Origin: Phycisphaerales bacterium
Lineage (GTDB): Bacteria; Planctomycetota; Phycisphaerae; Phycisphaerales; UBA1924
Length of the DNA stretch: 64,000 nucleotides
Assembly: GCA_035627955.1 (NCBI GenBank)
Contig: DASPKU010000006.1
Coordinates: forward strand, 62,001 to 126,000
Direction: 5' to 3'
Positions 1-64,000 of the stretch are shown here, piece after piece. Within the stretch, counting starts at the first letter, position 1; every line of letters starts with the position of its first letter. The notes beneath the pieces were generated by a model that had not been told where the DNA came from, ran no database searches, and saw only the letters and a list, made by a program, of their open reading frames with translations. The position numbers and the translations under genes were made by a program.

Positions 1-1600
1 CGACCCGCCTGAGCAACGCGTAACGGTACGCCGCGGGCGCGATGAAGTCCCGCTCGTGCTCGGAGAGCGTGGACAAAAGCTGGCCGTCGCAGAGCACGCA
101 CCCGAGGAGGTGCTCGGCCGGCGTGAGCGGCGCGGTGGCGAGGGGCGGGAGCGGTGCTCCGTCCCCCGCGTCCGGGCTGTCGGCACTGCTGTCGGTTGCG
201 CTCGCGCTGTGAGTTGCGGCCTGTGCGGTGGCTGTTGGTGAGGTGAAAGACTTAGGGCGGCGGCCGGCGGGGATGGCCGCGGTGATCGTGCCCTCGTTGA
301 GGTCGGCAACGGCGGCGAGGCGCTTGACGATGAGCTTCTGGCGGATGGGCTCGACCTCGTTGAGGCCCATCTCCACCAGGCGGGCGATCTCGTCCTTCAT
401 GGCGCGGGAGAGCGCGGCCATTCCGGCGCCCTCGAGCTTCTGGCGGAGGCGGACGAATCGGTACTCCAGCAGGTCGGTCGCGGCGGAAAGAGCGGTGCGG
501 AACACCTCGCCGCCGCCCTCACGCTTGAGCAGCTCGTCGGGGTCCTTGGCGTCGGTGAACCGGTTGAGGGTGGCGATGGCGACGTCCAGGTCCTCGCCGA
601 AGAAGACCTCGACCGCGCGGTCGGCGGCGCGCTGGCCGGCCTCGTCCCCGTCGAACAGCAGGATCACCCGGTCGCACAGGCGGCGGAGCACCGAGGCGTG
701 CTCGCGGGTGAGGGCGGTGCCGAGGGTAGCGACGGCGTTGCAGAACCCCGCCTGGTGGCAGGCGATGACGTCGGTGTAGCCCTCCGTGATGATGGCGGTG
801 CGCTCGGCCTGGATGGCCTTGGCGGCGTGGTGGAGGGCGTAGAGGGTGCCGGACTTGTTGAAGACGCGGGTCTCGGGGCTGTTGAGGTACTTGGGCTCGT
901 CTTCGTCCCTGATCTTGCGGGCGCCGAAGGCGATCACCCGGCCGATCTGGTCGTGGATGGGGAACATGACCCGGTTTCGGAAGGCGTCGTAGGCGCCCTC
1001 GCTGGACTCGCGCTTCTTGAAGAGGCCCGCCTCGAAGAAGGCCTTGGGGTCCAGCCGTTTGTGCTGAACGGTGGTGATCAGCCCGTCCCAGCGGTCGGGG
1101 GAGGCCCCGAGCGAGAACTTGGCGACCATCTCGGGTGCGATGCGTCGCTTGGCGATCACCTCGCGGGCGGCCTTCCCGTGCTCGGGGTGGGCGAGGATCG
1201 CCTTGAAGAACTCCGCGCCGGTGGCGTTGGCGTGGAGGACGTCGCCGCGAGAGATGGGCGCGGGGCCGTCACCGGCCGGGCGCTGGTGGCGGGTGAGGGT
1301 GATGCCGGCGCGCTCGGCGAGGTACTCGAGGGCCTCGCGGAACTCCATCTTGTGGAACTTCTGCACGAAGGAGAAGGCGTCGCCGCCGGTGCCGCAGACG
1401 AAGCAGTGGAAGATCTGCTTGCCGGGCACGACGTTCATCGAGGGGTTCTTGTCGTTGTGGAAGGGGCAGAGGCCGACGAGCTCGCGACCCTTGCTCTTGA
1501 GGGCGACGTGCTCGCCGATGAGGCGCACGATGTCCGTCGCATCGCGCACGCGATCGCGGTCGCCGTTGTCGTGGAACTTGGCCTTCCAGAGGTCGCTCAC
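1..1600 (-). CDS. dnaG: DNA primase DnaG (3' end outside window)
   Basis: Makes the RNA primers for chromosome replication, acting with the replicative helicase at the fork. Read from a GTG at 1598-1600, the protein has a CHC2 zinc-binding domain (C45, H48, C66, C69, in LCPFH and HCFVCG). The primase core follows, with the Toprim signatures EGYTD and DGDEAG. The gene runs off the left edge after about 533 codons, so the C-terminal helicase-binding domain is mostly missing from view. The GTG start puts the zinc domain at the usual distance from the N-terminus; another in-frame GTG lies 30 bp upstream. Identification is secure; only the exact start is open. Confidence 0.95.
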   Translation of the reverse strand, partial: MSDLWKAKFHDNGDRDRVRDATDIVRLIGEHVALKSKGRELVGLCPFHNDKNPSMNVVPGKQIFHCFVCGTGGDAFSFVQKFHKMEFREALEYLAERAGITLTRHQRPAGDGPAPISRGDVLHANATGAEFFKAILAHPEHGKAAREVIAKRRIAPEMVAKFSLGASPDRWDGLITTVQHKRLDPKAFFEAGLFKKRESSEGAYDAFRNRVMFPIHDQIGRVIAFGARKIRDEDEPKYLNSPETRVFNKSGTLYALHHAAKAIQAERTAIITEGYTDVIACHQAGFCNAVATLGTALTREHASVLRRLCDRVILLFDGDEAGQRAADRAVEVFFGEDLDVAIATLNRFTDAKDPDELLKREGGGEVFRTALSAATDLLEYRFVRLRQKLEGAGMAALSRAMKDEIARLVEMGLNEVEPIRQKLIVKRLAAVADLNEGTITAAIPAGRRPKSFTSPTATAQAATHSASATDSSADSPDAGDGAPLPPLATAPLTPAEHLLGCVLCDGQLLSTLSEHERDFIAPAAYRYALLRRV

Positions 1601-2019
1601 CGCGGTCCCCAAAACCGAGACAGAGCACACGAAAGATGCACACACGCACGACAATGGGCGAAGGCGGCCGAGAACTGCGGCGGGCGGGGCGCGGGGGCTG
1701 CGAGCAGCGGCGCGGGTCGATAGGTTGTCCCCGGATGGGGAGGTGCCAGCCGCAGCCCGGTTGACGCTCAGGAGAGGGTTGATCTCGCCGCGGTTAGTGG
1801 CCCGAAGGCCGTGGGTGCGGGATGATCTAGAGGGTGAGCGGTCCTTGCTGCACCATGACGGTATCACCAAATCCGTCTGAAACCAATAGAAAGGTTGGGC
1901 AACCCCACACGGGCGCATGATTCTCGGGCGACGGGTGGCCTGCGCGGGGGGCGGGAGTGGGGGGCGGGAGTGGGGAGCGGGAGTGGGGGGCGGGAGTGGG
2001 CGAGGACTGGGAGGGTGCG
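1601..2019. other. Intergenic region between divergent dnaG and acyP
   Basis: This 419-bp gap lies between two divergently transcribed genes, so it should carry both promoters. No convincing sigma-70 boxes could be picked out. The only clear structure is the G-rich 13-bp tandem repeat listed at 1951-2002. Confidence 0.5.
1951..2002 (+). repeat. Four tandem 13-bp G-rich units
   Basis: The unit gcgggagtggggg begins at 1951, 1964, 1977 and 1990, with one base varying at unit ends. It stops 18 bp before the acylphosphatase start, so it would lie in or next to the leader. Four runs of three or more guanines per two units give it quadruplex potential. A role is not established. Confidence 0.75.
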
Positions 2020-2289
2020 ATGGAGCGGCGGCGGATCGAGTTCAGCGGTCGGGTACAGGGGGTCGGGTTCCGGGCGACAGCGCGGGATGTGGCCCAGGGG
2101 CACGCCGTGACCGGGTGGGTGCGGAATGAGCCGGAGGGGTCGGTGCTGATGGAGGTGCAGGGGGAGGGCCCGGCGATCGAGATGTTCCTGGCCGACCTGC
2201 GGGGGCGGATGCGGCGGTTGATCGCCCACGAGGGTGTGACCACGATGCCCGTGGCTGCGGAGGAGCGGGGGTTCGTGGTCCGCCGCTGA
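2020..2289 (+). CDS. acyP: Acylphosphatase
   Basis: Small cytosolic enzyme that hydrolyses acyl phosphates to a carboxylate and phosphate. The 89-residue protein has the family length and both signature stretches: GRVQGVGFR, with the phosphate-binding loop and catalytic R18, and GWVRN, with catalytic N36. The ATG at 2020 starts four residues before the conserved beta strand. An upstream in-frame ATG would only add translated G-rich repeat, so the shorter form was chosen. It sits 31 bp upstream of a HAD phosphatase on the same strand and may be co-transcribed with it. Family assignment is firm; the physiological substrate is unknown. Confidence 0.93.
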   Translation: MERRRIEFSGRVQGVGFRATARDVAQGHAVTGWVRNEPEGSVLMEVQGEGPAIEMFLADLRGRMRRLIAHEGVTTMPVAAEERGFVVRR

Positions 2290-2320
2290 GGCGAAGGCCG
2301 ATGCGGGGAAAGGTGGTTAC

Positions 2321-3016
2321 GTGCTGATTCTGTTCGATATCGACATGACGCTGATCACCTCGGGCGGCAGCGGCATGAAGGCGATGGTGGAGGCGGGGCA
2401 GGAGCTGTTCGGGCCGGGGTTCCACGCGGAGGGGGTCTCGTTCGCGGGGAGCCTGGACCCGGTGATCTTCAGCCAGATGCTGCGGAGGCATGGGCAGCCG
2501 GACACGCCGGAGGTGCACGCGCGATGGCGGTCGCTGTACGCAAGGAAGCTGGAGGCGAGGCTGCGCACGCCGGGGATCGCGCGTGCGCTGCCGGGGGTGA
2601 TGGAACTGCTCGATGAGGTCGAGCGCTCGCACGCGACGATGGGGCTGCTGACGGGGAACTTCGAGGAAACGGGGAGCCTGAAGCTGCGGGCCGCGGGGAT
2701 TGATCCGGAGAGGTTCGCGGTGCGGGTGTGGGGGGATGAGTCGCCGCACGAGGTGCCGCGCCGTCAGCACCTGGTGCGGGTGGGGATGGAGCGAGGGTGC
2801 GCGGTGCGTGGTGCGGAAATCGCGCGTGAGTCGGTGGTGGTGATCGGGGACACGCCCAACGACGTCGAGTGTGCGCTGGCGCACGGGTGCCGGTGCCTGG
2901 GGGTGGCGACGGGGCGCAGCTCCGCGGCCGAGTTGATCGAGGCCGGCGCAACCCACGCGGTGGAAGACCTGTCGGACACTCGTGGAGTGCTCAGGTGGCT
3001 CGGGCTGATTTCTTAA
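2321..3016 (+). CDS. HAD-superfamily hydrolase (phosphoglycolate phosphatase-like)
   Basis: Predicted cytosolic phosphatase of 231 residues. Motif I is FDIDMTL (nucleophile D6, acid D8), motif II is the LLTGN threonine, and motif IV is GDTPNDV, giving the usual aspartate pair. The helical cap of the phosphoglycolate-phosphatase type lies between motifs I and II. The start is GTG at 2321, preceded by AAAGGTGG; no ATG fits before motif I. It follows acyP closely, so both small phosphate-ester hydrolases may share a transcript. The HAD fold is certain, but the substrate cannot be read from sequence. Confidence 0.88.
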   Translation: MLILFDIDMTLITSGGSGMKAMVEAGQELFGPGFHAEGVSFAGSLDPVIFSQMLRRHGQPDTPEVHARWRSLYARKLEARLRTPGIARALPGVMELLDEVERSHATMGLLTGNFEETGSLKLRAAGIDPERFAVRVWGDESPHEVPRRQHLVRVGMERGCAVRGAEIARESVVVIGDTPNDVECALAHGCRCLGVATGRSSAAELIEAGATHAVEDLSDTRGVLRWLGLIS

Positions 3017-3170
3017 TCCCGGGATGAGAGGACCGGGTGGAGCGCTGAATAAGTGCACTCATTCCCCGGCTGATGGCCCACGAATGAGCGCTTAGGGGCC
3101 GGTTAAAAGAGTATGCTTGGAAGTCCGCGGCCTAAACGCGGCGAACACCGCCCCAAGGAGTTGGTCTGCG

Positions 3171-3923
3171 ATGTCCGAAAGCTACCGCGCCCTGTGCACC
3201 GATTTTTACGTCAACCAGAAGATCGCGGTGAAGATGGAGCTTCCCCGCACTCGGGAGACGGTGCTGGACCTGTTTGAGCGAGTGCGCCGGCAGTTCCCCG
3301 GGATGAGCTCCTTCCGCCGCTACCGGGATGAGCTTGCACTGGAGAGCCCGCAGAGCGAGATGCCGCACCGGTGGCTGGCGGTGCGGAACACCAACATCCG
3401 CTCGGGGGTGGTGAACCCCAACTCGCTGGACGAGGGGTACTCCTTGCACCGGCACGTGCTGGAGGTGGCCCCGGCCTACATGTCGATCAGCCCACTGGAC
3501 ATCGAGTACGTCGAGCTGCTGTACGGCTTTGATCTCACCGCCGGGGGCAACCACGACGCGATCGTGCTCGACGCGCTGATCCCGGGCTCGCCGTTGTCGG
3601 CGCTGCTGGATATACCCGGGGCGACACCAGTGGACTGCCAGCCGCTGGTGGGGCTCACCCTGGGCCAGCGCGGCGACCTTGAGATCTACTTCGAGGTCAA
3701 GACGCGGGCGGGTGGCGCGCAGCAGCGCGAGCACCACGAGGGCGGGGGCGACCCGATCTCGGTGTACCTGACGCTCCGCAAGTTCGGAGCGGTGGGGGAC
3801 ACCAAGGAGCTGCCCGGGATCCTCACGCGCCTGGCCCACCAGGGCGAGGAGCTGGTGGAGCACCGGGTGGTGCCGGGGATGCTGGTGCCGATCCGCGAGG
3901 CGATCGCCTCGGGCAACATGTGA
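3171..3923 (+). CDS. Conserved protein of unknown function
   Basis: A 250-residue soluble protein with no signal peptide or membrane segment and no motif I recognise. It begins MSESYRALCTDFYVNQKIAV and has a well-mixed alpha/beta composition. The ATG at 3171 is preceded by AAGGAG at 3155-3160; the longer reading frame from 3117 would add residues without support. The 150-bp gap upstream contains a loose inverted repeat around 3049-3099. Regular codon use and a good ribosome-binding site argue that it is a real gene. Function is not assigned. Confidence 0.8.
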   Translation: MSESYRALCTDFYVNQKIAVKMELPRTRETVLDLFERVRRQFPGMSSFRRYRDELALESPQSEMPHRWLAVRNTNIRSGVVNPNSLDEGYSLHRHVLEVAPAYMSISPLDIEYVELLYGFDLTAGGNHDAIVLDALIPGSPLSALLDIPGATPVDCQPLVGLTLGQRGDLEIYFEVKTRAGGAQQREHHEGGGDPISVYLTLRKFGAVGDTKELPGILTRLAHQGEELVEHRVVPGMLVPIREAIASGNM

Positions 3924-3963
3924 CGCGGCAACAGCACAGGCCTCGAGGCGGTAGCATCCGTCA

Positions 3964-4323
3964 ATGACGACCGTGTACCTGGCTCAGGAGCCTGCGCCGG
4001 CCGCGCCGCCGCCGAAAAGGGCGACGACGGGCGACATCATGCTGGCGGCGGGCGTGCTCATCGGCATTGCGCTGGTGGGCGGGTTCGTGTGGATGTACCT
4101 GCGGAAGCGGCTGTTCGCGCCGGACTCTGCGAGCAGCGCAGGGACGATCATGGAGGACCTGCGGCGGATGCGGCAGGAGGGGAAGATCACGCAGGAGGAG
4201 TACGACAGCATCCGCAAGAACATGGCGGCGCGCCTGGCCCGGAGCGGGTTCGGTGACGAGAAGCCCTCCCAGGGGACAGACCGAGGGCCGGGGCGCGGGC
4301 CGGGCGCAAGGGATGGCCGATAA
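3964..4323 (+). CDS. Small single-pass membrane protein with SHOCT-like C-terminus
   Basis: A 119-residue protein with a proline-rich N-terminus and one membrane segment at about residues 24-46 (IMLAAGVLIGIALVGGFVWM). A charged helix pair follows around residues 64-88, whose core LRRMRQEGKITQEEYDSIR is the typical SHOCT (short C-terminal) pattern. SHOCT domains are usually oligomerisation or protein-contact modules appended to other proteins; here the domain is alone on a membrane anchor. It lies upstream of clpX on the same strand with 170 bp between. Any link to ClpX is only positional. Confidence 0.75.
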   Translation: MTTVYLAQEPAPAAPPPKRATTGDIMLAAGVLIGIALVGGFVWMYLRKRLFAPDSASSAGTIMEDLRRMRQEGKITQEEYDSIRKNMAARLARSGFGDEKPSQGTDRGPGRGPGARDGR

Positions 4324-4494
4324 CGACCTTCCGGGCCGCGGAATGGCGGGAGAGAGTGCGGAGGGGGTGCTGGGATTGCCGATTCCAGCCTTCGACGGAA
4401 GGTCGAGAGAGGGGTGCCCACGGGCGGGCACGCCGATAAGCTTTGAGGAAGAAGTACGTTCAGGGCACGCGCAACGCACGCCCACGAGGGATTC

Positions 4495-5789
4495 ATGGCC
4501 AAGAACAAGCCGGACGGCACGGACCAGAACAATGACGCGTTTCGCGGGCGCAAGGTGACGACCTGCTCCTTCTGCGGCAAGACCAGCCGCGAGGTGGGGC
4601 CGATGGTCGAGGGCCCCAACGCGGTGTACGTGTGCAGCAGCTGCACCGACCTGTGCCAGAACATCTTCAAGCAGGAGAAGCGGCGTGTGAACTCCACGTC
4701 GACGTGGCTGCGGGATATCCCCTCGCCGCGGACGATCAAGGAGTTCCTCGACCAGTACGTGATCGGGCAGGACTTCGCCAAGCGGGCCCTGGCGGTGGCG
4801 GTGAACAACCATTACAAGCGGCTCCAGAACATGGAGCAGGGCAGCAACGGCGTCGAGATCGACAAGAGCAACATCCTGCTGATCGGGCCCACGGGGTCGG
4901 GCAAGACGCTGCTGGCCAAGACCCTGGCCCGCATGTTGAAGGTGCCGTTCGCGATCGGCGACGCGACCACGCTGACGGAGGCGGGGTACGTGGCGAGGAC
5001 GTGGAGAACCTGGTGCTGAAGCTGCTCCAGGCCGCGGACTTTGACCTGGAGGCGGCGCAGCGCGGGATCATCTACATCGACGAGGTGGACAAGGTCGGCA
5101 AGACCAGCAACAACGTGTCCATCACGCGCGACGTGTCGGGCGAGGGCGTGCAGCAGAGCCTGCTGAAGATGCTCGAAGGCACGGTCAGCAACGTGCCCCC
5201 GCAGGGCGGGCGCAAGCACCCCGAGCAGCAGTACATCCAGGTGGACACGACGAACATCCTGTTCATCTGCGGCGGCACGTTCGTAGGTTTGGAGGAGATC
5301 ATCCGCCGCCGCCTGGGCAAGACCAAGATCGGGTTCTCGCTCACGCACACCGAGCGCGACGAGACCAAGGAGACCGCAAAGGTCCTGCAGCAGGTGACCG
5401 CGGACGACCTGATCGACTTCGGCATGATCCCCGAGTTCGTCGGGCGTCTGCCGGTGATCGCGCCGATGGTGCCGCTGAGCGTCGAGGCGCTGGTGTCGAT
5501 CCTGACCGAGCCCAAGAACGCGATCGTGCGGCAGTACCAGCACCTGTTCAGCCTGGAAGGCGCGAAGCTCAGCTTCACCCCCGGGGCCCTCAGGAAGATC
5601 GCCGAGCGGGCGGTGAAGCGTGACACGGGTGCGCGTGCCCTCCGCGCGGTGATGGAGGAGATCATGATCGGGCTGATGTACGAGCTGCCCGACCAGAACA
5701 ACAGCGGCGTGGAGTACGTGATCGACGAGGGCGCCATCGAGCACAAGCGGCCGCTGACGGAGCTGCGGGTGAGCAAGAAGGCGGGCTGA
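4495..5789 (+). CDS. clpX: ATP-dependent Clp protease ATP-binding subunit ClpX, interrupted by a -1 frameshift
   Basis: Hexameric AAA+ unfoldase that feeds substrates to ClpP. The first frame (4495 to about 4992) gives the zinc-binding domain (C24, C27, C47, C50) and Walker A GPTGSGKT (residues 131-138). The second frame, to 5789, gives Walker [10 protein letters not shown], the sensor regions and the C-terminal domain. The join is at 4990-4993, where GYVGEDVEN should be read: the sequence has gtggcgag where gtgggcgag would keep the frame. One missing G therefore falls in the GYVG pore loop. With it restored the protein is 431 residues, normal for ClpX. Everything else is intact, so an assembly error in a G-run is as likely as a real lesion. 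No clpP is adjacent. Confidence 0.92.
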
Positions 5790-5807
5790 TCGCGGGGATT
5801 GCTCGGA

Positions 5808-5954
5808 AAGAGCCGATCGCGCAAGCGATCGAGTCTTCTTCCGGTTTATCGGAAAGCACAACGGCCGGCTGCGCGTGCAGCCGGCCGTTTTCGTTTTGGC
5901 GATGGTGGTTGTTGCTGGAGAGGGAAAGTTCGATCGCTTGCGCGATCGGCTCTT
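5808..5954. repeat. 25-bp perfect inverted repeat flanking the clpX terminator
   Basis: The arms at 5808-5832 and 5930-5954 are exact reverse complements. Each arm contains its own hairpin, with 7-bp stem cgatcgc, loop gcaa and gcgatcg. The left copy follows the clpX stop codon; the right copy, read on the minus strand, starts at the last base of the stop codon of the gene at 5954-6496. Each convergent gene is therefore followed by the same hairpin in its own sense orientation, with a terminator between them. Confidence 0.85.
5861..5896 (+). terminator. Rho-independent terminator after clpX
   Basis: A perfect 12-bp stem (acggccggctgc at 5861-5872 and its complement at 5877-5888) closes a gcgt tetraloop and is followed by tttcgtttt. 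It lies 72 bp after the clpX stop. Confidence 0.9.
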
Positions 5955-6496
5955 CAGGCGTGCTCGAAGATCGTCTGGGTCCGGAGCACCAGGGCCGCGG
6001 AGGCGATGAGGTGGTAGCTCTGCACGTGCACCTGGCGGGCCATGCGCTGGATGTCCAGGATGCTCAGGCAGCGGCCGGCCTCGTCGTCCCACGTGTGGCT
6101 GAGGGAGTGGTTGAGGCGGGCGTGGTCGAGCATCTCCTCGAGCGACGCGGCGTAGAGGCTGTCGCTGAGGGTCTCTGTCTGCACCGAGGTCATGTACGTG
6201 ACCTTCTCGCGGGGGAACCGGTGCTCGACGTCCCGCTCGCCCGCGCAAAGGAACGAAGACACCTGCCCCTGCAGCGGCGGTGTGCGTTCCTGGTCGGTGA
6301 GCAGCTCCGAGACGCAGAGCGTGCGGTGGTCGAAGCGGAGCATGTGGGTGCCGGGGAGGATCCAGGCCTCAAGCTCGTATTCGCCGTGCTTCACGACCCG
6401 GCGGCCCTTGAGGGCCATGGACTCGGGGTGGAGGGCCCGGTTGTAGAGGATGATCTGGTAGGTCTGGAGGACGTTGGTCTTGGTCGGAAGGTTCAT
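5954..6496 (-). CDS. Conserved protein of unknown function
   Basis: A 180-residue soluble protein beginning MNLPTKTNVLQTYQIILYNR. It has no signal peptide, membrane segment or catalytic motif that I recognise. The ATG complementary to 6494-6496 was chosen over an upstream start because the extra N-terminal residues look like translated intergenic sequence. The body is rich in charged residues, with conserved-looking blocks such as RFDHRTLCVSELLTDQE and YHLIASAALVL. It is convergent with clpX and shares the paired-hairpin region with it. Coding status is well supported by composition; function is unknown. Confidence 0.75.
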   Translation of the reverse strand: MNLPTKTNVLQTYQIILYNRALHPESMALKGRRVVKHGEYELEAWILPGTHMLRFDHRTLCVSELLTDQERTPPLQGQVSSFLCAGERDVEHRFPREKVTYMTSVQTETLSDSLYAASLEEMLDHARLNHSLSHTWDDEAGRCLSILDIQRMARQVHVQSYHLIASAALVLRTQTIFEHA

Positions 6497-6772
6497 CACT
6501 GCTGACTCACTCCCACACGAGTGTGCCGGGTTCCTGCGCCAACCCCCGGGATTGTCCGAGGGGCTGGCAGTGCAGACGCTGAAGGCCACGGTCCGATACC
6601 TCACAGTCGGGAGCCCCAACGTATCCCCCTGCGGTTGTTCGCCGCGACACCACCATATATATTGCGGTCGCGGCTGACAAGCCCAATTTGTGGTACCTCT
6701 GCTCCGAATGAGAGCCGGATTAAGGACCGCATAAGGGGCACTTCACAGTATCCTGACGAGCGCAGAGGCCCT

Positions 6773-8887
6773 GTGTCAAGGTTCATTAAGACATTCTCTG
6801 AGCGACTCGCGGCCGCCCGCCGGCTGCACCCCCGCCTCCGGGCGATCGCGCTGGGGGAAGCCCTCGCGGTGGCGTCGACGGAAGAGGCAGAGGCGCTGGC
6901 CGCGGAACTGCTTGATCTCGCGGTGCTTCCGACATCCGCAGCGCGGCGGGGCGCGGTTCGCTGGGGCGCGCTGATTCCGGGTTTACGCGCGTCGGCAGAA
7001 TCTGCGGGTGATGCGGCGCTCACGCAGCTCGCGCGTTCATGGCGACGGCTGCCGAGCGGTTGTGCACAGGCGGCGCTAGCGGCTGGGGATGAAAGGTGGG
7101 GGGAAATCCTGTCGCGTCTGAGCACGGACCCGGGCGGTCCGGTGCGCCTGTCGCTGGCAACGCTGGTGGGGGAGGCGGGGGATGCGCGCTTGGCGGCGAT
7201 CGCGGGGGCAATGCTGCACGACCAGGACGCGGCGGTTGGGGACGAGGCGGAGCGGTCGCTGATCCTGTTGGCGTTGGCGGTGGTGCGTGAGGAGTTGTTG
7301 CGGGTGGAGGGGTGCGCGCGGTTCATCGAGGACACGCCCGCGCCGGGGATGAGACTGACCGCCGCGCGGGGCGTGCGCGGCGGGGCGGATGAGCTCAGCC
7401 GGTACGTGGCTGACGCGGTGATGACCTTCGGCGAGCACCGGCGGAGGGGGCCGGTGATCGCGGCGATGCTGCTGGCGGGGCGTGAGCGGGTGCGCGGGGC
7501 TGGCCACGGAGCACGGGCCCTGCGCGCGTGGCTGGCGGGCACACAGCACCCGAGCCACAGCGTGGTCCGGTCAGTGCTTCGGTGGTCGAAGGCGCCGGTG
7601 GCTCGCCTTCGGGCGCTGGAGTGGCTGTCGCGGGACGGGCTGGGGATCGCCGCGGGCGAGCGGCTGGTGCGTGGGCGGTCGCTTCTGGAGCACGAACTGG
7701 TGCTGACGAACGCGCACCTGCTGCACCGGCCGCTGCGGCGGGCGCGCCTGGTGGGCGTGAAGGCTGTCGCGGCGCGGGGGTCGAAGGGGCGGGCGCGCGA
7801 GGTGGTGGAGTCGACGTTCCCGAGCGGGGCGGGGTTGAAGGTGCTTTCGGCCGCAGCCCGTCGTGGATTGCCGCGGCTGTGCGCGGGTTTCGGGCTGGGG
7901 GCCCGGGCCCGGGCGGAGGTGCTGCGGCCGATGCTGGGCGATGGCGACGCGGGGGTGCGGCACGCGGCCGCGCGGGCGGTGCCGATCGCGGAGCTCGGCG
8001 AATACTGCTTTGACGCGGACCCGCTAGTGGCGCGGGGGGCGTTCCTGATGCTATCGAGCGCAGGGTGCGGTGCGGAGGCGGGGCGCCCGACTGCGGGCAA
8101 CATCGCGGCGCTGCGGCGCTCCCCGCACGCTGAGGTGCGGCGGTGGGCGGCAGAAGACCTGTCACGTGAAGAGGGCGCGGGGCCTTACGGGCGGCTGGCG
8201 CTGCGGCGGGCGATGCAGGCGGAACGCGGGGAGTTCCTGCGGCAGCTGCGGTCGGACCTGCGGGCCGTGAATGGGGCGGTGGCGCTGGAGGCGCTGCGGC
8301 GCGTGCGGGCAATGAGCTTGCACCAGGAGGTCGCGGCGGAGGTGCTGGGTCTGGCGGCGGGGGAGCATGAGGAGGTGCGGGTGATCGCGACGGCGGTGGC
8401 GCTGCTGGCAAGCCTTGGTGGTGCGCGGGCGCGGGAAATCGCCGCGGCGCAGGTGGCGCACGCGGATGGGCGTGTGCGGGCGAACGCGGTGGAGGCGCTG
8501 GCGAAGATTGAACGGGTGCAGGGGAGCAGCTTGCCTTCGGCGGTGGTGGAGCTCAAGGGTGATCCGCACCACCGTGTGCGTGCGAACGCGCTGCGGGCGG
8601 CGATCACGGGCTCGCTTGAAGGATTGGGTGAGATGCTGGGCGACGAGCGGGCGATGCACCGGCTCGCCGGCGTGTGGCTGGCAGGGCGGGTGCTGGGCAG
8701 TGGCGCGGGTCGCTTCGGTGAGGCATGGGCAGAGTGCGGGGCACGGATCGGTGAGATGGCGCGCTTCGATGAGGATGCGCAGGTGCGCGGAAGGGCCGCG
8801 GCGTGCGCGCGGATGCTGGAATCGCAGTTGCGGCGGTCGTGGCAGGGCGCCGGCCACAGCGCGAGTGGGGTCGGGGGTGCCGCATGA
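6773..8887 (+). CDS. Large HEAT-repeat protein
   Basis: A roughly 704-residue protein made almost wholly of degenerate alpha-helical repeats. The alternating VRxxAxxAL-type pattern (for example GVRHAAARAV, VRVIATAVALL, VRANAVEAL, VRANALRAA) marks HEAT or PBS-lyase-type repeats, which form scaffolds for protein contacts. The start is taken as GTG at 6773 (VSRFIKTFSERL), preceded by AGAGG; the frame is open further upstream to 6521 but without coding character. Its stop overlaps the start of the next gene as ATGA at 8884-8887, so the two are translationally coupled. No enzymatic domain is visible. Confidence 0.82.
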   Translation: MSRFIKTFSERLAAARRLHPRLRAIALGEALAVASTEEAEALAAELLDLAVLPTSAARRGAVRWGALIPGLRASAESAGDAALTQLARSWRRLPSGCAQAALAAGDERWGEILSRLSTDPGGPVRLSLATLVGEAGDARLAAIAGAMLHDQDAAVGDEAERSLILLALAVVREELLRVEGCARFIEDTPAPGMRLTAARGVRGGADELSRYVADAVMTFGEHRRRGPVIAAMLLAGRERVRGAGHGARALRAWLAGTQHPSHSVVRSVLRWSKAPVARLRALEWLSRDGLGIAAGERLVRGRSLLEHELVLTNAHLLHRPLRRARLVGVKAVAARGSKGRAREVVESTFPSGAGLKVLSAAARRGLPRLCAGFGLGARARAEVLRPMLGDGDAGVRHAAARAVPIAELGEYCFDADPLVARGAFLMLSSAGCGAEAGRPTAGNIAALRRSPHAEVRRWAAEDLSREEGAGPYGRLALRRAMQAERGEFLRQLRSDLRAVNGAVALEALRRVRAMSLHQEVAAEVLGLAAGEHEEVRVIATAVALLASLGGARAREIAAAQVAHADGRVRANAVEALAKIERVQGSSLPSAVVELKGDPHHRVRANALRAAITGSLEGLGEMLGDERAMHRLAGVWLAGRVLGSGAGRFGEAWAECGARIGEMARFDEDAQVRGRAAACARMLESQLRRSWQGAGHSASGVGGAA

Positions 8888-9270
8888 GGCTCTGGACGCT
8901 CGGGATCGAGCCGGTGCGGCTGGTGAAGGGTGACGAGACTTCCGCATGGGCGGCCGAGGCGTGGATGGTCGTCGCCAGCATGGTTGTTCTGCTCGTGGCT
9001 ATCAGTGGCGTGGTGCTGATGGTGAGGGCGCGGCGAGGGCGCGACGATCGCGAGAGTGCCTTCCGTGCGTTGGCATCCGGCCTCGGGCTGTCAGGGGATG
9101 CGCGGGGGCTTCTGCGGCGGTTGGCTGCGGCGCACGGGGCCGCGTCGCCCGTGGCGTTGCTGCTGAGCGATCACGCGCTGCGACAGGCGGTGGTCGGCGT
9201 AAAGGGGGCGGGCTTGCCGCGGGCGGAGCGGAGAGCGCTGGAGCGGCTGCGGGCGGACCTTGGCCTGTGA
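8884..9270 (+). CDS. Small membrane protein coupled to the HEAT-repeat gene
   Basis: A 128-residue protein starting with the ATG inside the ATGA overlap at 8884. One strong membrane segment spans about residues 24-46 (AWMVVASMVVLLVAISGVVL). A basic cytoplasmic stretch and a helical C-terminal domain with the pattern SPVALLLSDHALRQAV follow. Coupling suggests that it anchors, or works with, the HEAT protein at the membrane. I do not recognise the family. The short basic stop-transfer segment after the helix suggests that the C-terminus is cytoplasmic. Confidence 0.75.
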   Translation: MRLWTLGIEPVRLVKGDETSAWAAEAWMVVASMVVLLVAISGVVLMVRARRGRDDRESAFRALASGLGLSGDARGLLRRLAAAHGAASPVALLLSDHALRQAVVGVKGAGLPRAERRALERLRADLGL

Positions 9271-9284
9271 GGCGGGTTGGATGA

Positions 9285-10019
9285 TCAGTCGATGGGCGGC
9301 TGGCTCGCGCGTTTGGCGAGGGGAACCTCGGCGCGCAAGCGGCGGGCGATGTCGACCATGACGAGCTGGTCATGGTTGATGGCGAAGTGCGAGCAGAGGC
9401 GGCCCAGGCCAGGGTTCACGTCGACCCAGTAGGGCAGCATGCCGGGAGGCGCGGTGTTCGAGGCCCCGATCCACCAGTCTCGCAGGGCGGCGTAGCAGTG
9501 CAGCTCGCACGCGTGGGCGCGGCCATTGAGGCCGCAGAGGAACTTCGACTGCGGGCGCATGTCCCAGGCGCACGGGTCGGGGATGATGACCTGCGCGATC
9601 TTGGCGCCGCGGTGCGGCGAGGCAACGGTGAAAATGCGGCGGATTTTGAGCGGGCCCAGGTTGAATGCGTCGCACGCGAGGGCGCGGGAGAGGATGCCGC
9701 CCATTGAGATGCCGACCACGTCGATCTCGCGTTCGCACAGGCCCTTGCTCCGGATGACTGAGTATGCGTGGGCCGCGGCAGAGTGGAGCGAGAAGGCGAG
9801 CGGGTAGGTGATGGAGGTGAAGTCGTCGGGTTTGCCCGAGGTGAACGGGCCGAGCCGGGAGGCCATGCTGATGTTTGCGATGCCCGGGGCGTGCCAGCCG
9901 CCGAGGATGACGACGGGGCGGGCAAGGGGCGTAGGGGTGCTCCGCAGGCGCTGTGTTTCGGCCTCGAGCGAGGCGGGCTCCAGGTGAAAGTCGGGGTTCA
10001 CGTAACGCCGCTTGGGCAT
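9285..10019 (-). CDS. Alpha/beta-hydrolase, lipase-like
   Basis: A 244-residue predicted serine hydrolase. The nucleophile elbow GISMGG (G-x-S-x-G) follows a strand ending EIDVV, and PVVILGGWHAPG near the N-terminus resembles the oxyanion-hole strand of lipases. TVASPHRGAK after the elbow is also typical of lipase and PGAP1-like proteins, and NHDQLVM near the C-terminus probably holds the catalytic histidine. The ATG complementary to 10017-10019 gives a compact single-domain enzyme without a signal peptide; the reading frame stays open further upstream, but that part looks non-coding. The substrate is probably a lipid or ester but is not determined. Confidence 0.8.
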   Translation of the reverse strand: MPKRRYVNPDFHLEPASLEAETQRLRSTPTPLARPVVILGGWHAPGIANISMASRLGPFTSGKPDDFTSITYPLAFSLHSAAAHAYSVIRSKGLCEREIDVVGISMGGILSRALACDAFNLGPLKIRRIFTVASPHRGAKIAQVIIPDPCAWDMRPQSKFLCGLNGRAHACELHCYAALRDWWIGASNTAPPGMLPYWVDVNPGLGRLCSHFAINHDQLVMVDIARRLRAEVPLAKRASQPPID

Positions 10020-10138
10020 GGGGCGTTGATGGTACGGCGGCGCGCAGGCCTTGTTCGGCCCTCCTCCGTTCAGTACTGGCGCGCGGGGCCGGGCTTGTCG
10101 GTCCGGCGTGGGGCGGGTCCTCTCACTAGAGTTCAAGC

Positions 10139-11477
10139 ATGAAGCTTTCCAAGTGGTTGTTGGCGGCGTTGCTGGTGTGCGGGTCGGCGATGGCCGTGCA
10201 TGCGCAGGAGGTGGCACCGCCGCGTGACGCGTCGGTGCAAGCGCGCGAGCAGGGTGACGCGTACGTGCGTGTGCGGGATGCGGCATGGGAGCCGTACGGC
10301 GCTGCAGGTCGCGATCCGCAGCTTCGAGGGCAGGCCGGGGCAGCCGGTGGTGCACCTTGTCGGCGTGACGCATATCGGCGAGAAGGCGTACTACGAGGAC
10401 CTGCAGAAGTTCCTCGATGTGCAGGACGTGGTGCTGTTTGAGGGGGTGAAGCCTGGCGAGGCCGCGGCGGACCTGGAGAAGGCGGACGATGCGTCGCGGG
10501 TGAAGATGACCAAGTCGCGCCAGCGGCTGCTGGCGGTTGTCGTGACGCGTCACAAGTCCAAGCACGGGGCGCTACCCAAGACGTTGGAAGAGGCGCTGGC
10601 GCCGCTTCACGGCAGCATGGCGCGGCTTGGGAAGGCCGCGACGGTTGACGGGTGGGGGCGGGAGCAGCGGTATGAGGTGCTGCCGGCGGAGGAGGGGAAG
10701 GCCGCGAAGTTCGACATCGTGTCGCTGGGGGCTGACAACGCCCAAGGCGGCGAGGGCGCGGCGGCGGACCTGAAGTTTTCGCAGCAGAAGCCGCTGACCA
10801 AGGAGGAGCGGAGCGGGGGCGAGGGGATCCAGATGCAGCTGGCCAAGGCGCTGGGCCTGGAGTTCCAGCTGGTGGCGATCGACTACAACCGGCCCAACTG
10901 GCGCAACAGCGACATGACGATGACGGAGCTGGAGAAGGCTCTGGAGGAAGCGGGTGCTTCGGGGGGCATGCTGTTCAACATGCTCGACGGCTCGTCGATG
11001 ATGTCGAAAATGGTAAGCGCGCTGCTGGGGATGATGGGCAGCACGCCCGAGGGCTCGTTCTACATGAAGGTGATGGTGGTGGAGACGCTCGCCCGCGCCG
11101 AGGAGATGATGGAGGTGCAGGGCAAGTCGAACAAGGGCATGGGCGCGATGATGAAAGTGCTCATCGAGGGGCGGAACCAGGTGGTGTTCGACGACCTCGA
11201 GAAGCTCATCCGCGAGGAGCCGGGGGTGACGTCAGTGGCGCTGTTCTACGGCGCGGGGCACCTGGCGGACATGGAGGAGCGGCTGGTGGCGATGGGCTAC
11301 CGCGAGACGGGGGTCGTGTGGAAAGACGCGATCGAGGTGGACCCGGGCGCGGTGAAGGGCGGCAAGGCGCTGATGAAGCAGGTCCGCCGGCAAGTCGAGC
11401 GCATGGTGCCCAAGGGCGGCTCGCCGGGTGGGAAGCCCGACGAGCCGGCGCTCAACAAGGACGCAGAGAAGGAATGA
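10139..11477 (+). CDS. TraB-family secreted protein, interrupted by a frameshift
   Basis: The first frame, from ATG at 10139, encodes a clear signal peptide (MKLSKWLLAALLVCG, cleavage after VHA) and about 30 further residues. The rest, in the frame ending at 11477, encodes a TraB/GumN-like domain: VVHLVGVTHIGEKAY near its start and LFYGAGHLADMEERL near its end carry the paired histidine motifs. The switch is between about 10280 and 10300, consistent with one extra base near gagccgtacggcg. Corrected, the protein is about 445 residues and periplasmic. TraB-like proteins are proposed metal-dependent peptidases, but the activity is poorly defined. Whether the frameshift is real or a sequencing error is not resolvable here. 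Confidence 0.75.
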
Positions 11478-11483
11478 AAAAGA

Positions 11484-11514
11484 GCGGGCGACCGGGTTGC
11501 GAACGGTCGCCCGC
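11484..11514. other. Hairpin after the TraB-like gene
   Basis: A 10-bp stem (gcgggcgacc at 11484-11493 and its complement at 11505-11514) lies 7 bp after the stop. It has no U-tract, so it may stabilise the 3' end or act with Rho rather than as an intrinsic terminator. Confidence 0.5.
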
Positions 11515-11615
11515 CGAGGGTTGCCGCGCCGGTTCAGGGGTGAAGAACCGGAGGGCTGTCAGAGTCGTTCGCTGATCCATGCGACGCGTTCGCGCTCTTC
11601 GCGTCAGGAGTGCGA

Positions 11616-11646
11616 AAGAAAAAAGGGGCTCCCGTGGGAGCCCCTT
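11616..11646 (-). terminator. Terminator of the DUF481-like gene
   Basis: On the minus strand the sequence reads ggggctccc, a two-base loop, its complement, then ttttttcttt. It lies about 30 bp past the stop codon of the gene at 11677-12585. Confidence 0.85.
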
Positions 11647-11676
11647 GTCAATGTCGCCGGCTGGAGCGGATAACGC

Positions 11677-12585
11677 TTAGAAGGACCACACGAGCAGGGC
11701 GAAGTAGTCCAGGTCGTTGCGCTTCTTGTCGCCACCCGGGTTGCTGTCGTAGCGGTTCTCGATGCCGATCTTGAGGCTCATCTTGGTCTCGGGGTCCACG
11801 AGGATTTCCCAGCCCACCTTGGCCTTGGCGCGGTAGTGGTTAAGGTCGAGGAAGTCGGGGTAGAGCTCGACGGAGGCCGTGAGCTGCTGGCGCTCGGTCA
11901 GCTTGTGGGAGAGGTCGGCGCCGAGCAGACCTTCCGGGTGCCAGCGATTGTCCTCGCCGCCGAAGTCGCGGCGCACACCCACACCGGCGCGCCCGATGAG
12001 GGTGGTCCTCTGGTTCTCGATGAAGGCGTAACCGATACCGTTGGTGATCGTGACGCGGTGCTGCCAATCCTGGAAGTCGTCGTACTCGTAGGTGCCCTTG
12101 AGGAAGTAGCGCCAGCGCGAGCCCTTCGCGAAGATCCAGTCGTTCTGTGCGTTGGCCTCGAACCGGTTCTTGGTCACTTCGTTGTCGGCGGTGGCCCGCA
12201 GGTACATGAGGCTGGCCTTGGTGTCGTAGCGCTCAGTCTTGCGCTGGGCGTTGACGCCGGCGTGGACGTTGAGGTTCTGCGAGTTGCCCTCGGAGCCGTT
12301 GACGCCGACCTCGACGCCGCCGGTCCAGCCGCTGAAGAAGGGCCAGCGCGACTCCTGCTTGGGCGGCTCGAGCTTGTCCTGGTCGGGGGCGGGGGCGGAG
12401 GCCGTGGGCTGGTTGGTGGTGAAGAGCTCGACGGTGTTGCTGCCGAGGGTGAGCTCGGTCGAGACCGCGGCGGTCGTGGCCGCGCCGGCAAGGCCGGGGT
12501 TGAGCGGCAGCAAGCCGTCGGACGCGAGGGCTTGAACTGCGAAACCCGCGGCCGCGATGAGGGCCGCACAAGACAATCGGCGCAT
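11677..12585 (-). CDS. DUF481-family (YdiY-like) outer-membrane protein
   Basis: A 302-residue exported protein. The N-terminus MRRLSCAALIAAAGFAVQAL is a signal peptide. The mature part, from about residue 85, consists of alternating amphipathic strands with aromatic girdles (GWTGGVEVGVNGSEGNSQNL, WRYFLKGTYEYDDF). It ends in a terminal aromatic residue (FALLVWSF), the mark of a beta-barrel inserted by the BAM machinery. The strand pattern and the GNSQNLN segment match the DUF481/YdiY family, whose function is poorly known. The ATG complementary to 12583-12585 is preceded by AAGGAG. It is a single-gene unit with its own terminator. Confidence 0.82.
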   Translation of the reverse strand: MRRLSCAALIAAAGFAVQALASDGLLPLNPGLAGAATTAAVSTELTLGSNTVELFTTNQPTASAPAPDQDKLEPPKQESRWPFFSGWTGGVEVGVNGSEGNSQNLNVHAGVNAQRKTERYDTKASLMYLRATADNEVTKNRFEANAQNDWIFAKGSRWRYFLKGTYEYDDFQDWQHRVTITNGIGYAFIENQRTTLIGRAGVGVRRDFGGEDNRWHPEGLLGADLSHKLTERQQLTASVELYPDFLDLNHYRAKAKVGWEILVDPETKMSLKIGIENRYDSNPGGDKKRNDLDYFALLVWSF

Positions 12586-12645
12586 ACCACCACTCCTTCT
12601 CGTAAACCTCACGAGACCACCTGAGGACAGGACAACACGTTGAGA

Positions 12646-13056
12646 TCAGCGGGCCCGGAGGGCGTCGCGGATTTCGGTCAGCAGGATCTGCTCCTTCGTC
12701 GGGCCCGGGGGGGGCGGCGGCGGGGGCTTGGGGAACGCGCGGTTCATGGCCTTGATGACCATGAAGATGCAGAAGGCGACGATGAGGAAGTTGATGAGGG
12801 TGTTAATGAAGACGCCGTAGGTGACCGCGACCTCAGGCGTAATCACCTTTTCGCCCTCCATGATCGCTTCCTTCAGGACGAACTTCTTGTCCTTGAAGTC
12901 CACCCCGCCGGTGAGGAAGCCGATGGGCGGCATCAAGATGTCTTTGACCAGCGAGTTGACGATGTTGCCGAAGGCGGCGCCGATAATGACCCCAACGGCG
13001 AGGTCAACGACGTTGCCTCGCATCGCAAACTCTCGGAACTCTCGGATCAGGCCCAT
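12646..13056 (-). CDS. mscL: Large-conductance mechanosensitive channel MscL
   Basis: Homopentameric inner-membrane channel that opens under membrane tension and releases solutes during osmotic downshock. The 136-residue protein matches the family from end to end: N-terminal amphipathic helix [17 protein letters not shown]1 with [15 protein letters not shown], a periplasmic loop, TM2 with [18 protein letters not shown], and a C-terminal helix after a proline-rich linker of seven consecutive prolines. The ATG complementary to 13054-13056 follows AAGGGGG. The linker is longer and more proline-rich than in E. coli, which might alter the cytoplasmic bundle. Confidence 0.96.
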
Positions 13057-13296
13057 GGGTGTGCCCCCTTGTTGCCCGGCGCAATTCCCGGGCGCGGGGC
13101 TGAAACTACAGGGCGGTGGCGGGGGGTGCAAACTGCGTGGGCAAGCGACAGGGAGTGACAGGGTTCGCACGGCGGGGGCGGCATGCCGAGTGACGATGGG
13201 TCGCCGCCAACCCGGGACTCCGGCCCCGAGCGGCCTCAGTCCCGGCGTCGTGGATCTAGTCCCGGGGTCGGTTAGGGGCGGTATGATCGTCTCCCC

Positions 13297-13698
13297 ATGA
13301 GCCTGACGCTTGCCGCCCAGACCGAGCTTTCGTCGTACCTGCCGGTGTTCATCATCATTCTGATGGCGATCAGCTTCGCGGTGCTGAACATCGTGGCGAG
13401 CGCGATCATCGGGCCGCGCCGGGAGGGGCGGATCAAGGGGCAGACGTACGAGTCGGGCATGAACCCGATCGGCACTGCCCGCAAGCGGTTCAATGTGCGG
13501 TTCTACCTGATCGCGATGGTGTTCCTGGTGTTCGACGTCGAGATCATCTTCCTGTACCCGTGGGCATCGACGTTCCCGAACCTGGCGCCCCAGACGGACA
13601 TGGGGCTGATCTGGCTGTGCCGCATCCTGTTCTTCCTGTTCACTACCGTGGTGGCGTACCTGTACGGGTACCGCAAGGGTGTGTTCAAGTTCGACTAA
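13297..13698 (+). CDS. nuoA: NADH-quinone oxidoreductase subunit A
   Basis: Inner-membrane subunit of respiratory complex I. The 133-residue protein has three membrane segments and the diagnostic blocks [20 protein letters not shown] and [13 protein letters not shown]; the acidic pair in DVE is the hallmark of NuoA/NdhC. The ATG at 13297 is the first good start. No nuoB or other complex I gene follows: the next gene is a DUF2752 protein. Either the nuo genes are split in this genome or this is an isolated copy. Family identification is secure. Confidence 0.93.
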
Positions 13699-13705
13699 GC
13701 CGCAC

Positions 13706-14176
13706 GTGACGCACGCGCCCGCACAGGCCCAGCCCCTGCCCGCGAGCCGGGCCAATCGCGCGAGCGGCGGCGAGCGTGTGGTGGCGAGCTTGGTGGCCGC
13801 GGCGTGCCTGGCGGTGCTGGTGATCGCGGCGGGGCTGACGCCCGCGGGCGAGGGATCGGGGACGCACACGCAGCTGGGGATGCCCTCGTGCGGCTGGGCG
13901 GTCAGCTATGGGGCGCCGTGCCCCACCTGCGGCATGACCACGGCGTTCGCGCACGCGGCGCACCTGAGCCTGTGGCAGTCGTTCAAGACACAGCCGATGG
14001 GGTTCCTGCTCGCGGTTGGCACCGCGGCGGGGTTCTGGGTAGCCTTGTACGTGGCGGCAACGGGGTCGCTGCTGGGGCGGCTGTGCGGTCGGCTGCTGGC
14101 GCCCAGGATGCTGTGGGTGCTGCTGGGCATCGCGGCGGCGTCCTGGGCCTACAAGTGGGTGGTCTGGGAGAGCTGA
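13706..14176 (+). CDS. DUF2752 membrane protein
   Basis: A roughly 156-residue protein with three predicted membrane segments and the DUF2752 signature [13 protein letters not shown] (two cysteines followed by G-x-T-x-A-F) around residues 70-82. The family is widespread in Bacteroidota and Planctomycetota and has no established function. The start is uncertain: GTG at 13706 lies 7 bp after the nuoA stop, while GTG at 13679 would overlap nuoA by 20 bp. Close spacing suggests co-transcription with nuoA. Confidence 0.78.
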
Positions 14177-14303
14177 CAGCCCACGCGCGGGACGCGAAAG
14201 TGGGGCGGTGCTGAGGCTTCCCGCAGGCCGCGTGCGTACTGGACACTCGCGCCGCCGACGGCGGGAAAGCCACGAAGGCGCCACAAGGGCGAAGGAACTG
14301 CGT

Positions 14304-14960
14304 ATGCGTGCGATCGTTCTGCTGCTGATGCTGGGTGTGTGCGCGGCGGTGCTGCCATCGTGCCAGGCCGTGGCGGCAGCGGAGGCGAACAGGCGGCGGC
14401 ACAGCACGCACCTCGTCAAGGCCGACTTCACGGGGCTGGAGGGCAAGACAATCGCGGTGGTGGTCGCGGCGGACCGGTTCATCCAGAGCGATCACCCGGA
14501 CCTTGTCGACTATGTGACGACGAACCTGACCAAGCGGCTGTCGCAGTCGGCTATCCGGCCCAACCCCAGCGGCTACGTGCCGGCAAAGGAGGTGCTGACG
14601 TACCTCTACGACAACCCAGCGTGGCCGAGCAAGCCGATGACGGAGATCGCCAAGGGGCTGGGCGGGGTCGAGCGCATTGTGTTTGTGGAACTGTCGGAGT
14701 TCCGCCTGCGGGAGCCGGGCAACCAGTACGAGTGGGACGGCGTTGCGTCGGGCACGGTGGCGGTGGTGGCGGTCGATTCGACCACTCCCGACGAGTACGT
14801 GTACCAGAAGCCCATCACGGTGCGGTACCCCGACGGAAAGGGTTACGGGCCCGAGCAGGTGTCGATGAGCGCGGTGATGACCGAGCTCGCGCGGCGCTTC
14901 GTGGAGCGGACGGCGTGGCACTTCTACGACCACGAGGAGCCGTACGAGCCGAAGTATTGA
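14304..14960 (+). CDS. Lipoprotein of unknown function (first of a tandem pair)
   Basis: A 218-residue exported lipoprotein: MRAIVLLLMLGVCAAVLPSC ends in the lipobox cysteine at residue 20. The mature part has a strand-helix layout with KTIAVVVAADRFIQ, a central GLGGVERIVFVELSEFRLRE segment and a C-terminal helix. The ATG at 14304 is preceded by GAAGGAA. The next gene encodes another lipoprotein with the same order of elements, so the pair probably arose by duplication. The arrangement recalls small periplasmic nucleotide- or partner-binding lipoproteins, but no named family could be assigned. Confidence 0.78.
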   Translation: MRAIVLLLMLGVCAAVLPSCQAVAAAEANRRRHSTHLVKADFTGLEGKTIAVVVAADRFIQSDHPDLVDYVTTNLTKRLSQSAIRPNPSGYVPAKEVLTYLYDNPAWPSKPMTEIAKGLGGVERIVFVELSEFRLREPGNQYEWDGVASGTVAVVAVDSTTPDEYVYQKPITVRYPDGKGYGPEQVSMSAVMTELARRFVERTAWHFYDHEEPYEPKY

Positions 14961-15008
14961 GTGTGGTTTGCTCTCGGGGCCCGGCGGCGGGCGTGCAGGA
15001 GTGATCGC

Positions 15009-15653
15009 GTGCGCATGGTGCTGATGCTGGCGTTGTTGGTGGTAGCGGGGGCGCTGCAGGGCTGCAACTACGTGGCCGCGGGGTACCTGCTGGTGCACGG
15101 GCCGGAGAAGAAGCCAGCGGCGCACGAGCTGGAGAAGGACCGGGCGACGGTGATCTTCGTGGACGACCGGGCGAACGTGCTGGCCCGCCGGTCGCTGCGG
15201 ACGCAGATCGCCAAGGTGGCGCAGGACACGCTGCTCAAGGAGGGCGTGCTCACGAACGTGATCGACACCACCGCGGCCATGCAGGCCGCGATGCGCGAGA
15301 CCTCGGGCGAGCCGTTGGACATCACCACGCTCGGTCGGCAGGTGCAGGCAGATGTGGTGATCTACGTCACCATGGACACGTTCGTGCTGAGCACCGACGG
15401 CCAGACCTTCTCGCCCGAGGCGCGGGCGCACGTGAAGGTGATCGACGCGAAGCTGGCCAAGCGCGTGTTCCCGCTCGATAAGAAGGAGGGGCACCCGGTG
15501 GACGTGCGGCTGAAGCTCGCGAGCGGGACGGTGCCCAAGACGGGGACCGAGCAGATCAACGCGCTTAACGAGCTGGCGGACCGCACGGGGCTGGAGATCG
15601 CGCGGGTGTTCTTTGATTCGGAGGCTCGGGAGAGCATCCGGCAGGGGAACTGA
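15009..15653 (+). CDS. Lipoprotein of unknown function (second of a tandem pair)
   Basis: A 214-residue lipoprotein with signal MVLMLALLVVAGALQGC; the lipobox is LQGC. GTG at 15009 is chosen because AGGAG at 14997-15001 is seven bases away; ATG at 15015 is the alternative. The mature domain resembles its upstream neighbour in layout: ATVIFVDDRANVL at the start, then LGRQVQADVVIYVTMDTFVL in the middle, matching KTIAVVVAADRF and LGGVERIVFVELSEFRL in the first lipoprotein. The 48-bp gap between the genes suggests a shared transcript. Function is unknown. Confidence 0.78.
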   Translation: MRMVLMLALLVVAGALQGCNYVAAGYLLVHGPEKKPAAHELEKDRATVIFVDDRANVLARRSLRTQIAKVAQDTLLKEGVLTNVIDTTAAMQAAMRETSGEPLDITTLGRQVQADVVIYVTMDTFVLSTDGQTFSPEARAHVKVIDAKLAKRVFPLDKKEGHPVDVRLKLASGTVPKTGTEQINALNELADRTGLEIARVFFDSEARESIRQGN

Positions 15654-15679
15654 GCGGCCCGCTCCTACGATGGCTGTGG

Positions 15680-16897
15680 ATGGCCGCTGATGCTGAGAAC
15701 CTGAGGGGCGCGAGCGCGGGCCCATCGATCCTGCACCTGGTGCTGCCGGGTGGGCGGGTGGTGCGGCCCAGCCTGACGCTGCGCCCGCGCCGCTGGTCAC
15801 AGGGTTTCCGGCGCGACGTGCGCGGGTGCGACGCGGCGGTGTGGGCGTGCCGCGAGTGCATCGCGGCGTCGCCGGAACTCGAGCACCGCGTGTGCGTGGT
15901 CGGCGGGAACGAGGCGGGCGAGCGGAGCGCGGCCATGGGGCTGGAGACGCACGCGCGTCTGGCGCCGCCGTTTTCAAGGCCCGAGCTGGCCCTTACGGGG
16001 TATCGGAACCTGCTGCGGGAGTGGGGGACGCCGCAGGTCGTGATGTGCTGGGGCGGGGACTTCGCCGCGCTGCGCGACCGCGTTGTCGCGGGTGGGCCCG
16101 AGGCAGGCGCAGGGCGGGAGATGCGCGGGCCTGTGTGGATGGTGGCGGACCTGCACGCGGGCGTGCTGGAGGTGCGGGATTCGGAGCACACGCGCGAGCC
16201 GCTGACGCAGGCGCTGACGCCCTGGCTGCCGGTGCCGCACGCGCTGACGCAGCGGGACCGGGAGGCGGTGCGAGAGGCGTTCAACGTGGGGCCGGGCGAG
16301 CTGCTGTGCGCGCTCATCGGCGATCCACCCGCGGCGTGCGACGCGATCACGCTGGCGTACATGGCGGGGATTCTGCACGTGGGCGGGGTGCGGGTGGTGC
16401 CGGTGGTGCCGCGGGGCGCGTACCAGTTGGAGCGGGCGCTGCGGCACGTGGGCGCGGGCGGGTACCTGGGGGACCTGCGGCTGATCGACGGGCCGATGTC
16501 GCTGATCGCGCCGGGGTGCGACCTTGGCGTGTGCATCCCGGTTGCACCGACAGAGCACGAGATGGCCGAGGAGCCGGCGCTGCCGAGCAAGCTGGCGGTG
16601 GCGCGGGCGGCGGCGATGGGGCTTCCCATCGTGATGAGCGCCACCCCGTGGGCGCAGGGGCTGCTGCCAGAGGGAGCGCAGGTGTGCCTGTCGCCCTCGA
16701 ACGATCACGCGGCCCTCGCCAAGCGGGTGTTCGCGCTGGCGGAGGACGGGCAGCGGCGGCTGCGGTATGCGCGGGCGGCGCTCATCGAGCACTCGGTGAA
16801 CGCGCCGCCCCGAGGGCTGGTGGAAGAGGTGCTCGCTGCGTGGAGCAGGGCGTGCTCAGGGCCATTGGCGCCGCGGACGAGCGCAGTGACTGCATGA
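15680..16897 (+). CDS. Glycosyltransferase-like protein (GT-B fold)
   Basis: A 405-residue cytosolic protein whose C-terminal third looks like the nucleotide-sugar half of a GT-B glycosyltransferase. LPSKLAVARAAAMGLPIVMS is followed by an acidic/serine loop and a helix with ALAKRVFALAEDGQRR, the order seen in family GT1/GT4 proteins. The N-terminal half has Rossmann-like strands (VCVVGGNEAGE, VVMCWGG) but no clean donor-site EX7E motif. Its TGA overlaps the ATG of the phosphatase gene at 16894, so the two are translationally coupled. Activity is unproven; it could be a non-catalytic relative. Confidence 0.6.
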   Translation: MAADAENLRGASAGPSILHLVLPGGRVVRPSLTLRPRRWSQGFRRDVRGCDAAVWACRECIAASPELEHRVCVVGGNEAGERSAAMGLETHARLAPPFSRPELALTGYRNLLREWGTPQVVMCWGGDFAALRDRVVAGGPEAGAGREMRGPVWMVADLHAGVLEVRDSEHTREPLTQALTPWLPVPHALTQRDREAVREAFNVGPGELLCALIGDPPAACDAITLAYMAGILHVGGVRVVPVVPRGAYQLERALRHVGAGGYLGDLRLIDGPMSLIAPGCDLGVCIPVAPTEHEMAEEPALPSKLAVARAAAMGLPIVMSATPWAQGLLPEGAQVCLSPSNDHAALAKRVFALAEDGQRRLRYARAALIEHSVNAPPRGLVEEVLAAWSRACSGPLAPRTSAVTA

Positions 16898-17382
16898 GCG
16901 GTGAATCGTCCATCCCGGTGCTGTTCGTGTGCCTGGGGAACATCTGCCGCTCGCCGCTGGCGAAGGTGATCCTCACGGAGCAGGCGCGAGCGCGGGGCGT
17001 GCTGGACCGGTTTGTCATCGATTCGTGCGGGACCGGGCCGTGGCACGTGGGCAAGGGCGCGGACGGGCGGAGCGTGGAGGTGGCGCGTCGGCACGGGCTG
17101 AACCTCGTGCACAAGGCGAGACAGCTGGACCCCACGAGCGACTTCCTGAAGTTCGAGTGGCTGATCGCGATGGACCGGCAGAACCGCGAGGACCTGATCG
17201 CGGAGGGGGCGCCGCGGGAGCGGGTGCACCTGATGCGCGCCTTCGACCCGGCGCTCGCGGGTATGCCCGAAAACCGCCTCGACGTGCCCGACCCGTACTA
17301 CGGCGAGGGCGACGGGTTCGAGCGGGTGTACGAGATGCTGACGACTGCGAGCGCGGGGCTGCTGGACCGACTCTTGAGCTAG
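16894..17382 (+). CDS. Low-molecular-weight protein-tyrosine phosphatase
   Basis: A 162-residue enzyme. The active-site P-loop is VCLGNICRS, with nucleophile C13 and R19 (CX5R), close to the N-terminus as usual in this family. The general acid is the aspartate in VPDPYYG near residue 130. It is coupled by an ATGA overlap to the glycosyltransferase-like gene. In many bacteria such phosphatases act on tyrosine kinases that control polysaccharide export, so the pairing fits that theme, but no such kinase is visible. Its stop overlaps the convergent aminopeptidase gene by 4 bp. Confidence 0.9.
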   Translation: MSGESSIPVLFVCLGNICRSPLAKVILTEQARARGVLDRFVIDSCGTGPWHVGKGADGRSVEVARRHGLNLVHKARQLDPTSDFLKFEWLIAMDRQNREDLIAEGAPRERVHLMRAFDPALAGMPENRLDVPDPYYGEGDGFERVYEMLTTASAGLLDRLLS

Positions 17383-18521
17383 GGGCGGGGCCAGCCTTCC
17401 TTGAGGAACAGGCCGTCCTTGTGGAAGACCTCGCCGTCGGCCTCGATGGTGCCGCCCTTGCGGAGGTCGCAGATCATGTCCCAGTGCAGGCCCGACTCGT
17501 TGGAGTTGCCGCTCTCGGGGTACCCCGCGCCAACCGCGGCGTGGAAGGTGCCGCCGATCTTCTCGTCGAACAGGATGTTCTTGGTGTGGTCCTTGATGGC
17601 GTAGTTGGTGCCGATGGCGATCTCGCCGAGCACGCGGGCGCCCGCATCCTGGTCCAGCATCTTGATGAGGAACGCCTCGTTCTTCTTCGCGGAGGCGTCG
17701 ACGACACGCCCGCCCTTGAAGACCAGGCGCACGCCCTCGACCTCTCTCCCGTTGTACAGGGCGGGGTAGGTGTAGTTGACGTGCCCGTCCACGCCCTTGG
17801 GGCCGGCGAAGACCTCGCCGTCGGGGAAGTTGCTCTCGCCGAAGCAGTTGATCCACGTTGACCCATCGACATTCACGGTCAGGTCGGTGCCGTCGTGCCC
17901 GCCGGGGCCGCTGACACCGGGCACGCGGAAGCGGACGACCTTCTTCTTCTGCAGGTACTCGCGGACGCGCTCCTGCGTCTCGTAGATGCTCTTCCACTTG
18001 GCGACCGGGTCGGGCAGGTGGAGGTAGCAGGCCTCGAACACGAAGTTCTCGTACTGCGTGAGGCTCATGTCCGCGTCCTGGGCGCTGGCGTTGGTGGGGA
18101 ACGCCGTGCCGACCCAGCGGAACTCCTTCCGCGCGCTGCGGTTCATGAACTCCTTGAACCAGGGGCGGCGGGCCTGCTGGAGCAGCGCGGCCTTCTGCGG
18201 GTCAACCTTGCCGAGGTACTTGGTGTTGAGCTGAGTCCAGAAGCTGATCTGGACGTCGATGGTCTTGTAGGTCTCGACCATGAGCGGCGAGCAGTAGCGG
18301 ATCTGGTCGTCGCTGCCGTGCGTGAGGAGGACCTCGGTGAGCTGCTCGCTGCGCGGTAGCCAGAAGGGGTTGCCGCCGGCCTTGAGAACCTTCTCGGCCA
18401 CGGCCTCGGTGAGGGGCATGGCGATGGGCTCGGCGGCGATGGCGACGAGGTCGCCGGGCTTGACCTTGGTGGAGAAGTTCACGAGCACATCGGCCAGCTT
18501 GTCGAGTCGGGGGTCGCGCAT
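17379..18521 (-). CDS. M29-family aminopeptidase
   Basis: A 380-residue metal-dependent aminopeptidase of the thermophilic M29 type, which removes N-terminal residues from peptides as a cytosolic dimer. Family blocks are LGEIAIGTNYAI, ILFDEKIGGTFHAAVGAGYP and SGLHWDMICDLR. They supply the metal-binding glutamates, histidines and aspartate in the expected C-terminal order. The ATG complementary to 18519-18521 begins MRDPRLDKLADVLVNFS, the usual family start; the frame is open further upstream. It converges on the phosphatase gene with a 4-bp overlap of stop codons. Confidence 0.9.
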   Translation of the reverse strand: MRDPRLDKLADVLVNFSTKVKPGDLVAIAAEPIAMPLTEAVAEKVLKAGGNPFWLPRSEQLTEVLLTHGSDDQIRYCSPLMVETYKTIDVQISFWTQLNTKYLGKVDPQKAALLQQARRPWFKEFMNRSARKEFRWVGTAFPTNASAQDADMSLTQYENFVFEACYLHLPDPVAKWKSIYETQERVREYLQKKKVVRFRVPGVSGPGGHDGTDLTVNVDGSTWINCFGESNFPDGEVFAGPKGVDGHVNYTYPALYNGREVEGVRLVFKGGRVVDASAKKNEAFLIKMLDQDAGARVLGEIAIGTNYAIKDHTKNILFDEKIGGTFHAAVGAGYPESGNSNESGLHWDMICDLRKGGTIEADGEVFHKDGLFLKEGWPRP

Positions 18522-18744
18522 TGAAGCCTCGTTTGAGGGGAGATGAGCCTGTTCCCGGGAGGCCGCGTGGGCAATGAGAGGTGCCCGGCGGTGTTGGGCC
18601 GGGGAGACTAGCACGGGCAGGCGGTGTTCTACAATCACCTGTGCGTGGAACGCTGAGCCGGAGTGCCGGCCGAGCATGCACGAAGGATTCTCCGGCGCGG
18701 GCCGCACGGCCCCCGGAAACACCAAGGAAACAAGGAGTTCGACC

Positions 18745-19419
18745 ATGCGTCAGATGAATCGCACCATCCTTGCGCTCGTGGCCGGGGTGGGGATTGCCGG
18801 GGGTGTGTCGGCCTGGAGCCAGGCGCAGGATTCGCGCCCGCCGCAGCCCCCCGCGGCCCGGATCGCCACCGTGGATGTGCTGGGCATCGTTGAGCGGATG
18901 CTCGCCAGCGACCGATACCGGCCCGCGCAGGAAGCGTACCTGAAACAGGAGAACGACAAGCTGCGGCCGATGGCCGATGAGTTGGCGGCAATCGAGGAGC
19001 GGGGGTCGAAGCTCGCGCAGGGCTCGCCTGAGCTGGAGGCGCTGGGGCGCGAGTTTGACACGAAGCAGGAGGCGTTCCAGCGCGCACGCCAGGAAGGATT
19101 GACGCGGATCGAGGAGTACAACGCCAACCAGGTGCGGGAGGCGTACCGGCTGACGCTGGAGGCCGTGGACGAGGTATCGGGGCGGATGGGGTACACGCAC
19201 GTGGTTTCGTCGCGAACGGGGGACGTGACGATCAAGTCTCAGAACGTGGCGGGGGCGCTGCAGGAGATCCTTGCCCGGCCGATGGCGCGGTCGCCGCGGG
19301 CGGATGACCTGACCGAGCGGCTCATCCGGCAGTTGCGGCTGGAGAACGTGCGGTTCGAGGAGCCGCCGGCGCGGCAGCCCGAGGGCGCCGACCGCGGCCC
19401 GGTCCAGCCGCTGCGGTAA
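18745..19419 (+). CDS. OmpH/Skp-family periplasmic chaperone
   Basis: A 224-residue exported protein. The signal peptide (MRQMNRTILALVAGVGIAGG) is followed by the short strand IATVDVLGIVERML. Two long charged helices (about residues 70-140) then form the Skp tentacle, and a return strand GYTHVVSSRTGDVTI completes the body. This is the order of OmpH/Skp chaperones, which hold unfolded outer-membrane proteins. The C-terminus is extended by a proline-rich tail. ATG at 18745 is preceded by AAGGAG; the longer frame from 18574 has no such support. Confidence 0.85.
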   Translation: MRQMNRTILALVAGVGIAGGVSAWSQAQDSRPPQPPAARIATVDVLGIVERMLASDRYRPAQEAYLKQENDKLRPMADELAAIEERGSKLAQGSPELEALGREFDTKQEAFQRARQEGLTRIEEYNANQVREAYRLTLEAVDEVSGRMGYTHVVSSRTGDVTIKSQNVAGALQEILARPMARSPRADDLTERLIRQLRLENVRFEEPPARQPEGADRGPVQPLR

Positions 19420-19440
19420 GTGGCGGGCGGGAGAAAAACG

Positions 19441-19471
19441 AAAAGCCCCGGGCGGGTGCCCGGGGCTTTTT
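19441..19471. terminator. Bidirectional terminator
   Basis: A 13-bp stem (aaaagccccgggc at 19441-19453, complement at 19458-19470) with loop gggt has an A-run on the left and a T-run on the right. It can therefore stop the OmpH transcript on plus and the large secreted-protein transcript on minus. Confidence 0.92.
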
Positions 19472-19495
19472 CATGCACTCAGGTTGTCGCGGGGC

Positions 19496-22198
19496 TCAGC
19501 AGGCGCCGCCGCCAAGGACACGGAAGAAGGACTCGATGTCGGCGTCGGTGCCGATGTCGCCGTCGCCGTTGAAGTCGGCGCCGCCAGCGAAGCACGAGGC
19601 GCAGCAGTTGCCCCCAAGGCAGGCAAAGAACGCCTCGATGTCGGCGTCGGTGCCGAAGTCGCCGTCGCCGTTGAAGTCCTGGTCGCCGCAGGTGGGGCCG
19701 GTGATGTCGGTAATGGTCAGGACGCCCGCGCCCTGGGCGTTGTTGAAGCTGCCCACTCGGATGGTGTAGTTCTGGCCGGCGACCACGTCGACCTCGACGC
19801 TGGAGCGGCCGCTGCCGCAGGCTCCGTCGTCGTTGCAGCCCAGGAGGCGCGACTCGAAGTCGGCGCAGCCGCCGCCGTTGTAGACCGCGATCTTGGTATT
19901 GAACGCGGTGGAGGCGCTGCAGGTGTCCACGCGGATGCGGCCGTTGAAGGTGGAGGGGTAGTTGAACCAGAGGTCACGCGTGATCTGGTTGCTGCCGTTG
20001 TAGTTGCAGCCAGTGTGGGTGGGGCCGTCGGTGGTGCAGTTGGTGTTGTTGAAGGCGGTGTCGCCCAGGCCGACGCCCGGACGGGCGGCGCAGCTGTCAT
20101 TGGGGGCGGGGATGGTGCCGCCGCCGCCGATGGCGCGGACATTGAAGTTGCCGACAGCACCCTGATAGCCAGCGACGCGGATGTAGTAGGTGGTTCCGCC
20201 CGTCATGTTGACGTTGATGCCGGAGGAGAGGCCGCCGCCGCAGGCGTTGTTGCCGCCGGTGGCGTTATCGTCGTTGCAGGCGACCTGAGTCAGGCTGCCG
20301 CAGGAGCCGGTGAAGACCGACATGACGGTGTCGAAGCCGCTGCCGCAGGTGTTGACGTTGACCGCCCCCGAGGTGACGGGGCGGTACGCGAACCAGACGT
20401 CGGCGGAGGTGCTGCTGCTGCCGCAGCTGGCGGTGCCGTCGTTAGTGGCGGCCGTGGTGGAGCCGGTTGCGGCGATGCCGTCGGCGAGGAAGAGGGCGCC
20501 GGCGCAGGTGTCATTGGCGGGGGCCACGGGGCCGCAGCTCGGGGGCGTGATCGTCAGCGTGCCGTTGCCGGTCGCGCCGTTGTAACCGCCGATGCGGATG
20601 AGGTAGCTGGTGTTCGCGGCGTGCTGGAAGGTGAGCGAAGACTGGAGCGAGTTGGCCCCGCAGGTGTTGCTGTCGTCGCTGCACGCGATGACGGTGCCCG
20701 GTGCGGACGGGCAGCTGGTGCCGGGGTAGACGAAGACCTTGGTGTCGAAGTTGGAGCCGCAGGTGGAGATGGTGGTGGGGCCGGTGGTGCAGCTGCCGCT
20801 GGTATAGCGGAACCACACGTCGGCGCCGATCTGGGTGTAGTTGTTGACGACGCACTGCCCGGGCTCGGCGAGGCCGTCCGTGTTGGCGTTGGCGTTGGAG
20901 AAGGTGGTGGTGCCGGCGCCGACATTGGTGGCCGCGGCGCAGGTGTCGTTAAGCGGGTGGAAGGTGCCGTCGGGACTCGGCACGATGGTCGAGACGCTCA
21001 TTGAGCTCGGCGTGCCGGGCTTGAAGAGCGTGAGGGTGGCCTCGCCGCCGCTGGGGGGCTGGTTGCAATCGAAGCGGTAGTTGTAGATGGTGTCCCAGCG
21101 GAGGGCGTTGGCGTTGGGGTTCTGGGCGAAGGTTTCGGTGGTGCTCCAGGTAATACCGGTGCCGCTGGCGGTGGAGCCGTTCCAGTTGGTGCCGCTGTAG
21201 GGCTCGCCGTTGAGGTAGTCCACGTCGTGGAATCCGACGCTGCCGGCCACAACCGTTGTGCCCGAGGGGTAGGGCACGCGGAAGGCCTGGGCGGCGCGGT
21301 CGGAGTTGAAGTTCTGGATCGCGTACTCGTAACGCCAGGTGGTGCCGCCGACGTTGGTGGCCTTCGCGGCGATGATGAAGCGGCCGTCGCCGGGGACGTC
21401 GACCGTGGTGATGAACACGTTGGGGTCGGGGGCGTTGACACCCAGGCCGTGGTCGCGCCAGGCGTAGATCGCCGGCTTGGTGCGCTGTGTGGTGTCCTGG
21501 AGCGAGATGTTGTACGAGCCCGCGGCGACGTTGACGCGCCGGTAAGACTGGTTGTTCAGGGCGTTGCCCATCTGCGAGTCTTCCGGCTGGATGTAGATGC
21601 TCGAGACGAACCAGAGGGCGTTCGCGGCGAGACCTGCGTCGAGCTCGGTCGTGGCCACCTGGAGCAGCTTCTGGTTGGAGTTCGCGCCGCCGCTGCCGTT
21701 GCTCAGCCAGGGGTAGGGGAACGTGCCCGTGACGGGGTTCACCTCGGACTTGGGCCCAAGGCCGCCCGGCGAGGCGTTGAGGCTCGCGGAATAGGGGTCC
21801 GAGCAGCCGGGGAAGAGGGCGTCGCAGTTTCCGCCCGGCGTGCATGAAGAGCAGACGGTGCCCTGGAGGGCGCAGAAGCCGTGCTTGAGCCACGCCTGGC
21901 CGACCTGCTCGAAGCGGCCGTTCATCAGGCGGTACATGTTCTGGGAGATGACCGGGTGCTTGCGGCAGTCGGGATTGCTGGCGTTGGTGCAGTCAATCCA
22001 CGTCAGCGGCTGGTCGCCGAGGTTGCAGGAGGTGGTGCCGACGCCCCACATGCGGCGGCCGTTGGCGACGCCCAGGTTGTTCACCACGTCGGGCAGGTCG
22101 CCCACGATGACATCGGGGCCGGCGGCAAAGGCCGGAGTGGAAACGACGAGACCCGAGAGCATGCCGAGCATGCCCACCGCCGCACGAAACTTCTTCAT
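19496..22198 (-). CDS. Large secreted protein with three PPC-like repeats and a dockerin-like tail
   Basis: A 900-residue exported protein. The signal peptide (MKKFRAAVGMLGMLSGLVVS) is followed by an approximately 390-residue unknown N-terminal region. Three beta-sandwich repeats start near residues 414, 561 and 699. Each opens with NDTCA or NDSCA, has a D(V/L)WF strand, a CxxxFDTK- or AFNTK-type turn and CNDD-like acid clusters, resembling the pre-peptidase C-terminal domain. The tail from about 836 holds two calcium loops (DFNGDGDFGTDADIEAFFAC and DFNGDGDIGTDADIESFF) and ends FFRVLGGGAC. The ATG complementary to 22196-22198 has the only good signal sequence. It is probably extracellular or envelope-attached; no enzyme domain is recognised. 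Confidence 0.85.
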   Translation of the reverse strand: MKKFRAAVGMLGMLSGLVVSTPAFAAGPDVIVGDLPDVVNNLGVANGRRMWGVGTTSCNLGDQPLTWIDCTNASNPDCRKHPVISQNMYRLMNGRFEQVGQAWLKHGFCALQGTVCSSCTPGGNCDALFPGCSDPYSASLNASPGGLGPKSEVNPVTGTFPYPWLSNGSGGANSNQKLLQVATTELDAGLAANALWFVSSIYIQPEDSQMGNALNNQSYRRVNVAAGSYNISLQDTTQRTKPAIYAWRDHGLGVNAPDPNVFITTVDVPGDGRFIIAAKATNVGGTTWRYEYAIQNFNSDRAAQAFRVPYPSGTTVVAGSVGFHDVDYLNGEPYSGTNWNGSTASGTGITWSTTETFAQNPNANALRWDTIYNYRFDCNQPPSGGEATLTLFKPGTPSSMSVSTIVPSPDGTFHPLNDTCAAATNVGAGTTTFSNANANTDGLAEPGQCVVNNYTQIGADVWFRYTSGSCTTGPTTISTCGSNFDTKVFVYPGTSCPSAPGTVIACSDDSNTCGANSLQSSLTFQHAANTSYLIRIGGYNGATGNGTLTITPPSCGPVAPANDTCAGALFLADGIAATGSTTAATNDGTASCGSSSTSADVWFAYRPVTSGAVNVNTCGSGFDTVMSVFTGSCGSLTQVACNDDNATGGNNACGGGLSSGINVNMTGGTTYYIRVAGYQGAVGNFNVRAIGGGGTIPAPNDSCAARPGVGLGDTAFNNTNCTTDGPTHTGCNYNGSNQITRDLWFNYPSTFNGRIRVDTCSASTAFNTKIAVYNGGGCADFESRLLGCNDDGACGSGRSSVEVDVVAGQNYTIRVGSFNNAQGAGVLTITDITGPTCGDQDFNGDGDFGTDADIEAFFACLGGNCCASCFAGGADFNGDGDIGTDADIESFFRVLGGGAC

Positions 22199-22334
22199 TG
22201 CCCATCCTTTCACGCCAAGAGCTGGTAGCGCGGGGGAACCCCGCGCGGGCCAGTCTAAAGGATCAGGCAAAGTCTGCAACCCTATCGGTGGTGCTTGGCG
22301 CAGCCGATTCCCCTATCTGGTGGGCTTATCGGCC

Positions 22335-22889
22335 TTAGAGCGTGGAGGCGATCTGCTCGAGCTGCATGACCCGTGCCTGGGCCTGGCGGAGCTCGGACAG
22401 GTCGCGGATGTACCAGTTGAGGGTCCCTTCCGGGCCGCGTTCGATCGAGATCGCGACCGGGACGCCGACGAGGGCGCCGGGGGCGATGATGCGGGTCTCC
22501 CATTCGCCGCCCTCGGGGCCCTCCATGAGGGCTTTGGCACGCTCCGCGAAGAGCTTGCGCTCGGGTCCGGCAATGAGTGCCGGGAGGTGCGTGCCGACCA
22601 GGGCACGGACAGGGCGGCGCAGCAGCAGGCCGAGCACCTCGTCGGCGCTGGTGATCATGCTGCCAAGGGTGGTCTGCACCTGCGACACGCGGCAGCGGGC
22701 GCGGGGGCGGGACTCGAGGGCCTGGACCTTGGCGCGCGCGGCGGTGAGCTCCTCGAGGGCCGACTTGAAGGTGATCTTCGTCTGGTTCCGGGGTGCGTGG
22801 ACCACGCGGTCCTCCCGCCGCAGGTAGGCGCCGGGGCGAGAGTCGCTGTCGCGGTTCTGGATTCGATTCCTGCTGCTTTCCGTAGCCAT
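22335..22889 (-). CDS. PAS-domain protein
   Basis: A 184-residue cytosolic protein. A basic N-terminus and a short helical stretch (ALEELTAARAKVQALES) lead into a PAS-like domain at about residues 75-165. It includes ITSADEVLGLLLRRPVRALV, a GEWETRI strand and GTLNWYIRDLSELRQAQ, where the final RDLSE resembles the usual exit of a PAS sensor domain. No kinase, cyclase or DNA-binding output follows, so it may act through partners. The ATG complementary to 22887-22889 lies just after GGGGAGG. Ligand and partners are unknown. Confidence 0.7.
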   Translation of the reverse strand: MATESSRNRIQNRDSDSRPGAYLRREDRVVHAPRNQTKITFKSALEELTAARAKVQALESRPRARCRVSQVQTTLGSMITSADEVLGLLLRRPVRALVGTHLPALIAGPERKLFAERAKALMEGPEGGEWETRIIAPGALVGVPVAISIERGPEGTLNWYIRDLSELRQAQARVMQLEQIASTL

Positions 22890-23403
22890 GATTGCCTCCC
22901 CATACATCCGTGAATGAACGGGCCGAACATACGTGTCGGGGGGGCGGGGGGCAACGGGGCGCACGGCGTGCGCGTTTTCCACAGGTCAGACCGGTGGAAT
23001 GAGTGACCGTTGAAGTAGTTTTTCATGCCGTCACCAAGTGTCTTCGCCGTGTGATTTCACGGGTGTTCGCGACGGATGTGGACACCTGGCCAGCGAACAC
23101 CGCGGGACGCTCTTAATCCGTCTGAAGGGACGCTTATCTCGCGGGTCGAGGAACGAGCCCGGAATTTGACAAGCACCGCTCGGGTGCGCACTCCCGGCGG
23201 GGTCCCGGGGCCCCGGGGTATTTCAGCGCGGTAGGTAGTTCTCCATCGCAAGAGGTGCGGCCCACCCTCGTTTTGCATGCTGAACACGGACGCCACGGAA
23301 CGGCGCTCCGGTAAGCAAGCCCGGAACAGGAACCATGACCTTCGAAGGCAGCGCGTGACTGCCCGCGGTCGTGCTCCGCGCCGGCGAAGAAAGGACGTTG
23401 GAT
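22890..23403. other. Long intergenic region between divergent genes
   Basis: This 514-bp gap separates divergently transcribed genes and must contain their promoters. An 8-bp stem (gtgttcgc at 23063-23070 and gcgaacac at 23093-23100) is visible. A TTGACA at 23166-23171 has no matching -10 element at the right distance. No open frame has convincing coding character. Confidence 0.5.
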
Positions 23404-23709
23404 ATGTTCGGCAACCGCAAGATGCTCGGCCTGTTCGCACTCGCCGCCGTGGCCGCCACCGGCCTCGCTGCGGCACCCGCGTCGGCTGGAACGTACCGCG
23501 GCGGGCGTGACCGCTGCGAGAGCAACGTGACGGTGTACCGCACCGAGTCGTGCGCGCCCAAGGCGCGGGTCTCGGTCGGGTTCTATGGCGACAGCCGCGG
23601 CTACCGGGACGGCTGCTACGACCGGGACCGCGGCCAGAACCGCGGCTACGTCAAGCAGGTGCGCCGCGAGAAGTGGGTCACCAAGCGTGACCGCTACGAC
23701 TGCCGCTGA
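23404..23709 (+). CDS. Small secreted tyrosine/arginine-rich protein
   Basis: A 101-residue exported protein. MFGNRKMLGLFALAAVAATG with a following AAAPASA gives a signal peptide cleaved near residue 28. The mature part of about 70 residues is very basic and aromatic, with repeated RGYxxGCYDRDRG-like stretches and four cysteines. ATG at 23404 follows AAAGGA; a strong terminator follows the stop. The composition suggests an envelope- or matrix-binding role, but I recognise no family. Confidence 0.75.
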   Translation: MFGNRKMLGLFALAAVAATGLAAAPASAGTYRGGRDRCESNVTVYRTESCAPKARVSVGFYGDSRGYRDGCYDRDRGQNRGYVKQVRREKWVTKRDRYDCR

Positions 23710-23741
23710 GATGACGTGAAGCCTCAGAAGCCCCCTTTGCG

Positions 23742-23776
23742 CCGTGCCGCGGCTTGATGGCCGCGGCGCGGTTTTT
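23742..23776. terminator. Terminator after the small secreted protein gene
   Basis: A 12-bp stem with one G-T pair (ccgtgccgcggc at 23742-23753, partner at 23760-23771) is followed by ttttt. It lies between convergent genes. Confidence 0.9.
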
Positions 23777-23798
23777 CATTGGTGTGTGCTGGGTAGGC

Positions 23799-24458
23799 TC
23801 AGCGTTCGACCAGGATTTTGGAAGCCGCGCGGGTGGAGAGGGTCACGCGTCGGCCGGTCGGCGCCGTCACAACGAGGGCGTCGGCGTTGGCGTCGGTGCT
23901 TTCGATGGTGATGGGCTCGCCGGGCTTGAGGCCGCTCTCCTCGACGAAGCGCAGGAAGCTTGCGTCCTGGTCGAGGATTCGGCCGATGCGGGTGCGCATC
24001 CCGGGCCTGCACGCGCCGAGGGGGATGAGGCGGCGGTCGGCGAGGGCGCCTTTGGCGGTGGGGATGGGGTCGCCGTGGGGGTCCACATCGGGGCGGCCCA
24101 GGAACTCGTCGATGCGGTCGAGCAGGCGGTCGGACATGGCGTGCTCGAGGCGCTCGGCCTCGTCGTGCACCTCGGACCAGTCGAAGCCGAGGGTCTGCAC
24201 CAGGAAAGTTTCGATGAGGCGGTGGCGGCGGAGGACGGCCAGCGCGAGACGCTCGCCCTTGGCCGTGAGGCGGATGCCGCCGTAACGCTTGGAAGTCACG
24301 AGCTTCTGCTCGGCGAGGCGTTTGATCATCGTTGTGACGGTGCCGGGGGTGACTCGGAGGTGGCGGGCGAGGTCGCCGACGGTTGCCTCACCCTCCCCCT
24401 GGAGGGCCAGAATCTGCTTGAGGTAGTCCTCGACGGTCTGGCTCGGCTGGCTGGGCAC
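23799..24458 (-). CDS. DtxR/MntR-family metal-dependent repressor
   Basis: A 219-residue transcription factor with all three DtxR-family parts. An N-terminal winged helix contains VGDLARHLRVTPGTVTTMIK. The dimerisation and metal-binding domain has VLRRHRLIETFLVQTLGF, VHDEAERLEHAMSD and DPHGDPIP, supplying the usual histidine and glutamate ligands. An SH3-like (FeoA-type) domain forms the C-terminus. The start is GTG complementary to 24456-24458. It is divergent from the metal-uptake genes at 24561-29985 and is the obvious candidate regulator. Whether it senses manganese, iron or zinc cannot be decided from sequence. Confidence 0.92.
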   Translation of the reverse strand: MPSQPSQTVEDYLKQILALQGEGEATVGDLARHLRVTPGTVTTMIKRLAEQKLVTSKRYGGIRLTAKGERLALAVLRRHRLIETFLVQTLGFDWSEVHDEAERLEHAMSDRLLDRIDEFLGRPDVDPHGDPIPTAKGALADRRLIPLGACRPGMRTRIGRILDQDASFLRFVEESGLKPGEPITIESTDANADALVVTAPTGRRVTLSTRAASKILVER

Positions 24459-24510
24459 GGGGCGGGTCCTTCACGCGGGCGGGGCTTGACGGGGACGGGG
24501 CGGCGCGGCT

Positions 24511-24551
24511 AATCTTTGACGACTCAAACTTTGGAAGTTGGCTTGTCAAAG
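24511..24551. promoter_or_regulatory. Candidate operator between the metal repressor and uptake genes
   Basis: The short divergent gap has the inverted halves ctttgac (24514-24520) and gtcaaag (24545-24551), flanking a central caaactttg palindrome (24525-24533). It is unusually AT-rich for this genome and lies directly upstream of the outer-membrane gene. It does not match the classical DtxR box closely; assignment rests on position and symmetry. Confidence 0.45.
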
Positions 24552-24560
24552 GATAGCGGC

Positions 24561-25445
24561 ATGCGGGCATCCGGGCAGTTGCAGCTAGCGTTGGCGGTGG
24601 CGGCCGGGTGCGCGTCTGGCGCCGTCGCCGCGGGCGTGCTTCAAGGGGATGGGCCGGGCGGGGCGTCGCCGGCGGACAAGTCCGGGTACCACCTGTTTAA
24701 CCCGACGCCGCGGGAGCAGATGCGGGAGCTGAGCACCGACCGGCCGGACACGACGGAAAGCCCGTACACGGTCGATGCGGGGCACTTCCAAGTGGAGTTG
24801 TCGTTCGTTGACCTGTCCTTCGACGACACCGACAGCGTGGAAACGCGGGCGGTGTCGGTCGCGCCGATGCTGCTGAAGGTTGGATTGACGAACGATATTG
24901 ACCTTGCCCTGGGGCTGGACCCGTACACGCGCGTGCGCACCGAGGATGGCGCCGCGGAGGAGACGGTGGAAGGGTTCGGCGACACGGTCCTTCGGCTCAA
25001 GGCAAACCTGTGGGGCAACGACGGCGGGGACACGGCGCTGGCGCTGATGCCCTTTGTCAAGTTCCCGACCGCGAGCGATGGCCTTGGGAACGATCACGTT
25101 GAGGGCGGGCTGATCATCCCGTTCGGGATGTCGCTGCCTAACGAGTTCTCGATGGGTCTGATGGCCGAGTTCGACCTTATCCGCGACGCGGCGGACGAGG
25201 GGTACGTGGTGGACTTCGTGCATACCGCCACCATCGGGCGGCCGCTGGTGGGCGAGCTCTCGGGGTACGTTGAGTACGCGGGTTTCTACAACTTGAACGC
25301 CGATGAGGATTACCGCGGGTACTTCGACGCGGGGCTGACGTACGCCGTGACGGACGACCTGCAACTCGACACGGGCATCCGCGTGGGGCTGACGGAGGCG
25401 GCGGAGGACTTCGGCGTGTTCGCCGGGATTGCGTGGAGGTACTGA
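24561..25445 (+). CDS. Predicted outer-membrane beta-barrel protein of the metal-uptake operon
   Basis: A 294-residue exported protein. MRASGQLQLALAVAAGCASG is a signal peptide. The mature sequence from about residue 45 has STDRPDTTESPYTVDAGHFQ, typical of the transporter family related to phenol_MetA_deg barrels. Alternating strands follow, ending in the aromatic terminal FGVFAGIAWRY. ATG at 24561 follows AAAGGAT. It is the first gene of the run leading into the metal-binding lipoprotein, only 2 bp before that start. It may provide an outer-membrane path for the metal, by inference from location only. Confidence 0.8.
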   Translation: MRASGQLQLALAVAAGCASGAVAAGVLQGDGPGGASPADKSGYHLFNPTPREQMRELSTDRPDTTESPYTVDAGHFQVELSFVDLSFDDTDSVETRAVSVAPMLLKVGLTNDIDLALGLDPYTRVRTEDGAAEETVEGFGDTVLRLKANLWGNDGGDTALALMPFVKFPTASDGLGNDHVEGGLIIPFGMSLPNEFSMGLMAEFDLIRDAADEGYVVDFVHTATIGRPLVGELSGYVEYAGFYNLNADEDYRGYFDAGLTYAVTDDLQLDTGIRVGLTEAAEDFGVFAGIAWRY

Positions 25446-25447
25446 TT

Positions 25448-26491
25448 ATGCAGGCCATGTTTGCTGCTGTTTCGTCGAGGCTGACGTCGGTGTTGATGGT
25501 TCTGCTCGCGTGCGTGACTCTGGCCTTGAGCGGCTGCAAGGAGACCGCGAGCACCGCGGCCGTGGCGCCCAAGGCGGGCGCGAGCGGCGGGCCCAAGGTC
25601 GTCGCGACCACGGGCATGATCGCGGATGTGGCACGCACCATCGGGGCGGGTCGGGCGCAGGTGACGGCGCTCATGGGCGAGGGCGTGGACCCGCACCTGT
25701 ACAAGGCCTCGCCGGGTGATGTGCGGCTGCTGACCGACGCGGACATCATTCTGTACAACGGGCTGCACCTGGAGGGGCGGATGGCGGACGTGATCACGAA
25801 GATGGCGTCGGACACGACGGTCGTCCGCGTGACGGAATCGATGGACGAGTCGCAACTGCGGTCGCCGCCGGAGTTCGAGGGGCACTACGACCCGCACGTG
25901 TGGTTCGATGTGTCGCTGTGGAGCAAGGCTGCGGAGCGGACGCGGGATGCGCTGATCGCGAAGGACGCGGCGGGCAGGGACATGTACGCCAGGAACGCCA
26001 CGGCGTACCTCGAGAAACTCGCGGCGCTGCACGAGTACGCGAAGACGACGATCGCGACGATTCCTGAGGGCAGCCGCGTGATGGTCACGGCTCACGACGC
26101 GTTCGGCTACTTCGGGAGGGCCTACGGGATCGAGGTGTTGGCGATCCAGGGGATCAGCACCGACAGCGAGGCGAGCCTGCAGGACATCAACGGGCTGGTG
26201 GACACGCTGGTGTCGCGGAAGGTGCCGGCGGTGTTCATCGAGAGCAGTGTGCCGCGGAAGACGGTGGATGCGCTGGTGGAGGGGTGCGCCGCCCGCGGTC
26301 ACCAGGTGAAGGTTGGGGGCGAGCTGTTCAGTGACGCGATGGGCCCTGCGGGCACGCCCGAGGGGACGTACATCGGGATGGTGGTGCACAATGTGGACAC
26401 GGTGACGGCGGCCCTCGGTGGGAGCGTACCCGCGGAGAAGCCGGGGCTGCTGCTGTCGGGGATGGTCCCTCCACCTGCGGGGAAGCGTTGA
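25448..26491 (+). CDS. Metal ABC transporter substrate-binding lipoprotein (Mn/Zn type)
   Basis: A 347-residue cluster A-I binding protein that captures a divalent metal in the periplasm. The signal ends in the lipobox LALSGC. Metal-ligand blocks of the family are present in order: [22 protein letters not shown] and a C-terminal aspartate in [11 protein letters not shown], with [15 protein letters not shown] and [10 protein letters not shown] between. [13 protein letters not shown] at the N-terminus is also characteristic. ATG at 25448 is eight bases after GGAGG. It overlaps the ATPase gene at 26488-26491. There is no long histidine-rich loop of ZnuA type, so manganese is somewhat more likely. 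Confidence 0.92.
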
Positions 26492-27342
26492 ACGTGGATG
26501 GCGTCACACCAGTTCCGGCGTCGGCGGTCTCGAGTGCGGGCGATTTGCTGCCAGTAGGCACGCCGCCGGCGGTGAACACGCCGCCCTGCGTTGAGGTGCA
26601 CGACGTCACGGTCGCGTACCACCGCAAGCCGGTGCTGTGGGATGTGGATGTGCTGCTGCCCTCGGCGCGCCTGATCGCGATCGTGGGACCCAACGGCGCG
26701 GGCAAGTCCACGCTCCTAAAGGCAATCCTGGGGCTGGTGCCGACCGCGAGCGGGCGAATCGAGGTGTTCGGCAAGAAGCTCAAGCAGGTGCGCTCACGCA
26801 TCGGCTACGTGCCGCAACGGGAGACGGTGGACTGGGACTTCCCGGTGAGTGCGCTCGACGTGGTGCTCATGGGGCGGTACGGGCGGCTGGGGTGGATCAA
26901 GCGGCCGGGCAGGCACGACCGCGAGGTCGCGATGCACAGCCTCTCAAAGGTGGCGATGGCGGACTTCGCGCACCGGCAGATCAGCCAGCTCTCGGGCGGG
27001 CAGCAGCAGCGTGTGTTCCTGGCGCGGGCGCTGGCGCAGGAGGCGGACCTGTACTTCATGGATGAGCCTTTTGCGGGGGTGGACGCCGCGACGGAGCGGG
27101 CGATCGTGGAGGTGCTGCGCGAGCTGCGCTCGGCGGGGAAGACCGTGGTCGCGGTGCACCACGACCTCCAGACCGTGGCCGACTACTTCGACCACGTGGT
27201 GATGCTGAACATGCGGCTGGTGGCTGCGGGGCCGATTGAGACGACGTTCACGCCGCGGAACCTGCAGAACACCTACGGCGGACGGCTGACGATCCTGGAC
27301 GAGACGGCGGAATCGATCCGGCGCGGGGGGCGGACGCGGTAA
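26488..27342 (+). CDS. Metal ABC transporter ATP-binding protein
   Basis: A 284-residue ABC ATPase that powers metal import. Walker A is GPNGAGKST, the Q-loop lies in [15 protein letters not shown], the signature is LSGGQQQR, Walker B is LYFMDEPF and the switch histidine is in VAVHHDL. The sequence around the Q-loop is characteristic of Mn/Zn (MntA/ZnuC/TroB) transporters. The start is TTG at 26488 overlapping the previous stop, or GTG at 26494; both give a 35-residue N-terminal extension before the first strand. It is part of the five-gene metal locus. Confidence 0.93.
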
Positions 27343-27355
27343 GACGCGCCGAGGC

Positions 27356-28672
27356 ATGGACGAGCTGCTGCGATTACTCACCCTGCAGGATTCAAACACC
27401 CGCGTGGTGCTGCTGGGCACCTCGGTGCTGGGGGTGGCATCGGCGGTGATCGGCACGTTCGCGGTGCTGCGGCGGCGGTCGCTGGTGGGGGACGCGGTCG
27501 CCCACGCGGCGCTGCCGGGGGTGTGCGCCGCGTACTTTGCCGTCGGTGACCGCAACTTCGCGGCGTTCATGCTGGGGGCCCTGGTTTTTGGGGTCGCGGC
27601 CGCGGCGTTCGTGTCGTTCGTGCGGAGCGCGACACGGATCAAGGAGGACGCGGCGATCGCGCTGGCTATCGGCGGGTTCTTCGGCGTCGGCATCGTGCTG
27701 TCACGGATGATCCAGAACCAGCCGGGCGGCAACCGCGCGGGGATCGACAGCTTCATCTACGGCAAAGCCGCGAGCATGGTGGGGGATGACGCCCGCCTGA
27801 TCCTGGTCGTGGCGGCGGCCGTGCTGGGGACGGCGGCGCTGTTTTACAAGGAGTTCAAGGCGCTGTGCTTTGACCGCGACTTCGCGGCAAGCCAGGGCTG
27901 GCCGACGCTCACGCTCGACCTGTTGCTGATGGGGCTCATCTGCACGTGCACGGTGGTGGGGCTGCCGGCGGTGGGGGTGGTGCTCATGGTGTCGCTGCTG
28001 GTCATTCCGCCGGTGGCGGCACGGTTCTGGACCAATCGGCTGAGCACGATGCTGCTGATCGCGGCGGTGCTGGGCGGAGTCTCGGGGGTGCTAGGGACCG
28101 CGCTGAGCGCGACGCTTCCGGTGCCGGAAGATGTGCCCAGCCGTGGTTGGCCCACGGGTCCGCTGATCACGCTGGTGGCGACGGCGATCTTCGTGGTATC
28201 GCTGCTGCTGGCGCCGCGGCGCGGGCTGGTGGGGGACCTTGTGCGCCGGGTGTCGCTGCGGCGGCGGGTCGCCGAGCAGAACCTGTTGAGGGCTGTGTAC
28301 GAGCACCTCGAAGACTTGGGCGAGCTTGGCACTGAGTGGAGCGCGTCGCAGCTCGATGTGAGCGCGGAGGCGTTGCCGCGGATGGTGCGGCGGGGACTCG
28401 TGGCGCGCGCTGGCGCGGGCGCGTTCAGACTGACCGATGGTGGGCAGGCGGAGGCAGCGAAGGTGGTGCGGGCGCACCGGTTGTGGGAGCTATTCCTGAT
28501 CCAGCAGGCGGACATCGCGCCGGATCATGTGGATCGCGACGCCGACCAGATCGAGCACGTGCTGTCGCCGGAGGTGCTGGCGCACCTGGAGGAGCGGCTG
28601 CACGCGATGGGGCGGCTGCCGGGCGGCGTGCCGCGTTCGCCGCACCCGATCCACGCGGGGGGCACGGCGTGA
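27356..28672 (+). CDS. Metal ABC transporter permease fused to a DtxR-like domain (first)
   Basis: A 438-residue protein. Residues 1-295 form a MntB/ZnuB/TroC-type permease with about eight membrane helices (RRRSLVGDAVAHAALPG near TM2, then GLPAVGVVLMVSLLVIPP). Residues 300-438 are cytosolic: a winged-helix-like part followed by VVRAHRLWELFLIQQ, DQIEHVLSPEV and PHPI, which align with the metal-binding dimerisation region of DtxR/MntR. Some ligands differ: VDRDA replaces the usual VHEEA. The gene overlaps the next permease by 4 bp. The fusion suggests direct metal sensing by the transporter itself, which is an inference. Confidence 0.88.
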   Translation: MDELLRLLTLQDSNTRVVLLGTSVLGVASAVIGTFAVLRRRSLVGDAVAHAALPGVCAAYFAVGDRNFAAFMLGALVFGVAAAAFVSFVRSATRIKEDAAIALAIGGFFGVGIVLSRMIQNQPGGNRAGIDSFIYGKAASMVGDDARLILVVAAAVLGTAALFYKEFKALCFDRDFAASQGWPTLTLDLLLMGLICTCTVVGLPAVGVVLMVSLLVIPPVAARFWTNRLSTMLLIAAVLGGVSGVLGTALSATLPVPEDVPSRGWPTGPLITLVATAIFVVSLLLAPRRGLVGDLVRRVSLRRRVAEQNLLRAVYEHLEDLGELGTEWSASQLDVSAEALPRMVRRGLVARAGAGAFRLTDGGQAEAAKVVRAHRLWELFLIQQADIAPDHVDRDADQIEHVLSPEVLAHLEERLHAMGRLPGGVPRSPHPIHAGGTA

Positions 28673-29985
28673 GTGCGCTGTTCACCATCGCGGGGTACGA
28701 GGTACGGGCGACGGACGTGTGGATCGTCGCTACGGCCGCGGCGTCGTCGGTCGCGTGCGGGCTGCTGGGGTGCTACCTCGTGCTGCGGCGGATGTCGCTG
28801 CTGGGGGACGCGATCTCGCACGCGATCCTGCCGGGGCTGGCGCTGGCGTTCATCGTGACGCACAGCCGCGAGCCGCTGCCGATGCTGATGGGGGCGCTGG
28901 TGGTGGGGGTGGCGACGGCGGTGACGTCGGCGGGGCTCTCGCGGTGGGGGAAGGTGCCCGAGGACGCGGCCATGGGTGTCGTGTTCACGGCGCTGTTCGC
29001 CGTGGGCGTGATCCTGATCACCTTCCACGCGCACAAGGTGGACCTGGACCCCGGGTGCGTGCTGTACGGGCTGCTGGAGATGGTGCCCTTCGACAGGGTG
29101 AGCGTGCTTGGGCTCGAGCTGCCGCGGTCCTTCGCGTTCCTGAGCGGGCTGCTATGCGTGCTGGTGCTGCTGATCGCGCTGTTCTTCAAGGAGCTCAAGA
29201 TCGTCTCGTTCGATCCGTACCTGGCCACGACCATGGGGATCAACGCGGCGGTCGTGCACTACGCCCTGATGACCGGTGTCGCCGCTACGTGCGTGGCGTC
29301 GTTTGAAGCGGTGGGGTCGATCCTGGTAGTGGCGATGCTGGTGGCGCCGGGGGCGACGGCGCACCTGCTGACCGACCGGCTGTCGCGGATGCTGGTGATC
29401 TCCGCGGTCGTGGCGACGCTCAGCGCGGTGCTGGGGTACGTGATGTCGGTGGTGCTGAACACCTCGGTCGCGGGGTCGATCAGCACGGTGGCGTTGGGGC
29501 TGTTCGTGCTCGCGGTGGTCTTCGCGCCCAGGCACGGGTGGTTGCCGCGCCAATGGCGGCGGCTGGCGCTGGCCCTGCGGATCACGCAGGAGGATGTGCT
29601 GGGGCTGCTGTACCGCTGGCAGGAGCAGCAGGCCGCGGCCGCCAACCCGCACCCGCCGACCGTCCGCGAGGTGCTGGAGGCGACGCATTCCGGTTGGCTG
29701 GGGCGGGTTTCGCTCTTCGTGCTGGGGCGGCGGGGGCTGGTGCGGTCGAGCGCGGGGGCGCTGGCGCCCACTCAGGCGGGGATCGAAGTTGCCCGGCACG
29801 TCGTCCGCGGGCACCGTTTATGGGAGACCTACCTGGCGAAGCACCTGGCGGTGGACCCCGGTCGGGTGCACTCGCCGGCCCACAGGGCCGAGCACTACCT
29901 GACGCCGGGGATCCAGGCGAGCCTGGACCAGGACGTGGGCACCGGTCAGGACCCGCACGGGAAGCCGATCCCGCCGCGGGATTGA
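28669..29985 (+). CDS. Metal ABC transporter permease fused to a DtxR-like domain (second)
   Basis: Also 438 residues, beginning at GTG 28669 inside a GTGA overlap. The N-terminal permease domain has the same fold as the upstream gene (RRMSLLGDAISHAILPGLAL, GSILVVAMLVAPGATAHLL). The C-terminal domain from about residue 302 has VVRGHRLWETYLAKHLAVDP, VHSPAHRAEHYLTP and DPHGKPIP, with the DtxR histidine positions better kept than in the first permease. Two different permeases imply a heterodimeric channel. The identical length and architecture indicate duplication of an already fused gene. Confidence 0.88.
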   Translation: MSALFTIAGYEVRATDVWIVATAAASSVACGLLGCYLVLRRMSLLGDAISHAILPGLALAFIVTHSREPLPMLMGALVVGVATAVTSAGLSRWGKVPEDAAMGVVFTALFAVGVILITFHAHKVDLDPGCVLYGLLEMVPFDRVSVLGLELPRSFAFLSGLLCVLVLLIALFFKELKIVSFDPYLATTMGINAAVVHYALMTGVAATCVASFEAVGSILVVAMLVAPGATAHLLTDRLSRMLVISAVVATLSAVLGYVMSVVLNTSVAGSISTVALGLFVLAVVFAPRHGWLPRQWRRLALALRITQEDVLGLLYRWQEQQAAAANPHPPTVREVLEATHSGWLGRVSLFVLGRRGLVRSSAGALAPTQAGIEVARHVVRGHRLWETYLAKHLAVDPGRVHSPAHRAEHYLTPGIQASLDQDVGTGQDPHGKPIPPRD

Positions 29986-30003
29986 CCGGTGAGGAGCCCA
30001 AGG

Positions 30004-30041
30004 CGCAAAAACGATCGCAGCAGCCCGGGGGGCTGCTGCGG
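30004..30041 (-). terminator. Terminator of the tRNA gene
   Basis: On the minus strand cgcagcagcc, a short loop and its complement are followed by atcgttttt. The stem lies at 30017-30040, next to the tRNA 3' end. Confidence 0.8.
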
Positions 30042-30044
30042 AAG

Positions 30045-30118
30045 TGCCGAGGGGCGGACTCGAACCGCCGACCTGGGCGTTATGAATGCCCCGCTCTAAC
30101 CAGCTGAGCTACCTCGGC
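30045..30118 (-). tRNA. tRNA with CAT anticodon (elongator Met, or Ile2)
   Basis: A 74-nt cloverleaf with acceptor stem GCCGAGG/CCTCGGC and discriminator A, U8, D stem GCTC/GAGC, anticodon loop TTCATAA and T stem GGCGG/CCGCC around TTCGAGT. The first pair is G-C rather than the initiator-type mismatch, so this is an elongator. The CAT anticodon fits methionine, or isoleucine if modified to lysidine. The pair next to the anticodon loop is A-C. CCA is not encoded. Confidence 0.93.
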
Positions 30119-30234
30119 AGAGGTGGGGGGATGATAGACCCGGTGCCCGCTGGCGAAAAGTGGTTCCGCCTGTTGAGGGTGCCGTTGAGGCGCTTCTGGG
30201 TGTCACCGAGCACCGGGCGCGGTAGGCTCAGGCG

Positions 30235-31152
30235 ATGCTGCCCATCCCGCACACCCAGCCGGCGGTCTGGCCCCAGGGGATGCCTACCAGCCGATTGGCC
30301 GCCCACTTCCATTCGGTGCCTGCCGGCTGCCGCGTGGCCCTGATTGGGCTGCCCGATGATGAGGGGGTGCGGCTGAACAACGGGCGGCCCGGGGCGGCGG
30401 GGGGGCCGAGGGCAGTACGGCAGGCGCTCGCGGCGTACGGCGTCGCGGAGCCGGATGGCTTTAGGTGGCCGGGCGTGTTCGATGCGGGGGATGTCACGCC
30501 GGGCAAGGACATCCACGAGACGCACCAGCGGGTGACGGAGGCGACCGCGGCGATCCTGGCCCACAAACTGCTGCCGATCGCGATCGGGGGCGGGCACGAC
30601 CTGACCTTCCCGTTCGTGCGGGCGGTGATCGAGCACGAGAAGAAGGGGACCGAGGGCAAGGTCCCGCCAATGGCCGGCGTGTACTTCGACGCGCACCTGG
30701 ACGTGCGCGACACGGTGGGGTCCGGGATGCCGTTCCGCAGCCTGGTGGAGCAGTGCGGCGTGCGCGAGCTGCACGTCTTCGGGCTCAGCCCCTTCGCCAA
30801 CACGCGCGAGCACGTGGAGTGGTTCAAGGCCCACGGCGGGCGCATCCACAGCCACAAGGCGCACCAGCAGCAGGGCGGGCCGATGCACATGCCGGCGCTG
30901 GGCAACTGCTTCGTGAGCTTCGACGTGGACGTGCTGGACTCTTCGTGCGCGCCGGGGGTGTCGGCGATGAACCCCTCGGGGTGGAGCGTGGCGCAGGCGG
31001 AGGCGTGGGTGTACGGGGCGGGGCGGAGCGAGCGGGTGCGGTGCTTTGACATCATGGAGCTCAACCCGGCGGTGGACGAGACGGGGCGGACGGCGCGCGT
31101 TGCGGCGCACCTGCTGCTCACATTCCTGCGGGGCTTTGCGGAGAGGCACTGA
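30235..31152 (+). CDS. hutG: Arginase/formimidoylglutamase-family hydrolase, probable HutG
   Basis: A 305-residue binuclear manganese hydrolase. Ligand motifs of the ureohydrolase family are present: GGGHD, DAHLDVR and SFDVDVLDSSCAPGVSA. The family includes arginase, agmatinase and formimidoylglutamase. The adjacent imidazolonepropionase gene, overlapping by one base, favours formimidoylglutamase, which converts N-formimidoyl-glutamate to glutamate and formamide in histidine breakdown. The ATG at 30235 is the first start. HutH and HutU are not in the window. Confidence 0.82.
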   Translation: MLPIPHTQPAVWPQGMPTSRLAAHFHSVPAGCRVALIGLPDDEGVRLNNGRPGAAGGPRAVRQALAAYGVAEPDGFRWPGVFDAGDVTPGKDIHETHQRVTEATAAILAHKLLPIAIGGGHDLTFPFVRAVIEHEKKGTEGKVPPMAGVYFDAHLDVRDTVGSGMPFRSLVEQCGVRELHVFGLSPFANTREHVEWFKAHGGRIHSHKAHQQQGGPMHMPALGNCFVSFDVDVLDSSCAPGVSAMNPSGWSVAQAEAWVYGAGRSERVRCFDIMELNPAVDETGRTARVAAHLLLTFLRGFAERH

Positions 31153-32393
31153 TGGCGCGGATCCTGTTCACGCATGCGCGGGTGCTGACGCTGGCGAAGG
31201 GGCCGCGGCCTCGGCGCGGGAAGGACCTGGGCGAGCTGGGGGTGATCGCTTCGGCGGACGTGCTGGTCGAGAACGGGGTGGTGTCGCACGTGTTCGCGCC
31301 GGGGGCTGGGCCGACGGACCCCGGCGTGCACGTGGTGGAGGCGGCGGGGCGGGTGCTCATGCCCGCGTTCATCGACTGCCACACGCACGCGTGCTGGACG
31401 GGCTCACGGATCGATGAGTGGGAGCAGAAGCTCGCGGGTGCGACGTACCTGGACATCCTCGCCAAGGGCGGGGGGATCATGTCGACGGTGCGGGCCGTGC
31501 GTGGGGTGTCGCAGATGCAGCTGCGCGACCAGACGCTGGCGCACCTGCACGACTTCATCCTGCAGGGCACAACGACTGTCGAAGTCAAGAGCGGTTATGG
31601 CCTGTCCACCGAGCACGAGCTGAAGATGCTGCGGGCCACGCGCGAGGCCGCCAAGGTGTGGGCGGGGACGGTCGTGCAGACGGCGCTGCTGGGGCATGCG
31701 GTGGAGCCGGACGACCCGCGGTTCGTCGAGCGGGTGATCAGCGAAACGTTGCCGGCCGTTGTGCGGGAGTTCCCGCACATCCCGGTGGATGTGTTCTGCG
31801 AGGCGTCGTCCTGGTCCGTTGATGACGCCGCGGCGCTGCTGAAGGCGGCCATGGCGGCGGGGTGCCCGGTGCGGGCGCACGCGGACCAGTTCAACTCGCT
31901 GGGCTTCGTGCGGCAGTGCATCGAGCTGGGGGCGCGGAGCGTGGACCACCTGGAGGCCTCGACGCCCGAGGACCTGCGGGCGCTCGCGGCCTCGCGCACG
32001 ATCGGCGTGGGGCTGCCGGTGTGCGGAATGCATCTGGACGGGCGCTACCCGAACCTCAAGGCGGTCGTCGAGGCTGGAGGGGCTGTGGCCATCGCGACCA
32101 ACAGCAACCCGGGCTCGGCGCCGACGAGCTCGATGCCGATGGCAATCGCGGCGGCGGTGCGGCACTGCGGGCTGAGCGCGGCGCAGGCGATTGCGGCGGC
32201 GACGGTGAACGCGGCGGCCGTGCTGGGGCTGCCGGACCGCGGAGTGATCGCGCACGGAGCGCGGGCGGACCTGATCCTGCTGCGGCACAAGGACGAGCGG
32301 GCGCTGGCCTATGAGCTGGGCGGGAACCCGGTGGACCTGGTGGTCTGCGGCGGGCGGGTCTTCACTACGAAGCCAACACCTTCCGATATGTGA
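31152..32393 (+). CDS. hutI: Imidazolonepropionase
   Basis: A 413-residue amidohydrolase that opens imidazolone-5-propionate to formimidoyl-glutamate in histidine degradation. The metal site is seen in PAFIDCHTHACWTGSR, followed by HutI-specific EWEQKLAGATYLDIL and GGGIMSTVRAVR. TTVEVKSGYGLSTEHELKML, the HADQFN segment and ATNSNPGSAPTSSMP complete the family pattern. Its ATG shares a base with the upstream hutG stop, so the pair is coupled. The last 29 bp overlap the convergent methyltransferase gene. Confidence 0.95.
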   Translation: MARILFTHARVLTLAKGPRPRRGKDLGELGVIASADVLVENGVVSHVFAPGAGPTDPGVHVVEAAGRVLMPAFIDCHTHACWTGSRIDEWEQKLAGATYLDILAKGGGIMSTVRAVRGVSQMQLRDQTLAHLHDFILQGTTTVEVKSGYGLSTEHELKMLRATREAAKVWAGTVVQTALLGHAVEPDDPRFVERVISETLPAVVREFPHIPVDVFCEASSWSVDDAAALLKAAMAAGCPVRAHADQFNSLGFVRQCIELGARSVDHLEASTPEDLRALAASRTIGVGLPVCGMHLDGRYPNLKAVVEAGGAVAIATNSNPGSAPTSSMPMAIAAAVRHCGLSAAQAIAAATVNAAAVLGLPDRGVIAHGARADLILLRHKDERALAYELGGNPVDLVVCGGRVFTTKPTPSDM

Positions 32394-33282
32394 AGTTGAT
32401 GTTCTTGATCATCAACTCGTCGTCGCTGTACTCAGCGAGCGAGCCGGACTGGCGGGCCTTGAGCAGCTCGGCCCGGCAGGCCTCGTCACGGAAGTACTCC
32501 ACCTTGCAGGGGCCGATCTCCGCGAAGATCTGGTGCCATTCTGCGAGCGAGATCTTGTTGAGGTACGAGGGGTTCTGCACGAGGTGGGCGGACTCGGGGC
32601 GGAGGTGCGGCCAGTAGGGGATGCCGTCGTGCTCGCCGCGGATGATGCGGAGGTCGTGGCAGCCGGTGTCGCTGGTGTAGAGGTGGAGGTTGGTGAAGAA
32701 CACGCCGCCGGGGCGGAGCACGCGCACCGCTTCGCGGACCACGGCCCGCGGGTCGGGGATGTGCTCGAACGTGTTGAAGGAATAGATGAAGTCGAAGCTC
32801 GCGTCGGGGAACGACATCTCCGTCGCGTCCATCTGCTTGAACTTCGGACGGGGGAGCCGGGCCACGCCCATCTGCCGCTGGACCTCGTCCATGTAGCGGC
32901 GGTTCAGGCCCAGGGCGCGCCGGCCGATGGTCTTGAGCAGTCGCTTGGGGCCGTTGGTACGCAGCACCTCAAGGTAAGGACCGGGATTCCACCCGCCGGC
33001 GTAGACGTCGAGATCGGTGGCGGTGACCTCGTTGTGCTCGGCGAACCACGTCGCGACGGCGAGCGTCTGTCCCGCGCCGATCTCCATGCACTGCTTGCCG
33101 CGGAGAGGCTGACCGGTCAGCTCCTGGTACACGCTCGCAGCGTGCTTGCAGTGCTTGATCATGTTGGCGGCGTCGATCGCCACCTTCTGCTTAACCAGAC
33201 GGGAGGCGCGGGCGAGGCTGACGAGCTCAGCGATTGCTCCCGGCGCGTTCTGCGTGTTGGACGTGTAGCTCTTGGCGGACAT
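32365..33282 (-). CDS. Class I SAM-dependent methyltransferase
   Basis: A 305-residue cytosolic enzyme. The SAM-binding motif I is CMEIGAGQTLAVATWF (about residues 65-80), motif II is the aspartate in VTATDLDVYAG, and DFIYSFNTFEHIPDP plus VREAVRVLRPGGVFF follow the standard order of small-molecule or lipid-type methyltransferases. The ATG complementary to 33280-33282 was used. The 3' end overlaps hutI by 29 bp in convergent orientation. The methyl acceptor is unknown. Confidence 0.87.
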   Translation of the reverse strand: MSAKSYTSNTQNAPGAIAELVSLARASRLVKQKVAIDAANMIKHCKHAASVYQELTGQPLRGKQCMEIGAGQTLAVATWFAEHNEVTATDLDVYAGGWNPGPYLEVLRTNGPKRLLKTIGRRALGLNRRYMDEVQRQMGVARLPRPKFKQMDATEMSFPDASFDFIYSFNTFEHIPDPRAVVREAVRVLRPGGVFFTNLHLYTSDTGCHDLRIIRGEHDGIPYWPHLRPESAHLVQNPSYLNKISLAEWHQIFAEIGPCKVEYFRDEACRAELLKARQSGSLAEYSDDELMIKNINFTYRKVLAS

Positions 33283-33362
33283 GGAGGGCCCCCGTGGTTC
33301 AGGTAGAGCCCCAGCATACCTGAACTACGGGGAATTCCAGCCGATCTGAACGGAACCGGCGA

Positions 33363-33647
33363 TCAGGGCATGGGCTTGTCGCCCCTCAGAAGGGGGGCGA
33401 GCAGGCGTCGCCACTCATCGACGGACGCGAAGACTCCGTTGATCTCCAGCGTGTCGTCTCCGTAGTAGATCTCGACGGACTCCTTGCAGCATCCGCACTT
33501 CACCGTCAGGCGTGGCGAGTGCCTCCCGCGGGCCTCGCGCTTGAACACCCGCAGCTTGAAGCCGATGTCCGGCCCATCAACGCACATACGCGTGTTGAAC
33601 GTTCGCGTCTTCTTTGACGCTCTCGACCCCGCTCGTGCTGTCCGCAT
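33363..33647 (-). CDS. Small protein of unknown function
   Basis: A 94-residue basic protein with a cysteine cluster (VKCGCCKESVEIYYGDDTLEI) that could bind a metal. It continues into INGVFASVDEWRRLLAPLL. No signal peptide is present. It lies 11 bp upstream of nothing on its own strand, being the first gene read after the aminotransferase terminates at 33659, so co-transcription with it is possible. The start could instead be the internal ATG at MCVDGPD. Function is unknown. Confidence 0.6.
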   Translation of the reverse strand: MRTARAGSRASKKTRTFNTRMCVDGPDIGFKLRVFKREARGRHSPRLTVKCGCCKESVEIYYGDDTLEINGVFASVDEWRRLLAPLLRGDKPMP

Positions 33648-33658
33648 AGTTGCTTGAC

Positions 33659-34969
33659 CTAGTTCAAAGAGTTCAGGAACGCCTCAAACCGGTCCATGCC
33701 CTTCTCGATCTGCTCTTCGCTGCACGCGAAGCTGATGCGGACGTGGTCCTTGCCGCAGCCGCCGAAGTCGTCCCCGGGGACGAAGGCGACGTGGGCCTCT
33801 TCGAGGAGGGCTTCGCACAGCGACATCGCGGAATCAATGCGGCGGCCCTTGGGGCTGGTCTTGCCGAAGTAGGCCGACACCTCGGGGAACACGTAGAAGG
33901 CCCCGGTTGGCATGGCCGTCTTGAGGCCGGGGATGGCGGCGATGCGGCGCGAGATGACCGCGGCCCGCCCGGCGAACGCCTGGCGCATGCGCTCGACATC
34001 GTCGGCGGTGCGGGTGAGGGCTGCCCGGATCGCCGGGTAGGTGAAGCTGGTGATGTTGGTGGTGATCTGGCCCTGGAGCGTCTGCATTGCGGCGATGAAC
34101 TTCCTGCCGAAGCCCCCCACGCCCGCGAGGTAGCCGATGCGCCACCCCGTCATCGCGTAGGCCTTCGACAACCCATTGATGGTCAGCGTCCGCTCGGCGA
34201 TCTCGGGGATGCTGCCGATGGAGCAGTGCGCGATGCCGCCGTAGGTGATCTTCTCGTACAACTCATCGCTCAGCACGACGAGCTCGGGCGCGGTGGTGCG
34301 GGCGGCCTCTGCGAGCACCGCCGCAAGGGCGCGGACCTCATCCGGCGAGTACATCGTCCCACAGGGGTTGCTGGGCGAGTTGATAATGAACAGGCGCGTG
34401 CGGGGGGTGATGGCGCGTCGGAGCTGCTCGGGCGTGATCTTGAAGTCGGTCTCGGGGCTGGTGGGAAGCTCGACCACTTTGGCGCCCGCGAGCTCGGCGA
34501 TCGGGGCGTAGCTCACCCAGGCGGGCACTGGCAGCAGGCACTCCATCGGCGCCTCCCCCGCCCGCGGCGTGTCGAAGAGGCAGTGCAGGGCCACGTACAG
34601 CGCGGCCTTCCCGCCCGGGGAGATCGCGATGAGGTCGGCGGAGGTCTGGATGCCGTTCTCGCGGATGAGCTTGTCCGCGATCGCCTGGCGGGTCTCAGGG
34701 TCACCGAAGGTGGGGGTGTACTTGGTCATCCCCTTCTCGAGGGCCGCCTCCGCCGCCTCCTTCACCACGTGCGGCGTGTCAAAGTCCGGCTCGCCCGCGG
34801 CGAAGGACAGAACGTCGATCCCCTCGCGCTGCATGGCCTTGGCCCGGTTCATAAACGCGACCGTGACCGAGGGTTTGAGCGTCCGCACCCGGTTGGCGAT
34901 GGAGGGGCCGCCAGTAGTGGGGGCGGCCGGGGGCGTGGTGGGCGTGGGGGTGGGGGTGACGGTTGGCAT
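33659..34969 (-). CDS. Class I/II aminotransferase, aspartate aminotransferase-like
   Basis: A PLP enzyme of 436 residues. The PLP lysine is in SKAYAMTGWRIGY; other fold-type I marks are SFAAGEPDFDTP near the start, SPGGKAALYVAL (phosphate-binding region), NSPSNPCGTMYS and VLSDELYEKITY. These fit the aspartate/prephenate aminotransferase subgroup Ib. The N-terminus from the ATG complementary to 34967-34969 has about 25 proline- and threonine-rich residues, which are unusual and may be partly untranslated. The keto-acid partner is not determined. Confidence 0.9.
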   Translation of the reverse strand: MPTVTPTPTPTTPPAAPTTGGPSIANRVRTLKPSVTVAFMNRAKAMQREGIDVLSFAAGEPDFDTPHVVKEAAEAALEKGMTKYTPTFGDPETRQAIADKLIRENGIQTSADLIAISPGGKAALYVALHCLFDTPRAGEAPMECLLPVPAWVSYAPIAELAGAKVVELPTSPETDFKITPEQLRRAITPRTRLFIINSPSNPCGTMYSPDEVRALAAVLAEAARTTAPELVVLSDELYEKITYGGIAHCSIGSIPEIAERTLTINGLSKAYAMTGWRIGYLAGVGGFGRKFIAAMQTLQGQITTNITSFTYPAIRAALTRTADDVERMRQAFAGRAAVISRRIAAIPGLKTAMPTGAFYVFPEVSAYFGKTSPKGRRIDSAMSLCEALLEEAHVAFVPGDDFGGCGKDHVRISFACSEEQIEKGMDRFEAFLNSLN

Positions 34970-35179
34970 GGGTGGGGGTGGGCCGTGTGGACGGCGTTGG
35001 GGCTCACTAAGGTAGCCGAGGATGGGGTATTTCGGCAGAATTTGCCCCCGCTGATCACGCCTATGGTTGGTCTCTGGCAGCACCGACGCCGAGGTTCAGG
35101 CGTCCTCACTCGCCATTGATCGGCGCACGGGGGGCGGCTACCCTTGTGGCCCACATCACTTTGAAGACCAGGAACACCG

Positions 35180-35449
35180 ATGGCCCTCCTCGCTGAAGAA
35201 CGCAAGTCGATCGCCTCCAAGCACCGCCGCCACGACACCGACTCCGGCTCGCCCGAAGTCCAGGTCGCCATGCTGACGGCGAAGATCGCCGCGGTTGCCG
35301 ACCACCTCAAGGGCAACGACAAGGACCACCACAGCCGGCGCGGCCTGCTCCTGATGGTGGGCAAGCGCAACCGGCTGCTGAAGTACCTCGCCCGCACGAA
35401 TCCGGCGGGGTACCAGGGGCTGATCACCAAGCTGGGCCTCCGCAAGTAA
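35180..35449 (+). CDS. rpsO: 30S ribosomal protein S15
   Basis: An 89-residue ribosomal protein, the canonical length, binding 16S rRNA helices 20-22. Family blocks are HRRHDTDSGSPEVQVAML and HLKGNDKDHHSRRGLLLMVG, followed by KRNRLLKYLARTNPAGYQ. It is followed by a strong terminator and then pnp, the conserved rpsO-pnp order. Confidence 0.97.
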   Translation: MALLAEERKSIASKHRRHDTDSGSPEVQVAMLTAKIAAVADHLKGNDKDHHSRRGLLLMVGKRNRLLKYLARTNPAGYQGLITKLGLRK

Positions 35450-35454
35450 TAACG

Positions 35455-35486
35455 CGGCCCGGGACAGAAGTGTCCCGGGCCGTTTT
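35455..35486 (+). terminator. Terminator after rpsO
   Basis: A 12-bp stem (cggcccgggaca at 35455-35466, complement at 35471-35482) with loop gaag and tttt. As in other bacteria, some readthrough into pnp is likely. Confidence 0.9.
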
Positions 35487-35534
35487 CGTTTCAGGTCACA
35501 CCGTCCCGGTCGCTCCAAGAGCGGAGTGGCAGTG

Positions 35535-35591
35535 GGCAGGATTCAGAAGGTGGCACTGGTCTCCTGACCAGTGCTCAATCTGAGCCCTGCC
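35535..35591 (+). promoter_or_regulatory. Extended hairpin in the pnp leader, containing a palindrome related to the in-gene elements
   Basis: The outer stem pairs 35535-35547 with 35579-35591 (12 of 13 pairs). The inner hairpin, cactggtc, loop tcct and gaccagtg, lies at 35553-35572 within a stretch resembling one arm of the elements at 40267 and 46919. By analogy with E. coli, a double-stranded leader could be a processing site for autogenous control of pnp. Confidence 0.6.
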
Positions 35592-35707
35592 TCTGCCTCT
35601 CAGAGGTTCTTGGAGAGTCTGGGCGGTTATCCCAGGCATCGCGGCCAAGGGCAATCGGGCCCGCCGCTCCCCCCGCAGACGCGGGGCCAACTCCAAGGAT
35701 TTTCCCA

Positions 35708-37894
35708 ATGGCACAACTCGCTCCCCTCCAGACCCCCATCCGCGTCGAGCGTGAGATCGGCGGCCGCACGCTGATCCTCGAGACCGGCTCGGTTGGCAAA
35801 CTCGCCAACGCGTGCGTGATGGCGACCTACGGCGGCACCTCGGTGCTCGCCGCGGTGGTCCGCAGCAGCCCGCGCGAGGGCATCGACTTCTTCCCCCTCA
35901 CCGTTGATTACCGCGAGAAGACCTCGGCGGCGGGCAAGTTCCCCGGCGGCTTCCGCAAGCGTGAGGGCGCGCCCAACGAGAAGGAAATCCTGACGATGCG
36001 GATGATCGACCGCCCGATGCGGCCGCTCTTCCCCGACGGGTTCCTCGATGAGGTGCAGGTCCAGGTTTTCGTGATGAGCCACGACGGCGAGAACGACAGC
36101 GACGTGCTCGCGGGCACCGCCGCGTCCGCCGCGCTTGCCATCTCCGACATCCCCTTCGAAGGCCCGACCGCCACCGTGCGCGTTGGCCGCATCCACACCG
36201 ACGACGGCCCCCGGTACGTGATCAACCCCACCGTGTCGCAGATGGACTTCAGCGACATGGACGTGGTAGTCGCCGGCCACAAGGACGGCCTCAACATGAT
36301 CGAGGTCGGGGCCGCGGAGGTTGATGAGAAGGGCGTGCTCGGCGCGCTCGACTTCGGCTACACGTACATCAAGGACGTGCTCGAGCTCATCAGCCAGCTC
36401 CACAGCAAGGCCGGCAAGCCCAAGGTGCAGGGCGAGCTCCACCTGCCCAGCCCCGAGATCACCGAGAAGGTGCGCAGCCTGGTCGAGGGCCCGCTGACGC
36501 AGGCCCGCCAGATCAAGAAGAAGCACGAGCGCGGCGACGCGGTGGACAAGCTCCGCAAGGAGATGCTCGACACCCACTTCCCGCTCGCGATGGGCACGAC
36601 CTACGAGGCCTACGCAACCTCCCTCAAGGCTCGCAACATGGCCAAGGAGGCCTTCAAGCGGCTGGAGGAGAAGATCACCCGCCGCCTGATCGTCAAGGAC
36701 CGCATCCGCGCCGACGGGCGCGGCCCCACCGAGATCCGCCCCATCGGCGGCGCGGTGGGCATCTTCGCCCGCACGCACGGCTCGGCCCTGTTCCAGCGCG
36801 GCGAGACGCAGAGCCTCGTGAGCGTCACCCTCGGCACCGCCAAAGACGAGCAGATCATCGACGGCCTCATCGCCGAGTACAGCAAGAAGTTCACCCTGCA
36901 CTACAACTTCCCGCCCTTCTCTACGGGCGAGGTGAAGCGCATCACCGGGCCCGGACGGCGCGAGATCGGCCACGGCGCTCTCGCCGAGCGCAGCCTGATG
37001 GCCATCCTGCCCAGCCCGGAGGAGTTCCCCTACACGATCCGCGTGGTCAGCGACATCACCGAGTCCAACGGCTCGTCGTCGATGGCCAGCGTGTGCGGCG
37101 GCTGCCTGGCCCTGATGGACGCGGGCGTGCCGATCCGGGCGACGTGCGCCGGCATCTCCGTCGGCCGCTTCGCCGATGACAACGACCAGAACGAGATCTT
37201 CGTCACCGACATCATCGGCGAGGAGGACTTCTTCGGCGACATGGACTTCAAGGTGTCGGGCACCCGTGAGGGCATCACTGGCATCCAGCTGGACCTCAAG
37301 ACCCGCGGCCTCGTGCTGTCGCAGATCGAGCGCATCTTTGAGCAGGCCAAGAAGGGCCGCTTGGACATCATCGAGACGATGGAGCAGATCATCGCCGCCC
37401 CGCGCACGACGATCAGCCCCCTCGCACCGCGCCTCATCACCATCCACATCGACCCCGAGAAGATCGGCAAGCTCATCGGGCCGGGCGGCAAGATGATCCG
37501 CGGCCTGCAGGACAAGTACGGCGTCACCATCGACGTCGAGGACGATGGCACCGTCCAGCTAGCGGGTCTCAATGCCGAGACGATTGAGGGCGCCCGCGCC
37601 GAGATCGAGGCGCTCTGCGAAGAGATCAAGGTCGGCACGGTCTACACCGGCAAGGTGGTGAGCATGAAGGACTTCGGCGCCTTCATCGAGCTCGCCCCCG
37701 GCACCGACGGCATGTGCCACATCTCCGAGCTGGCCGAGGGTTACGTGAAGAGCGTGAGCGAGGTCGTCAAGCTGGGCGACGTGGTGAAGGTGAAGGTCAT
37801 CAACGTGGACGACCAGGGCCGCATCAAGCTGAGCCGCAAGGCCGTGATTGTGGAAGAAAACCGGTCCAAGCAGCAGCCCCAGCCCCAGGTCTGA
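35708..37894 (+). CDS. pnp: Polyribonucleotide nucleotidyltransferase
   Basis: Trimeric 3'-5' exoribonuclease that phosphorolyses RNA. The 728-residue protein has both RNase PH domains (LTVDYREKTSAAGKFPGGF in the first, FPPFSTGEVKRITGPGRREI in the second). A KH domain (KIGKLIGPGGKMIRGLQ) and an S1 domain (YTGKVVSMKDFGAFIELAPG) complete the C-terminus. The phosphate-binding serines in ESNGSSSMASVCGGC are intact. It follows rpsO after a 258-bp leader with structured RNA. Confidence 0.97.
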   Translation: MAQLAPLQTPIRVEREIGGRTLILETGSVGKLANACVMATYGGTSVLAAVVRSSPREGIDFFPLTVDYREKTSAAGKFPGGFRKREGAPNEKEILTMRMIDRPMRPLFPDGFLDEVQVQVFVMSHDGENDSDVLAGTAASAALAISDIPFEGPTATVRVGRIHTDDGPRYVINPTVSQMDFSDMDVVVAGHKDGLNMIEVGAAEVDEKGVLGALDFGYTYIKDVLELISQLHSKAGKPKVQGELHLPSPEITEKVRSLVEGPLTQARQIKKKHERGDAVDKLRKEMLDTHFPLAMGTTYEAYATSLKARNMAKEAFKRLEEKITRRLIVKDRIRADGRGPTEIRPIGGAVGIFARTHGSALFQRGETQSLVSVTLGTAKDEQIIDGLIAEYSKKFTLHYNFPPFSTGEVKRITGPGRREIGHGALAERSLMAILPSPEEFPYTIRVVSDITESNGSSSMASVCGGCLALMDAGVPIRATCAGISVGRFADDNDQNEIFVTDIIGEEDFFGDMDFKVSGTREGITGIQLDLKTRGLVLSQIERIFEQAKKGRLDIIETMEQIIAAPRTTISPLAPRLITIHIDPEKIGKLIGPGGKMIRGLQDKYGVTIDVEDDGTVQLAGLNAETIEGARAEIEALCEEIKVGTVYTGKVVSMKDFGAFIELAPGTDGMCHISELAEGYVKSVSEVVKLGDVVKVKVINVDDQGRIKLSRKAVIVEENRSKQQPQPQV

Positions 37895-37924
37895 AGCTGA
37901 ATTGGCATTCTGAGCGCATAAATG

Positions 37925-37955
37925 AGCCCTCCGGCCCGAGCCGGAGGGCTTTTTC
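37925..37955 (+). terminator. Terminator after pnp
   Basis: An 11-bp stem (agccctccggc at 37925-37935, complement at 37940-37950) with loop ccga and ttttt tail. It lies about 30 bp after the stop. Confidence 0.93.
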
Positions 37956-38205
37956 GTGCTTCAGGTCCGCAATCGATTTATTTCCCTTGACCCCCGGAGC
38001 GGAGGACCGGTAATCTGGGCGATCCACCGGGCCGTCTGTTCGTGGGGAAGAGGCGGCCGGGTGCTGGGTCCTGTGTACATGCGTGCAGCCTGCTCATGAC
38101 CGTCACCCCGAGGGGCCGTTGCGCCTCTCGGTGGTGAGCGGTGACAACTTGGGGGTGCAGGATGCAGCGGCGGACCCCGCGGTTGCTTATTGCGGGGAGT
38201 TGGCA
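37956..38205 (+). other. Leader region of the cold-shock gene
   Basis: About 250 bp without a supported gene between the pnp terminator and the cold-shock start. A TTGACC at 37986-37991 with GTAATCT at 38011-38017 could form a promoter (19-bp spacing, modest match). That would give a long untranslated leader, as is common for cold-shock genes. Confidence 0.45.
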
Positions 38206-38520
38206 ATGGAAGGACACAGCCGGTCGATCGAGGGCGTTGAGGGCGTGGTGAAGTGGTTCGACCCCCGGAAGGGGTTCGGCTTCATCGTCGGACCCGAGGG
38301 GCAGGACATCTTCACGCACTACACCGTCATCCAGGGTGATGGGTTCCGCGTGCTGAAGGACGGGGCCTCGGTGAGCTACGACGCGGTGAAGACGGACAAG
38401 GGGTGGAAGGCCACCCGCGTTCACCGCGTGGAAGTGGTGGAGACCACCGGCGCCGGCCTGAAGGGCGTGGCCGGCGCCAAGCGCGGGTACTCGCGGACGG
38501 TTCGGCAGCGGCCGGTGTGA
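38206..38520 (+). CDS. Cold-shock domain protein
   Basis: A 104-residue single-stranded nucleic-acid binding protein. The CSD fills residues 13-75, with GVVKWFDPRKGFGFIV (RNP1) and DIFTHYT (RNP2, tyrosine in place of the usual VH). The C-terminus adds a basic glycine-rich tail of about 30 residues. ATG at 38206 is preceded by GGGGAG at 38194-38199; the longer frame from 38083 lacks support. It probably acts as an RNA chaperone. Confidence 0.9.
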   Translation: MEGHSRSIEGVEGVVKWFDPRKGFGFIVGPEGQDIFTHYTVIQGDGFRVLKDGASVSYDAVKTDKGWKATRVHRVEVVETTGAGLKGVAGAKRGYSRTVRQRPV

Positions 38521-38602
38521 CCGGTCCGGGACCGGTCCAGGTCCGAGTGTTGCGCGGCGCCACCAACTTGGCTTCTGCCGGTTGGGCGCGGATACTCTGC
38601 CC

Positions 38603-39436
38603 GTGCACTGGGGCCTGGCATTCCTGGGCGGGGTCGGCGTGGGCGCCGTCGCGGCGGCGGTCGCCGCGCGGTGGCAGTCGCGCCGGGCGATGGAGCGCCT
38701 TCGGGAGGCCGAGCGCCGGGCGCGGAGCGCCGAGCGGCTAGCCGAGGTCGGCGCCATGACCGGCGGCCTCGCCCATGAAATCAAGAACCCGCTGTCCACG
38801 ATCGGGCTCAACGCGCAGCTGCTCCAGGAGGGCGTGGAGGAGCTCGAGGGCGTTGATCAGGATTCCAAGCAGCGGCTGACGCGCCGGCTGTCGTCGCTGC
38901 GGCGCGAGGTGGAGCGGCTGCGCGGGATCCTGTCGGACTTCCTTTCCTTCGCGGGCGAGATCCGCCTGGACCTCAGCGACGCGGACCTCAACAAGGTCGT
39001 TGACGAGCTGTGCGACTTCTTCCAACCGCAGGCGCAGCAGCAGGGGGTGCGGCTGCGGACCGAACTTTCACCGACGCCGCTGGTGGGGCGGATCGACGTG
39101 CAGCACGTGAAGCAGGCAGTGCTGAACCTGATGCTCAACGCGGTGCAGGCGATGAGCGGTGTGAAGGACGGGCCGCGGGAGCTGATCCTGCGGACGGTGC
39201 GGGAGGTGGGGCGGGACGGGCGTGCGAGCAACGTGCTGCATGTGATCGACACTGGGCCGGGGATCGCGCCGGAGGTGATGGAGAAGATCTTCACGCCGTA
39301 CTTCACGACCAAGAGCGGGGGGACGGGGCTCGGATTGCCCACGACCCGCCGGTTGATCGAGGCGCAGGGGGGGCGGATTGATGTGCACACGGAGGTGGGG
39401 CGGGGGACGGACTTTGTGGTGCGGCTGCCGGGGTAG
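38603..39436 (+). CDS. Membrane-anchored sensor histidine kinase
   Basis: A roughly 277-residue kinase. One membrane helix at the N-terminus (WGLAFLGGVGVGAVAAAVAA) leads into a coiled-coil and the DHp domain with GLAHEIKNPLSTI (phospho-accepting histidine). The catalytic domain has N-box NLMLNAVQAM, G1 box DTGPGIAPEVMEKIF and G2 box GGTGLGLPTTRRLIE. No periplasmic sensor domain exists, so it must sense through the membrane helix or partners. GTG at 38603 is chosen; TTG at 38582 is possible. No cognate regulator is adjacent. Confidence 0.9.
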   Translation: MHWGLAFLGGVGVGAVAAAVAARWQSRRAMERLREAERRARSAERLAEVGAMTGGLAHEIKNPLSTIGLNAQLLQEGVEELEGVDQDSKQRLTRRLSSLRREVERLRGILSDFLSFAGEIRLDLSDADLNKVVDELCDFFQPQAQQQGVRLRTELSPTPLVGRIDVQHVKQAVLNLMLNAVQAMSGVKDGPRELILRTVREVGRDGRASNVLHVIDTGPGIAPEVMEKIFTPYFTTKSGGTGLGLPTTRRLIEAQGGRIDVHTEVGRGTDFVVRLPG

Positions 39437-39445
39437 TGAGGGGCA

Positions 39446-39796
39446 TCAGTCCTCAAACTCCGCGCGCATGGCCCCGATGTCGTACGTACCGCCGCACTCT
39501 GGGCAGCGCCCGCGATCAGGGAGTTGGCCGAGCTCGTACCCGCAGTCGAAACAGACGCGGTAGCCAAGGCGTTTCAGACGCTTGACCTCGCGCCAGCAGT
39601 AGAACACGTAGCCACCAGGCAGCGCGCCGTACCAGACGTACTCGTCGACCGCGTCGAGGACCGGAAGCAGCCGGTCTACGAACATCAACGGGATGAGAAC
39701 AGCGAGCACAACGATGCCGGTGATCAGCAAACGGACGGTTGCACGCTGACAGATCAAGGTCCAGTAGCGGCCGTTGCGCAGGTAGAAAGGCTTCAT
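39446..39796 (-). CDS. Membrane protein with C-terminal zinc ribbon
   Basis: A 116-residue protein with two hydrophobic segments (about residues 23-42 and 55-68) and a C-terminal zinc ribbon. The cysteine pairs are CFDCGYELGQLPDRGRCPEC and the knuckles are separated by 15 residues. This layout (two membrane helices, then a CxxC-YxLxGLP-CPxC ribbon) recurs in Planctomycetota proteins of unknown role. A related, startless reading frame occurs at 45923. Base composition is slightly less GC-rich than its neighbours. Confidence 0.75.
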   Translation of the reverse strand: MKPFYLRNGRYWTLICQRATVRLLITGIVVLAVLIPLMFVDRLLPVLDAVDEYVWYGALPGGYVFYCWREVKRLKRLGYRVCFDCGYELGQLPDRGRCPECGGTYDIGAMRAEFED

Positions 39797-39822
39797 CGAT
39801 CCCTACCTGGCCGACGTCCATT

Positions 39823-41298
39823 TCACACCAGCAGCGTCGCCGGCTTTTCCAGAAGTTCGCGCACGGTTGCGAGGTAAGCGGCCGCCATGGCGCCGTCCAC
39901 CACGCGGTGGTCCGATGACATCGTCATCGACATCACATAGCCCGGCACGACCTGGCCGTTCTTGACCACCGGCTTCTGGACGGCGGCGCCCACGGCGAGG
40001 ATGGCGACGTTGGGCGGGTTGATGATGGCGTTGAAGTGCGACACGCCGAACATGCCCAGGTTGCTGATGGTGAACGTCGAGTCGCTCATCTCCTGGGGGC
40101 TGAGGCCCTTGCTGCGGGCCTTGTCGGCCAGCTGCTTGGACTGGGCGGAGATCTGCCGCAGGCCGAGGTTGTCGGCGTTGCGGAGCGTGGCGACGAGCAG
40201 GCCGCCGCCGCGTTCTTCGGACAGGGCAATGGCGATGCCGACGTTGACGTCGGAGATGATCTCGATGGTGGGACCGGTCTCCTGACCGGTCTTTCCCCCC
40301 GCACCGGTCGGGAGACCGGTGCCACCATTCCAGCGGCTGTTGACGTACGGGTGCTGGTGCATCGCAAGGGCCACGGCCTTGACGAGGAAGTCGTTGACGC
40401 TGAGCTTCACGCCCTGGCCGGCGAGCTGCTCGTTGAGCTGGCCGCGGAGCGACATCAGCGCGTCCATGTCCACATCGACCGTGACCTGGTAGTGGGGGAT
40501 GGTCTGCTTGGATTCCTGGAGGCGGCTGGCGATGACGCGCCGCATGTTGGAGAGCGGCACCGTACGGCCCTCGAGTGTGGCGCCCGCGGCGGGCACCGGG
40601 GCCGGCGTGCTGCGCTTGGGCTCGATCTGCTGTGTGTGGCCGGCCGCACCGCGGCCGCCGCCTCCCGAGCTCATCGCGTCTTCCACGTCGCGCCGGATGA
40701 TGCGACCACCGGGCCCGGAGCCCTGGAGCCCGGAGAGGTCCACGCCCGACTCCTCGGCGATCTTCTTCGCAAGCGGCGACGCGAACACGCGGCCACCGCG
40801 CCCGCTACCGCCGCCGCCGTGCCCATCAAACCCGCCCGCGCTCGGAGCGCCGTGACGCCCGTTTGCCTGTGTGCCCGAGGTCTGGCGCGAGGCATCGCTG
40901 CGTTCGATCACTGCTGTGGTGCTCGTGCCCGCAGGGCGGCTCATGCCGTGCTCGCCCTCAACGCTCGCCCGCTTGCCGCTGCTCGCGGGGGCGTCCTTGG
41001 CCGCGCCGCCCTTGCCGGCGCCGGCCCCACCCGCCGACCGGGCCGCGTCCACGCTCTCGCCCGCGCCCGCGAGGACCATGATCAGCGTGCCCACCGGCAC
41101 CGCCTGCCCCTCGGCCACGGCCAGCCTGGCGACGGTTCCGTCGTCGAAGCTCTGCAGCTCCATGGTGGCCTTGTCGGTCTCGATGTCCGCGACCACGTCG
41201 CCGGACTTGACCTTCTGGCCTTCCTTCACGTTCCACTTGACGATCGTGCCCTGCTGCATGGTGTCGGACAGGCGGGGCATGGTCATTTCGATGGGCAT
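39823..41298 (-). CDS. Dihydrolipoamide acetyltransferase, E2 of pyruvate dehydrogenase
   Basis: A 491-residue E2 core enzyme that transfers acetyl groups from lipoate to CoA. The lipoyl domain is at residues 1-80 (lysine in ETDKATME), followed by a flexible Gly/Ala/Ser linker. A peripheral-subunit binding domain (ASPLAKKIAEESGVDLSGLQ) and the catalytic domain follow, ending SSDHRVVDGAMAA with the active-site histidine and aspartate. A 20-residue in-frame insertion (element at 40267-40326) sits in a loop of the catalytic domain. E1-beta lies upstream on the same strand with a small unknown gene between. Confidence 0.93.
   Translation of the reverse strand: MPIEMTMPRLSDTMQQGTIVKWNVKEGQKVKSGDVVADIETDKATMELQSFDDGTVARLAVAEGQAVPVGTLIMVLAGAGESVDAARSAGGAGAGKGGAAKDAPASSGKRASVEGEHGMSRPAGTSTTAVIERSDASRQTSGTQANGRHGAPSAGGFDGHGGGGSGRGGRVFASPLAKKIAEESGVDLSGLQGSGPGGRIIRRDVEDAMSSGGGGRGAAGHTQQIEPKRSTPAPVPAAGATLEGRTVPLSNMRRVIASRLQESKQTIPHYQVTVDVDMDALMSLRGQLNEQLAGQGVKLSVNDFLVKAVALAMHQHPYVNSRWNGGTGLPTGAGGKTGQETGPTIEIISDVNVGIAIALSEERGGGLLVATLRNADNLGLRQISAQSKQLADKARSKGLSPQEMSDSTFTISNLGMFGVSHFNAIINPPNVAILAVGAAVQKPVVKNGQVVPGYVMSMTMSSDHRVVDGAMAAAYLATVRELLEKPATLLV
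40267..40326. repeat. In-frame palindromic element inside the E2 gene
   Basis: A 60-bp insertion whose 24-nt arms (40267-40290 and 40303-40326) are inverted copies with two mismatches around a 12-nt loop. On the gene strand it is read in frame as [20 protein letters not shown]. It matches the larger element in guaA (46919-46996) in arm sequence, reading frame and encoded peptide ends. Confidence 0.9.
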
Positions 41299-41370
41299 TC
41301 GAGCGAACTCCGAGGCGTGCTGCGAGGCAGGTGAACTGGTGGCATGTGGTTGAGGCCGCGAAGCGCCGCG

Positions 41371-41631
41371 TTACGCCGCGGGCGATTCGTTCCGCTGCAT
41401 CGGGTAGACCTCTTTGACGAGCAGTGCGTTGATCATCTTGGGATAGCCCTCGAAGGCGATATAGAACGACGTCTTTGATGGATTGGAGGGCTTCTCTTCG
41501 TCTGGGCGGATCGCCGGGGTGAACCACACCCAGTCACGGTGCGGGATCTGGTACTCGGTCCCATCGATCATGCGGATTACGACACCCTGGGGGTGCTCGT
41601 ACACGAACCGTCGGATCGCTGCCACATCCAT
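41371..41631 (-). CDS. Small conserved protein between E1-beta and E2
   Basis: An 86-residue soluble protein starting MDVAAIRRFVYEHPQGVVIR. It has a compact beta-rich look (VIRMIDGTEYQIPHRDWVWF), resembling small planctomycetal proteins with the DG-x-x-Y-x-IPHRD pattern. Placement between two pyruvate dehydrogenase genes on one strand makes co-transcription likely; a role in the complex is not implied by sequence. Confidence 0.7.
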   Translation of the reverse strand: MDVAAIRRFVYEHPQGVVIRMIDGTEYQIPHRDWVWFTPAIRPDEEKPSNPSKTSFYIAFEGYPKMINALLVKEVYPMQRNESPAA

Positions 41632-41664
41632 GCCCTGGCCTCCTTCACGACCAGCCTACTTGCC

Positions 41665-42744
41665 TCACCGCCCCAGCGTCCTCCGCACCGCCGCCATGAT
41701 CCGCCCCTTGTTGGGCAGGTACTCCGCCTCCAGGTTCTTGGCGTAGGGCGTGGGCACGTCCGCGCTGTTCACGCGCACGGGCTCCGCGTCCAGCAGATCA
41801 AACCCGCGCTCGATCACCTGCGTCACCACCTCGCTGGCCACGCTGGCGAAGGGCCAGCACTGGTCGACGACGACGATCCGCCCCGTCTTGCTCAGGCTCT
41901 CGAGAACAGAGTCAATGTCCAGGGGCCGGATGGTCCGCATGTCCAGCACATCGCAGGTAATCCCCTCCTTGGCGAGCTCGTCCGCGGCCTCAATACAAAA
42001 ATTCACCGGCCGCCCGAAAGACACCACCGTGCAGTCCGAGCCCTCGCGGGCCAGGTACGCCTGCCCGAAGGGGATGTAGTACTCCTCTTGGGGCACGTGG
42101 GCCTTGTCGCCCAGCATGCGCTCGGACTCGAGGAAGAACACCGGGTCCAGCTCGCGCAGGGCCGTCTTCAGCAGCCCCTTCGCGTCGTACGGGTTGCTCG
42201 GGATCACGATCTTCACGCCCGGCACGTTGGAGTACAGCCCCTCCACCGTCCAGCTGTGCGTCGAGCCCAGCTGCCCGCCCGCGCCGTCGTTGCCGCGGAA
42301 CACCACGCCGCAGCCCCACTGGCCGCCGCTCATGTACAGCATCTTGGGCACGTTGTTGAGGATCTGGTCGGCCGCGACCAGCGAGAACGACCACGACATG
42401 AACTCGATCACCGGCTTGAGCCCGTACATCGCCGCGCCCACCGCCAGCCCCGCGAACCCGTTCTCGCTGATGGGGGCGTCGATGATCCGCTTGGGGCCAA
42501 ACTCGTCGAGCATCCCCTGGCTCACCTTGTACGCCCCGTTGTACTCCGCCACCTCCTCGCCCATGAGGAAGATCCGCTGGTCCCGCCGCATCTCCTCGGA
42601 CAGGGCCTCGCGCAGCGCCTCGCGGAACTGGATGAGCCGGTCACCCTCCCTCGGGGGCAGGGGTTTAGAGAAGTCGGGCAGGCCCGGGAAGTTGTGGGCG
42701 GGGAGTTGTGGGGGGCGAGCGGGAGCGGTGGGGGTGGCGGTCAT
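41665..42744 (-). CDS. Pyruvate dehydrogenase E1 component, beta subunit
   Basis: A 359-residue transketolase-like beta subunit that, with an alpha subunit, decarboxylates pyruvate on thiamine diphosphate. Blocks include RIFLMGEEVAEYNGAYKVS (thiamine-activating glutamate), RIIDAPISENGFAGLAVGAA, HSWTVEGLYSNVPGVKIVIP and the C-terminal VDQCWPFASVASEV domain. No alpha-subunit gene lies upstream or elsewhere in the window, so alpha is encoded elsewhere. The N-terminus has a proline-rich stretch before the conserved domain. It leads the minus-strand run toward E2. Confidence 0.93.
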   Translation of the reverse strand: MTATPTAPARPPQLPAHNFPGLPDFSKPLPPREGDRLIQFREALREALSEEMRRDQRIFLMGEEVAEYNGAYKVSQGMLDEFGPKRIIDAPISENGFAGLAVGAAMYGLKPVIEFMSWSFSLVAADQILNNVPKMLYMSGGQWGCGVVFRGNDGAGGQLGSTHSWTVEGLYSNVPGVKIVIPSNPYDAKGLLKTALRELDPVFFLESERMLGDKAHVPQEEYYIPFGQAYLAREGSDCTVVSFGRPVNFCIEAADELAKEGITCDVLDMRTIRPLDIDSVLESLSKTGRIVVVDQCWPFASVASEVVTQVIERGFDLLDAEPVRVNSADVPTPYAKNLEAEYLPNKGRIMAAVRRTLGR

Positions 42745-42813
42745 GGGCGGCGTACGTCCTCAGTCCTATGGGGGTCCGAAGGCAGGGTCCGGGCCAAAGG
42801 GGAATGGTAGGAA

Positions 42814-42840
42814 AGTCGGAAGTGGGAAGTCGGAAGTCGG
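42814..42840. repeat. Short tandem repeat of the 7-bp-like unit gtcggaa
   Basis: Three iterations related to agtcggaagtgggaagtcgg occupy 42814-42840. A similar pyrimidine version on the other strand lies at 46277-46312. Both lie between minus-strand genes: this one between pdhB and the unknown gene at 42895, the other past the guaA stop. Confidence 0.6.
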
Positions 42841-42894
42841 AGCCGGACACCGCCCCGTGGGCAGGGGATGCCGGGGGTGCAGCCCCCGCGCTAG

Positions 42895-44223
42895 TCACGT
42901 TGGCGATTGCTCGGGCGTAGGTGGAAGACCCCATGCTTGCCTCACCGGGTCCAGGTAATAGCCCATCATCTCCAGCTTCTCGGGTGGGCGAACCACGGCC
43001 TTTCCATCCACTCGTTCGACCATGGACAACAGCGTGAAGCTCTCACCTTTAGAGTTCAGAATGTCAACGGAGAGAGTCTCTCGCCGATCTGGCGCATCCT
43101 CTGCTCGTAAATCCGGAACCTTTGGATTCAGCGAAGCTTTCCATCCCTCAGAAACCACGGCAATCTCCGTGGCACCCGTCCGCAGGACCTGCCGCCGCAA
43201 GTTGTCCCATTGGAGGTGCTTGAAGGCATTGTTAGGGAAGTGAAGCACTCCTTGCCATAGGAGTTCAGGGCCCCTGAACAGGAACGCCATCGGGACGTAG
43301 AAGCCATCGGTCTCCATGAACATCTTGGCGACTGCCAAGAGATGTCCCGCCCTTTCCTCGAGAGTCGAGGCGAGGACAGCGAGGCGGAAAGTCTCGCGAC
43401 TGTCCTCTCGGTAGCGTGTTCGCGCTCGCTCCTCTCCTGCTGGATCGAGCCGCACTTGGTTGATTTGGATCTCGACCTGAGAACCATCCAACATCCGCAA
43501 CCATGCGCTGCGTCTGTCCTCGAACGCGATCATGCAAGGCGGCATCATCTTCTGCCTGGGACCTGCGGCCTCGCCGCGATCGTGAGGGAGCCAACGGCAG
43601 TCCTCGTCGAGCCGGAGAACTCGATGGCAATCAATCAACAGAGCTGCGAGACGGCCGAAGACGTGCGCAAGCGCATCGAGCACTTCCACTTCTGGGAGAT
43701 TCGAGTCTACCCAACGACGCTCGACTCTTAGCAGCCCGCCACGGAGGAGATTCTCGGTTGGACGCAGCTTGCGCATAAGGGCGGCTGCGAGCGCTCTGTT
43801 AGAGACGGAAGGCGCCGCCTCTACTTCCATGACTATCTCGCCGTCAGCTGACCCGACCACGTCGACCTTGGCCACGCTGCGAGTCTCAAGATCGGCGTCC
43901 TTGACGATCCTGTTCCTTGAGTTTACGGCCCAGCGCATCACGGGGTCTTTGCGGTACTCCTCTTGCCATTCTGCGTACCAGGCGTCGAAACCGGGTATTC
44001 GCGACTTCGCCGCCTGTAGCGTGAACGTGACATTCCTAAGAGCCTGAACAGTTCCATTCAGGTAGGTTCGCATTCCGTCCAAGTCGCTGTAGCGATGCAG
44101 CGCCTCGTGCCAATGGCGATGCGCCTCTCTCAATCTCGCATGTGCCGAGGCCACGGCGCAACGATCGCCCGACGCGCAGGCGCATGGGAAGGTCTTGAGG
44201 ATTTCGCAATCCGACGTGGGCAT
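42895..44223 (-). CDS. Protein of unknown function, lower GC (possible horizontal gene)
   Basis: A 442-residue soluble protein starting MPTSDCEILKTFPCACASGD. It has no recognised domain. A cysteine-rich start is followed by a helical region (LNGTVQALRNVTFTLQAAKS) and a long alpha/beta body. The base composition is clearly less GC-rich and the codon choice more even than in neighbouring genes, consistent with recent acquisition. It borders a repeat-rich, gene-free stretch at 44224-45096, which also fits a mobile or variable site. Confidence 0.7.
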   Translation of the reverse strand: MPTSDCEILKTFPCACASGDRCAVASAHARLREAHRHWHEALHRYSDLDGMRTYLNGTVQALRNVTFTLQAAKSRIPGFDAWYAEWQEEYRKDPVMRWAVNSRNRIVKDADLETRSVAKVDVVGSADGEIVMEVEAAPSVSNRALAAALMRKLRPTENLLRGGLLRVERRWVDSNLPEVEVLDALAHVFGRLAALLIDCHRVLRLDEDCRWLPHDRGEAAGPRQKMMPPCMIAFEDRRSAWLRMLDGSQVEIQINQVRLDPAGEERARTRYREDSRETFRLAVLASTLEERAGHLLAVAKMFMETDGFYVPMAFLFRGPELLWQGVLHFPNNAFKHLQWDNLRRQVLRTGATEIAVVSEGWKASLNPKVPDLRAEDAPDRRETLSVDILNSKGESFTLLSMVERVDGKAVVRPPEKLEMMGYYLDPVRQAWGLPPTPEQSPT

Positions 44224-44415
44224 CAGGGCTGATCGTATCGAGGGCGGGGCCGTTGAGATCGACTGGCTGAACTGGTCGCCGCCAAACCATCATTGCGCCG
44301 CGGATCGACGCCGCGGGTGTGTTCCGGCGTCACCGGCCGCGGCGGTTGATGGCACCCACGGCACGGAGCGCTCGCGACGACGGGCCCGCACCTCCTGAGC
44401 GGCGGAGCCGCGGGG

Positions 44416-44594
44416 AGCCGGTAGCCCAGGGCGTGAGCCCTGGGTACGCGGGCGGCACAACCCCCCTCTTCTTCTTTGCCTTTGAGCCCCGGACGGGGCG
44501 GCACGCGTTCTATGTCGAGGCGTGGTGCCGCCCCTCCGGGGCTCGGGCGTGCGCCGCGCACGTCACCCAGGGCTCACGCCCTGGGCTACCGGCT
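44416..44594. repeat. Inverted-repeat element with 30-bp perfect arms
   Basis: The arms at 44416-44445 and 44565-44594 are exact reverse complements. Each folds on itself through cccagggc, loop gtga, gccctggg. A second, imperfect inverted pair (gagccccgga..., tgccgcccc...) lies inside. It has the look of a non-coding mobile or REP-like unit. Confidence 0.85.
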
Positions 44595-44639
44595 GCGCGC
44601 ACCTCCGGTGCTCAAGGCGCCGGTGCTCAAGGCTGCGAA

Positions 44640-44870
44640 CGCACCACCGTTTTCTCCCCTTCGTGGTCAAACGCGGGCAAACGCACCACGGTTTGCTCGC
44701 ATTTGTGGTCAAACGCGCGCCGTTCGTGGTCAAAAGTGAGCAAACGGTGGTGCGATGGCTCCGCTTTGACCACGGAAGACTGAAAACGGTGGTCAAAAGC
44801 GCGCGGTTCGTGGTCGAAAGCGAGCAAACGGTGGTGGGTTTGGAGACTTTTGTGGTCGAACGGCGCACTT
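44640..44870. repeat. Cluster of degenerate gtggtcaaa / gcaaacggtggt repeats
   Basis: Variants of ttcgtggtcaaa (for example near 44661, 44705, 44727, 44808) alternate with gcaaac(g)gtggt or its relatives (44687, 44740, 44824), partly in inverted order. In one minus-strand frame this gives repeated FDHE-RAFDH peptides, but spacing is irregular and no start signal is present. Confidence 0.7.
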
Positions 44871-45096
44871 TGCGGGTGCTTGCGACGCCTCCGCGTCCGC
44901 TAAGAACGGCTTTCGGGTGCTCCAGAGCCTGACTCCAATACCTCCGGAGCAAAATCCAGGATTCGCGGCAGGTGGAGTTATGGAGGCCCCCCCGGTTCCC
45001 GATGACATGAGCGTCGCAACGTGCGACGGAAGTGGGGGGCCGCGGCGGTTGCCAAGGCCCTTCTCGAAGAACCGTGTTCATCGAAGGAGCCTTGAA

Positions 45097-45789
45097 ATGA
45101 GAATCGTTCGCTCGCCTCGCAACAAGTTTTATGGGTTCGCCAAGGACCACGTCGGGCCGTTCACGACGGCACCTGCCGCTGTGGGCCTCAGTCCCACGCA
45201 AGCCGCCGCGTATACGCAGGCGGTGACCGACGCCGGCGACGCGCTCGACAGCATCAGCATGCTCAAGCAGGCGCTCAAGACCGCGACCGCCAACGCCAAC
45301 GAGAAGTTCCGCACGCTCAACCAGGTCATGACCCAGACCGTCGAGCTCATTGACATCTTCGCGGCCAACTCCGCGGACCCGCAGGAGGTGTATAACACCG
45401 CCGAGCTGCTCCCGCCCACCGTTCCCAGCGAAGCCGGCCCTCCCGGCCTGCCCGGCTTGTTCCGCGCCACGCTCAACGAGGACGGCTCGGTCAAGATCAG
45501 CTGGAAGTGCAAGAACCCCGTGGGCACCCAGGGCACGGTGTACGTCGTGCGGCGCAAGCTGCTCAACGCGACGCAGTTCACGCAGGTCGCCCTCACCGGC
45601 AGCCGCAGCTACACGGACAACTCGATCCCGTCCGCCAGCGGCGGGGCCGTCTACACCGTCCAGGCCCAGCGCGGCAACGTGCTCGGCCCGACCTCTGCCC
45701 CCTTCACCCTCCAGTTCGGCATCGACGGCGGCGGCAACTTCGCCATCACCGGGATGACGGAAGGCGTGAACGGCAAGATGGCGGCGTGA
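45097..45789 (+). CDS. Conserved protein of unknown function with fibronectin-like C-terminus
   Basis: A 230-residue protein starting MRIVRSPRNKFYGFAKDHVG at ATG 45097, eight bases after GAAGGAG. Residues 30-95 are helical; from about 120 the sequence has a beta-sandwich character (FRATLNEDGSVKISWKCKNP, then YVVRRKL, SYTDNSIPSASGGAVYTVQA), as in fibronectin type III modules. A protein with the same helical-then-beta plan is encoded at 56327-56986. No signal peptide is seen. Function is unknown. A clear terminator follows. Confidence 0.75.
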   Translation: MRIVRSPRNKFYGFAKDHVGPFTTAPAAVGLSPTQAAAYTQAVTDAGDALDSISMLKQALKTATANANEKFRTLNQVMTQTVELIDIFAANSADPQEVYNTAELLPPTVPSEAGPPGLPGLFRATLNEDGSVKISWKCKNPVGTQGTVYVVRRKLLNATQFTQVALTGSRSYTDNSIPSASGGAVYTVQAQRGNVLGPTSAPFTLQFGIDGGGNFAITGMTEGVNGKMAA

Positions 45790-45814
45790 GATTGTTTGTC
45801 ATCGCAGCACCCAG

Positions 45815-45843
45815 AGCCCAGGGATCATGATCCCTGGGCTTTT
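45815..45843 (+). terminator. Terminator
   Basis: A 10-bp stem (agcccaggga at 45815-45824 and complement at 45831-45840) with a six-base loop and ttt. It is part of a perfect 26-bp palindrome. Confidence 0.85.
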
Positions 45844-45922
45844 GCGTTTCCGGGGGGTGTCGAAGCGCCACCCCCGGCTAAGGCCGTGCGCCGCGTCCAC
45901 GGCGGGGGCGCGATGACTTGCT

Positions 45923-46276
45923 CTAAAGCGGTCTGCCGCATTCCGGGCACGCGGCGGCCTTGGCGAGACCCTCCAGCGAGTAGTTGCAGTTGAGGCAATG
46001 ACCGGGCTGTGAGCGACGCGGCCGCAGAAGCCAGATTGTGAACGGCACGAGCGCGAGAATTGCTGACGAGATGCCGCAGAAGTAGTTACCACGGCGTGAC
46101 CAGGCCTGGGCGGTGCCACGCCCGTACAGCGACGGTGAAGCGCTCCACCAGCAGTAGAGCGTGTAGTTAAGGAGCCAGAGTCCGGCAGCGAGAAGACATA
46201 ATGGGATGATGAGTCGCGCAGCGCGCCGGAGCCAAGTCTTCCATCGATGTGGTTCATGCGCGCTCGTTGTCTTTAC
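45923..46276 (-). pseudogene. Zinc-ribbon membrane protein frame without a start codon
   Basis: Reading the minus strand to a TAG at 45923-45925 gives hydrophobic segments (RLIIPLCLLAAGLWLLNYTL and ISSAILALVPFTIWLL). A zinc ribbon HCLNCNYSLEGLAKAAACPE, then CGRPL, follows. The layout is the same as the gene at 39446-39796. The frame stays open to about 46310 but contains no ATG; the only GTG is inside the second hydrophobic segment. It lies just past the guaA stop on the same strand. It is most likely a decayed or frameshifted gene, though a sequencing error at the 5' end is possible. Confidence 0.5.
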
Positions 46277-46315
46277 TCCGACTTCCGCCTTCCGACTTCC
46301 GCTTTCCGCTTTCGC

Positions 46316-48034
46316 TCACTCCCACTCAATCGTCGCCGGCGGCTTGCTGGAGATGTCGTAGACGACGCGGTTGACGCCGCGGACCTCGTTGATGATGCGG
46401 TTGCTGATGGTGGCGAGGACGTCGTAGGGGATGCGGGACCAGTCGGCGGACATGAAGTCCTGGGTCTCGACGGCGCGGACGGCCACGGCGTTGTCGTAGG
46501 TGCGGCCGTCGCCCATGACGCCCACCGACTGCACCGGCAGCAGCACGGCGAAGACCTGGCTGGTGGTGCGGTAGAGGTTGTTGGCCACGATCTCCTCGAG
46601 GAGGATCTCGTCGCAGGCGCGGAGCACGTCGAGCTTGGGCTTGGTGACTTCGCCCAGCACGCGGACCGCGAGGCCGGGGCCGGGGAAGGGGTGCCGCCAG
46701 ATGAGCTGGTCGGGCAGGCCGAGCACGGCGCCGAGTTTTCTTACTTCGTCCTTGAAGAGGTCGCGGAGGGGCTCGACGAGCTGGAAGCCTAAATCCTCGG
46801 GCAGGCCGCCGACGTTGTGATGCAGTTTGATGCCCGCGGCCTGGCCGGAGTGGCCGTGGCCGGACTCGATGACGTCGGGGTAGAGGGTGCCCTGGGCCAG
46901 AAAGGTGGCTTGGTTCATGGTGGCACCGGTCTCCTGACCGGTGTGCCTTGAGTCCTTGCCCTTCGAAGGCACACCGGTCGGGAGACCGGTGCCACCAAAG
47001 GCACCCAAGCCGATGTCCTTGGCCTTGGCCTTGAAGACCTCGATGAAGCGGTGGCCGATGCGCTTGCGCTTGACCTGCGGGTCGGTGACGCCCGCGAGGT
47101 CGGCGAGGAACTCCTTCTCCGCGTCCACGACGTGCAGGTCGATTTTGAAGTGGTCGCGGAAAGTGCTCTCGACGAGCTCGCGTTCGCCGGAGCGGAGCAG
47201 GCCCGTGTCCACGAAGACGCAGTGGAGCTGATCGCCGATGGCCTTGTGCAGCAACGCCGCCACGACGGAGGAGTCGACGCCGCCGGAGAGGCCGCAGATC
47301 ACCTGCCCCTTCCCGACCTGCTCGCGCACGCGGGCCGCGGCCACCTCCGCGAAGTCGGACATCTTCCACGTGCCCTTGGCGCGGCAGACCTCGAAGACGA
47401 AGTTGCGGATGAGGTCGCTGCCGTGGGGCGTGTGCGTGACCTCGGGGTGGAAGAGCACGCCGTAGAGGTCGGCGCCTCCCTTGAGTTTCCCATGCACCGC
47501 GGCGAAGGGGCTGGTGGGCGTGGCGGCGATGGTGCGGAAGGACTCGGGGATGGCGGTGATGGAGTCGCCGTGGGACATCCACACGGTGGTCTTGTCGGGG
47601 ATGCCCTTGAAGAGGACGGGGGCGTTCTTTGTGTCTGACATGGCGAGGTGGGCGCGGCCGAACTCGCGGTGGCCGCCGCCCTCGATCTTCCCGCCCAGCA
47701 GCTTCGCCGTGAGCTGCCAGCCGTAACAGATGGCAAGGATGGGGATGCCCAGCTCGTAGATCGCGGGGTCGCAGGTGGGGGCGCCCTTGTCGTAGACGCT
47801 CGATGGGCCGCCCGAGAGGATGATGCCCTTGGGGTTCATGGCGCGGAGCTCGGCCGCGGTGATGGTGGGGGAGACCAGCATGGAGAAGCAGCCCGCCTCG
47901 CGCACGCGGCGTGCGATCAGCTGCACCGTCTGCCCGCCGAAGTCCAGGATGGGGATGATCTCGTCGTGGGGCACGTGGGCCGAGCCGGTGCCGGGGCTGG
48001 TGGCGGTGTTGGGGACGCGGGGGCTGGGGCTCAT
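46316..48034 (-). CDS. guaA: GMP synthase (glutamine-hydrolysing) with an in-frame insertion
   Basis: Converts XMP to GMP using glutamine and ATP. The 572-residue protein has the class I amidotransferase domain (AICYGWQ with the catalytic cysteine, [11 protein letters not shown] with histidine and glutamate). The ATP-pyrophosphatase loop is [10 protein letters not shown] and the C-terminal dimerisation domain ends KPPATIEWE. Normal GuaA is about 525 residues; 26 of the extra residues are the palindromic element at 46919-46996. It is placed just before [14 protein letters not shown], in a loop of the ATPase domain. The ATG complementary to 48032-48034 starts MSPSPRVPN. Confidence 0.95.
46919..46996. 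repeat. In-frame palindromic element inside guaA
   Basis: A 78-bp insertion (26 codons) with 30-nt arms at 46919-46948 and 46967-46996 that are reverse complements with one mismatch, around an 18-nt loop. On the gene strand it encodes [14 protein letters not shown], then [12 protein letters not shown]. The arms begin and end with ggtggcaccggt and accggtgccacc, like the E2 element. Confidence 0.92.
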
Positions 48035-48083
48035 GGGGGGCTCGCCGGGATTGGTGCGGGGGAAGGGGAAGCGTAAGGCACAG

Positions 48084-48196
48084 AGTGGCAAAGTGGCAAA
48101 GTGGCGAAGTGGCAAAGTGGAAAGGCAGTCGGAGGCCGCGGTCGAACGCTTGCGTCCCATCACTCTGCCACTTTGCCACTCCGCCACTTTGCCACT
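48084..48196. repeat. Tandem and inverted 9-bp repeats upstream of guaA
   Basis: The left block (48084-48120) is built of agtggcaaa-like 9-mers; the right block (48157-48196) is its approximate reverse complement. Together they can form a long stem with a 36-nt loop. It lies between the divergent guaA and lipoprotein genes. Confidence 0.75.
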
Positions 48197-48242
48197 ACTC
48201 GCGCCCTGCACGCCCCCAGCACAATCCATACAATGGCCGCAA

Positions 48243-48662
48243 GTGAGACGGACCTCGCGACTCATCCCGTGGCCCCTCTGCGCCGGCTTGGCCTTCGCCG
48301 GTCTCGTGGGGGTTACCGCCTGCGGGCCAACCATCACCGCCGACTTTGACTCCGCCGAGCCCGCGGCCCGCAACGCCGCGATCGTGGAGGCCGCGTCGAA
48401 GAATGACCAGGCCGCGGTGCCCGACCTGGTCCGCATGCTCGACAGCGACGACCCCGCGACCCGCCTGCTCGCCATCAACGCCCTCGAGAAGATCACCGGC
48501 GAGCGGCTGGGGTACGAGTACACCGCGCCGGAGCACGAGAGGGCGAAGGCCGCCGACAGGTGGCAGGAATGGGTGCATCAGCATTACGGCAATACCGCGC
48601 CCAGACTCTCCTCTACTCCTCAACTCCTCGACTCCTCCACTTCAAAGGAGGCGGCGAGATGA
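48243..48662 (+). CDS. Small HEAT-type lipoprotein
   Basis: A 139-residue exported lipoprotein from GTG 48243: a basic start, a hydrophobic stretch ([13 protein letters not shown]) and lipobox VTAC. The mature part has a single HEAT-like unit ([20 protein letters not shown]), as found in planctomycetal HEAT-repeat lipoproteins. Its stop overlaps the ATG of the anti-sigma gene (ATGA at 48659-48662), so the two are co-translated. Its role may be in envelope signalling, inferred from that coupling only. Confidence 0.75.
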
Positions 48663-49177
48663 CCAGGCAAGCCTCCGCCCGCCCCGACCTCTCCCTCGAG
48701 CTCGTCAGCAATCCGATCTACCTCTGCGCTGTCCGCGAGATGATGAACCTCTCTGCCAAGCGCCTGGGCTTCACCGACGCCCACGCCTCGCAGATCGCAC
48801 TCGCGGTGGACGAGGCGATCGTCAACGTGATGAAGCACGGGTACGACAAGAAGCTCGATGGCCGCATCTGGCTCCGCATGACGCCGCTCGCTGCGAATAG
48901 GGGTGGGGGCGACGCGAAGGTCACTGGCGTCGAGATCGTCATCGAGGACGAGGCCAGGCAGGTAGAGCCCGAGTGCATCAAGGGGCGCGACCTCGAGGAC
49001 ATCCGCCCCGGCGGGCTCGGCGTGCACATCATCCGCGAGGTGATGGACGAGGTGTGCTACCAGAAGCGCCCCGGACACGACACCGGCATGCGCCTCACCA
49101 TGGTCAAGAAACAGAACTCCGACAAGGGCACGGCCACCAACATGCCCCCCAACCCGTGCAAGAGCTGCGACTGCTAG
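48659..49177 (+). CDS. Anti-sigma regulatory factor (RsbW-like serine kinase)
   Basis: A 172-residue GHKL-fold protein. Family marks are QIALAVDEAIVNVMKHGY (N-box), VIEDEARQ (G1) and DIRPGGLGVHIIREVMDEV (G2). Such proteins bind sigma factors or phosphorylate STAS antagonists. The C-terminus has a cysteine-rich tail (NPCKSCDC) not typical of RsbW. ATG at 48659 follows AAAGGAGGCGG. A STAS-domain gene is 53 bp downstream, forming the usual partner-switch pair. Confidence 0.88.
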   Translation: MTRQASARPDLSLELVSNPIYLCAVREMMNLSAKRLGFTDAHASQIALAVDEAIVNVMKHGYDKKLDGRIWLRMTPLAANRGGGDAKVTGVEIVIEDEARQVEPECIKGRDLEDIRPGGLGVHIIREVMDEVCYQKRPGHDTGMRLTMVKKQNSDKGTATNMPPNPCKSCDC

Positions 49178-49229
49178 TCCACTTTCCACACGCACACGCG
49201 GCCGAGACGAGCCGCCGAAAGAAGTCCCC

Positions 49230-49577
49230 ATGCCCGACCGCGACCCGCTGAACGTCACCGTCTCTGACCGCTCCGGCGTCACCATCCTCTCGCCCGCGGG
49301 CGAGATCGGCTACCACGAGGCCCCTGTGCTCCAGCAGGCGATCAAGAGCGCCTACGACAAGAAGCCCCGGAAGCTGGTGATCGACCTCGCGGGAGTGAAC
49401 TACATGGCAACGCCCGGCCTGGCGACGCTGGTGGAGGGGCTGCAGATCAGCAAGAAAAACCAGACGCCGCTGGTGCTCACGGGGCTGACCGAGCGGGTGC
49501 GGGCGGTGTTCGAAATCGCACGGCTGAACACGGTGTTCAAGATCACGAACAACGTTGACGAAGCTGTCACTCTGTAG
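49230..49577 (+). CDS. STAS-domain protein (anti-sigma antagonist-like)
   Basis: A 115-residue single STAS domain: VTILSPAGEIGYHEAPVLQQ, KPRKLVIDLAGVNYMATPGL, then TPLVLTGLTERVRAVFEIA. The site that is a phosphorylatable serine in RsbV (usually DSSG) is here MATPG, so threonine would be the acceptor. It lies between the RsbW-like kinase gene and an MlaE permease gene, and could serve either system; MlaB-type STAS proteins regulate Mla transporters. The sequence cannot separate these roles. Confidence 0.85.
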   Translation: MPDRDPLNVTVSDRSGVTILSPAGEIGYHEAPVLQQAIKSAYDKKPRKLVIDLAGVNYMATPGLATLVEGLQISKKNQTPLVLTGLTERVRAVFEIARLNTVFKITNNVDEAVTL

Positions 49578-49660
49578 GCGCCGCGGGTGGAAACTCCCGC
49601 TCACTTCGTTCGGGGCTCGTATAGAACGGTTTCTGATCACTTTCGGTTCCGCAGCTACCC

Positions 49661-50503
49661 GTGCCCGACACGCCACAACCCAATCCCCTCGCCCGCGTCC
49701 TGCTCGCTCCGCTTGAGTTCATCGGCGCGACGTTCCTCGCCGCCCTCGACCAGATCGGGGCGGCCTTCTTCCTCCTGCTCGACATGCTCGGCTGGATCGG
49801 ACGCGCCATCATCCAGCGCCGCACGCGCCTGGGCCGGCGCGCGATCGTCGCCCAGATCGTCCGCGTGGGCGTCAAGAGCGTGTTCATCGTCGCCCTCGTC
49901 TCCGGCTGCGTGGGGTTGATCCTCGCCTTCCAGCTCGCCCCGCCGCTTGATCAGTTCGGTCAGAAGGAGCTCGTCGCAAACATCATCGGCGTGGCGGTGC
50001 TCCGTGAACTCGGCCCGCTCATCGGCGCGATCGTGCTCACCGGGTTTGCGGGCGCCTCCATCGCCGCCGAGATCGGCACCATGGTCGTCGGTGAAGAGGT
50101 CGAGGCCCTCGAGGCCCACGCCCTCAACCCCGTCCGCTTCCTCGTCGTCCCCCGCGTCCTCGCCACCATCATCGCGATGACCGCCCTCGCCGTGATCGCC
50201 GACATCGTCGCCATCGCCGCGGCCCTGGGCATCTCCGTCGCCGTGCTCGACATCCCGCACGCGACCTTCATGTCCAACCTGCTCCAGCAGGCCAAGCAGG
50301 TCGACTTCTACACCGGCGTGGCCAAGGGCACGATCTTCGGCCTGCTCATCGGCATCATCGCCTGCCTCAACGGCCTCCGCGTCACAGGCGGGGCTGCGGG
50401 GGTGGGCAAGGCCACCACCGGCACTGTCGTCCAATGCGTGGTGGCGATCGTCATTGCCGACCTCGCCTTCACGGCGGTGTTCTTCGCGCTCAAGCTGGTG
50501 TGA
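49661..50503 (+). CDS. MlaE-family ABC transporter permease
   Basis: A 280-residue inner-membrane permease of the Mla/phospholipid family, starting at GTG 49661. It has an N-terminal amphipathic section and then family blocks: SGCVGLILAFQLAPPLDQFG, VAVLRELGPLIGAIVLTGFA, AEIGTMVVGEEVEALEAHAL and LVVPRVLATIIAM. These match MlaE, which moves lipids between the membranes with MlaF and MCE proteins. MlaF and MCE genes are not in the window. Confidence 0.9.
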   Translation: MPDTPQPNPLARVLLAPLEFIGATFLAALDQIGAAFFLLLDMLGWIGRAIIQRRTRLGRRAIVAQIVRVGVKSVFIVALVSGCVGLILAFQLAPPLDQFGQKELVANIIGVAVLRELGPLIGAIVLTGFAGASIAAEIGTMVVGEEVEALEAHALNPVRFLVVPRVLATIIAMTALAVIADIVAIAAALGISVAVLDIPHATFMSNLLQQAKQVDFYTGVAKGTIFGLLIGIIACLNGLRVTGGAAGVGKATTGTVVQCVVAIVIADLAFTAVFFALKLV

Positions 50504-50518
50504 CCGCGCCATCAAGTC

Positions 50519-50567
50519 GAAAGGCAGGGAATCTCTCGCGGAGACGCGGAGGCGCGGAGGAGGAGAA
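50519..50567. repeat. Purine-rich microrepeat (cggagacgcggaggcgcggagg)
   Basis: A run of ctctcgcgg agacgcgg aggcgcgg agg-type 8-mers follows the MlaE stop. Similar simple sequences occur at 55574-55778 and 56205-56320. No gene or hairpin is evident. Confidence 0.5.
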
Positions 50568-50715
50568 AGCAGAAGGCGTGAGAGATTGGGTTACGGCCCA
50601 TGCCGTGGCCCTTGGCCAAACGGACTGCTGGTAATCTGCATATTCGGCCGATGCTACAAGGAACCCCTCCATCGGGGATGCGCGATCGCGTCCCCCTCAA
50701 CCAAAAGGAGACACC

Positions 50716-51351
50716 ATGGACTCCCTCTCGTCTGCCGGTTTCATGACGCTTGCCGCCGCGGGTTCGGATTCGCTCGAGCAGCTGACGTCGCTGTGGCTGC
50801 CCATCGTGGCCTCGGCGGCGGGGGTGTGGATCACGTCGGCGGTGGCGTGGATGGCGATCGGCCACCACCAGAAGGACACGATCGGCCTGCCCAATGAGGA
50901 CGCGCTGCTGGAGCACCTGCGCTCGATCCCGCCGGGGAGCTACAGCTTCCCGCACCCCGGGGACCGCAAGAACTGCAACACGCCGGAGTTCAAGGCCAAG
51001 TGGGAGAAGGGGCCGTCGGGCACGCTCAACGTGTGGGGCCCGTTCAGCATGGGCAAGAACATGGTGCTCACGCTGCTGGTGTACCTCGTCATCAGCTTCC
51101 TGATCGCGTACGTGGCGACGCTCGCGATCCAGCCCGGGCACACGCGGATGGACGTGTTCCGCATCATCGGGACCATCGGCGTGCTGGCGTACACCTTCTC
51201 GCGCCTGCCCAACGACATCTGGTTCAAGACCTCCAACCGCGCGATCGTGACCAACCTGATCGACGGCATCGCGTTCGGCCTGGTCACGGGGGCGATCTTT
51301 GCGGCCTTGTGGCCGATGGCCGAGGCTCCGAAGCTGCCCGTGATCGGCTGA
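50716..51351 (+). CDS. Multi-pass membrane protein of unknown function
   Basis: A 211-residue protein. After a short N-terminal stretch, a membrane helix (LWLPIVASAAGVWITSAVAW) precedes a soluble segment of about 65 residues. Three more helices follow (VLTLLVYLVISFLIAYVATL, VFRIIGTIGVLAYTF and GIAFGLVTGAIFAALW). AAAAGGAGACACC before ATG 50716 is a strong ribosome-binding site, suggesting high expression. No family is recognised. A terminator follows at 51382. Confidence 0.8.
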   Translation: MDSLSSAGFMTLAAAGSDSLEQLTSLWLPIVASAAGVWITSAVAWMAIGHHQKDTIGLPNEDALLEHLRSIPPGSYSFPHPGDRKNCNTPEFKAKWEKGPSGTLNVWGPFSMGKNMVLTLLVYLVISFLIAYVATLAIQPGHTRMDVFRIIGTIGVLAYTFSRLPNDIWFKTSNRAIVTNLIDGIAFGLVTGAIFAALWPMAEAPKLPVIG

Positions 51352-51381
51352 TTCCCGCTTGAGTCGCTAGAAGCACCAGAG

Positions 51382-51413
51382 GAGGCCGCGTGTGAGCGCG
51401 GCCTCTTTCATTT
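51382..51413. terminator. Terminator between convergent genes
   Basis: A 9-bp stem (gaggccgcg at 51382-51390, complement at 51397-51405), loop tgtgag, then tttcatttt. It ends the transcript of the 50716 gene. Confidence 0.85.
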
Positions 51414-51761
51414 TGTGGGCGCCATGCCTCCGCCCCGTGCCCACGGCCATCGGCCTTCCAGCTCCACCTCCAGCGAGAAGCTCAGCACGGTTCGGATGAG
51501 CACAATGAGTCCGAGCACGAGCACCCCCTCCATGGTCGGGGGCACTGCGACCGTGCGGATGATGTCGGCGGCCACGAGCAGTTCCAGCCCAAGCAGGATG
51601 GCCCGCCCGAGATCCTGACGGAGGCGCCGATACCTGGTGACGGCGGGCGGCGGCGGTTGGAGCGCTCGCACGCCCGCGAAGGCCGCGCCCGCGAGGATGA
51701 CGAGTACCCCGGTTGCGTCCACGCCCAGCCCGACCAGCTCGACACCGTCGCGGAAGGTCAT
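51408..51761 (-). CDS. DUF1622 membrane protein
   Basis: A 117-residue protein with three membrane helices and the DUF1622 pattern: MTFRDGVELVGLGVDATGVL, then RYRRLRQDLGRAILLGLELL and VAADIIRTVAV. Family members are small inner-membrane proteins of unknown function. The ATG complementary to 51759-51761 was chosen over an upstream GTG-type extension. Confidence 0.82.
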   Translation of the reverse strand: MTFRDGVELVGLGVDATGVLVILAGAAFAGVRALQPPPPAVTRYRRLRQDLGRAILLGLELLVAADIIRTVAVPPTMEGVLVLGLIVLIRTVLSFSLEVELEGRWPWARGGGMAPTK

Positions 51762-51786
51762 GGCCCAACTGTGCCACAGAACCGGC

Positions 51787-52899
51787 CTATCGGTTGCCCC
51801 GCCCGCCGGCGAAGGCCACACTGCTGCGGTGCATGTTGATGGGCAGCAGGTCGGTGTCGTCCTTCAGCCGCAGCACGAACTCGGTGAGCAGGTCGGCCGT
51901 GGCCTCCAGGTCCGACAGGCTCATGACCTCGACGGGCGTGTGCATGTTGCGGATGGGGATGCCGATGGACGCCGCGGCGGCGCCCCCGTCGCCCACCTGC
52001 AGCGGCTTGGCGTCGTTGCTCTCTACGTCGGCGTTGGGCTCGCGCTGGAAGGGGAGGTCGCGGGCGCGGGCGGCCCCCACCAGCAGGTCGGCGACAACGA
52101 CGTTGGTATTGGGCCCCATCGAGATGCTCGGGCCCTTGCCAAGTGCGAGCTTGGGCGTGGTGCGCTTGCTGGGCATGCCGGGGTCGTCGATCGCGAGCGT
52201 GGTGTCTACCGAGATCGCGATGACTGGGCTGATGCGGTTGGCCGCGCTCTCGGCCCCGCGCGAGCCGATCTCCTCCTGCACGGTGCTGACGCAGTAGAGG
52301 GCGATGTCCAGCTCTTCCTGGGCGCAGCGGCGGGCGACCTCGAGGATGGTCCAGAGGCCGGCGCCGTTGTCGAGCCCGGGTGCGGCGACGCGCCCGTTGC
52401 GGAGGTCCTGCACGCGGGCCTCGAACGTCACGTAGTCGCCGATCCGGACGAGTTCCTCGGCGTCCTCGCGGCTGGTGGCGCCGATGTCGATCCACGCGTC
52501 GGCGATGCTGGGGGTCTTCTCGCGCTCACTGCTGCCCTGGTTGTGCGTGGCGACCTTGCCGAAGATGCCCGGGACCTCGCCGCGCTCGCCGTGGATGACC
52601 ACACGCGTGCCGGGCACGGCCTGCTCATCGGCCCCGCCCAAGGGGTCGACGCGGATGAAGCCGTCGTCGCCAATGTCCATCACGAGGAACCCGATGGTGT
52701 CGCAGTGGGCCGCGAGCATGACCTTGCGCGGGGCCCGTGGGTTGAGCAGGATGCCGAGGTTGCCGTGCAGGTCGGGCTCGATGGCGTCGGCGAACTCGGA
52801 GGCGTACTCGCGGATCATGCGCTGGAGCTGCTGCTCGTCGCCGGTGGGGGAGGGGCAGGCGATAATCCGTTCCAGCAGTTCGCGCCCGGCCTCGTCCAT
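51787..52899 (-). CDS. M42-family aminopeptidase
   Basis: A 370-residue tetrahedral-type metallo-aminopeptidase. Metal-ligand motifs appear in order: AAHCDTIGFLV, GLDNGAGLWT, VQEEIGSRGAES (catalytic glutamate pair) and VDTTLAIDDPG, with HTPVEVMSLSDLE near the C-terminus. These enzymes degrade peptides in the cytosol. The ATG complementary to 52897-52899 is preceded by AGGAGGT. It lies 26 bp upstream of the DUF1622 gene on the same strand, so both may share a transcript. Confidence 0.92.
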   Translation of the reverse strand: MDEAGRELLERIIACPSPTGDEQQLQRMIREYASEFADAIEPDLHGNLGILLNPRAPRKVMLAAHCDTIGFLVMDIGDDGFIRVDPLGGADEQAVPGTRVVIHGERGEVPGIFGKVATHNQGSSEREKTPSIADAWIDIGATSREDAEELVRIGDYVTFEARVQDLRNGRVAAPGLDNGAGLWTILEVARRCAQEELDIALYCVSTVQEEIGSRGAESAANRISPVIAISVDTTLAIDDPGMPSKRTTPKLALGKGPSISMGPNTNVVVADLLVGAARARDLPFQREPNADVESNDAKPLQVGDGGAAAASIGIPIRNMHTPVEVMSLSDLEATADLLTEFVLRLKDDTDLLPINMHRSSVAFAGGRGNR

Positions 52900-53037
52900 G
52901 GTCCGTACCTCCTGATGCCTTGAACAAAGAACGGAAAGGGCCACAACGAAAACACGCCGCGGGCTGCGGGCCCACGGCGTGCTGGTGCAGAACCAACTCA
53001 CGCCCCGTGGGGGCGGTGTGTCAGCGCGTCGCGTGTG

Positions 53038-53205
53038 TCAGCGCTTGCTGTCCTGCTTGTTCTCCTGCCTGTTGTCCTGGCGGTTTTCCTGCCGGTTCTC
53101 GTTGCGGTTCTCTTCGCGCCGCTCGTTCTGCTGCTCGTTCTGACGCTCGTCCTTGCGGTTTTCCTCGCGACGCTCATCCCGGCGGTTCTCTTCATTGCGT
53201 TCCAT
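53038..53205 (-). CDS. 55-residue E/N/R/Q-only type microprotein
   Basis: Read from the ATG complementary to 53203-53205 to a TGA at 53038-53040. The protein begins MERNEENRRDERREENRKDE and continues in the same vein, made almost only of Glu, Asn, Arg, Gln, Asp and Lys in an ENR/QEN-like near-repeat. It has no hydrophobic residue after Met1, so it should be disordered or a single charged helix. GGAG is eight bases upstream. The phased repeat and good start support coding, but the tandem DNA repeat alone could produce an open frame. Confidence 0.6.
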   Translation of the reverse strand: MERNEENRRDERREENRKDERQNEQQNERREENRNENRQENRQDNRQENKQDSKR

Positions 53206-53584
53206 GGCAGACTCCATTCTGAGAGGACCTCGTGTGAGGTCCGGGGTTTCCTGATGATCCGGTCCACGCGTCCGGTACTGACTAGATCATGGCCCCCCTC
53301 CCGAAGCTCAAGCCCAATTGCACGCGAGGCACGCCTCACCATCAGACCGGCTCACCCGTTCGCCGGCTCGCCAACACACAGGGCGGCCGCTCGCGGCGCG
53401 GGGGAGCACGGGCCCGCCGCGCCGCGAGGGATCGGGGCCGCCGCAAAGGATCTCGATCGCCGCTCCCGGCGGTGGAGCGCTTTCGCCTTCGCCCCGGGAG
53501 AGGGGCCGGGCCGTCGTCACACAGGATCGGGTGCAGGCGGGACGAGCGGCGGTCCGGCCCCTCCTCCACAGGGCCTTGGTGCCG
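53206..53584. other. Gene-free stretch
   Basis: About 380 bp between two minus-strand low-complexity genes. It must contain the promoter or leader of the microprotein gene. Several overlapping open frames exist on both strands, but none has a ribosome-binding site plus coding bias. No repeat or hairpin stands out. Confidence 0.5.
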
Positions 53585-53962
53585 TTACGTCCTCTGCTGC
53601 TGCGACTGGTTCTGCTGCTGGCGTTGCCGCCCCGCGAACTGGCCGTACTCGTCGCGCCCCTGCATGGAAGCCGAGCGCGTGCCGCCCTTGCTGCGGTCCT
53701 CGCGGGTCAGCACGTGATAGGGCTTGCGCTGCCGCCCGCCGTGCCCGTCGCCGCCGTGCCCGTCGCCGCCGTGCCCGGCGCCGGCGTGACCGTCCCCGCG
53801 ACCGTCCTGCCCGCCGGCGTCACGCCCCGGCGCACTCCCCGTGGCGCCGTCGGCCTGCGTGCCCGCGGAACTTTGCACGCCCACCCGCACCTGGGCCTCG
53901 GTGCCCCCGACCTCCAGCCCGGCGCGCCCCAGGCGGCCTTGCTCGTTGTGCTCGAACATCAT
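53585..53962 (-). CDS. Gly/His/Gln-rich small protein of unknown function
   Basis: A 125-residue hydrophilic protein from the ATG complementary to 53960-53962, with AGGAGG just upstream. The N-terminal third (MMFEHNEQGRLGRAGLEVGG) is ordered-looking. The middle has GHGGDGHGGDGHGG repeats that could bind metal, and the C-terminus has RKPYHVLTREDRSKGG, then GRDEYGQFAG and a glutamine run. The KGG and RDEYGQF pieces recall hydrophilic stress proteins with KGG repeats. It may belong with the neighbouring charged microprotein. Confidence 0.6.
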   Translation of the reverse strand: MMFEHNEQGRLGRAGLEVGGTEAQVRVGVQSSAGTQADGATGSAPGRDAGGQDGRGDGHAGAGHGGDGHGGDGHGGRQRKPYHVLTREDRSKGGTRSASMQGRDEYGQFAGRQRQQQNQSQQQRT

Positions 53963-54419
53963 GATTGGCCTCCTTGCTCCCATGCAGTCGGGCCTCGCAC
54001 CTGGCTCAGGCCCCTCTTGCGTGAGCACAGAGACGCTATCGGCGGCGCGCTGCCAACCAGTGAGCCACCCTTGAATCCCTGCGGCCCTCATGTGCGGCGG
54101 CGGTGAGCAGGGGCTGAAAAACGTCGCAGGGCTAAGAGTTACTAGCGCCCGCTTATCCCGGGGCTCAGGCCGTTCAGCGTCGATTCACGCGCCCGTGAGG
54201 TCCCTGGTGTCTGGTCCCGTTCTCGTCGGGCGGCGGGTTCAACCCCAACGAACCCCTCTGTTACCGCCCGCGATTCTCTTCGTGACCCGCGGCCGTCACC
54301 TCCCCGGCGGCCGCGGTCTTTTTTGGACTTGGCCGTGCCCGCTGCAAACGCCGTCGCCCCGGGGTAAGGCAGGGGCGGTGCGGGCTCGGACCCCGCCTGC
54401 TACAGTGCGCTCCGAACCG
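53963..54419. other. Intergenic region with an orphan terminator
   Basis: About 450 bp upstream of fabH. A plus-strand terminator-like hairpin with six T residues lies at 54287-54322, although no plus-strand gene precedes it. The region 54090-54320 might therefore encode a small RNA. An open frame continuous with fabH covers it, but lacks coding character. Confidence 0.5.
54287..54322 (+). terminator. Orphan rho-independent terminator
   Basis: The stem ccgcggccg (54287-54295) and cggccgcgg (54308-54316) is followed by tctttttt. No plus-strand gene ends upstream. Confidence 0.75.
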
Positions 54420-55562
54420 ATGACCGCCGCCCGCACGATCGCCCCGCCCACGCTCAGCCCGCCCGCCGCGGCCGGGAGCGGCGGCGTGCAGCCCGGCCCG
54501 CCCCGGGCCATCACCCCCGCCATCCTGGGTGTGGGCCACTACCTGCCGCCCGCCACCATCATGAACGGCGACTTCGCGGCCATGGGGCTGGACACCACCG
54601 ACGAGTGGATCTTCCCACGCACCGGCATCCGCTCACGCCACGTGGCCGCCCCCGAGCAGGCCACCAGCGACCTGGCCATCATCGCCGCCCGCCGGGCCCT
54701 GGACGCCGCGGGGCTCTCCCCCTGCGACATCGACCTGGTGCTGCTGGCGACCGCGACCCCCGACGCCCCCGTGCCCCCCGCCTCCGCCCTCATCATCCGC
54801 GGCCTGGCCGCTGAGCCCGGGGGCTGCACCGCCGCCGGCATGGACCTCTCCGCCGCCTGCGCCGGCTTCATCTTCGCCGCCCACACCGGGGCCGCGTTCG
54901 TGCGCTCGGGGCTGCACCAGCGGGTGCTGGTGATCGGCGCGGAGACGCTCACCCGCATCACCGACTACGCCGACCGCGGCACCGCCATCCTGTTCGGCGA
55001 CGGCGCCGGGGCGGTGGTGATGGGCGACGTGAGCTCCGCCCGCCCACACGCCGCCAGCAACGCGCCGCACACCGCCCCCCACGCCCCCCACCAGCCGCTC
55101 GAACTCCTCTACTCCCGCGTGGGCACCACCCCCGCCGACGCCGAGCTGATCCGCATGGAGGCGGGCGGCAGCCGCCTGCCCGCGTGCGCCGAGACGGTGG
55201 CCAAGCGCCAGCACTACCTGCGCCTGGAGGGCCGCGAGGTCTTCCGCCGCGCCGTCTCCGCCATGACCGCCGCCGCCCGCACCGCCCTGCACGACCTCGC
55301 GCTCAGCGTGAACGACGTGCGCTGGATCATCGCCCACCAGGCCAACGCCCGCATCGTGCAGGCGGTGGGCGAGCACCTCAAGGCCCCCGCCGCGGCCCTG
55401 GTTGACGACATCGAGGGCGTGGGCAACACCTCCGCCGCCAGCCTCCCCATCGCCCTGGACCGCCTCCGCGCCCGCCACCCGATCGCCCCCGGCGAACGCG
55501 TCATGCTGCTCACCTTCGGCGCCGGCACCAACTGGGGCTGCCAGGTCTACCAGCAGCGCTGA
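54420..55562 (+). CDS. Beta-ketoacyl-ACP synthase III (FabH-like)
   Basis: Condenses acetyl-CoA or another acyl-CoA with malonyl-ACP to begin fatty-acid chains. The 380-residue protein has catalytic C147 in DLSAACAGF, H306 in IAHQAN and N336 in GVGNTSAAS, in the right order, plus DGAGAVVMG and RTGIRSRHV. It has a 40-residue Pro/Ala-rich N-terminus, and a 25-residue insertion rich in His/Pro/Ala around residue 210. ATG at 54420 is the nearest reasonable start. Housekeeping FabH is usually about 320 residues, so this may be an alternative or specialised copy. Confidence 0.88.
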   Translation: MTAARTIAPPTLSPPAAAGSGGVQPGPPRAITPAILGVGHYLPPATIMNGDFAAMGLDTTDEWIFPRTGIRSRHVAAPEQATSDLAIIAARRALDAAGLSPCDIDLVLLATATPDAPVPPASALIIRGLAAEPGGCTAAGMDLSAACAGFIFAAHTGAAFVRSGLHQRVLVIGAETLTRITDYADRGTAILFGDGAGAVVMGDVSSARPHAASNAPHTAPHAPHQPLELLYSRVGTTPADAELIRMEAGGSRLPACAETVAKRQHYLRLEGREVFRRAVSAMTAAARTALHDLALSVNDVRWIIAHQANARIVQAVGEHLKAPAAALVDDIEGVGNTSAASLPIALDRLRARHPIAPGERVMLLTFGAGTNWGCQVYQQR

Positions 55563-55573
55563 GGGCGAAGGCA

Positions 55574-55778
55574 CTTCACCACAGAGCCACAGAGGCACGG
55601 AGGGCGCACCGAGCAAGGCGCTGGGATGGAAGGGCAGGATGAGCACGCCGCCCTGTGGTGATTGAACCTGAACAGCCAACACAAAAGGCCCGGGTCACGC
55701 GACCCGGGCCTTGCTCATTCCAAGCCTGCCTTCGTCTTCTCTGTGCTTTCTCCGTGCCTCAGTGCCTCTGTGGTGAAG
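55574..55778. repeat. Imperfect 29-bp inverted repeat around a convergent terminator
   Basis: The arms at 55574-55602 and 55750-55778 are reverse complements with two mismatches. They use the cttcaccacagag / gaggcacggag pattern. A 12-bp hairpin, aaggcccgggtc, acgc loop and complement (55685-55712), lies between them and separates fabH from the convergent gene at 55784. Confidence 0.75.
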
Positions 55779-55783
55779 ACTTC

Positions 55784-56176
55784 TTACACCAGCGGCGCCC
55801 TGAACCACTTCCCGCCCGGGGACACGAAGCCCCCGGCGTGGTTGCGAACCTGCGGGTCCTGGTAGGGCACCTCGACGAAGTTCACGCTGGGGGCGAACAG
55901 CCCGTCGTACTCCTGGTAGAAGGTGGTGTTGTCCACCACGGTGGTGGAGGCGGGGTACACCTTGGAGCCGTCGATGCAGTCCACCAGCGGCCACACCGGC
56001 TCGCGGATCACGCACGGCTGGGCCAGCGTCACCGTCAGCCGCGTGATCCCGTCGATCTTCTCGAGCTCCACGCTGTAGTCGGTCACCGGCCGCGGGTCGG
56101 GCAGGCCGCTCTCGAGCGGGTTGCTGCGCCGGGCCGCGCTCCCGCGGCGGTGCACCTGCTGCTGTGGCTGTGCCAT
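55784..56176 (-). CDS. Conserved protein of unknown function (130 aa)
   Basis: A soluble 130-residue protein from the ATG complementary to 56174-56176. A polar N-terminus (MAQPQQQVHRRGSAARRSNP) precedes a beta-rich body with YSVELEKIDGITRLTVTLAQ and YPASTTVVDNTTFYQEYDGL. No signal peptide. It lies 150 bp downstream of the fibronectin-like gene at 56327 on the same strand, separated by a microrepeat, and may be its partner. I do not recognise a family. Confidence 0.7.
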   Translation of the reverse strand: MAQPQQQVHRRGSAARRSNPLESGLPDPRPVTDYSVELEKIDGITRLTVTLAQPCVIREPVWPLVDCIDGSKVYPASTTVVDNTTFYQEYDGLFAPSVNFVEVPYQDPQVRNHAGGFVSPGGKWFRAPLV

Positions 56177-56204
56177 GTGCTCGCTCCTTCAAGCGGAAGG
56201 CGGG

Positions 56205-56320
56205 AACGCGAAGCACGCGAAGCGGGAGCGAAGGGGCGAAGATCGGAACGGGGCCGGTTCGGCGTCCGCCCACTCCCACCTTCGCGCCTTCGTGCCCCCC
56301 CTTCGCGCCCTTCGTGTTGA
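56205..56320. repeat. Inverted gcgaag / cttcgcgcc microrepeats
   Basis: The left part (56205-56250) contains gcgaagcacgcgaagcgggag-type units and the right part (56279-56320) contains cttcgcgccttcgtg units, roughly inverted. They fill the gap between two minus-strand genes. Confidence 0.55.
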
Positions 56321-56326
56321 AAAGGC

Positions 56327-56986
56327 TTACGCCGCGATGCGGATGGACACGGGCGGGGACCACGGCCCCAGCTCGCCCTTGCCGTTGGTCCAGCGGCCGA
56401 AATAGGTCACCATCTTGCCCGAGTCCGCCTGCGAGAAGGTGTTCTGGAAGCGGGTCTTGGTGAGGAAGGCGTTGAAGTCGGCGTCGGTGGGCGCGGTGGC
56501 GGACTCCTCGGCGACAATGCTGAACAGCAGCAGCCCGGCCGTGCCCGCGGGCTTGGCCTTCTTGTCGGGCGTGAACTGGTCGGCGGCGCTCAGCTTGAGC
56601 GTGCCCAGGTTGAAGCTGTCGATCGTGAGCAGCGGGTAGGAGGTCGGCGCCGGGATCGGCGTGGGCGGGTCGGGGATGCGCAGGCCCAGGCCCACCTTGA
56701 GGGCGTCGGAGACGGCGCGGTTGGCGCGGATCTGGGCGGCGTAGCCGCGGATCACGCTCTTGCAGTTGGCGCGGGCGTTGTTCTTGGCCACGACCGTGCC
56801 GTGGTTGCGGGTCGGCGCGAGGTTGGCGAGGTACGCCACATGCCAGTCGTCAACGGCGTCCGCGATTGCCGCGCCATCAGCGGCAACGAGCCCGTAGGAG
56901 GTGGGCGACGCCACGATGAGGGTCTTGAACTGGATGGCGAACGGATCGAAGTCGGCGTCACGCGAGGGGATGTAATCGGTGGCCAT
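56327..56986 (-). CDS. Conserved protein of unknown function with fibronectin-like C-terminus
   Basis: A 219-residue protein from the ATG complementary to 56984-56986, starting MATDYIPSRDADFDPFAIQF. Residues 1-105 are helical (AIADAVDDWHVAYLANLAPT, YAAQIRANRAVSDALKVGLG). A proline-rich hinge (RIPDPPTPIPAPTSYPL) leads to a beta-sandwich ending FGRWTNGKGELGPWSPPVSI. This helical-plus-sandwich plan is shared with the gene at 45097, and similar proteins occur in other Planctomycetota. No signal peptide; function unknown. Confidence 0.78.
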   Translation of the reverse strand: MATDYIPSRDADFDPFAIQFKTLIVASPTSYGLVAADGAAIADAVDDWHVAYLANLAPTRNHGTVVAKNNARANCKSVIRGYAAQIRANRAVSDALKVGLGLRIPDPPTPIPAPTSYPLLTIDSFNLGTLKLSAADQFTPDKKAKPAGTAGLLLFSIVAEESATAPTDADFNAFLTKTRFQNTFSQADSGKMVTYFGRWTNGKGELGPWSPPVSIRIAA

Positions 56987-57082
56987 GGTGAGGTGCTCCA
57001 CGCATTCGTGGGCGGCATTGCCCACGGCACCCTCTCCATCGGCGGCGGCTGTGGCTGTCCTAAGTACCTTCTAAAAAACCGC

Positions 57083-57562
57083 TTACGCACCCCGCGACGG
57101 GCCGTCCCACGCCGCGCAGACGGTGCAGACCCACGGCCGCCGCCGCCCGGCCGCCGCATCGGTCACCGGCGCGCCCGCATGGTCCACCCGCGCCGCCCCA
57201 CGCTCAAGCCGCGCCGCCTCACGCTCCACCCGCGCCGCCTCACGCTCCACCCGCGCCGCGTCAAGCGAGAGCCGCGCCGCCGCACGCTGGACCTGCGCCG
57301 CGTCACGCTGGACCTGCGCCGCCGCACGCTTGAGCCGCCCCGCGTCCCGCTGCCGCCGCGCCCAGCGCCGGCCCAGCCGCGCCGCGCACCAGTGCAGCCG
57401 CGCCGCCGCGCACGCAAGCCGCGCCGCTCCACCGAGCCCCCGCCCGCCCGCAGCGCCCAGCCGCACGCGACGCGCGGCGCCCCGCCGCCCGCGAACCCCC
57501 GCAACGCTCCACGTCACGCCCGCACTGGCGGCCTGAGCCCCGCCAGTGGCACCCGGCCCCAT
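57083..57562 (-). CDS. Possible coiled-coil protein encoded by 21-bp repeats
   Basis: A 159-residue frame from the ATG complementary to 57560-57562. The C-terminal half is built of seven-residue units (AARVERE AARVERE AARLERG AARVDHA), giving a regular alanine/arginine coiled coil, then ends CTVCAAWDGPSRGA. The DNA repeats (57190-57340) make all frames open, and the plus strand also has an open frame here, so coding is uncertain. The heptad spacing is the best argument for this strand. It would be divergent from the DUF2806 gene with 15 bp between. Confidence 0.4.
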   Translation of the reverse strand: MGPGATGGAQAASAGVTWSVAGVRGRRGAARRVRLGAAGGRGLGGAARLACAAARLHWCAARLGRRWARRQRDAGRLKRAAAQVQRDAAQVQRAAARLSLDAARVEREAARVEREAARLERGAARVDHAGAPVTDAAAGRRRPWVCTVCAAWDGPSRGA

Positions 57563-57577
57563 ATCATCGAACCCGAA

Positions 57578-58447
57578 ATGAACATCAACCTTGGAAACGT
57601 CGGGAACATCACTCAACCGCTCAGCAAGCTGGTTGAGGCAATTCGCAGCGGGACGGGCATGGTCTATCAGCCGCTCCACAAGGTCCTGATGGCGAAAGCC
57701 GATGCCAAGGCCCTCGACATCGCGGACGAAGCAGCTCACGCGCGACAGCAACGTGCAATCGAGCGGCTGGGCCATCAGGAGCTCCGACGGCAGGAGCGAA
57801 TTGATGCCGTGGTGAACGAGGCGCGTCGGATGCTCCCTGAATCTGTGTCCGCAACTCCTGTTGACCCCGATTGGATCACCCGGTTCTTCAGTGATTGCCA
57901 GGACGTGTCGGATACTGACCTGCAGGCACTCTGGGGTAGGATACTCGCTGCGGAAGTTTCAGCGCCTGGCACATGCAGTCGCCGCGCACTAACCGTTCTC
58001 AGGGATCTGTCATCGGCAGAGGCAGCCCTCTTTCGTGACTTCTTGGCGTATTGCTGGTCCTATGACGGCTGGCTTTACTCGATCATCGGCGGAAGCAAGA
58101 GTCTTCACGACTATGGATTTAAGTACGGAGACCAACTGACTCTCGAAAACCACGGCCTCATCTCCATCGGCGACTGCCACTGGGAGTGGAACCACGGCGA
58201 CAGGATTGATTACATGAGCCGTCAGCATTACCTCCTTAGGCGAGGGAGTGGAAAGGTTGGAGGAATACCAGTCATCCCCCTCACTCGCGCTGGCAACGAG
58301 ATCGCCCGTGTCGTTACCCCGGAACCCCGCGAGGACTACTACTTGGATTGCCTCTCGACTTTCCAGTACCACCGTGCAATCGCCGTGTCGCCATGGCCGC
58401 GCCATAGCGCTACAAGCTGGAAATGGGCTGTCCCGGAAGAATCCTAG
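57578..58447 (+). CDS. DUF2806-family protein
   Basis: A 289-residue protein beginning MNINLGNVGNITQPLSKLVE at ATG 57578. The signature region is DPDWITRFFSDCQDVSDTDL, LQALWGRILAAEVSAPGTCS and ALTVLRDLSSAEAALFRDFL, typical of DUF2806 proteins, which occur sporadically in accessory regions. Lower GC and less biased codons than the neighbours suggest acquisition. A 130-180-bp structured repeat starts directly after its stop. Function is unknown. Confidence 0.8.
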   Translation: MNINLGNVGNITQPLSKLVEAIRSGTGMVYQPLHKVLMAKADAKALDIADEAAHARQQRAIERLGHQELRRQERIDAVVNEARRMLPESVSATPVDPDWITRFFSDCQDVSDTDLQALWGRILAAEVSAPGTCSRRALTVLRDLSSAEAALFRDFLAYCWSYDGWLYSIIGGSKSLHDYGFKYGDQLTLENHGLISIGDCHWEWNHGDRIDYMSRQHYLLRRGSGKVGGIPVIPLTRAGNEIARVVTPEPREDYYLDCLSTFQYHRAIAVSPWPRHSATSWKWAVPEES

Positions 58448-58628
58448 TGGCGGTTGGCACCACCTTCAGCCGTGGCGGGTGGCGCCGGCAGCTGTGGCAG
58501 GTGGCACCACGTTCGGCGTGCCACCACCAGTCGGCTCTGCGAATGGTGGTGTCTTCGCGGCGACCGGCGTCAGACCATCACCTTTCGCAGAGCCGAAAGG
58601 TGATGGCACGAAGGTCATGCCACCTGCC
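58448..58628. repeat. Structured repeat family, copy 1
   Basis: It starts at the DUF2806 stop and holds the two conserved hairpins (first near 58522-58551, second near 58573-58605). The leading unit ggtggcaccaccttcarccgtg is present about three times here in diverged form. Termini read ggttggcacc... and ...catgccacc. See copies at 61206 and 63630. Confidence 0.85.
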
Positions 58629-58927
58629 GCCCGGCGGGCCGTGTCAATCTCCCCCCGATTTCGACGCGGCCGCCGTGCGGGCCCGGCGCATGCGCTGGGC
58701 CCGCGCTGTTTGGTGCTGCTCTAGCGGGTGAAAAGACCTTGAGTGCGCCCAACCGCGGTGGGTAGGCTGCGGGTGCATTCCCCACATGGCGAGAGGGGGC
58801 GGCCCTCCCTCGGGCCGGCCGTCTCGGACCTGACGGGCCGCGCCGGTCAATCCCACCGGCGCGGCCCGATTGATGCACGGATGTGCTTGGAGAGGGGCCG
58901 GGCCCGGAGGAGGCCCGGCCCCCGACC
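58629..58927. other. Gene-free stretch with strong hairpins
   Basis: Continues the gap after copy 1. Hairpins gggccgcgccggt/accggcgcggccc (58842-58869) and gggccgggcc/ggcccggccc (58894-58922) lie near the 3' end of the minus-strand gene at 58928 and may end its transcript. No gene is supported. Confidence 0.5.
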
Positions 58928-59236
58928 TCACGTGCAGTCGTCGACCTTCTCGCGGATGACGCGGAGGACCTCGGGGATCTTGGACTCCGCGCGGAAGATG
59001 AAGCTGACCAGCGCCTCGTGGTTAGGGCCGCGGCGGCCGGGGTCGGAGATGAAGAGGTGGGCGTAGTCGGGCAGCTCGGGGGAGTCGAGGGTGATGTAGA
59101 TGGAAACGTCCGCCTGGCCCTTGCAGCGGACGGACCAGCGGTAGACGGTGCCGGTCTCAAGGACGGTGCGCGTGGGCTCGCCCAGCTCTTTGCGGAGCCG
59201 GGCGAGCACGATCTCGCGGAAGGGGAGCGTTGCCAT
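58928..59236 (-). CDS. Small protein of unknown function (102 aa)
   Basis: From the ATG complementary to 59234-59236. A compact alpha/beta protein: MATLPFREIVLARLRKELGE, VYRWSVRCKGQADVSIYITL and AHLFISDPGRRGPNHEALVS. It has no signal peptide or membrane segment. The ribosome-binding site is not obvious. I do not recognise a family. Confidence 0.65.
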   Translation of the reverse strand: MATLPFREIVLARLRKELGEPTRTVLETGTVYRWSVRCKGQADVSIYITLDSPELPDYAHLFISDPGRRGPNHEALVSFIFRAESKIPEVLRVIREKVDDCT

Positions 59237-59409
59237 TGAAGCCGGGGCCGGTGCGTCAGCAACAGCCGGCCCCGGCCGACTTATGCCCCGCAAGCATGGC
59301 GCCGCGGCGCGAGCGGGGGGTGAGGGGTGCGGGAACGCACCGCTCACCGGACGCGGGGGGCAGGCGGGTGGCACCATCCGCCCGTGGGCGGGTGGCACTG
59401 TCGTCACCC

Positions 59410-59727
59410 CTACGCCAGCCGCTCCAGCGCGCACAGCGCCCCCACGCGCTCCTGGGCGCTCATCTCGGTCCAGAGCTCCTCGGCGGACATGCGGCGTGCG
59501 AGGTCGGCGAGGGTGGCGTCCTCCAGGCCGCGGGCGCGGCCCATGGCCCGCACCCGCGCGGGGTCCAGGCCGCACAGCACCCACGCCGTGCCCATCATCT
59601 CGAAGAGGCGGTGAGGGGGCAGGGGCGGCTGGGCGCAGCGGTCGGCGATGGCGGCGGTGAGGACCTCCAGGGGGCGGAGGGGAGGGAAGTGGAGGGGCTG
59701 GGTGGGCGGATTATGGCGGGGGGGCAT
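59410..59727 (-). CDS. Small protein of unknown function (105 aa)
   Basis: From the ATG complementary to 59725-59727. A proline-rich start is followed by a helical body (RLFEMMGTAWVLCGLDPARV, LADLARRMSAEELWTEMSAQ, ERVGALCALERLA). It shows a loose resemblance in size and helical makeup to the paralogues at 60276 and 60861. Support is modest. Confidence 0.5.
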   Translation of the reverse strand: MPPRHNPPTQPLHFPPLRPLEVLTAAIADRCAQPPLPPHRLFEMMGTAWVLCGLDPARVRAMGRARGLEDATLADLARRMSAEELWTEMSAQERVGALCALERLA

Positions 59728-60275
59728 GCGGGTTCCCGGGGTGTGGGCGAGGTCCCGCACGGGTGACGTCGCTAGGTTGCCCAGCTTAACGCCACCGGCT
59801 CGGGTGTCGAGGGCTTTGCGGGTTCACCGTGTAGGAAAAACGCCCGTGAGCACGGGTGTGGGCGGTGAGCGGCTGGAAGCCACAGCGTTGTGCGGGTGGA
59901 GCGGGCCCTTGCGCTGACTCCTGTTCAAGCGCGGCCCGCCTCCGCCCGATAGCACCAGTGCAACACTGTCGCGGCCGGTCTCGCCTCGTGGGTGGTCCGG
60001 CCGTTTCCGTCCTGATCTTCATGGCCGGGCGCGCGAGCGTCTCGGGGCCGCGTGCGGAACCCCCCTCCGCCGCGGCCTTTTTCGTGGGTGACCGTGCCGC
60101 GGATTTGCTGAAGCACTTTTCATCCTGTATTTACTCGACGCTCGCCCGCACCGCCGAAGCGTGCCGGTAGCTTCTCGGTGGCGGGCGGCCCGGTGAAAGC
60201 AGCGGCCGCGTGAGGATCGGGCCTTCCCCGGCGTTTAGTTGACGCCGGGGGCGGCGCTCACGGGCGGAGGGCTCT
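59728..60275. other. Gene-free stretch with plus-strand terminator-like hairpins
   Basis: About 550 bp. A hairpin with five T residues lies at 60046-60082 (ggccgcgtgcgga with tccgccgcggcc, then ttttt) and a GC-rich stem, ccccggcg/cgccgggg, near 60227-60252. No plus-strand gene precedes the terminator, so a small RNA is possible. The 60 bp before 60276 hold the promoter or leader of the next gene. Confidence 0.5.
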
Positions 60276-60617
60276 GTGGACGGCATGGACAGGGACATGG
60301 ACGCGCAGGGATTCGCGCACACGCAGAGCAGCGGGGCCGCTGAGCGGGGCCGCTCTGCGCCCCCGCCCGCCGACGACTTCTTTGTGCCCCTCACGCCCGG
60401 GCTCATCGTCTCGTCGCTCAGCCCGGCCCGGGCCTTGGAGGTGGGGCTGCTCTATGAGGAAGCGATCGGGCGCGAGCACGCGGACAACGCCGCCCGCTGC
60501 CGGGCCCTGCTGCGCGTGCTCAACGACCAGGAGCTCCGCCGCATCGCCAAGGTGGTGGGCATGCCTACCGAGGGGCAGTTCCTGAGCTTGTACCACCGGC
60601 TCGCGCTGGTATGCTGA
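60276..60617 (+). CDS. Small helical protein (first of a paralogous pair)
   Basis: A 113-residue protein from ATG 60276. A polar N-terminus of about 35 residues precedes LTPGLIVSSLSPARALEVGL, ALLRVLNDQELRRIAKVVGM and a C-terminal FLSLYHRLALVC. The same order is found in the gene at 60861, including the final cysteine. It is rich in helices with no membrane segment. The family is not recognised; nearby signalling genes suggest a regulatory role, by location only. Confidence 0.65.
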   Translation: MDGMDRDMDAQGFAHTQSSGAAERGRSAPPPADDFFVPLTPGLIVSSLSPARALEVGLLYEEAIGREHADNAARCRALLRVLNDQELRRIAKVVGMPTEGQFLSLYHRLALVC

Positions 60618-60860
60618 GCGAGCTTCGTCTTCTCTCGGGCCACGTCGCTCCACCAGCGGCGTGGCCCTTTGTCGTTGTGATCCAGCGTGGGCCCCTTCTC
60701 CCAGCGGGCATGAAAACACATCTCATGTTCCTTTCACTCCACTTGGTGCAGCGGGGCCGATACGGTGAAGCGGTACCCAGCAGAAGGACCACCGCGAGCG
60801 CGGCAGGGGGGCGTGTCGCCCGGCCCTGACCCCCGCTGACACTCCGCATCGGATCCGTTC

Positions 60861-61187
60861 ATGAGCGCCGAGCCACCGCCGCCGACCCCCGCGCCCGCAC
60901 CTGCGCCCCCCCCCGCACCCGCAGCGGAGGCCGCGGGGGAGCGCGTCCCGCGGATCACGCCGGGGCTGATCCTCCACCTCCTGCCCCACGCCCGGGCTGC
61001 CACGATCGCCAACCTGCTGCGCAGCAGCGTCACCGGTTTGGCCGAGCACAGGGACCAGGGCACCGCCGCCGCGGCCATGCTCAGCCTCCTCAGCATCGCC
61101 GAGCTGCAGCGGCTGGCCCGCGAGGTGGGGGTGAGCGACGCGGGCGGGTTCAACGAACTGCACGAGCGCCTCGCGGCGATGTGCTGA
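60861..61187 (+). CDS. Small helical protein (second of a paralogous pair)
   Basis: A 108-residue protein from ATG 60861. A 30-residue Pro/Ala tract precedes ITPGLILHLLPHARAATIAN, MLSLLSIAELQRLAREVGVS and FNELHERLAAMC. The blocks match those of the 60276 protein: ITPGLI / LTPGLI, ELQRLAREVG / ELRRIAKVVG, and terminal L-A-x-x-C. A structured repeat follows its stop. Confidence 0.68.
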   Translation: MSAEPPPPTPAPAPAPPPAPAAEAAGERVPRITPGLILHLLPHARAATIANLLRSSVTGLAEHRDQGTAAAAMLSLLSIAELQRLAREVGVSDAGGFNELHERLAAMC

Positions 61188-61205
61188 TCGCCGCCGTAGG
61201 AGAGG

Positions 61206-61361
61206 GCGGGTGGCACCACCTTCAACCGTGGCGGGTGGCACCACCTTCAACCGTGCCACCACCATCCGGCTCTGCGGATGGTGGTGTCTTCGCGGCGACC
61301 GTCGTCAGACCATCACCTTTCGCAGAGGCGAACGGTGATGGCACGAGGGTAATGCCACCCG
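61206..61361. repeat. Structured repeat family, copy 2
   Basis: The leading 25-bp unit is repeated perfectly twice (61206-61230, 61231-61255). Hairpin 1 (caccaccatccg at 61257-61268 with 61275-61286) is perfect; hairpin 2 (ccatcacctttcg at 61310-61322 with 61329-61341) has one mismatch. The gggtggcacc start and taatgccaccc end can pair. It lies between convergent genes. Confidence 0.9.
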
Positions 61362-61365
61362 CCGT

Positions 61366-62019
61366 CTAAACAGCGCGGGCGGCTGTGGGGCCGCTCTCCA
61401 GGAACTGGTGGGCGGCGGCCGTGAAGGCGGCAAGGCTCTCGATGATCCGGAGGTCCTCGCGGTCGAACTGCTTGCCGAGGTCGTGGGCAAGGGCCCAGAC
61501 CGTTCCAACGAGGCGCGGGCGCTCGCTGCCGCGCGGTCGGGCGCCGAAGGGGACGAGCAGGACCTCGGCGATGGGCGGCTGCATCTCGGGGGGGATGGCG
61601 TAGTGCCGCTCCGGCCGGGCCATGAGGATCGGCCCGCCCCGCTGGAGGACGGTGCCGCAGGGGCTGGCGTGGCGCGGCAGGGTGCCGCCCTCGTACTTCG
61701 CCCACGCGCCGGCGGTGGCCCGCCAGCGGAACACGGCGCAGGGGCCGTCGGGGCCGGCGGCGGGGTCTTCTGGCGCGGGCTCGGCGATGCTGATCCCGGC
61801 GGAGTGAGCGTGGGTGAGCTCCATGACGCGGCCGACGAGCAGGCCCAGCACGCTGGCGGGGTCGGAGGCAAGGCAGCCCATCAGCGCGACCAGGGCCGCG
61901 TTCTCCGCCTTGTAGTCCGGCCCGCGGTACGGCCGCGCCGCCAGCGCCCCGGTGATGACCACCGCCTCCAGAGGCTCGCGCACGATGCTCGGCTGTACGT
62001 CGGTCGACACCCGCTCCAC
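61366..62019 (-). CDS. GAF-domain protein
   Basis: A 217-residue cytosolic sensor protein from GTG complementary to 62017-62019. The GAF domain occupies about residues 45-205, with GRVMELTHAHSAGISIAEPA, RHASPCGTVLQRGGPILMAR and VGTVWALAHDLGKQFDREDL, a pattern typical of GAF domains attached to histidine kinases. No output domain is present. It is divergent from a lone receiver-domain gene at 62256, which may be a partner. Confidence 0.82.
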   Translation of the reverse strand: MERVSTDVQPSIVREPLEAVVITGALAARPYRGPDYKAENAALVALMGCLASDPASVLGLLVGRVMELTHAHSAGISIAEPAPEDPAAGPDGPCAVFRWRATAGAWAKYEGGTLPRHASPCGTVLQRGGPILMARPERHYAIPPEMQPPIAEVLLVPFGARPRGSERPRLVGTVWALAHDLGKQFDREDLRIIESLAAFTAAAHQFLESGPTAARAV

Positions 62020-62255
62020 CTTTCACCCCAGGAGGGGATGGTAGACGGTGGCGGTGGGGACGCGCGGTGAATGTCCTGCTCGCGCGCTCCGTCCCACGTC
62101 TCCACCGCCGTGCGGTGGTGGGCTTGGTCCCGGCGAGCGCCGCCGTGGAGCGGTGGTGAGGCCTCCGGGCGTCGCGCGACGGGCGCGCCGGCGGCCGGAA
62201 CCCCGCGAGCGGCACCGCTCAGTCTTTACCTGCTCCACCCGCCGCCCGGCTTAGA

Positions 62256-62687
62256 ATGTGGGTGATGGTCACCCACGCCACGCCCAAGGTCATGCTCGTT
62301 GACGACAACGAGCTCCTGCGCGCCACGCTCGGGAGGTGGGCGGCTTCCTCGCACTGCCTCCAGGTGGTGGGGTCCTTCGCGGACGGGCAGGGCGTCCACG
62401 AGGCCGCGCGTGCGGCACGGCCGGACGTGGTCCTGCTCGATTACCACATCCCCGGCACCGACACCCTGGCCCTGACGCGCGAGCTCACCGCGGCGGGGCT
62501 GCGGGTGGTGCTGCTGAGCGGCTACACGGACAAGGACGTGATCTCGGCCTGCATCGACGCGGGTGCGGTGGGTTTCCTCTCCAAGCAGCTCTCCCCCTCG
62601 GAGATCGCCCGTCACGTCGCCGACGCCATCAGTGGGAACTTTGCGCTGTGCGAGACCAGCCTTGCGGCTCTTAGCAGGCGCGCGTAA
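62256..62687 (+). CDS. Single-domain response regulator
   Basis: A 143-residue receiver domain with no effector. The acidic pocket is D16-D17 (MLVDDNE), the phosphorylation site D62 (VVLLDYHIPG), with S88 and K110 (GFLSKQLSPSE) completing the conserved site. The C-terminus resembles the end of NarL-type receivers with the HTH missing. ATG at 62256 is used; ATG at 62265 is possible. It may relay phosphate or bind targets directly. The divergent GAF gene is its nearest signalling neighbour. Confidence 0.88.
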   Translation: MWVMVTHATPKVMLVDDNELLRATLGRWAASSHCLQVVGSFADGQGVHEAARAARPDVVLLDYHIPGTDTLALTRELTAAGLRVVLLSGYTDKDVISACIDAGAVGFLSKQLSPSEIARHVADAISGNFALCETSLAALSRRA

Positions 62688-62861
62688 CGGCTCGCCGGCA
62701 GGCGTGGATGGATGAGCGGGCTCCCGGGAGGCCGGCGTTCCCCCGTGTCGCAGTTCCGAGATTCCCCTTGCATGAGCCCGGCGGCCCGCTACCGTGAGGG
62801 CTCACCGGCCCGGGGGGTGTGTGGCGGGCCCGCGTCGGCGCGGTGGCAAGGAGTGTTGTTT

Positions 62862-63602
62862 ATGGTGTGCAAGTGCGTGATCGGGGTGGCGGCGCGGGCC
62901 TCTGCGGTGGTGGGCGTGGTGGTGGGCGTGGGGTTGGTGGGGATGGGGACGGCGTCGGCCGACATTGTGAACGCAGGGGGGCAGTTTGACCGCACCATCT
63001 CGGTGCGCGACCCCGTGGGGCAGTCCTTCACCGCGGTGGACGCCGACATCGGGGCCATCTCCCTTGCCTTCAGCGACATCAACCCGAGCTTCCCTAACGA
63101 CCCGGTCACTATCGCGGTGTACGCGGGGGCCGGGGTGACGGGGGCGCTGCTGGACCAGCGGACGGTCACGCTGCCCGCGGTGCTGCCGGGGACGCTGGCG
63201 ACCCCCGAGTTCATCGACATCGACTTCACCGGGCTGACACTCACACCCGGGCAGGTGTACAGCATCGCCGTGACCACCGGGAGCAGCCCCAAGGTGGCGC
63301 TTGTCTACGGGCCCAACGCGTACGCGGGCGGGGTGTACTTCGATTCCGCCGGGGTGGACGCCACGCTGGACGTCAACTTCCGCGTGCTGGCGGCGCCGGG
63401 GCCCACCTGCGGCAACGCCGACTACAACGGCGACGGGGACATCGGCACCGACCAGGACATCGAGGCCTTCTTCGCGTGCCTGGGCGGGACCTGCTGCGAC
63501 ACCTGCTGGGAGGGAGGCAGCGACTTCAACGGCGACGGCGACTTCGGCACCGACCAGGACATCGAGAGCTTCTTCCGTGTGCTGGGCGGGGGGCCGTGCT
63601 GA
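62862..63602 (+). CDS. Secreted protein with dockerin-like C-terminal tail
   Basis: A 246-residue exported protein: signal peptide with cleavage after TASA (residue 33), then a beta-sandwich of about 145 residues (QSFTAVDADIGAISLAFSDI, DIDFTGLTLTPGQVYSIAVT). Two calcium loops follow (DYNGDGDIGTDQDIEAFFAC and DFNGDGDFGTDQDIESFF), ending FFRVLGGGPC. The tail is nearly identical to that of the 900-residue protein at 19496. ATG at 62862 follows AAGGAG at 62848-62853. The tail is probably a sorting or attachment module. Confidence 0.85.
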   Translation: MVCKCVIGVAARASAVVGVVVGVGLVGMGTASADIVNAGGQFDRTISVRDPVGQSFTAVDADIGAISLAFSDINPSFPNDPVTIAVYAGAGVTGALLDQRTVTLPAVLPGTLATPEFIDIDFTGLTLTPGQVYSIAVTTGSSPKVALVYGPNAYAGGVYFDSAGVDATLDVNFRVLAAPGPTCGNADYNGDGDIGTDQDIEAFFACLGGTCCDTCWEGGSDFNGDGDFGTDQDIESFFRVLGGGPC

Positions 63603-63629
63603 CGGCCACCGGCGGGTCGGGGACGAGCG

Positions 63630-63763
63630 CCGGGTGGCATCACCTTCAACCGTGCCACCACCATTCGGCTCTGCGGATGGTGGTGTCTTCGCGGCGACCG
63701 TCGTCAAACCATCACCTTTCGCAGAGCCGAAAGGTGACGGCACGACGGTAATGCCACCTGCCG
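63630..63763. repeat. Structured repeat family, copy 3
   Basis: A single leading unit, then hairpin 1 (63656-63667 with 63674-63685, one wobble) and hairpin 2 (63709-63721 with 63728-63740). The start ggtggcat and end atgccacc are complementary. It lies 28 bp after the dockerin-tailed gene stop. Confidence 0.9.
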
Positions 63764-63880
63764 GCGGGGCGTTGTGCGCTGGGTTGGCCCGGCTCTGCCG
63801 GGGGCGGTGGATACCCGGGCGCGGGGGAGGCTTCACGGCGCCCTCAGCCGCTCTTCCTCCGCCCGCGCGGACGATGCCGC

Positions 63881-64000
63881 ATGCCCGATTGGATCAGGGA
63901 CCACTGGGTGCTCATCACGTGGCTGTCGAGCGCCTCTCTGCTGCTGTTCGTGCTCTCGCTGGTGCTGGTGCCGCTGTACCTGGTGCGCATGCCCGCGGAT
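63881..64000 (+). CDS. Membrane protein, N-terminal part only
   Basis: ATG at 63881 opens MPDWIRDHWVLITWLSSASL, followed by LLFVLSLVLVPLYLV and RMPAD before the window ends. The tryptophan-rich start, one long hydrophobic segment and the R-x-PAD motif resemble small PGPGW-type transmembrane proteins. The C-terminal part lies outside the window, so this is provisional. Confidence 0.6.
   Translation, partial: MPDWIRDHWVLITWLSSASLLLFVLSLVLVPLYLVRMPAD

Follow-up and report, generated by a model that had tools for sequence, protein, structure and literature searches.

The locus described here raises the question of why both permeases of a bacterial metal importer should end in what resembles part of a metal-dependent transcriptional repressor. 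Fusion of a permease to a DtxR-like domain is already an established kind of architecture: the available portions of the review PMC5599777 describe Chlamydia YtgCR as a cleaved iron-dependent repressor and cite Thompson et al. 2012 for permease-repressor fusions orthologous to YtgCR in 11 phyla. New against this record is that both permeases are fused at most Planctomycetota loci and P1 only at most Verrucomicrobiota loci, and that, as far as the sequences tell, the metal ligands of the fused proteins are near-invariant while their DNA-reading part drifts, with the DtxR helix-turn-helix (HTH) signature PF01325 detected in 0 of 115 fused proteins. In the open-licence literature, outside which most subscription papers lie, our searches turned up neither double fusions nor gating by a DtxR domain, and the word DtxR does not occur in the main text of a review from 2023 on how bacterial transporters are controlled after translation (PMC10710835). 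Here we analyse one such double fusion in a window of 64,000 nucleotides (the whole stretch of DNA under study) together with its homologues. We tentatively favour a reading in which the DtxR/MntR-related cytoplasmic domains of the two permeases, P1 and P2, would sense metal and exert feedback on the very transporter that carries them.

An importer operon with two extended permeases

P1 and P2 each supply half of the permease in an ABC importer of the Mn/Fe/Zn type. Their genes come last in an operon ordered binding protein-ATPase-P1-P2 (Table 1), with P2 beginning at a GTG codon in a 4-base overlap with the P1 stop. According to Pfam, a PF01297 substrate-binding protein, an ATPase and ABC-3 permeases stand together in this one operon, as in importers of the PsaABC/TroABCD kind, and we take the PF01297 protein to be TroA-like. 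The ABC-3 match covers residues 14-285 of P1 (8e-62) and 20-285 of P2 (8e-50). The same set of parts, with two ABC-3 permeases, characterizes the PsaABC, TroABCD and MntABC importers, among which PsaBC is the best structural match, but the permeases of the window differ in bearing cytoplasmic sensor-like extensions. Downstream of the permease part, which ends near residue 285, both P1 and P2 match Fe_dep_repr_C (PF02742), the metal-binding/dimerisation domain of iron-dependent repressors. At E <= 0.001 this domain is found in the source genome, which is 95.67% complete, in P1, P2 and the stand-alone repressor only. Pfam finds no FeoA domain in P1 or P2 and no regulatory domain in the ATPase. 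The stand-alone DtxR/MntR gene is intact and divergent from the operon, and is likely to be the transcriptional regulator. A search of the gap between this gene and the operon for an operator palindrome returned a sole candidate (14-base, 79% imperfect, 24551-24572), to which we gave no weight.

Table 1. Features of the fused-permease locus, in window coordinates
Feature	Coordinates	Strand	Size or residues	Basis
Stand-alone DtxR/MntR repressor: HTH, metal-binding/dimerisation and FeoA domains	23799..24458	-		Pfam
Metal substrate-binding protein, PF01297 (ZnuA)	25433..26491	+		Pfam
ATPase subunit of the importer shared with P1 and P2	26488..27342	+		Pfam
P1, ABC-3 permease with C-terminal DtxR-like domain	27356..28672	+	438 aa	Pfam, AlphaFold model
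P1 C-terminal extension: connecting helix (291-321), reduced winged helix, metal-binding/dimerisation helices	28226..28669	+	residues 291-438	AlphaFold, VIA-align, ligand counts
P1 Fe_dep_repr_C match	28433..28627	+	residues 360-424	Pfam 2.7e-16, above Pfam cut-off
P2, ABC-3 permease with C-terminal DtxR-like domain	28669..29985	+	438 aa	Pfam, AlphaFold model
P2 C-terminal extension: complete winged helix and metal-binding/dimerisation domain	29539..29982	+	residues 291-438	AlphaFold, VIA-align, ligand counts
P2 Fe_dep_repr_C match	29770..29973	+	residues 368-435	Pfam 9.4e-18, above Pfam cut-off

AlphaFold models built from input alignments of 72 rows (P1) and 43 rows (P2) reach a mean pLDDT of 91.7 and 92.9, respectively. 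In both models a DtxR-like fold occupies about residues 301-438. This amounts to about 138 residues, so that the "about 135" extra C-terminal residues given for each permease in an earlier note on this DNA were correct, and the motifs that it quoted are found as well (HRLWELFL, EHVLSP and SPHPI in P1; HRLWETYL, EHYLTP and DPHGKPIP in P2). Foldseek ranks PsaBC first for the P1 model, then further permeases of the BtuC type; DtxR, IdeR, SloR and Deinococcus MntR-like chains come next at E 0.002-0.008. With VIA-align both models match PsaBC-type permeases as well as DtxR/MntR repressors; P1 superposes on DtxR (1p92) with Z 13.4 and an rmsd of 2.2 A over 122 residues, and P2 on a Mn-bound repressor (5zr6) with Z 18.4 and an rmsd of 1.3 A over 126 residues. 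A Z of about 13 would by itself be weak for a helical domain, but the Fe_dep_repr_C sequence match points to the same relationship. An unrelated predicted fold, which the earlier note had named as a refutation, thus did not appear: the models have the DtxR/MntR fold.

That note had equated the extension with the metal-binding/dimerisation part of the repressor. The homology holds, but the models place a winged-helix half upstream of this part as well, complete in P2 and reduced in P1. All winged-helix elements are present in the P2 model (332-339, 343-354 and two strands), whereas residues 321-339 of the P1 model contain no helix of at least 4 residues and the recognition helix is 7 residues long (339-345), although the domain as a whole still superposes on DtxR in VIA-align. 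Both models show a 31-33-residue helix (291-321/323) that starts shortly after the last membrane helix and continues into repressor helix 1, with pLDDT >= 91 for the block. In DtxR and MntR, helix 1 carries one of the metal ligands, Met10 or Asp8 (PMC4805248, available part). The extensions accordingly share with the DtxR, MntR, SloR, MtsR and IdeR repressors a metal-binding/dimerisation fold and its ligand positions, and differ from them in sitting on a membrane permease without PF01325 and, in P1 and P2, without FeoA.

Distribution and origin of the fusions

In a first search 58 of 61 genomes gave a match, and 25 of the best 29 loci besides that of the window have the domain on both permeases. 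In L005 and L006, P1, its domain and P2 form one reading frame and the P2 domain is gone; P1 lacks the domain in L012, as does P2 in L017. A wider set took the best 80 of at least 576 loci whose match to the P1 extension was confirmed. P1 and its domain share one frame at 79 of these best 80 of at least 576 loci, the parts lying in different frames in L084, and P2 has the domain at 44, lacks it at 28, is cut by a contig end at four and was not found at four. With phyla taken from record titles, both permeases are fused at 36 of the 40 Planctomycetota loci among the best 80 (one is cut and three have no P2 found), while Verrucomicrobiota have P1 only at 25 of 30 (both at one, cut at three, neither at L084). 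Among the same best 80, both are fused in the two Kiritimatiellota loci and in the one record each from Acidobacteriota, Spirochaetota and Omnitrophota; the two Pseudomonadota loci have the domain on P1 alone, and the three untitled loci comprise two with both fused and one with no P2 found; no chlamydia appears in the record titles of these best 80 of at least 576 loci. One permease can therefore go without the domain, as in L005, L006, L012, L017 and the P2 of most Verrucomicrobiota. Searches of whole phyla, with rows read by eye, gave a match reaching model position 409 or beyond in 48 of 199 genomes of the window's phylum. In the phylum to which a Verrucomicrobiota locus belongs, 19 of 145 genomes gave such a match and G374 was additionally matched in two pieces; most remaining matches there cover the permease part only.

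A stand-alone DtxR gene lies within the fetched stretch at 40 of the 68 loci for which it includes 4.5 kb or more of upstream sequence, and none is seen there at the other 28. We searched the genomes of 18 of those 28 loci, with two genomes that have a neighbouring stand-alone DtxR as controls, and 13 encode a two-domain stand-alone protein elsewhere. The remaining five (L050, L101, L037, L069 and L086), which may be incomplete genomes, yielded no convincing stand-alone DtxR genome-wide, so that regulation in them might rest on the fused domain alone. These counts bear on the idea that the extension takes incoming metal at the cytoplasmic mouth of the permease and either passes it on to the stand-alone DtxR/MntR or dimerises with that protein, thereby signalling uptake flux. 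Such a partnership would suit a metal-binding/dimerisation domain common to both proteins and the many loci at which the stand-alone gene is close by, but the 28 loci without it in the stretch argue against a necessary partner of this kind, and we regard it as the least probable of the readings considered here.

The P1 and P2 extensions are homologous to the neighbouring repressor, and the extension tree does not place them as a recent copy of it. Recent copying of that repressor onto the permeases was considered and rejected as the likely origin: in this tree, which has few columns and weak support, two starred sets hold the stand-alone proteins, while the extensions of the window group with other fused ones. 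We also set aside, as improbable, an origin of the pair by duplication of one fused permease, as the P1 and P2 permease domains lie in two separate starred clades, with unfused pairs outside both, in a quick tree with SH-aLRT support only. Because the permease domains form two separate clades, the P1 and P2 halves are likely to predate the fusion of both. P2 proteins with and without the domain intermingle in the tree, so that gain of the P2 domain cannot be told from loss. At L130, P1-like and P2-like permeases are both present and neither has the extension.

Conserved metal ligands and a drifting DNA-reading part

Conservation was assessed in alignments of P1 (the window plus 71 of 78 sequences, seven that seemed close to others being omitted), P2 (the window plus 42 of 44, without two truncated at contig ends) and stand-alone neighbours (the window repressor plus 36 of 40 candidates, with L056, L066 and two L084 frames left out), and 23 distant loci (L135-L157) were added to look beyond close relatives. 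Pfam detects the metal-binding/dimerisation domain in 72/72 aligned P1 and 43/43 aligned P2, which makes its presence on the permeases more than chance. The tryptophan of HRLWE, found in 72/72 P1, 42/43 P2 and 0/37 stand-alone repressors, marks the fused kind.

Ligand positions were transferred to P1 and P2, by our own alignment, from the DtxR, MntR, ScaR, SloR and MtsR sites given in the available parts of PMC4805248 and PMC9253540. The resulting candidates are N309, H374, E378, H391, D393, D397, E400, H401 and H430 in P1, and D309, H382, E386, H401, H405, E408, H409, D428 and H430 in P2. The conservation figures favour close relatives, as the loci are the best 80 of at least 576 matches. Among P1 homologues H374, E378, D397, E400, H401 and H430 are each kept in 72/72, D393 in 70/72 and H391 in 67/72, and position 309, the helix-1 ligand, is H in 54, N in 17 and D in one (H or N in 71/72). 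Among P2 homologues H382, E386 and H401 are each kept in 43/43, D309, E408, H409 and D428 each in 42/43 and H430 in 36/43, while position 405, equivalent to Cys102 of DtxR, is variable (E 19, M 8, H 5 and others; n=43). The claim that ligands are better kept in the second permease is contradicted by these counts, with six invariant P1 positions set against a varying Cys102 equivalent and H430 in P2, whereas the conservation of ligands in homologues, another of the checks proposed, is borne out for the main family. Aligned sequences thus put the metal ligands as near-invariant across this family, including loci in which only P1 is fused, and the metal-bearing helices 4 and 5 have a mean information of 2.4-3.3 bits in fused proteins versus 2.2-2.5 in stand-alone neighbours.

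Further from the window the picture loosens. Most P1 ligands are gone, as judged by eye, in six of the 23 more distant loci (L135, L138, L139, L140, L149 and L153), and the P2 extension of L143, L144, L150 and L155 consists of a winged helix only, without the metal domain. Ligand loss in some lineages and shrunken P2 domains would be expected if the extension were mainly structural, aiding assembly of the permease halves or ATPases, with metal binding a relic or the metal itself structural. An R-S-W-S motif in the HTH region that is conserved across P1 homologues and is not a ligand site also fits a structural role. The near-invariance of the ligands in the main family, P1-only loci included, speaks against it and we consider it quite unlikely.

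The DNA-reading half is conserved less than the metal-binding half. Pfam detects PF01325 in 0/72 P1 and 0/43 P2 versus 37/37 stand-alone neighbours, and it is likewise absent from four plus ten further permeases. Five of the further permeases scanned have a longer tail that resembles a full DtxR with a FeoA part, and a Pfam FeoA match, below the cut-off, occurs in L146 only. Mean information in the recognition-helix columns is 1.34 bits in P1 and 1.37 in P2 versus 2.20 in stand-alone neighbours, the P1 figures being rough because segment limits were taken from the P1 of the window, which has an atypical HTH region. Weak generic winged-helix matches were found to HVO_A0261_N in 3/72 P1 (best E 0.002) and, at distant loci, to HVO_A0261_N (0.0008) and MarR_2 (0.004) in L148, CggR_N (0.0027) in L154 and HTH_45 (0.022) in L146. 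A winged-HTH profile of the stand-alone proteins run against the 115 fused N-terminal halves gave three matches at E <= 0.01, none of them strong (10.3 bits at best), and reached 84 when the limit was E <= 10, which suggests a remote relative of the stand-alone winged HTH rather than an unrelated domain. The charge of this region was tried as a sign of DNA binding and discarded, as the net charge of HTH plus wing does not differ (P1 +2.3, P2 +1.7, stand-alone +1.8). The fused extensions therefore keep the metal-binding part while the DNA-reading part drifts, with the winged-helix fold still present.

The main rival to feedback on transport is a repressor of the kind known from Chlamydia trachomatis YtgCR (CT069/CTL0325). 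As presented in the available text of PMC6504234, PMC7755916 and PMC5599777, YtgCR resembles P1 and P2 in that a DtxR-like domain comes after a TroC-like ABC permease, within a metal importer operon, ytgABCD, and the repressor domain used in that work is the C-terminal 139 residues. By analogy each extension would be a metal-dependent transcriptional repressor, which a protease would set free or which would work from its place at the membrane. The equal architecture and size of YtgC-YtgR, whose repressor is DNA-binding and cleaved, the complete winged-HTH fold of the P2 model and the five of 18 checked genomes without a convincing stand-alone DtxR all point this way. The uniform lack of PF01325 beside its uniform presence in stand-alone neighbours, the drifting recognition helix and the reduced HTH of the window's P1 point the other way, as do a junction modelled as a continuous confident helix and not a loose linker, the intact stand-alone repressor close to the operon and the P2 proteins of L143, L144, L150 and L155 that retain a winged helix but no metal domain. 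In the same descriptions, by which alone YtgCR is compared here, only YtgC is fused and its domain is cleaved and binds DNA, in contrast to the two fused permeases of the window, in which the DtxR HTH signature is not detected; as YtgCR is known here from description and not from sequence, the absence of PF01325 would count against DNA binding only if the DNA-binding YtgR itself has PF01325. The earlier view that the extension has no DNA-binding purpose consequently gains from the missing signature and HTH drift and loses from the persistent winged-helix fold and from a YtgCR that represses after cleavage. On balance we judge a YtgCR-like repressor somewhat unlikely.

A putative metal sensor on the transporter

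Ligands and a dimerisation domain that are kept while the DNA-reading signature is lost fit a sensor that has ceased to act through DNA. For a sensor attached to a permease, the nearest output is the permease itself, which leads to feedback on transport, and the importer may thus sense the metal level of the cell directly. In the mechanism that we propose, the P1 and P2 extensions would adjoin in the assembled importer and pair as DtxR subunits do. At high cytosolic metal the extensions would bind it and close up, and the long helix to the last transmembrane helix could then lock the permease or the ATPases in a non-transporting state (trans-inhibition), with control of transcription in the window presumably left to the separate DtxR/MntR gene nearby.

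Precedent for such control exists in MetNI and ModBC (ModABC), which the available text of PMC10710835 presents as trans-inhibited ABC importers shut by substrate-binding cytoplasmic regulatory domains. They differ from the window in that the regulatory domain is on the ATPase, has another fold and exerts a demonstrated feedback, whereas here the domains are on the permeases and the feedback is inferred. This precedent, the fold, ligand conservation, absence of PF01325, the continuous and confident junction helix and the frequent presence of a stand-alone DtxR together argue for gating. The DNA-binding YtgR, the persisting winged helix with its weak generic matches, the R-S-W-S motif conserved in that region of P1, the uninformative charge, the five of 18 genomes lacking a stand-alone protein, ligand loss and the loci with one fused permease weigh against it, and our preference for gating is accordingly a cautious one, held at somewhat less than even confidence. 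A more specific proposal, which we hold to be possible and more doubtful than gating as such, is that the double-fused halves constitute one asymmetric DtxR-like sensor (H/N-D-E-H in P1, D-x-E-H in P2) that would shut uptake at high cytosolic metal and that was recruited across Planctomycetota, Verrucomicrobiota and relatives.

If the extensions do gate transport, Mn/Fe/Zn ABC importers would be subject to direct metal feedback through a repressor-related domain, and "permease-repressor fusions" that have been interpreted after Chlamydia YtgR would have to be reconsidered. Should they prove to be repressors, the dual fusions of Planctomycetota would allow transcription factors made at the membrane to be studied in free-living organisms. 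Under either reading, the invariant ligands offer clear mutants for testing.

Domain layouts of the fused permeases

Two of the homologous loci from other genomes (L005 and L006) contain a single open frame that joins the first permease (P1), its DtxR-like domain and the second permease (P2). This frame comprises 873 codons in L005 and 813 codons in L006, and P2 carries no extension in either locus, resulting in a permease-sensor-permease layout within one chain.

Additional layouts occur among the more distant loci. In four of these (L143, L144, L150 and L155) the C-terminal part of the second permease is a winged helix of ~90 residues that lacks the metal-binding/dimerisation part, and the first permease retains the full domain. 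In five others (L146, L147, L148, L156 and L157) one permease gene has an extended DtxR-like tail, apparently with a third domain that is FeoA-like, and the DNA stretch examined for each locus showed no second permease. Five further loci (L135, L138, L139, L140 and L153) belong to one planctomycete family (f23) in which the P1 extension is retained and most of the P1 metal ligands are gone.

Genes flanking the importer operon

Features flanking the importer operon in the window
Feature	Position	Strand	Remark
PF13557 protein	24516-25445	+	Pfam match 2.4e-23
tRNA-Met (CAT)	30044-30118	-	immediately downstream of P2
Arginase-family protein and amidohydrolase	30235-32393	+	after the importer operon

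The arginase-family protein and amidohydrolase resemble the histidine-degradation enzymes formimidoylglutamase and imidazolonepropionase. On the upstream side, a gene for a PF13557 protein, a family that we take to be of outer-membrane type, is located between the genes for the stand-alone repressor and the PF01297 metal-binding protein. Since relatives are present at 10 of the 80 fused loci (the best 80 of at least 576 confirmed matches to the P1 extension), the PF13557 protein may be an outer-membrane partner of the metal importer.
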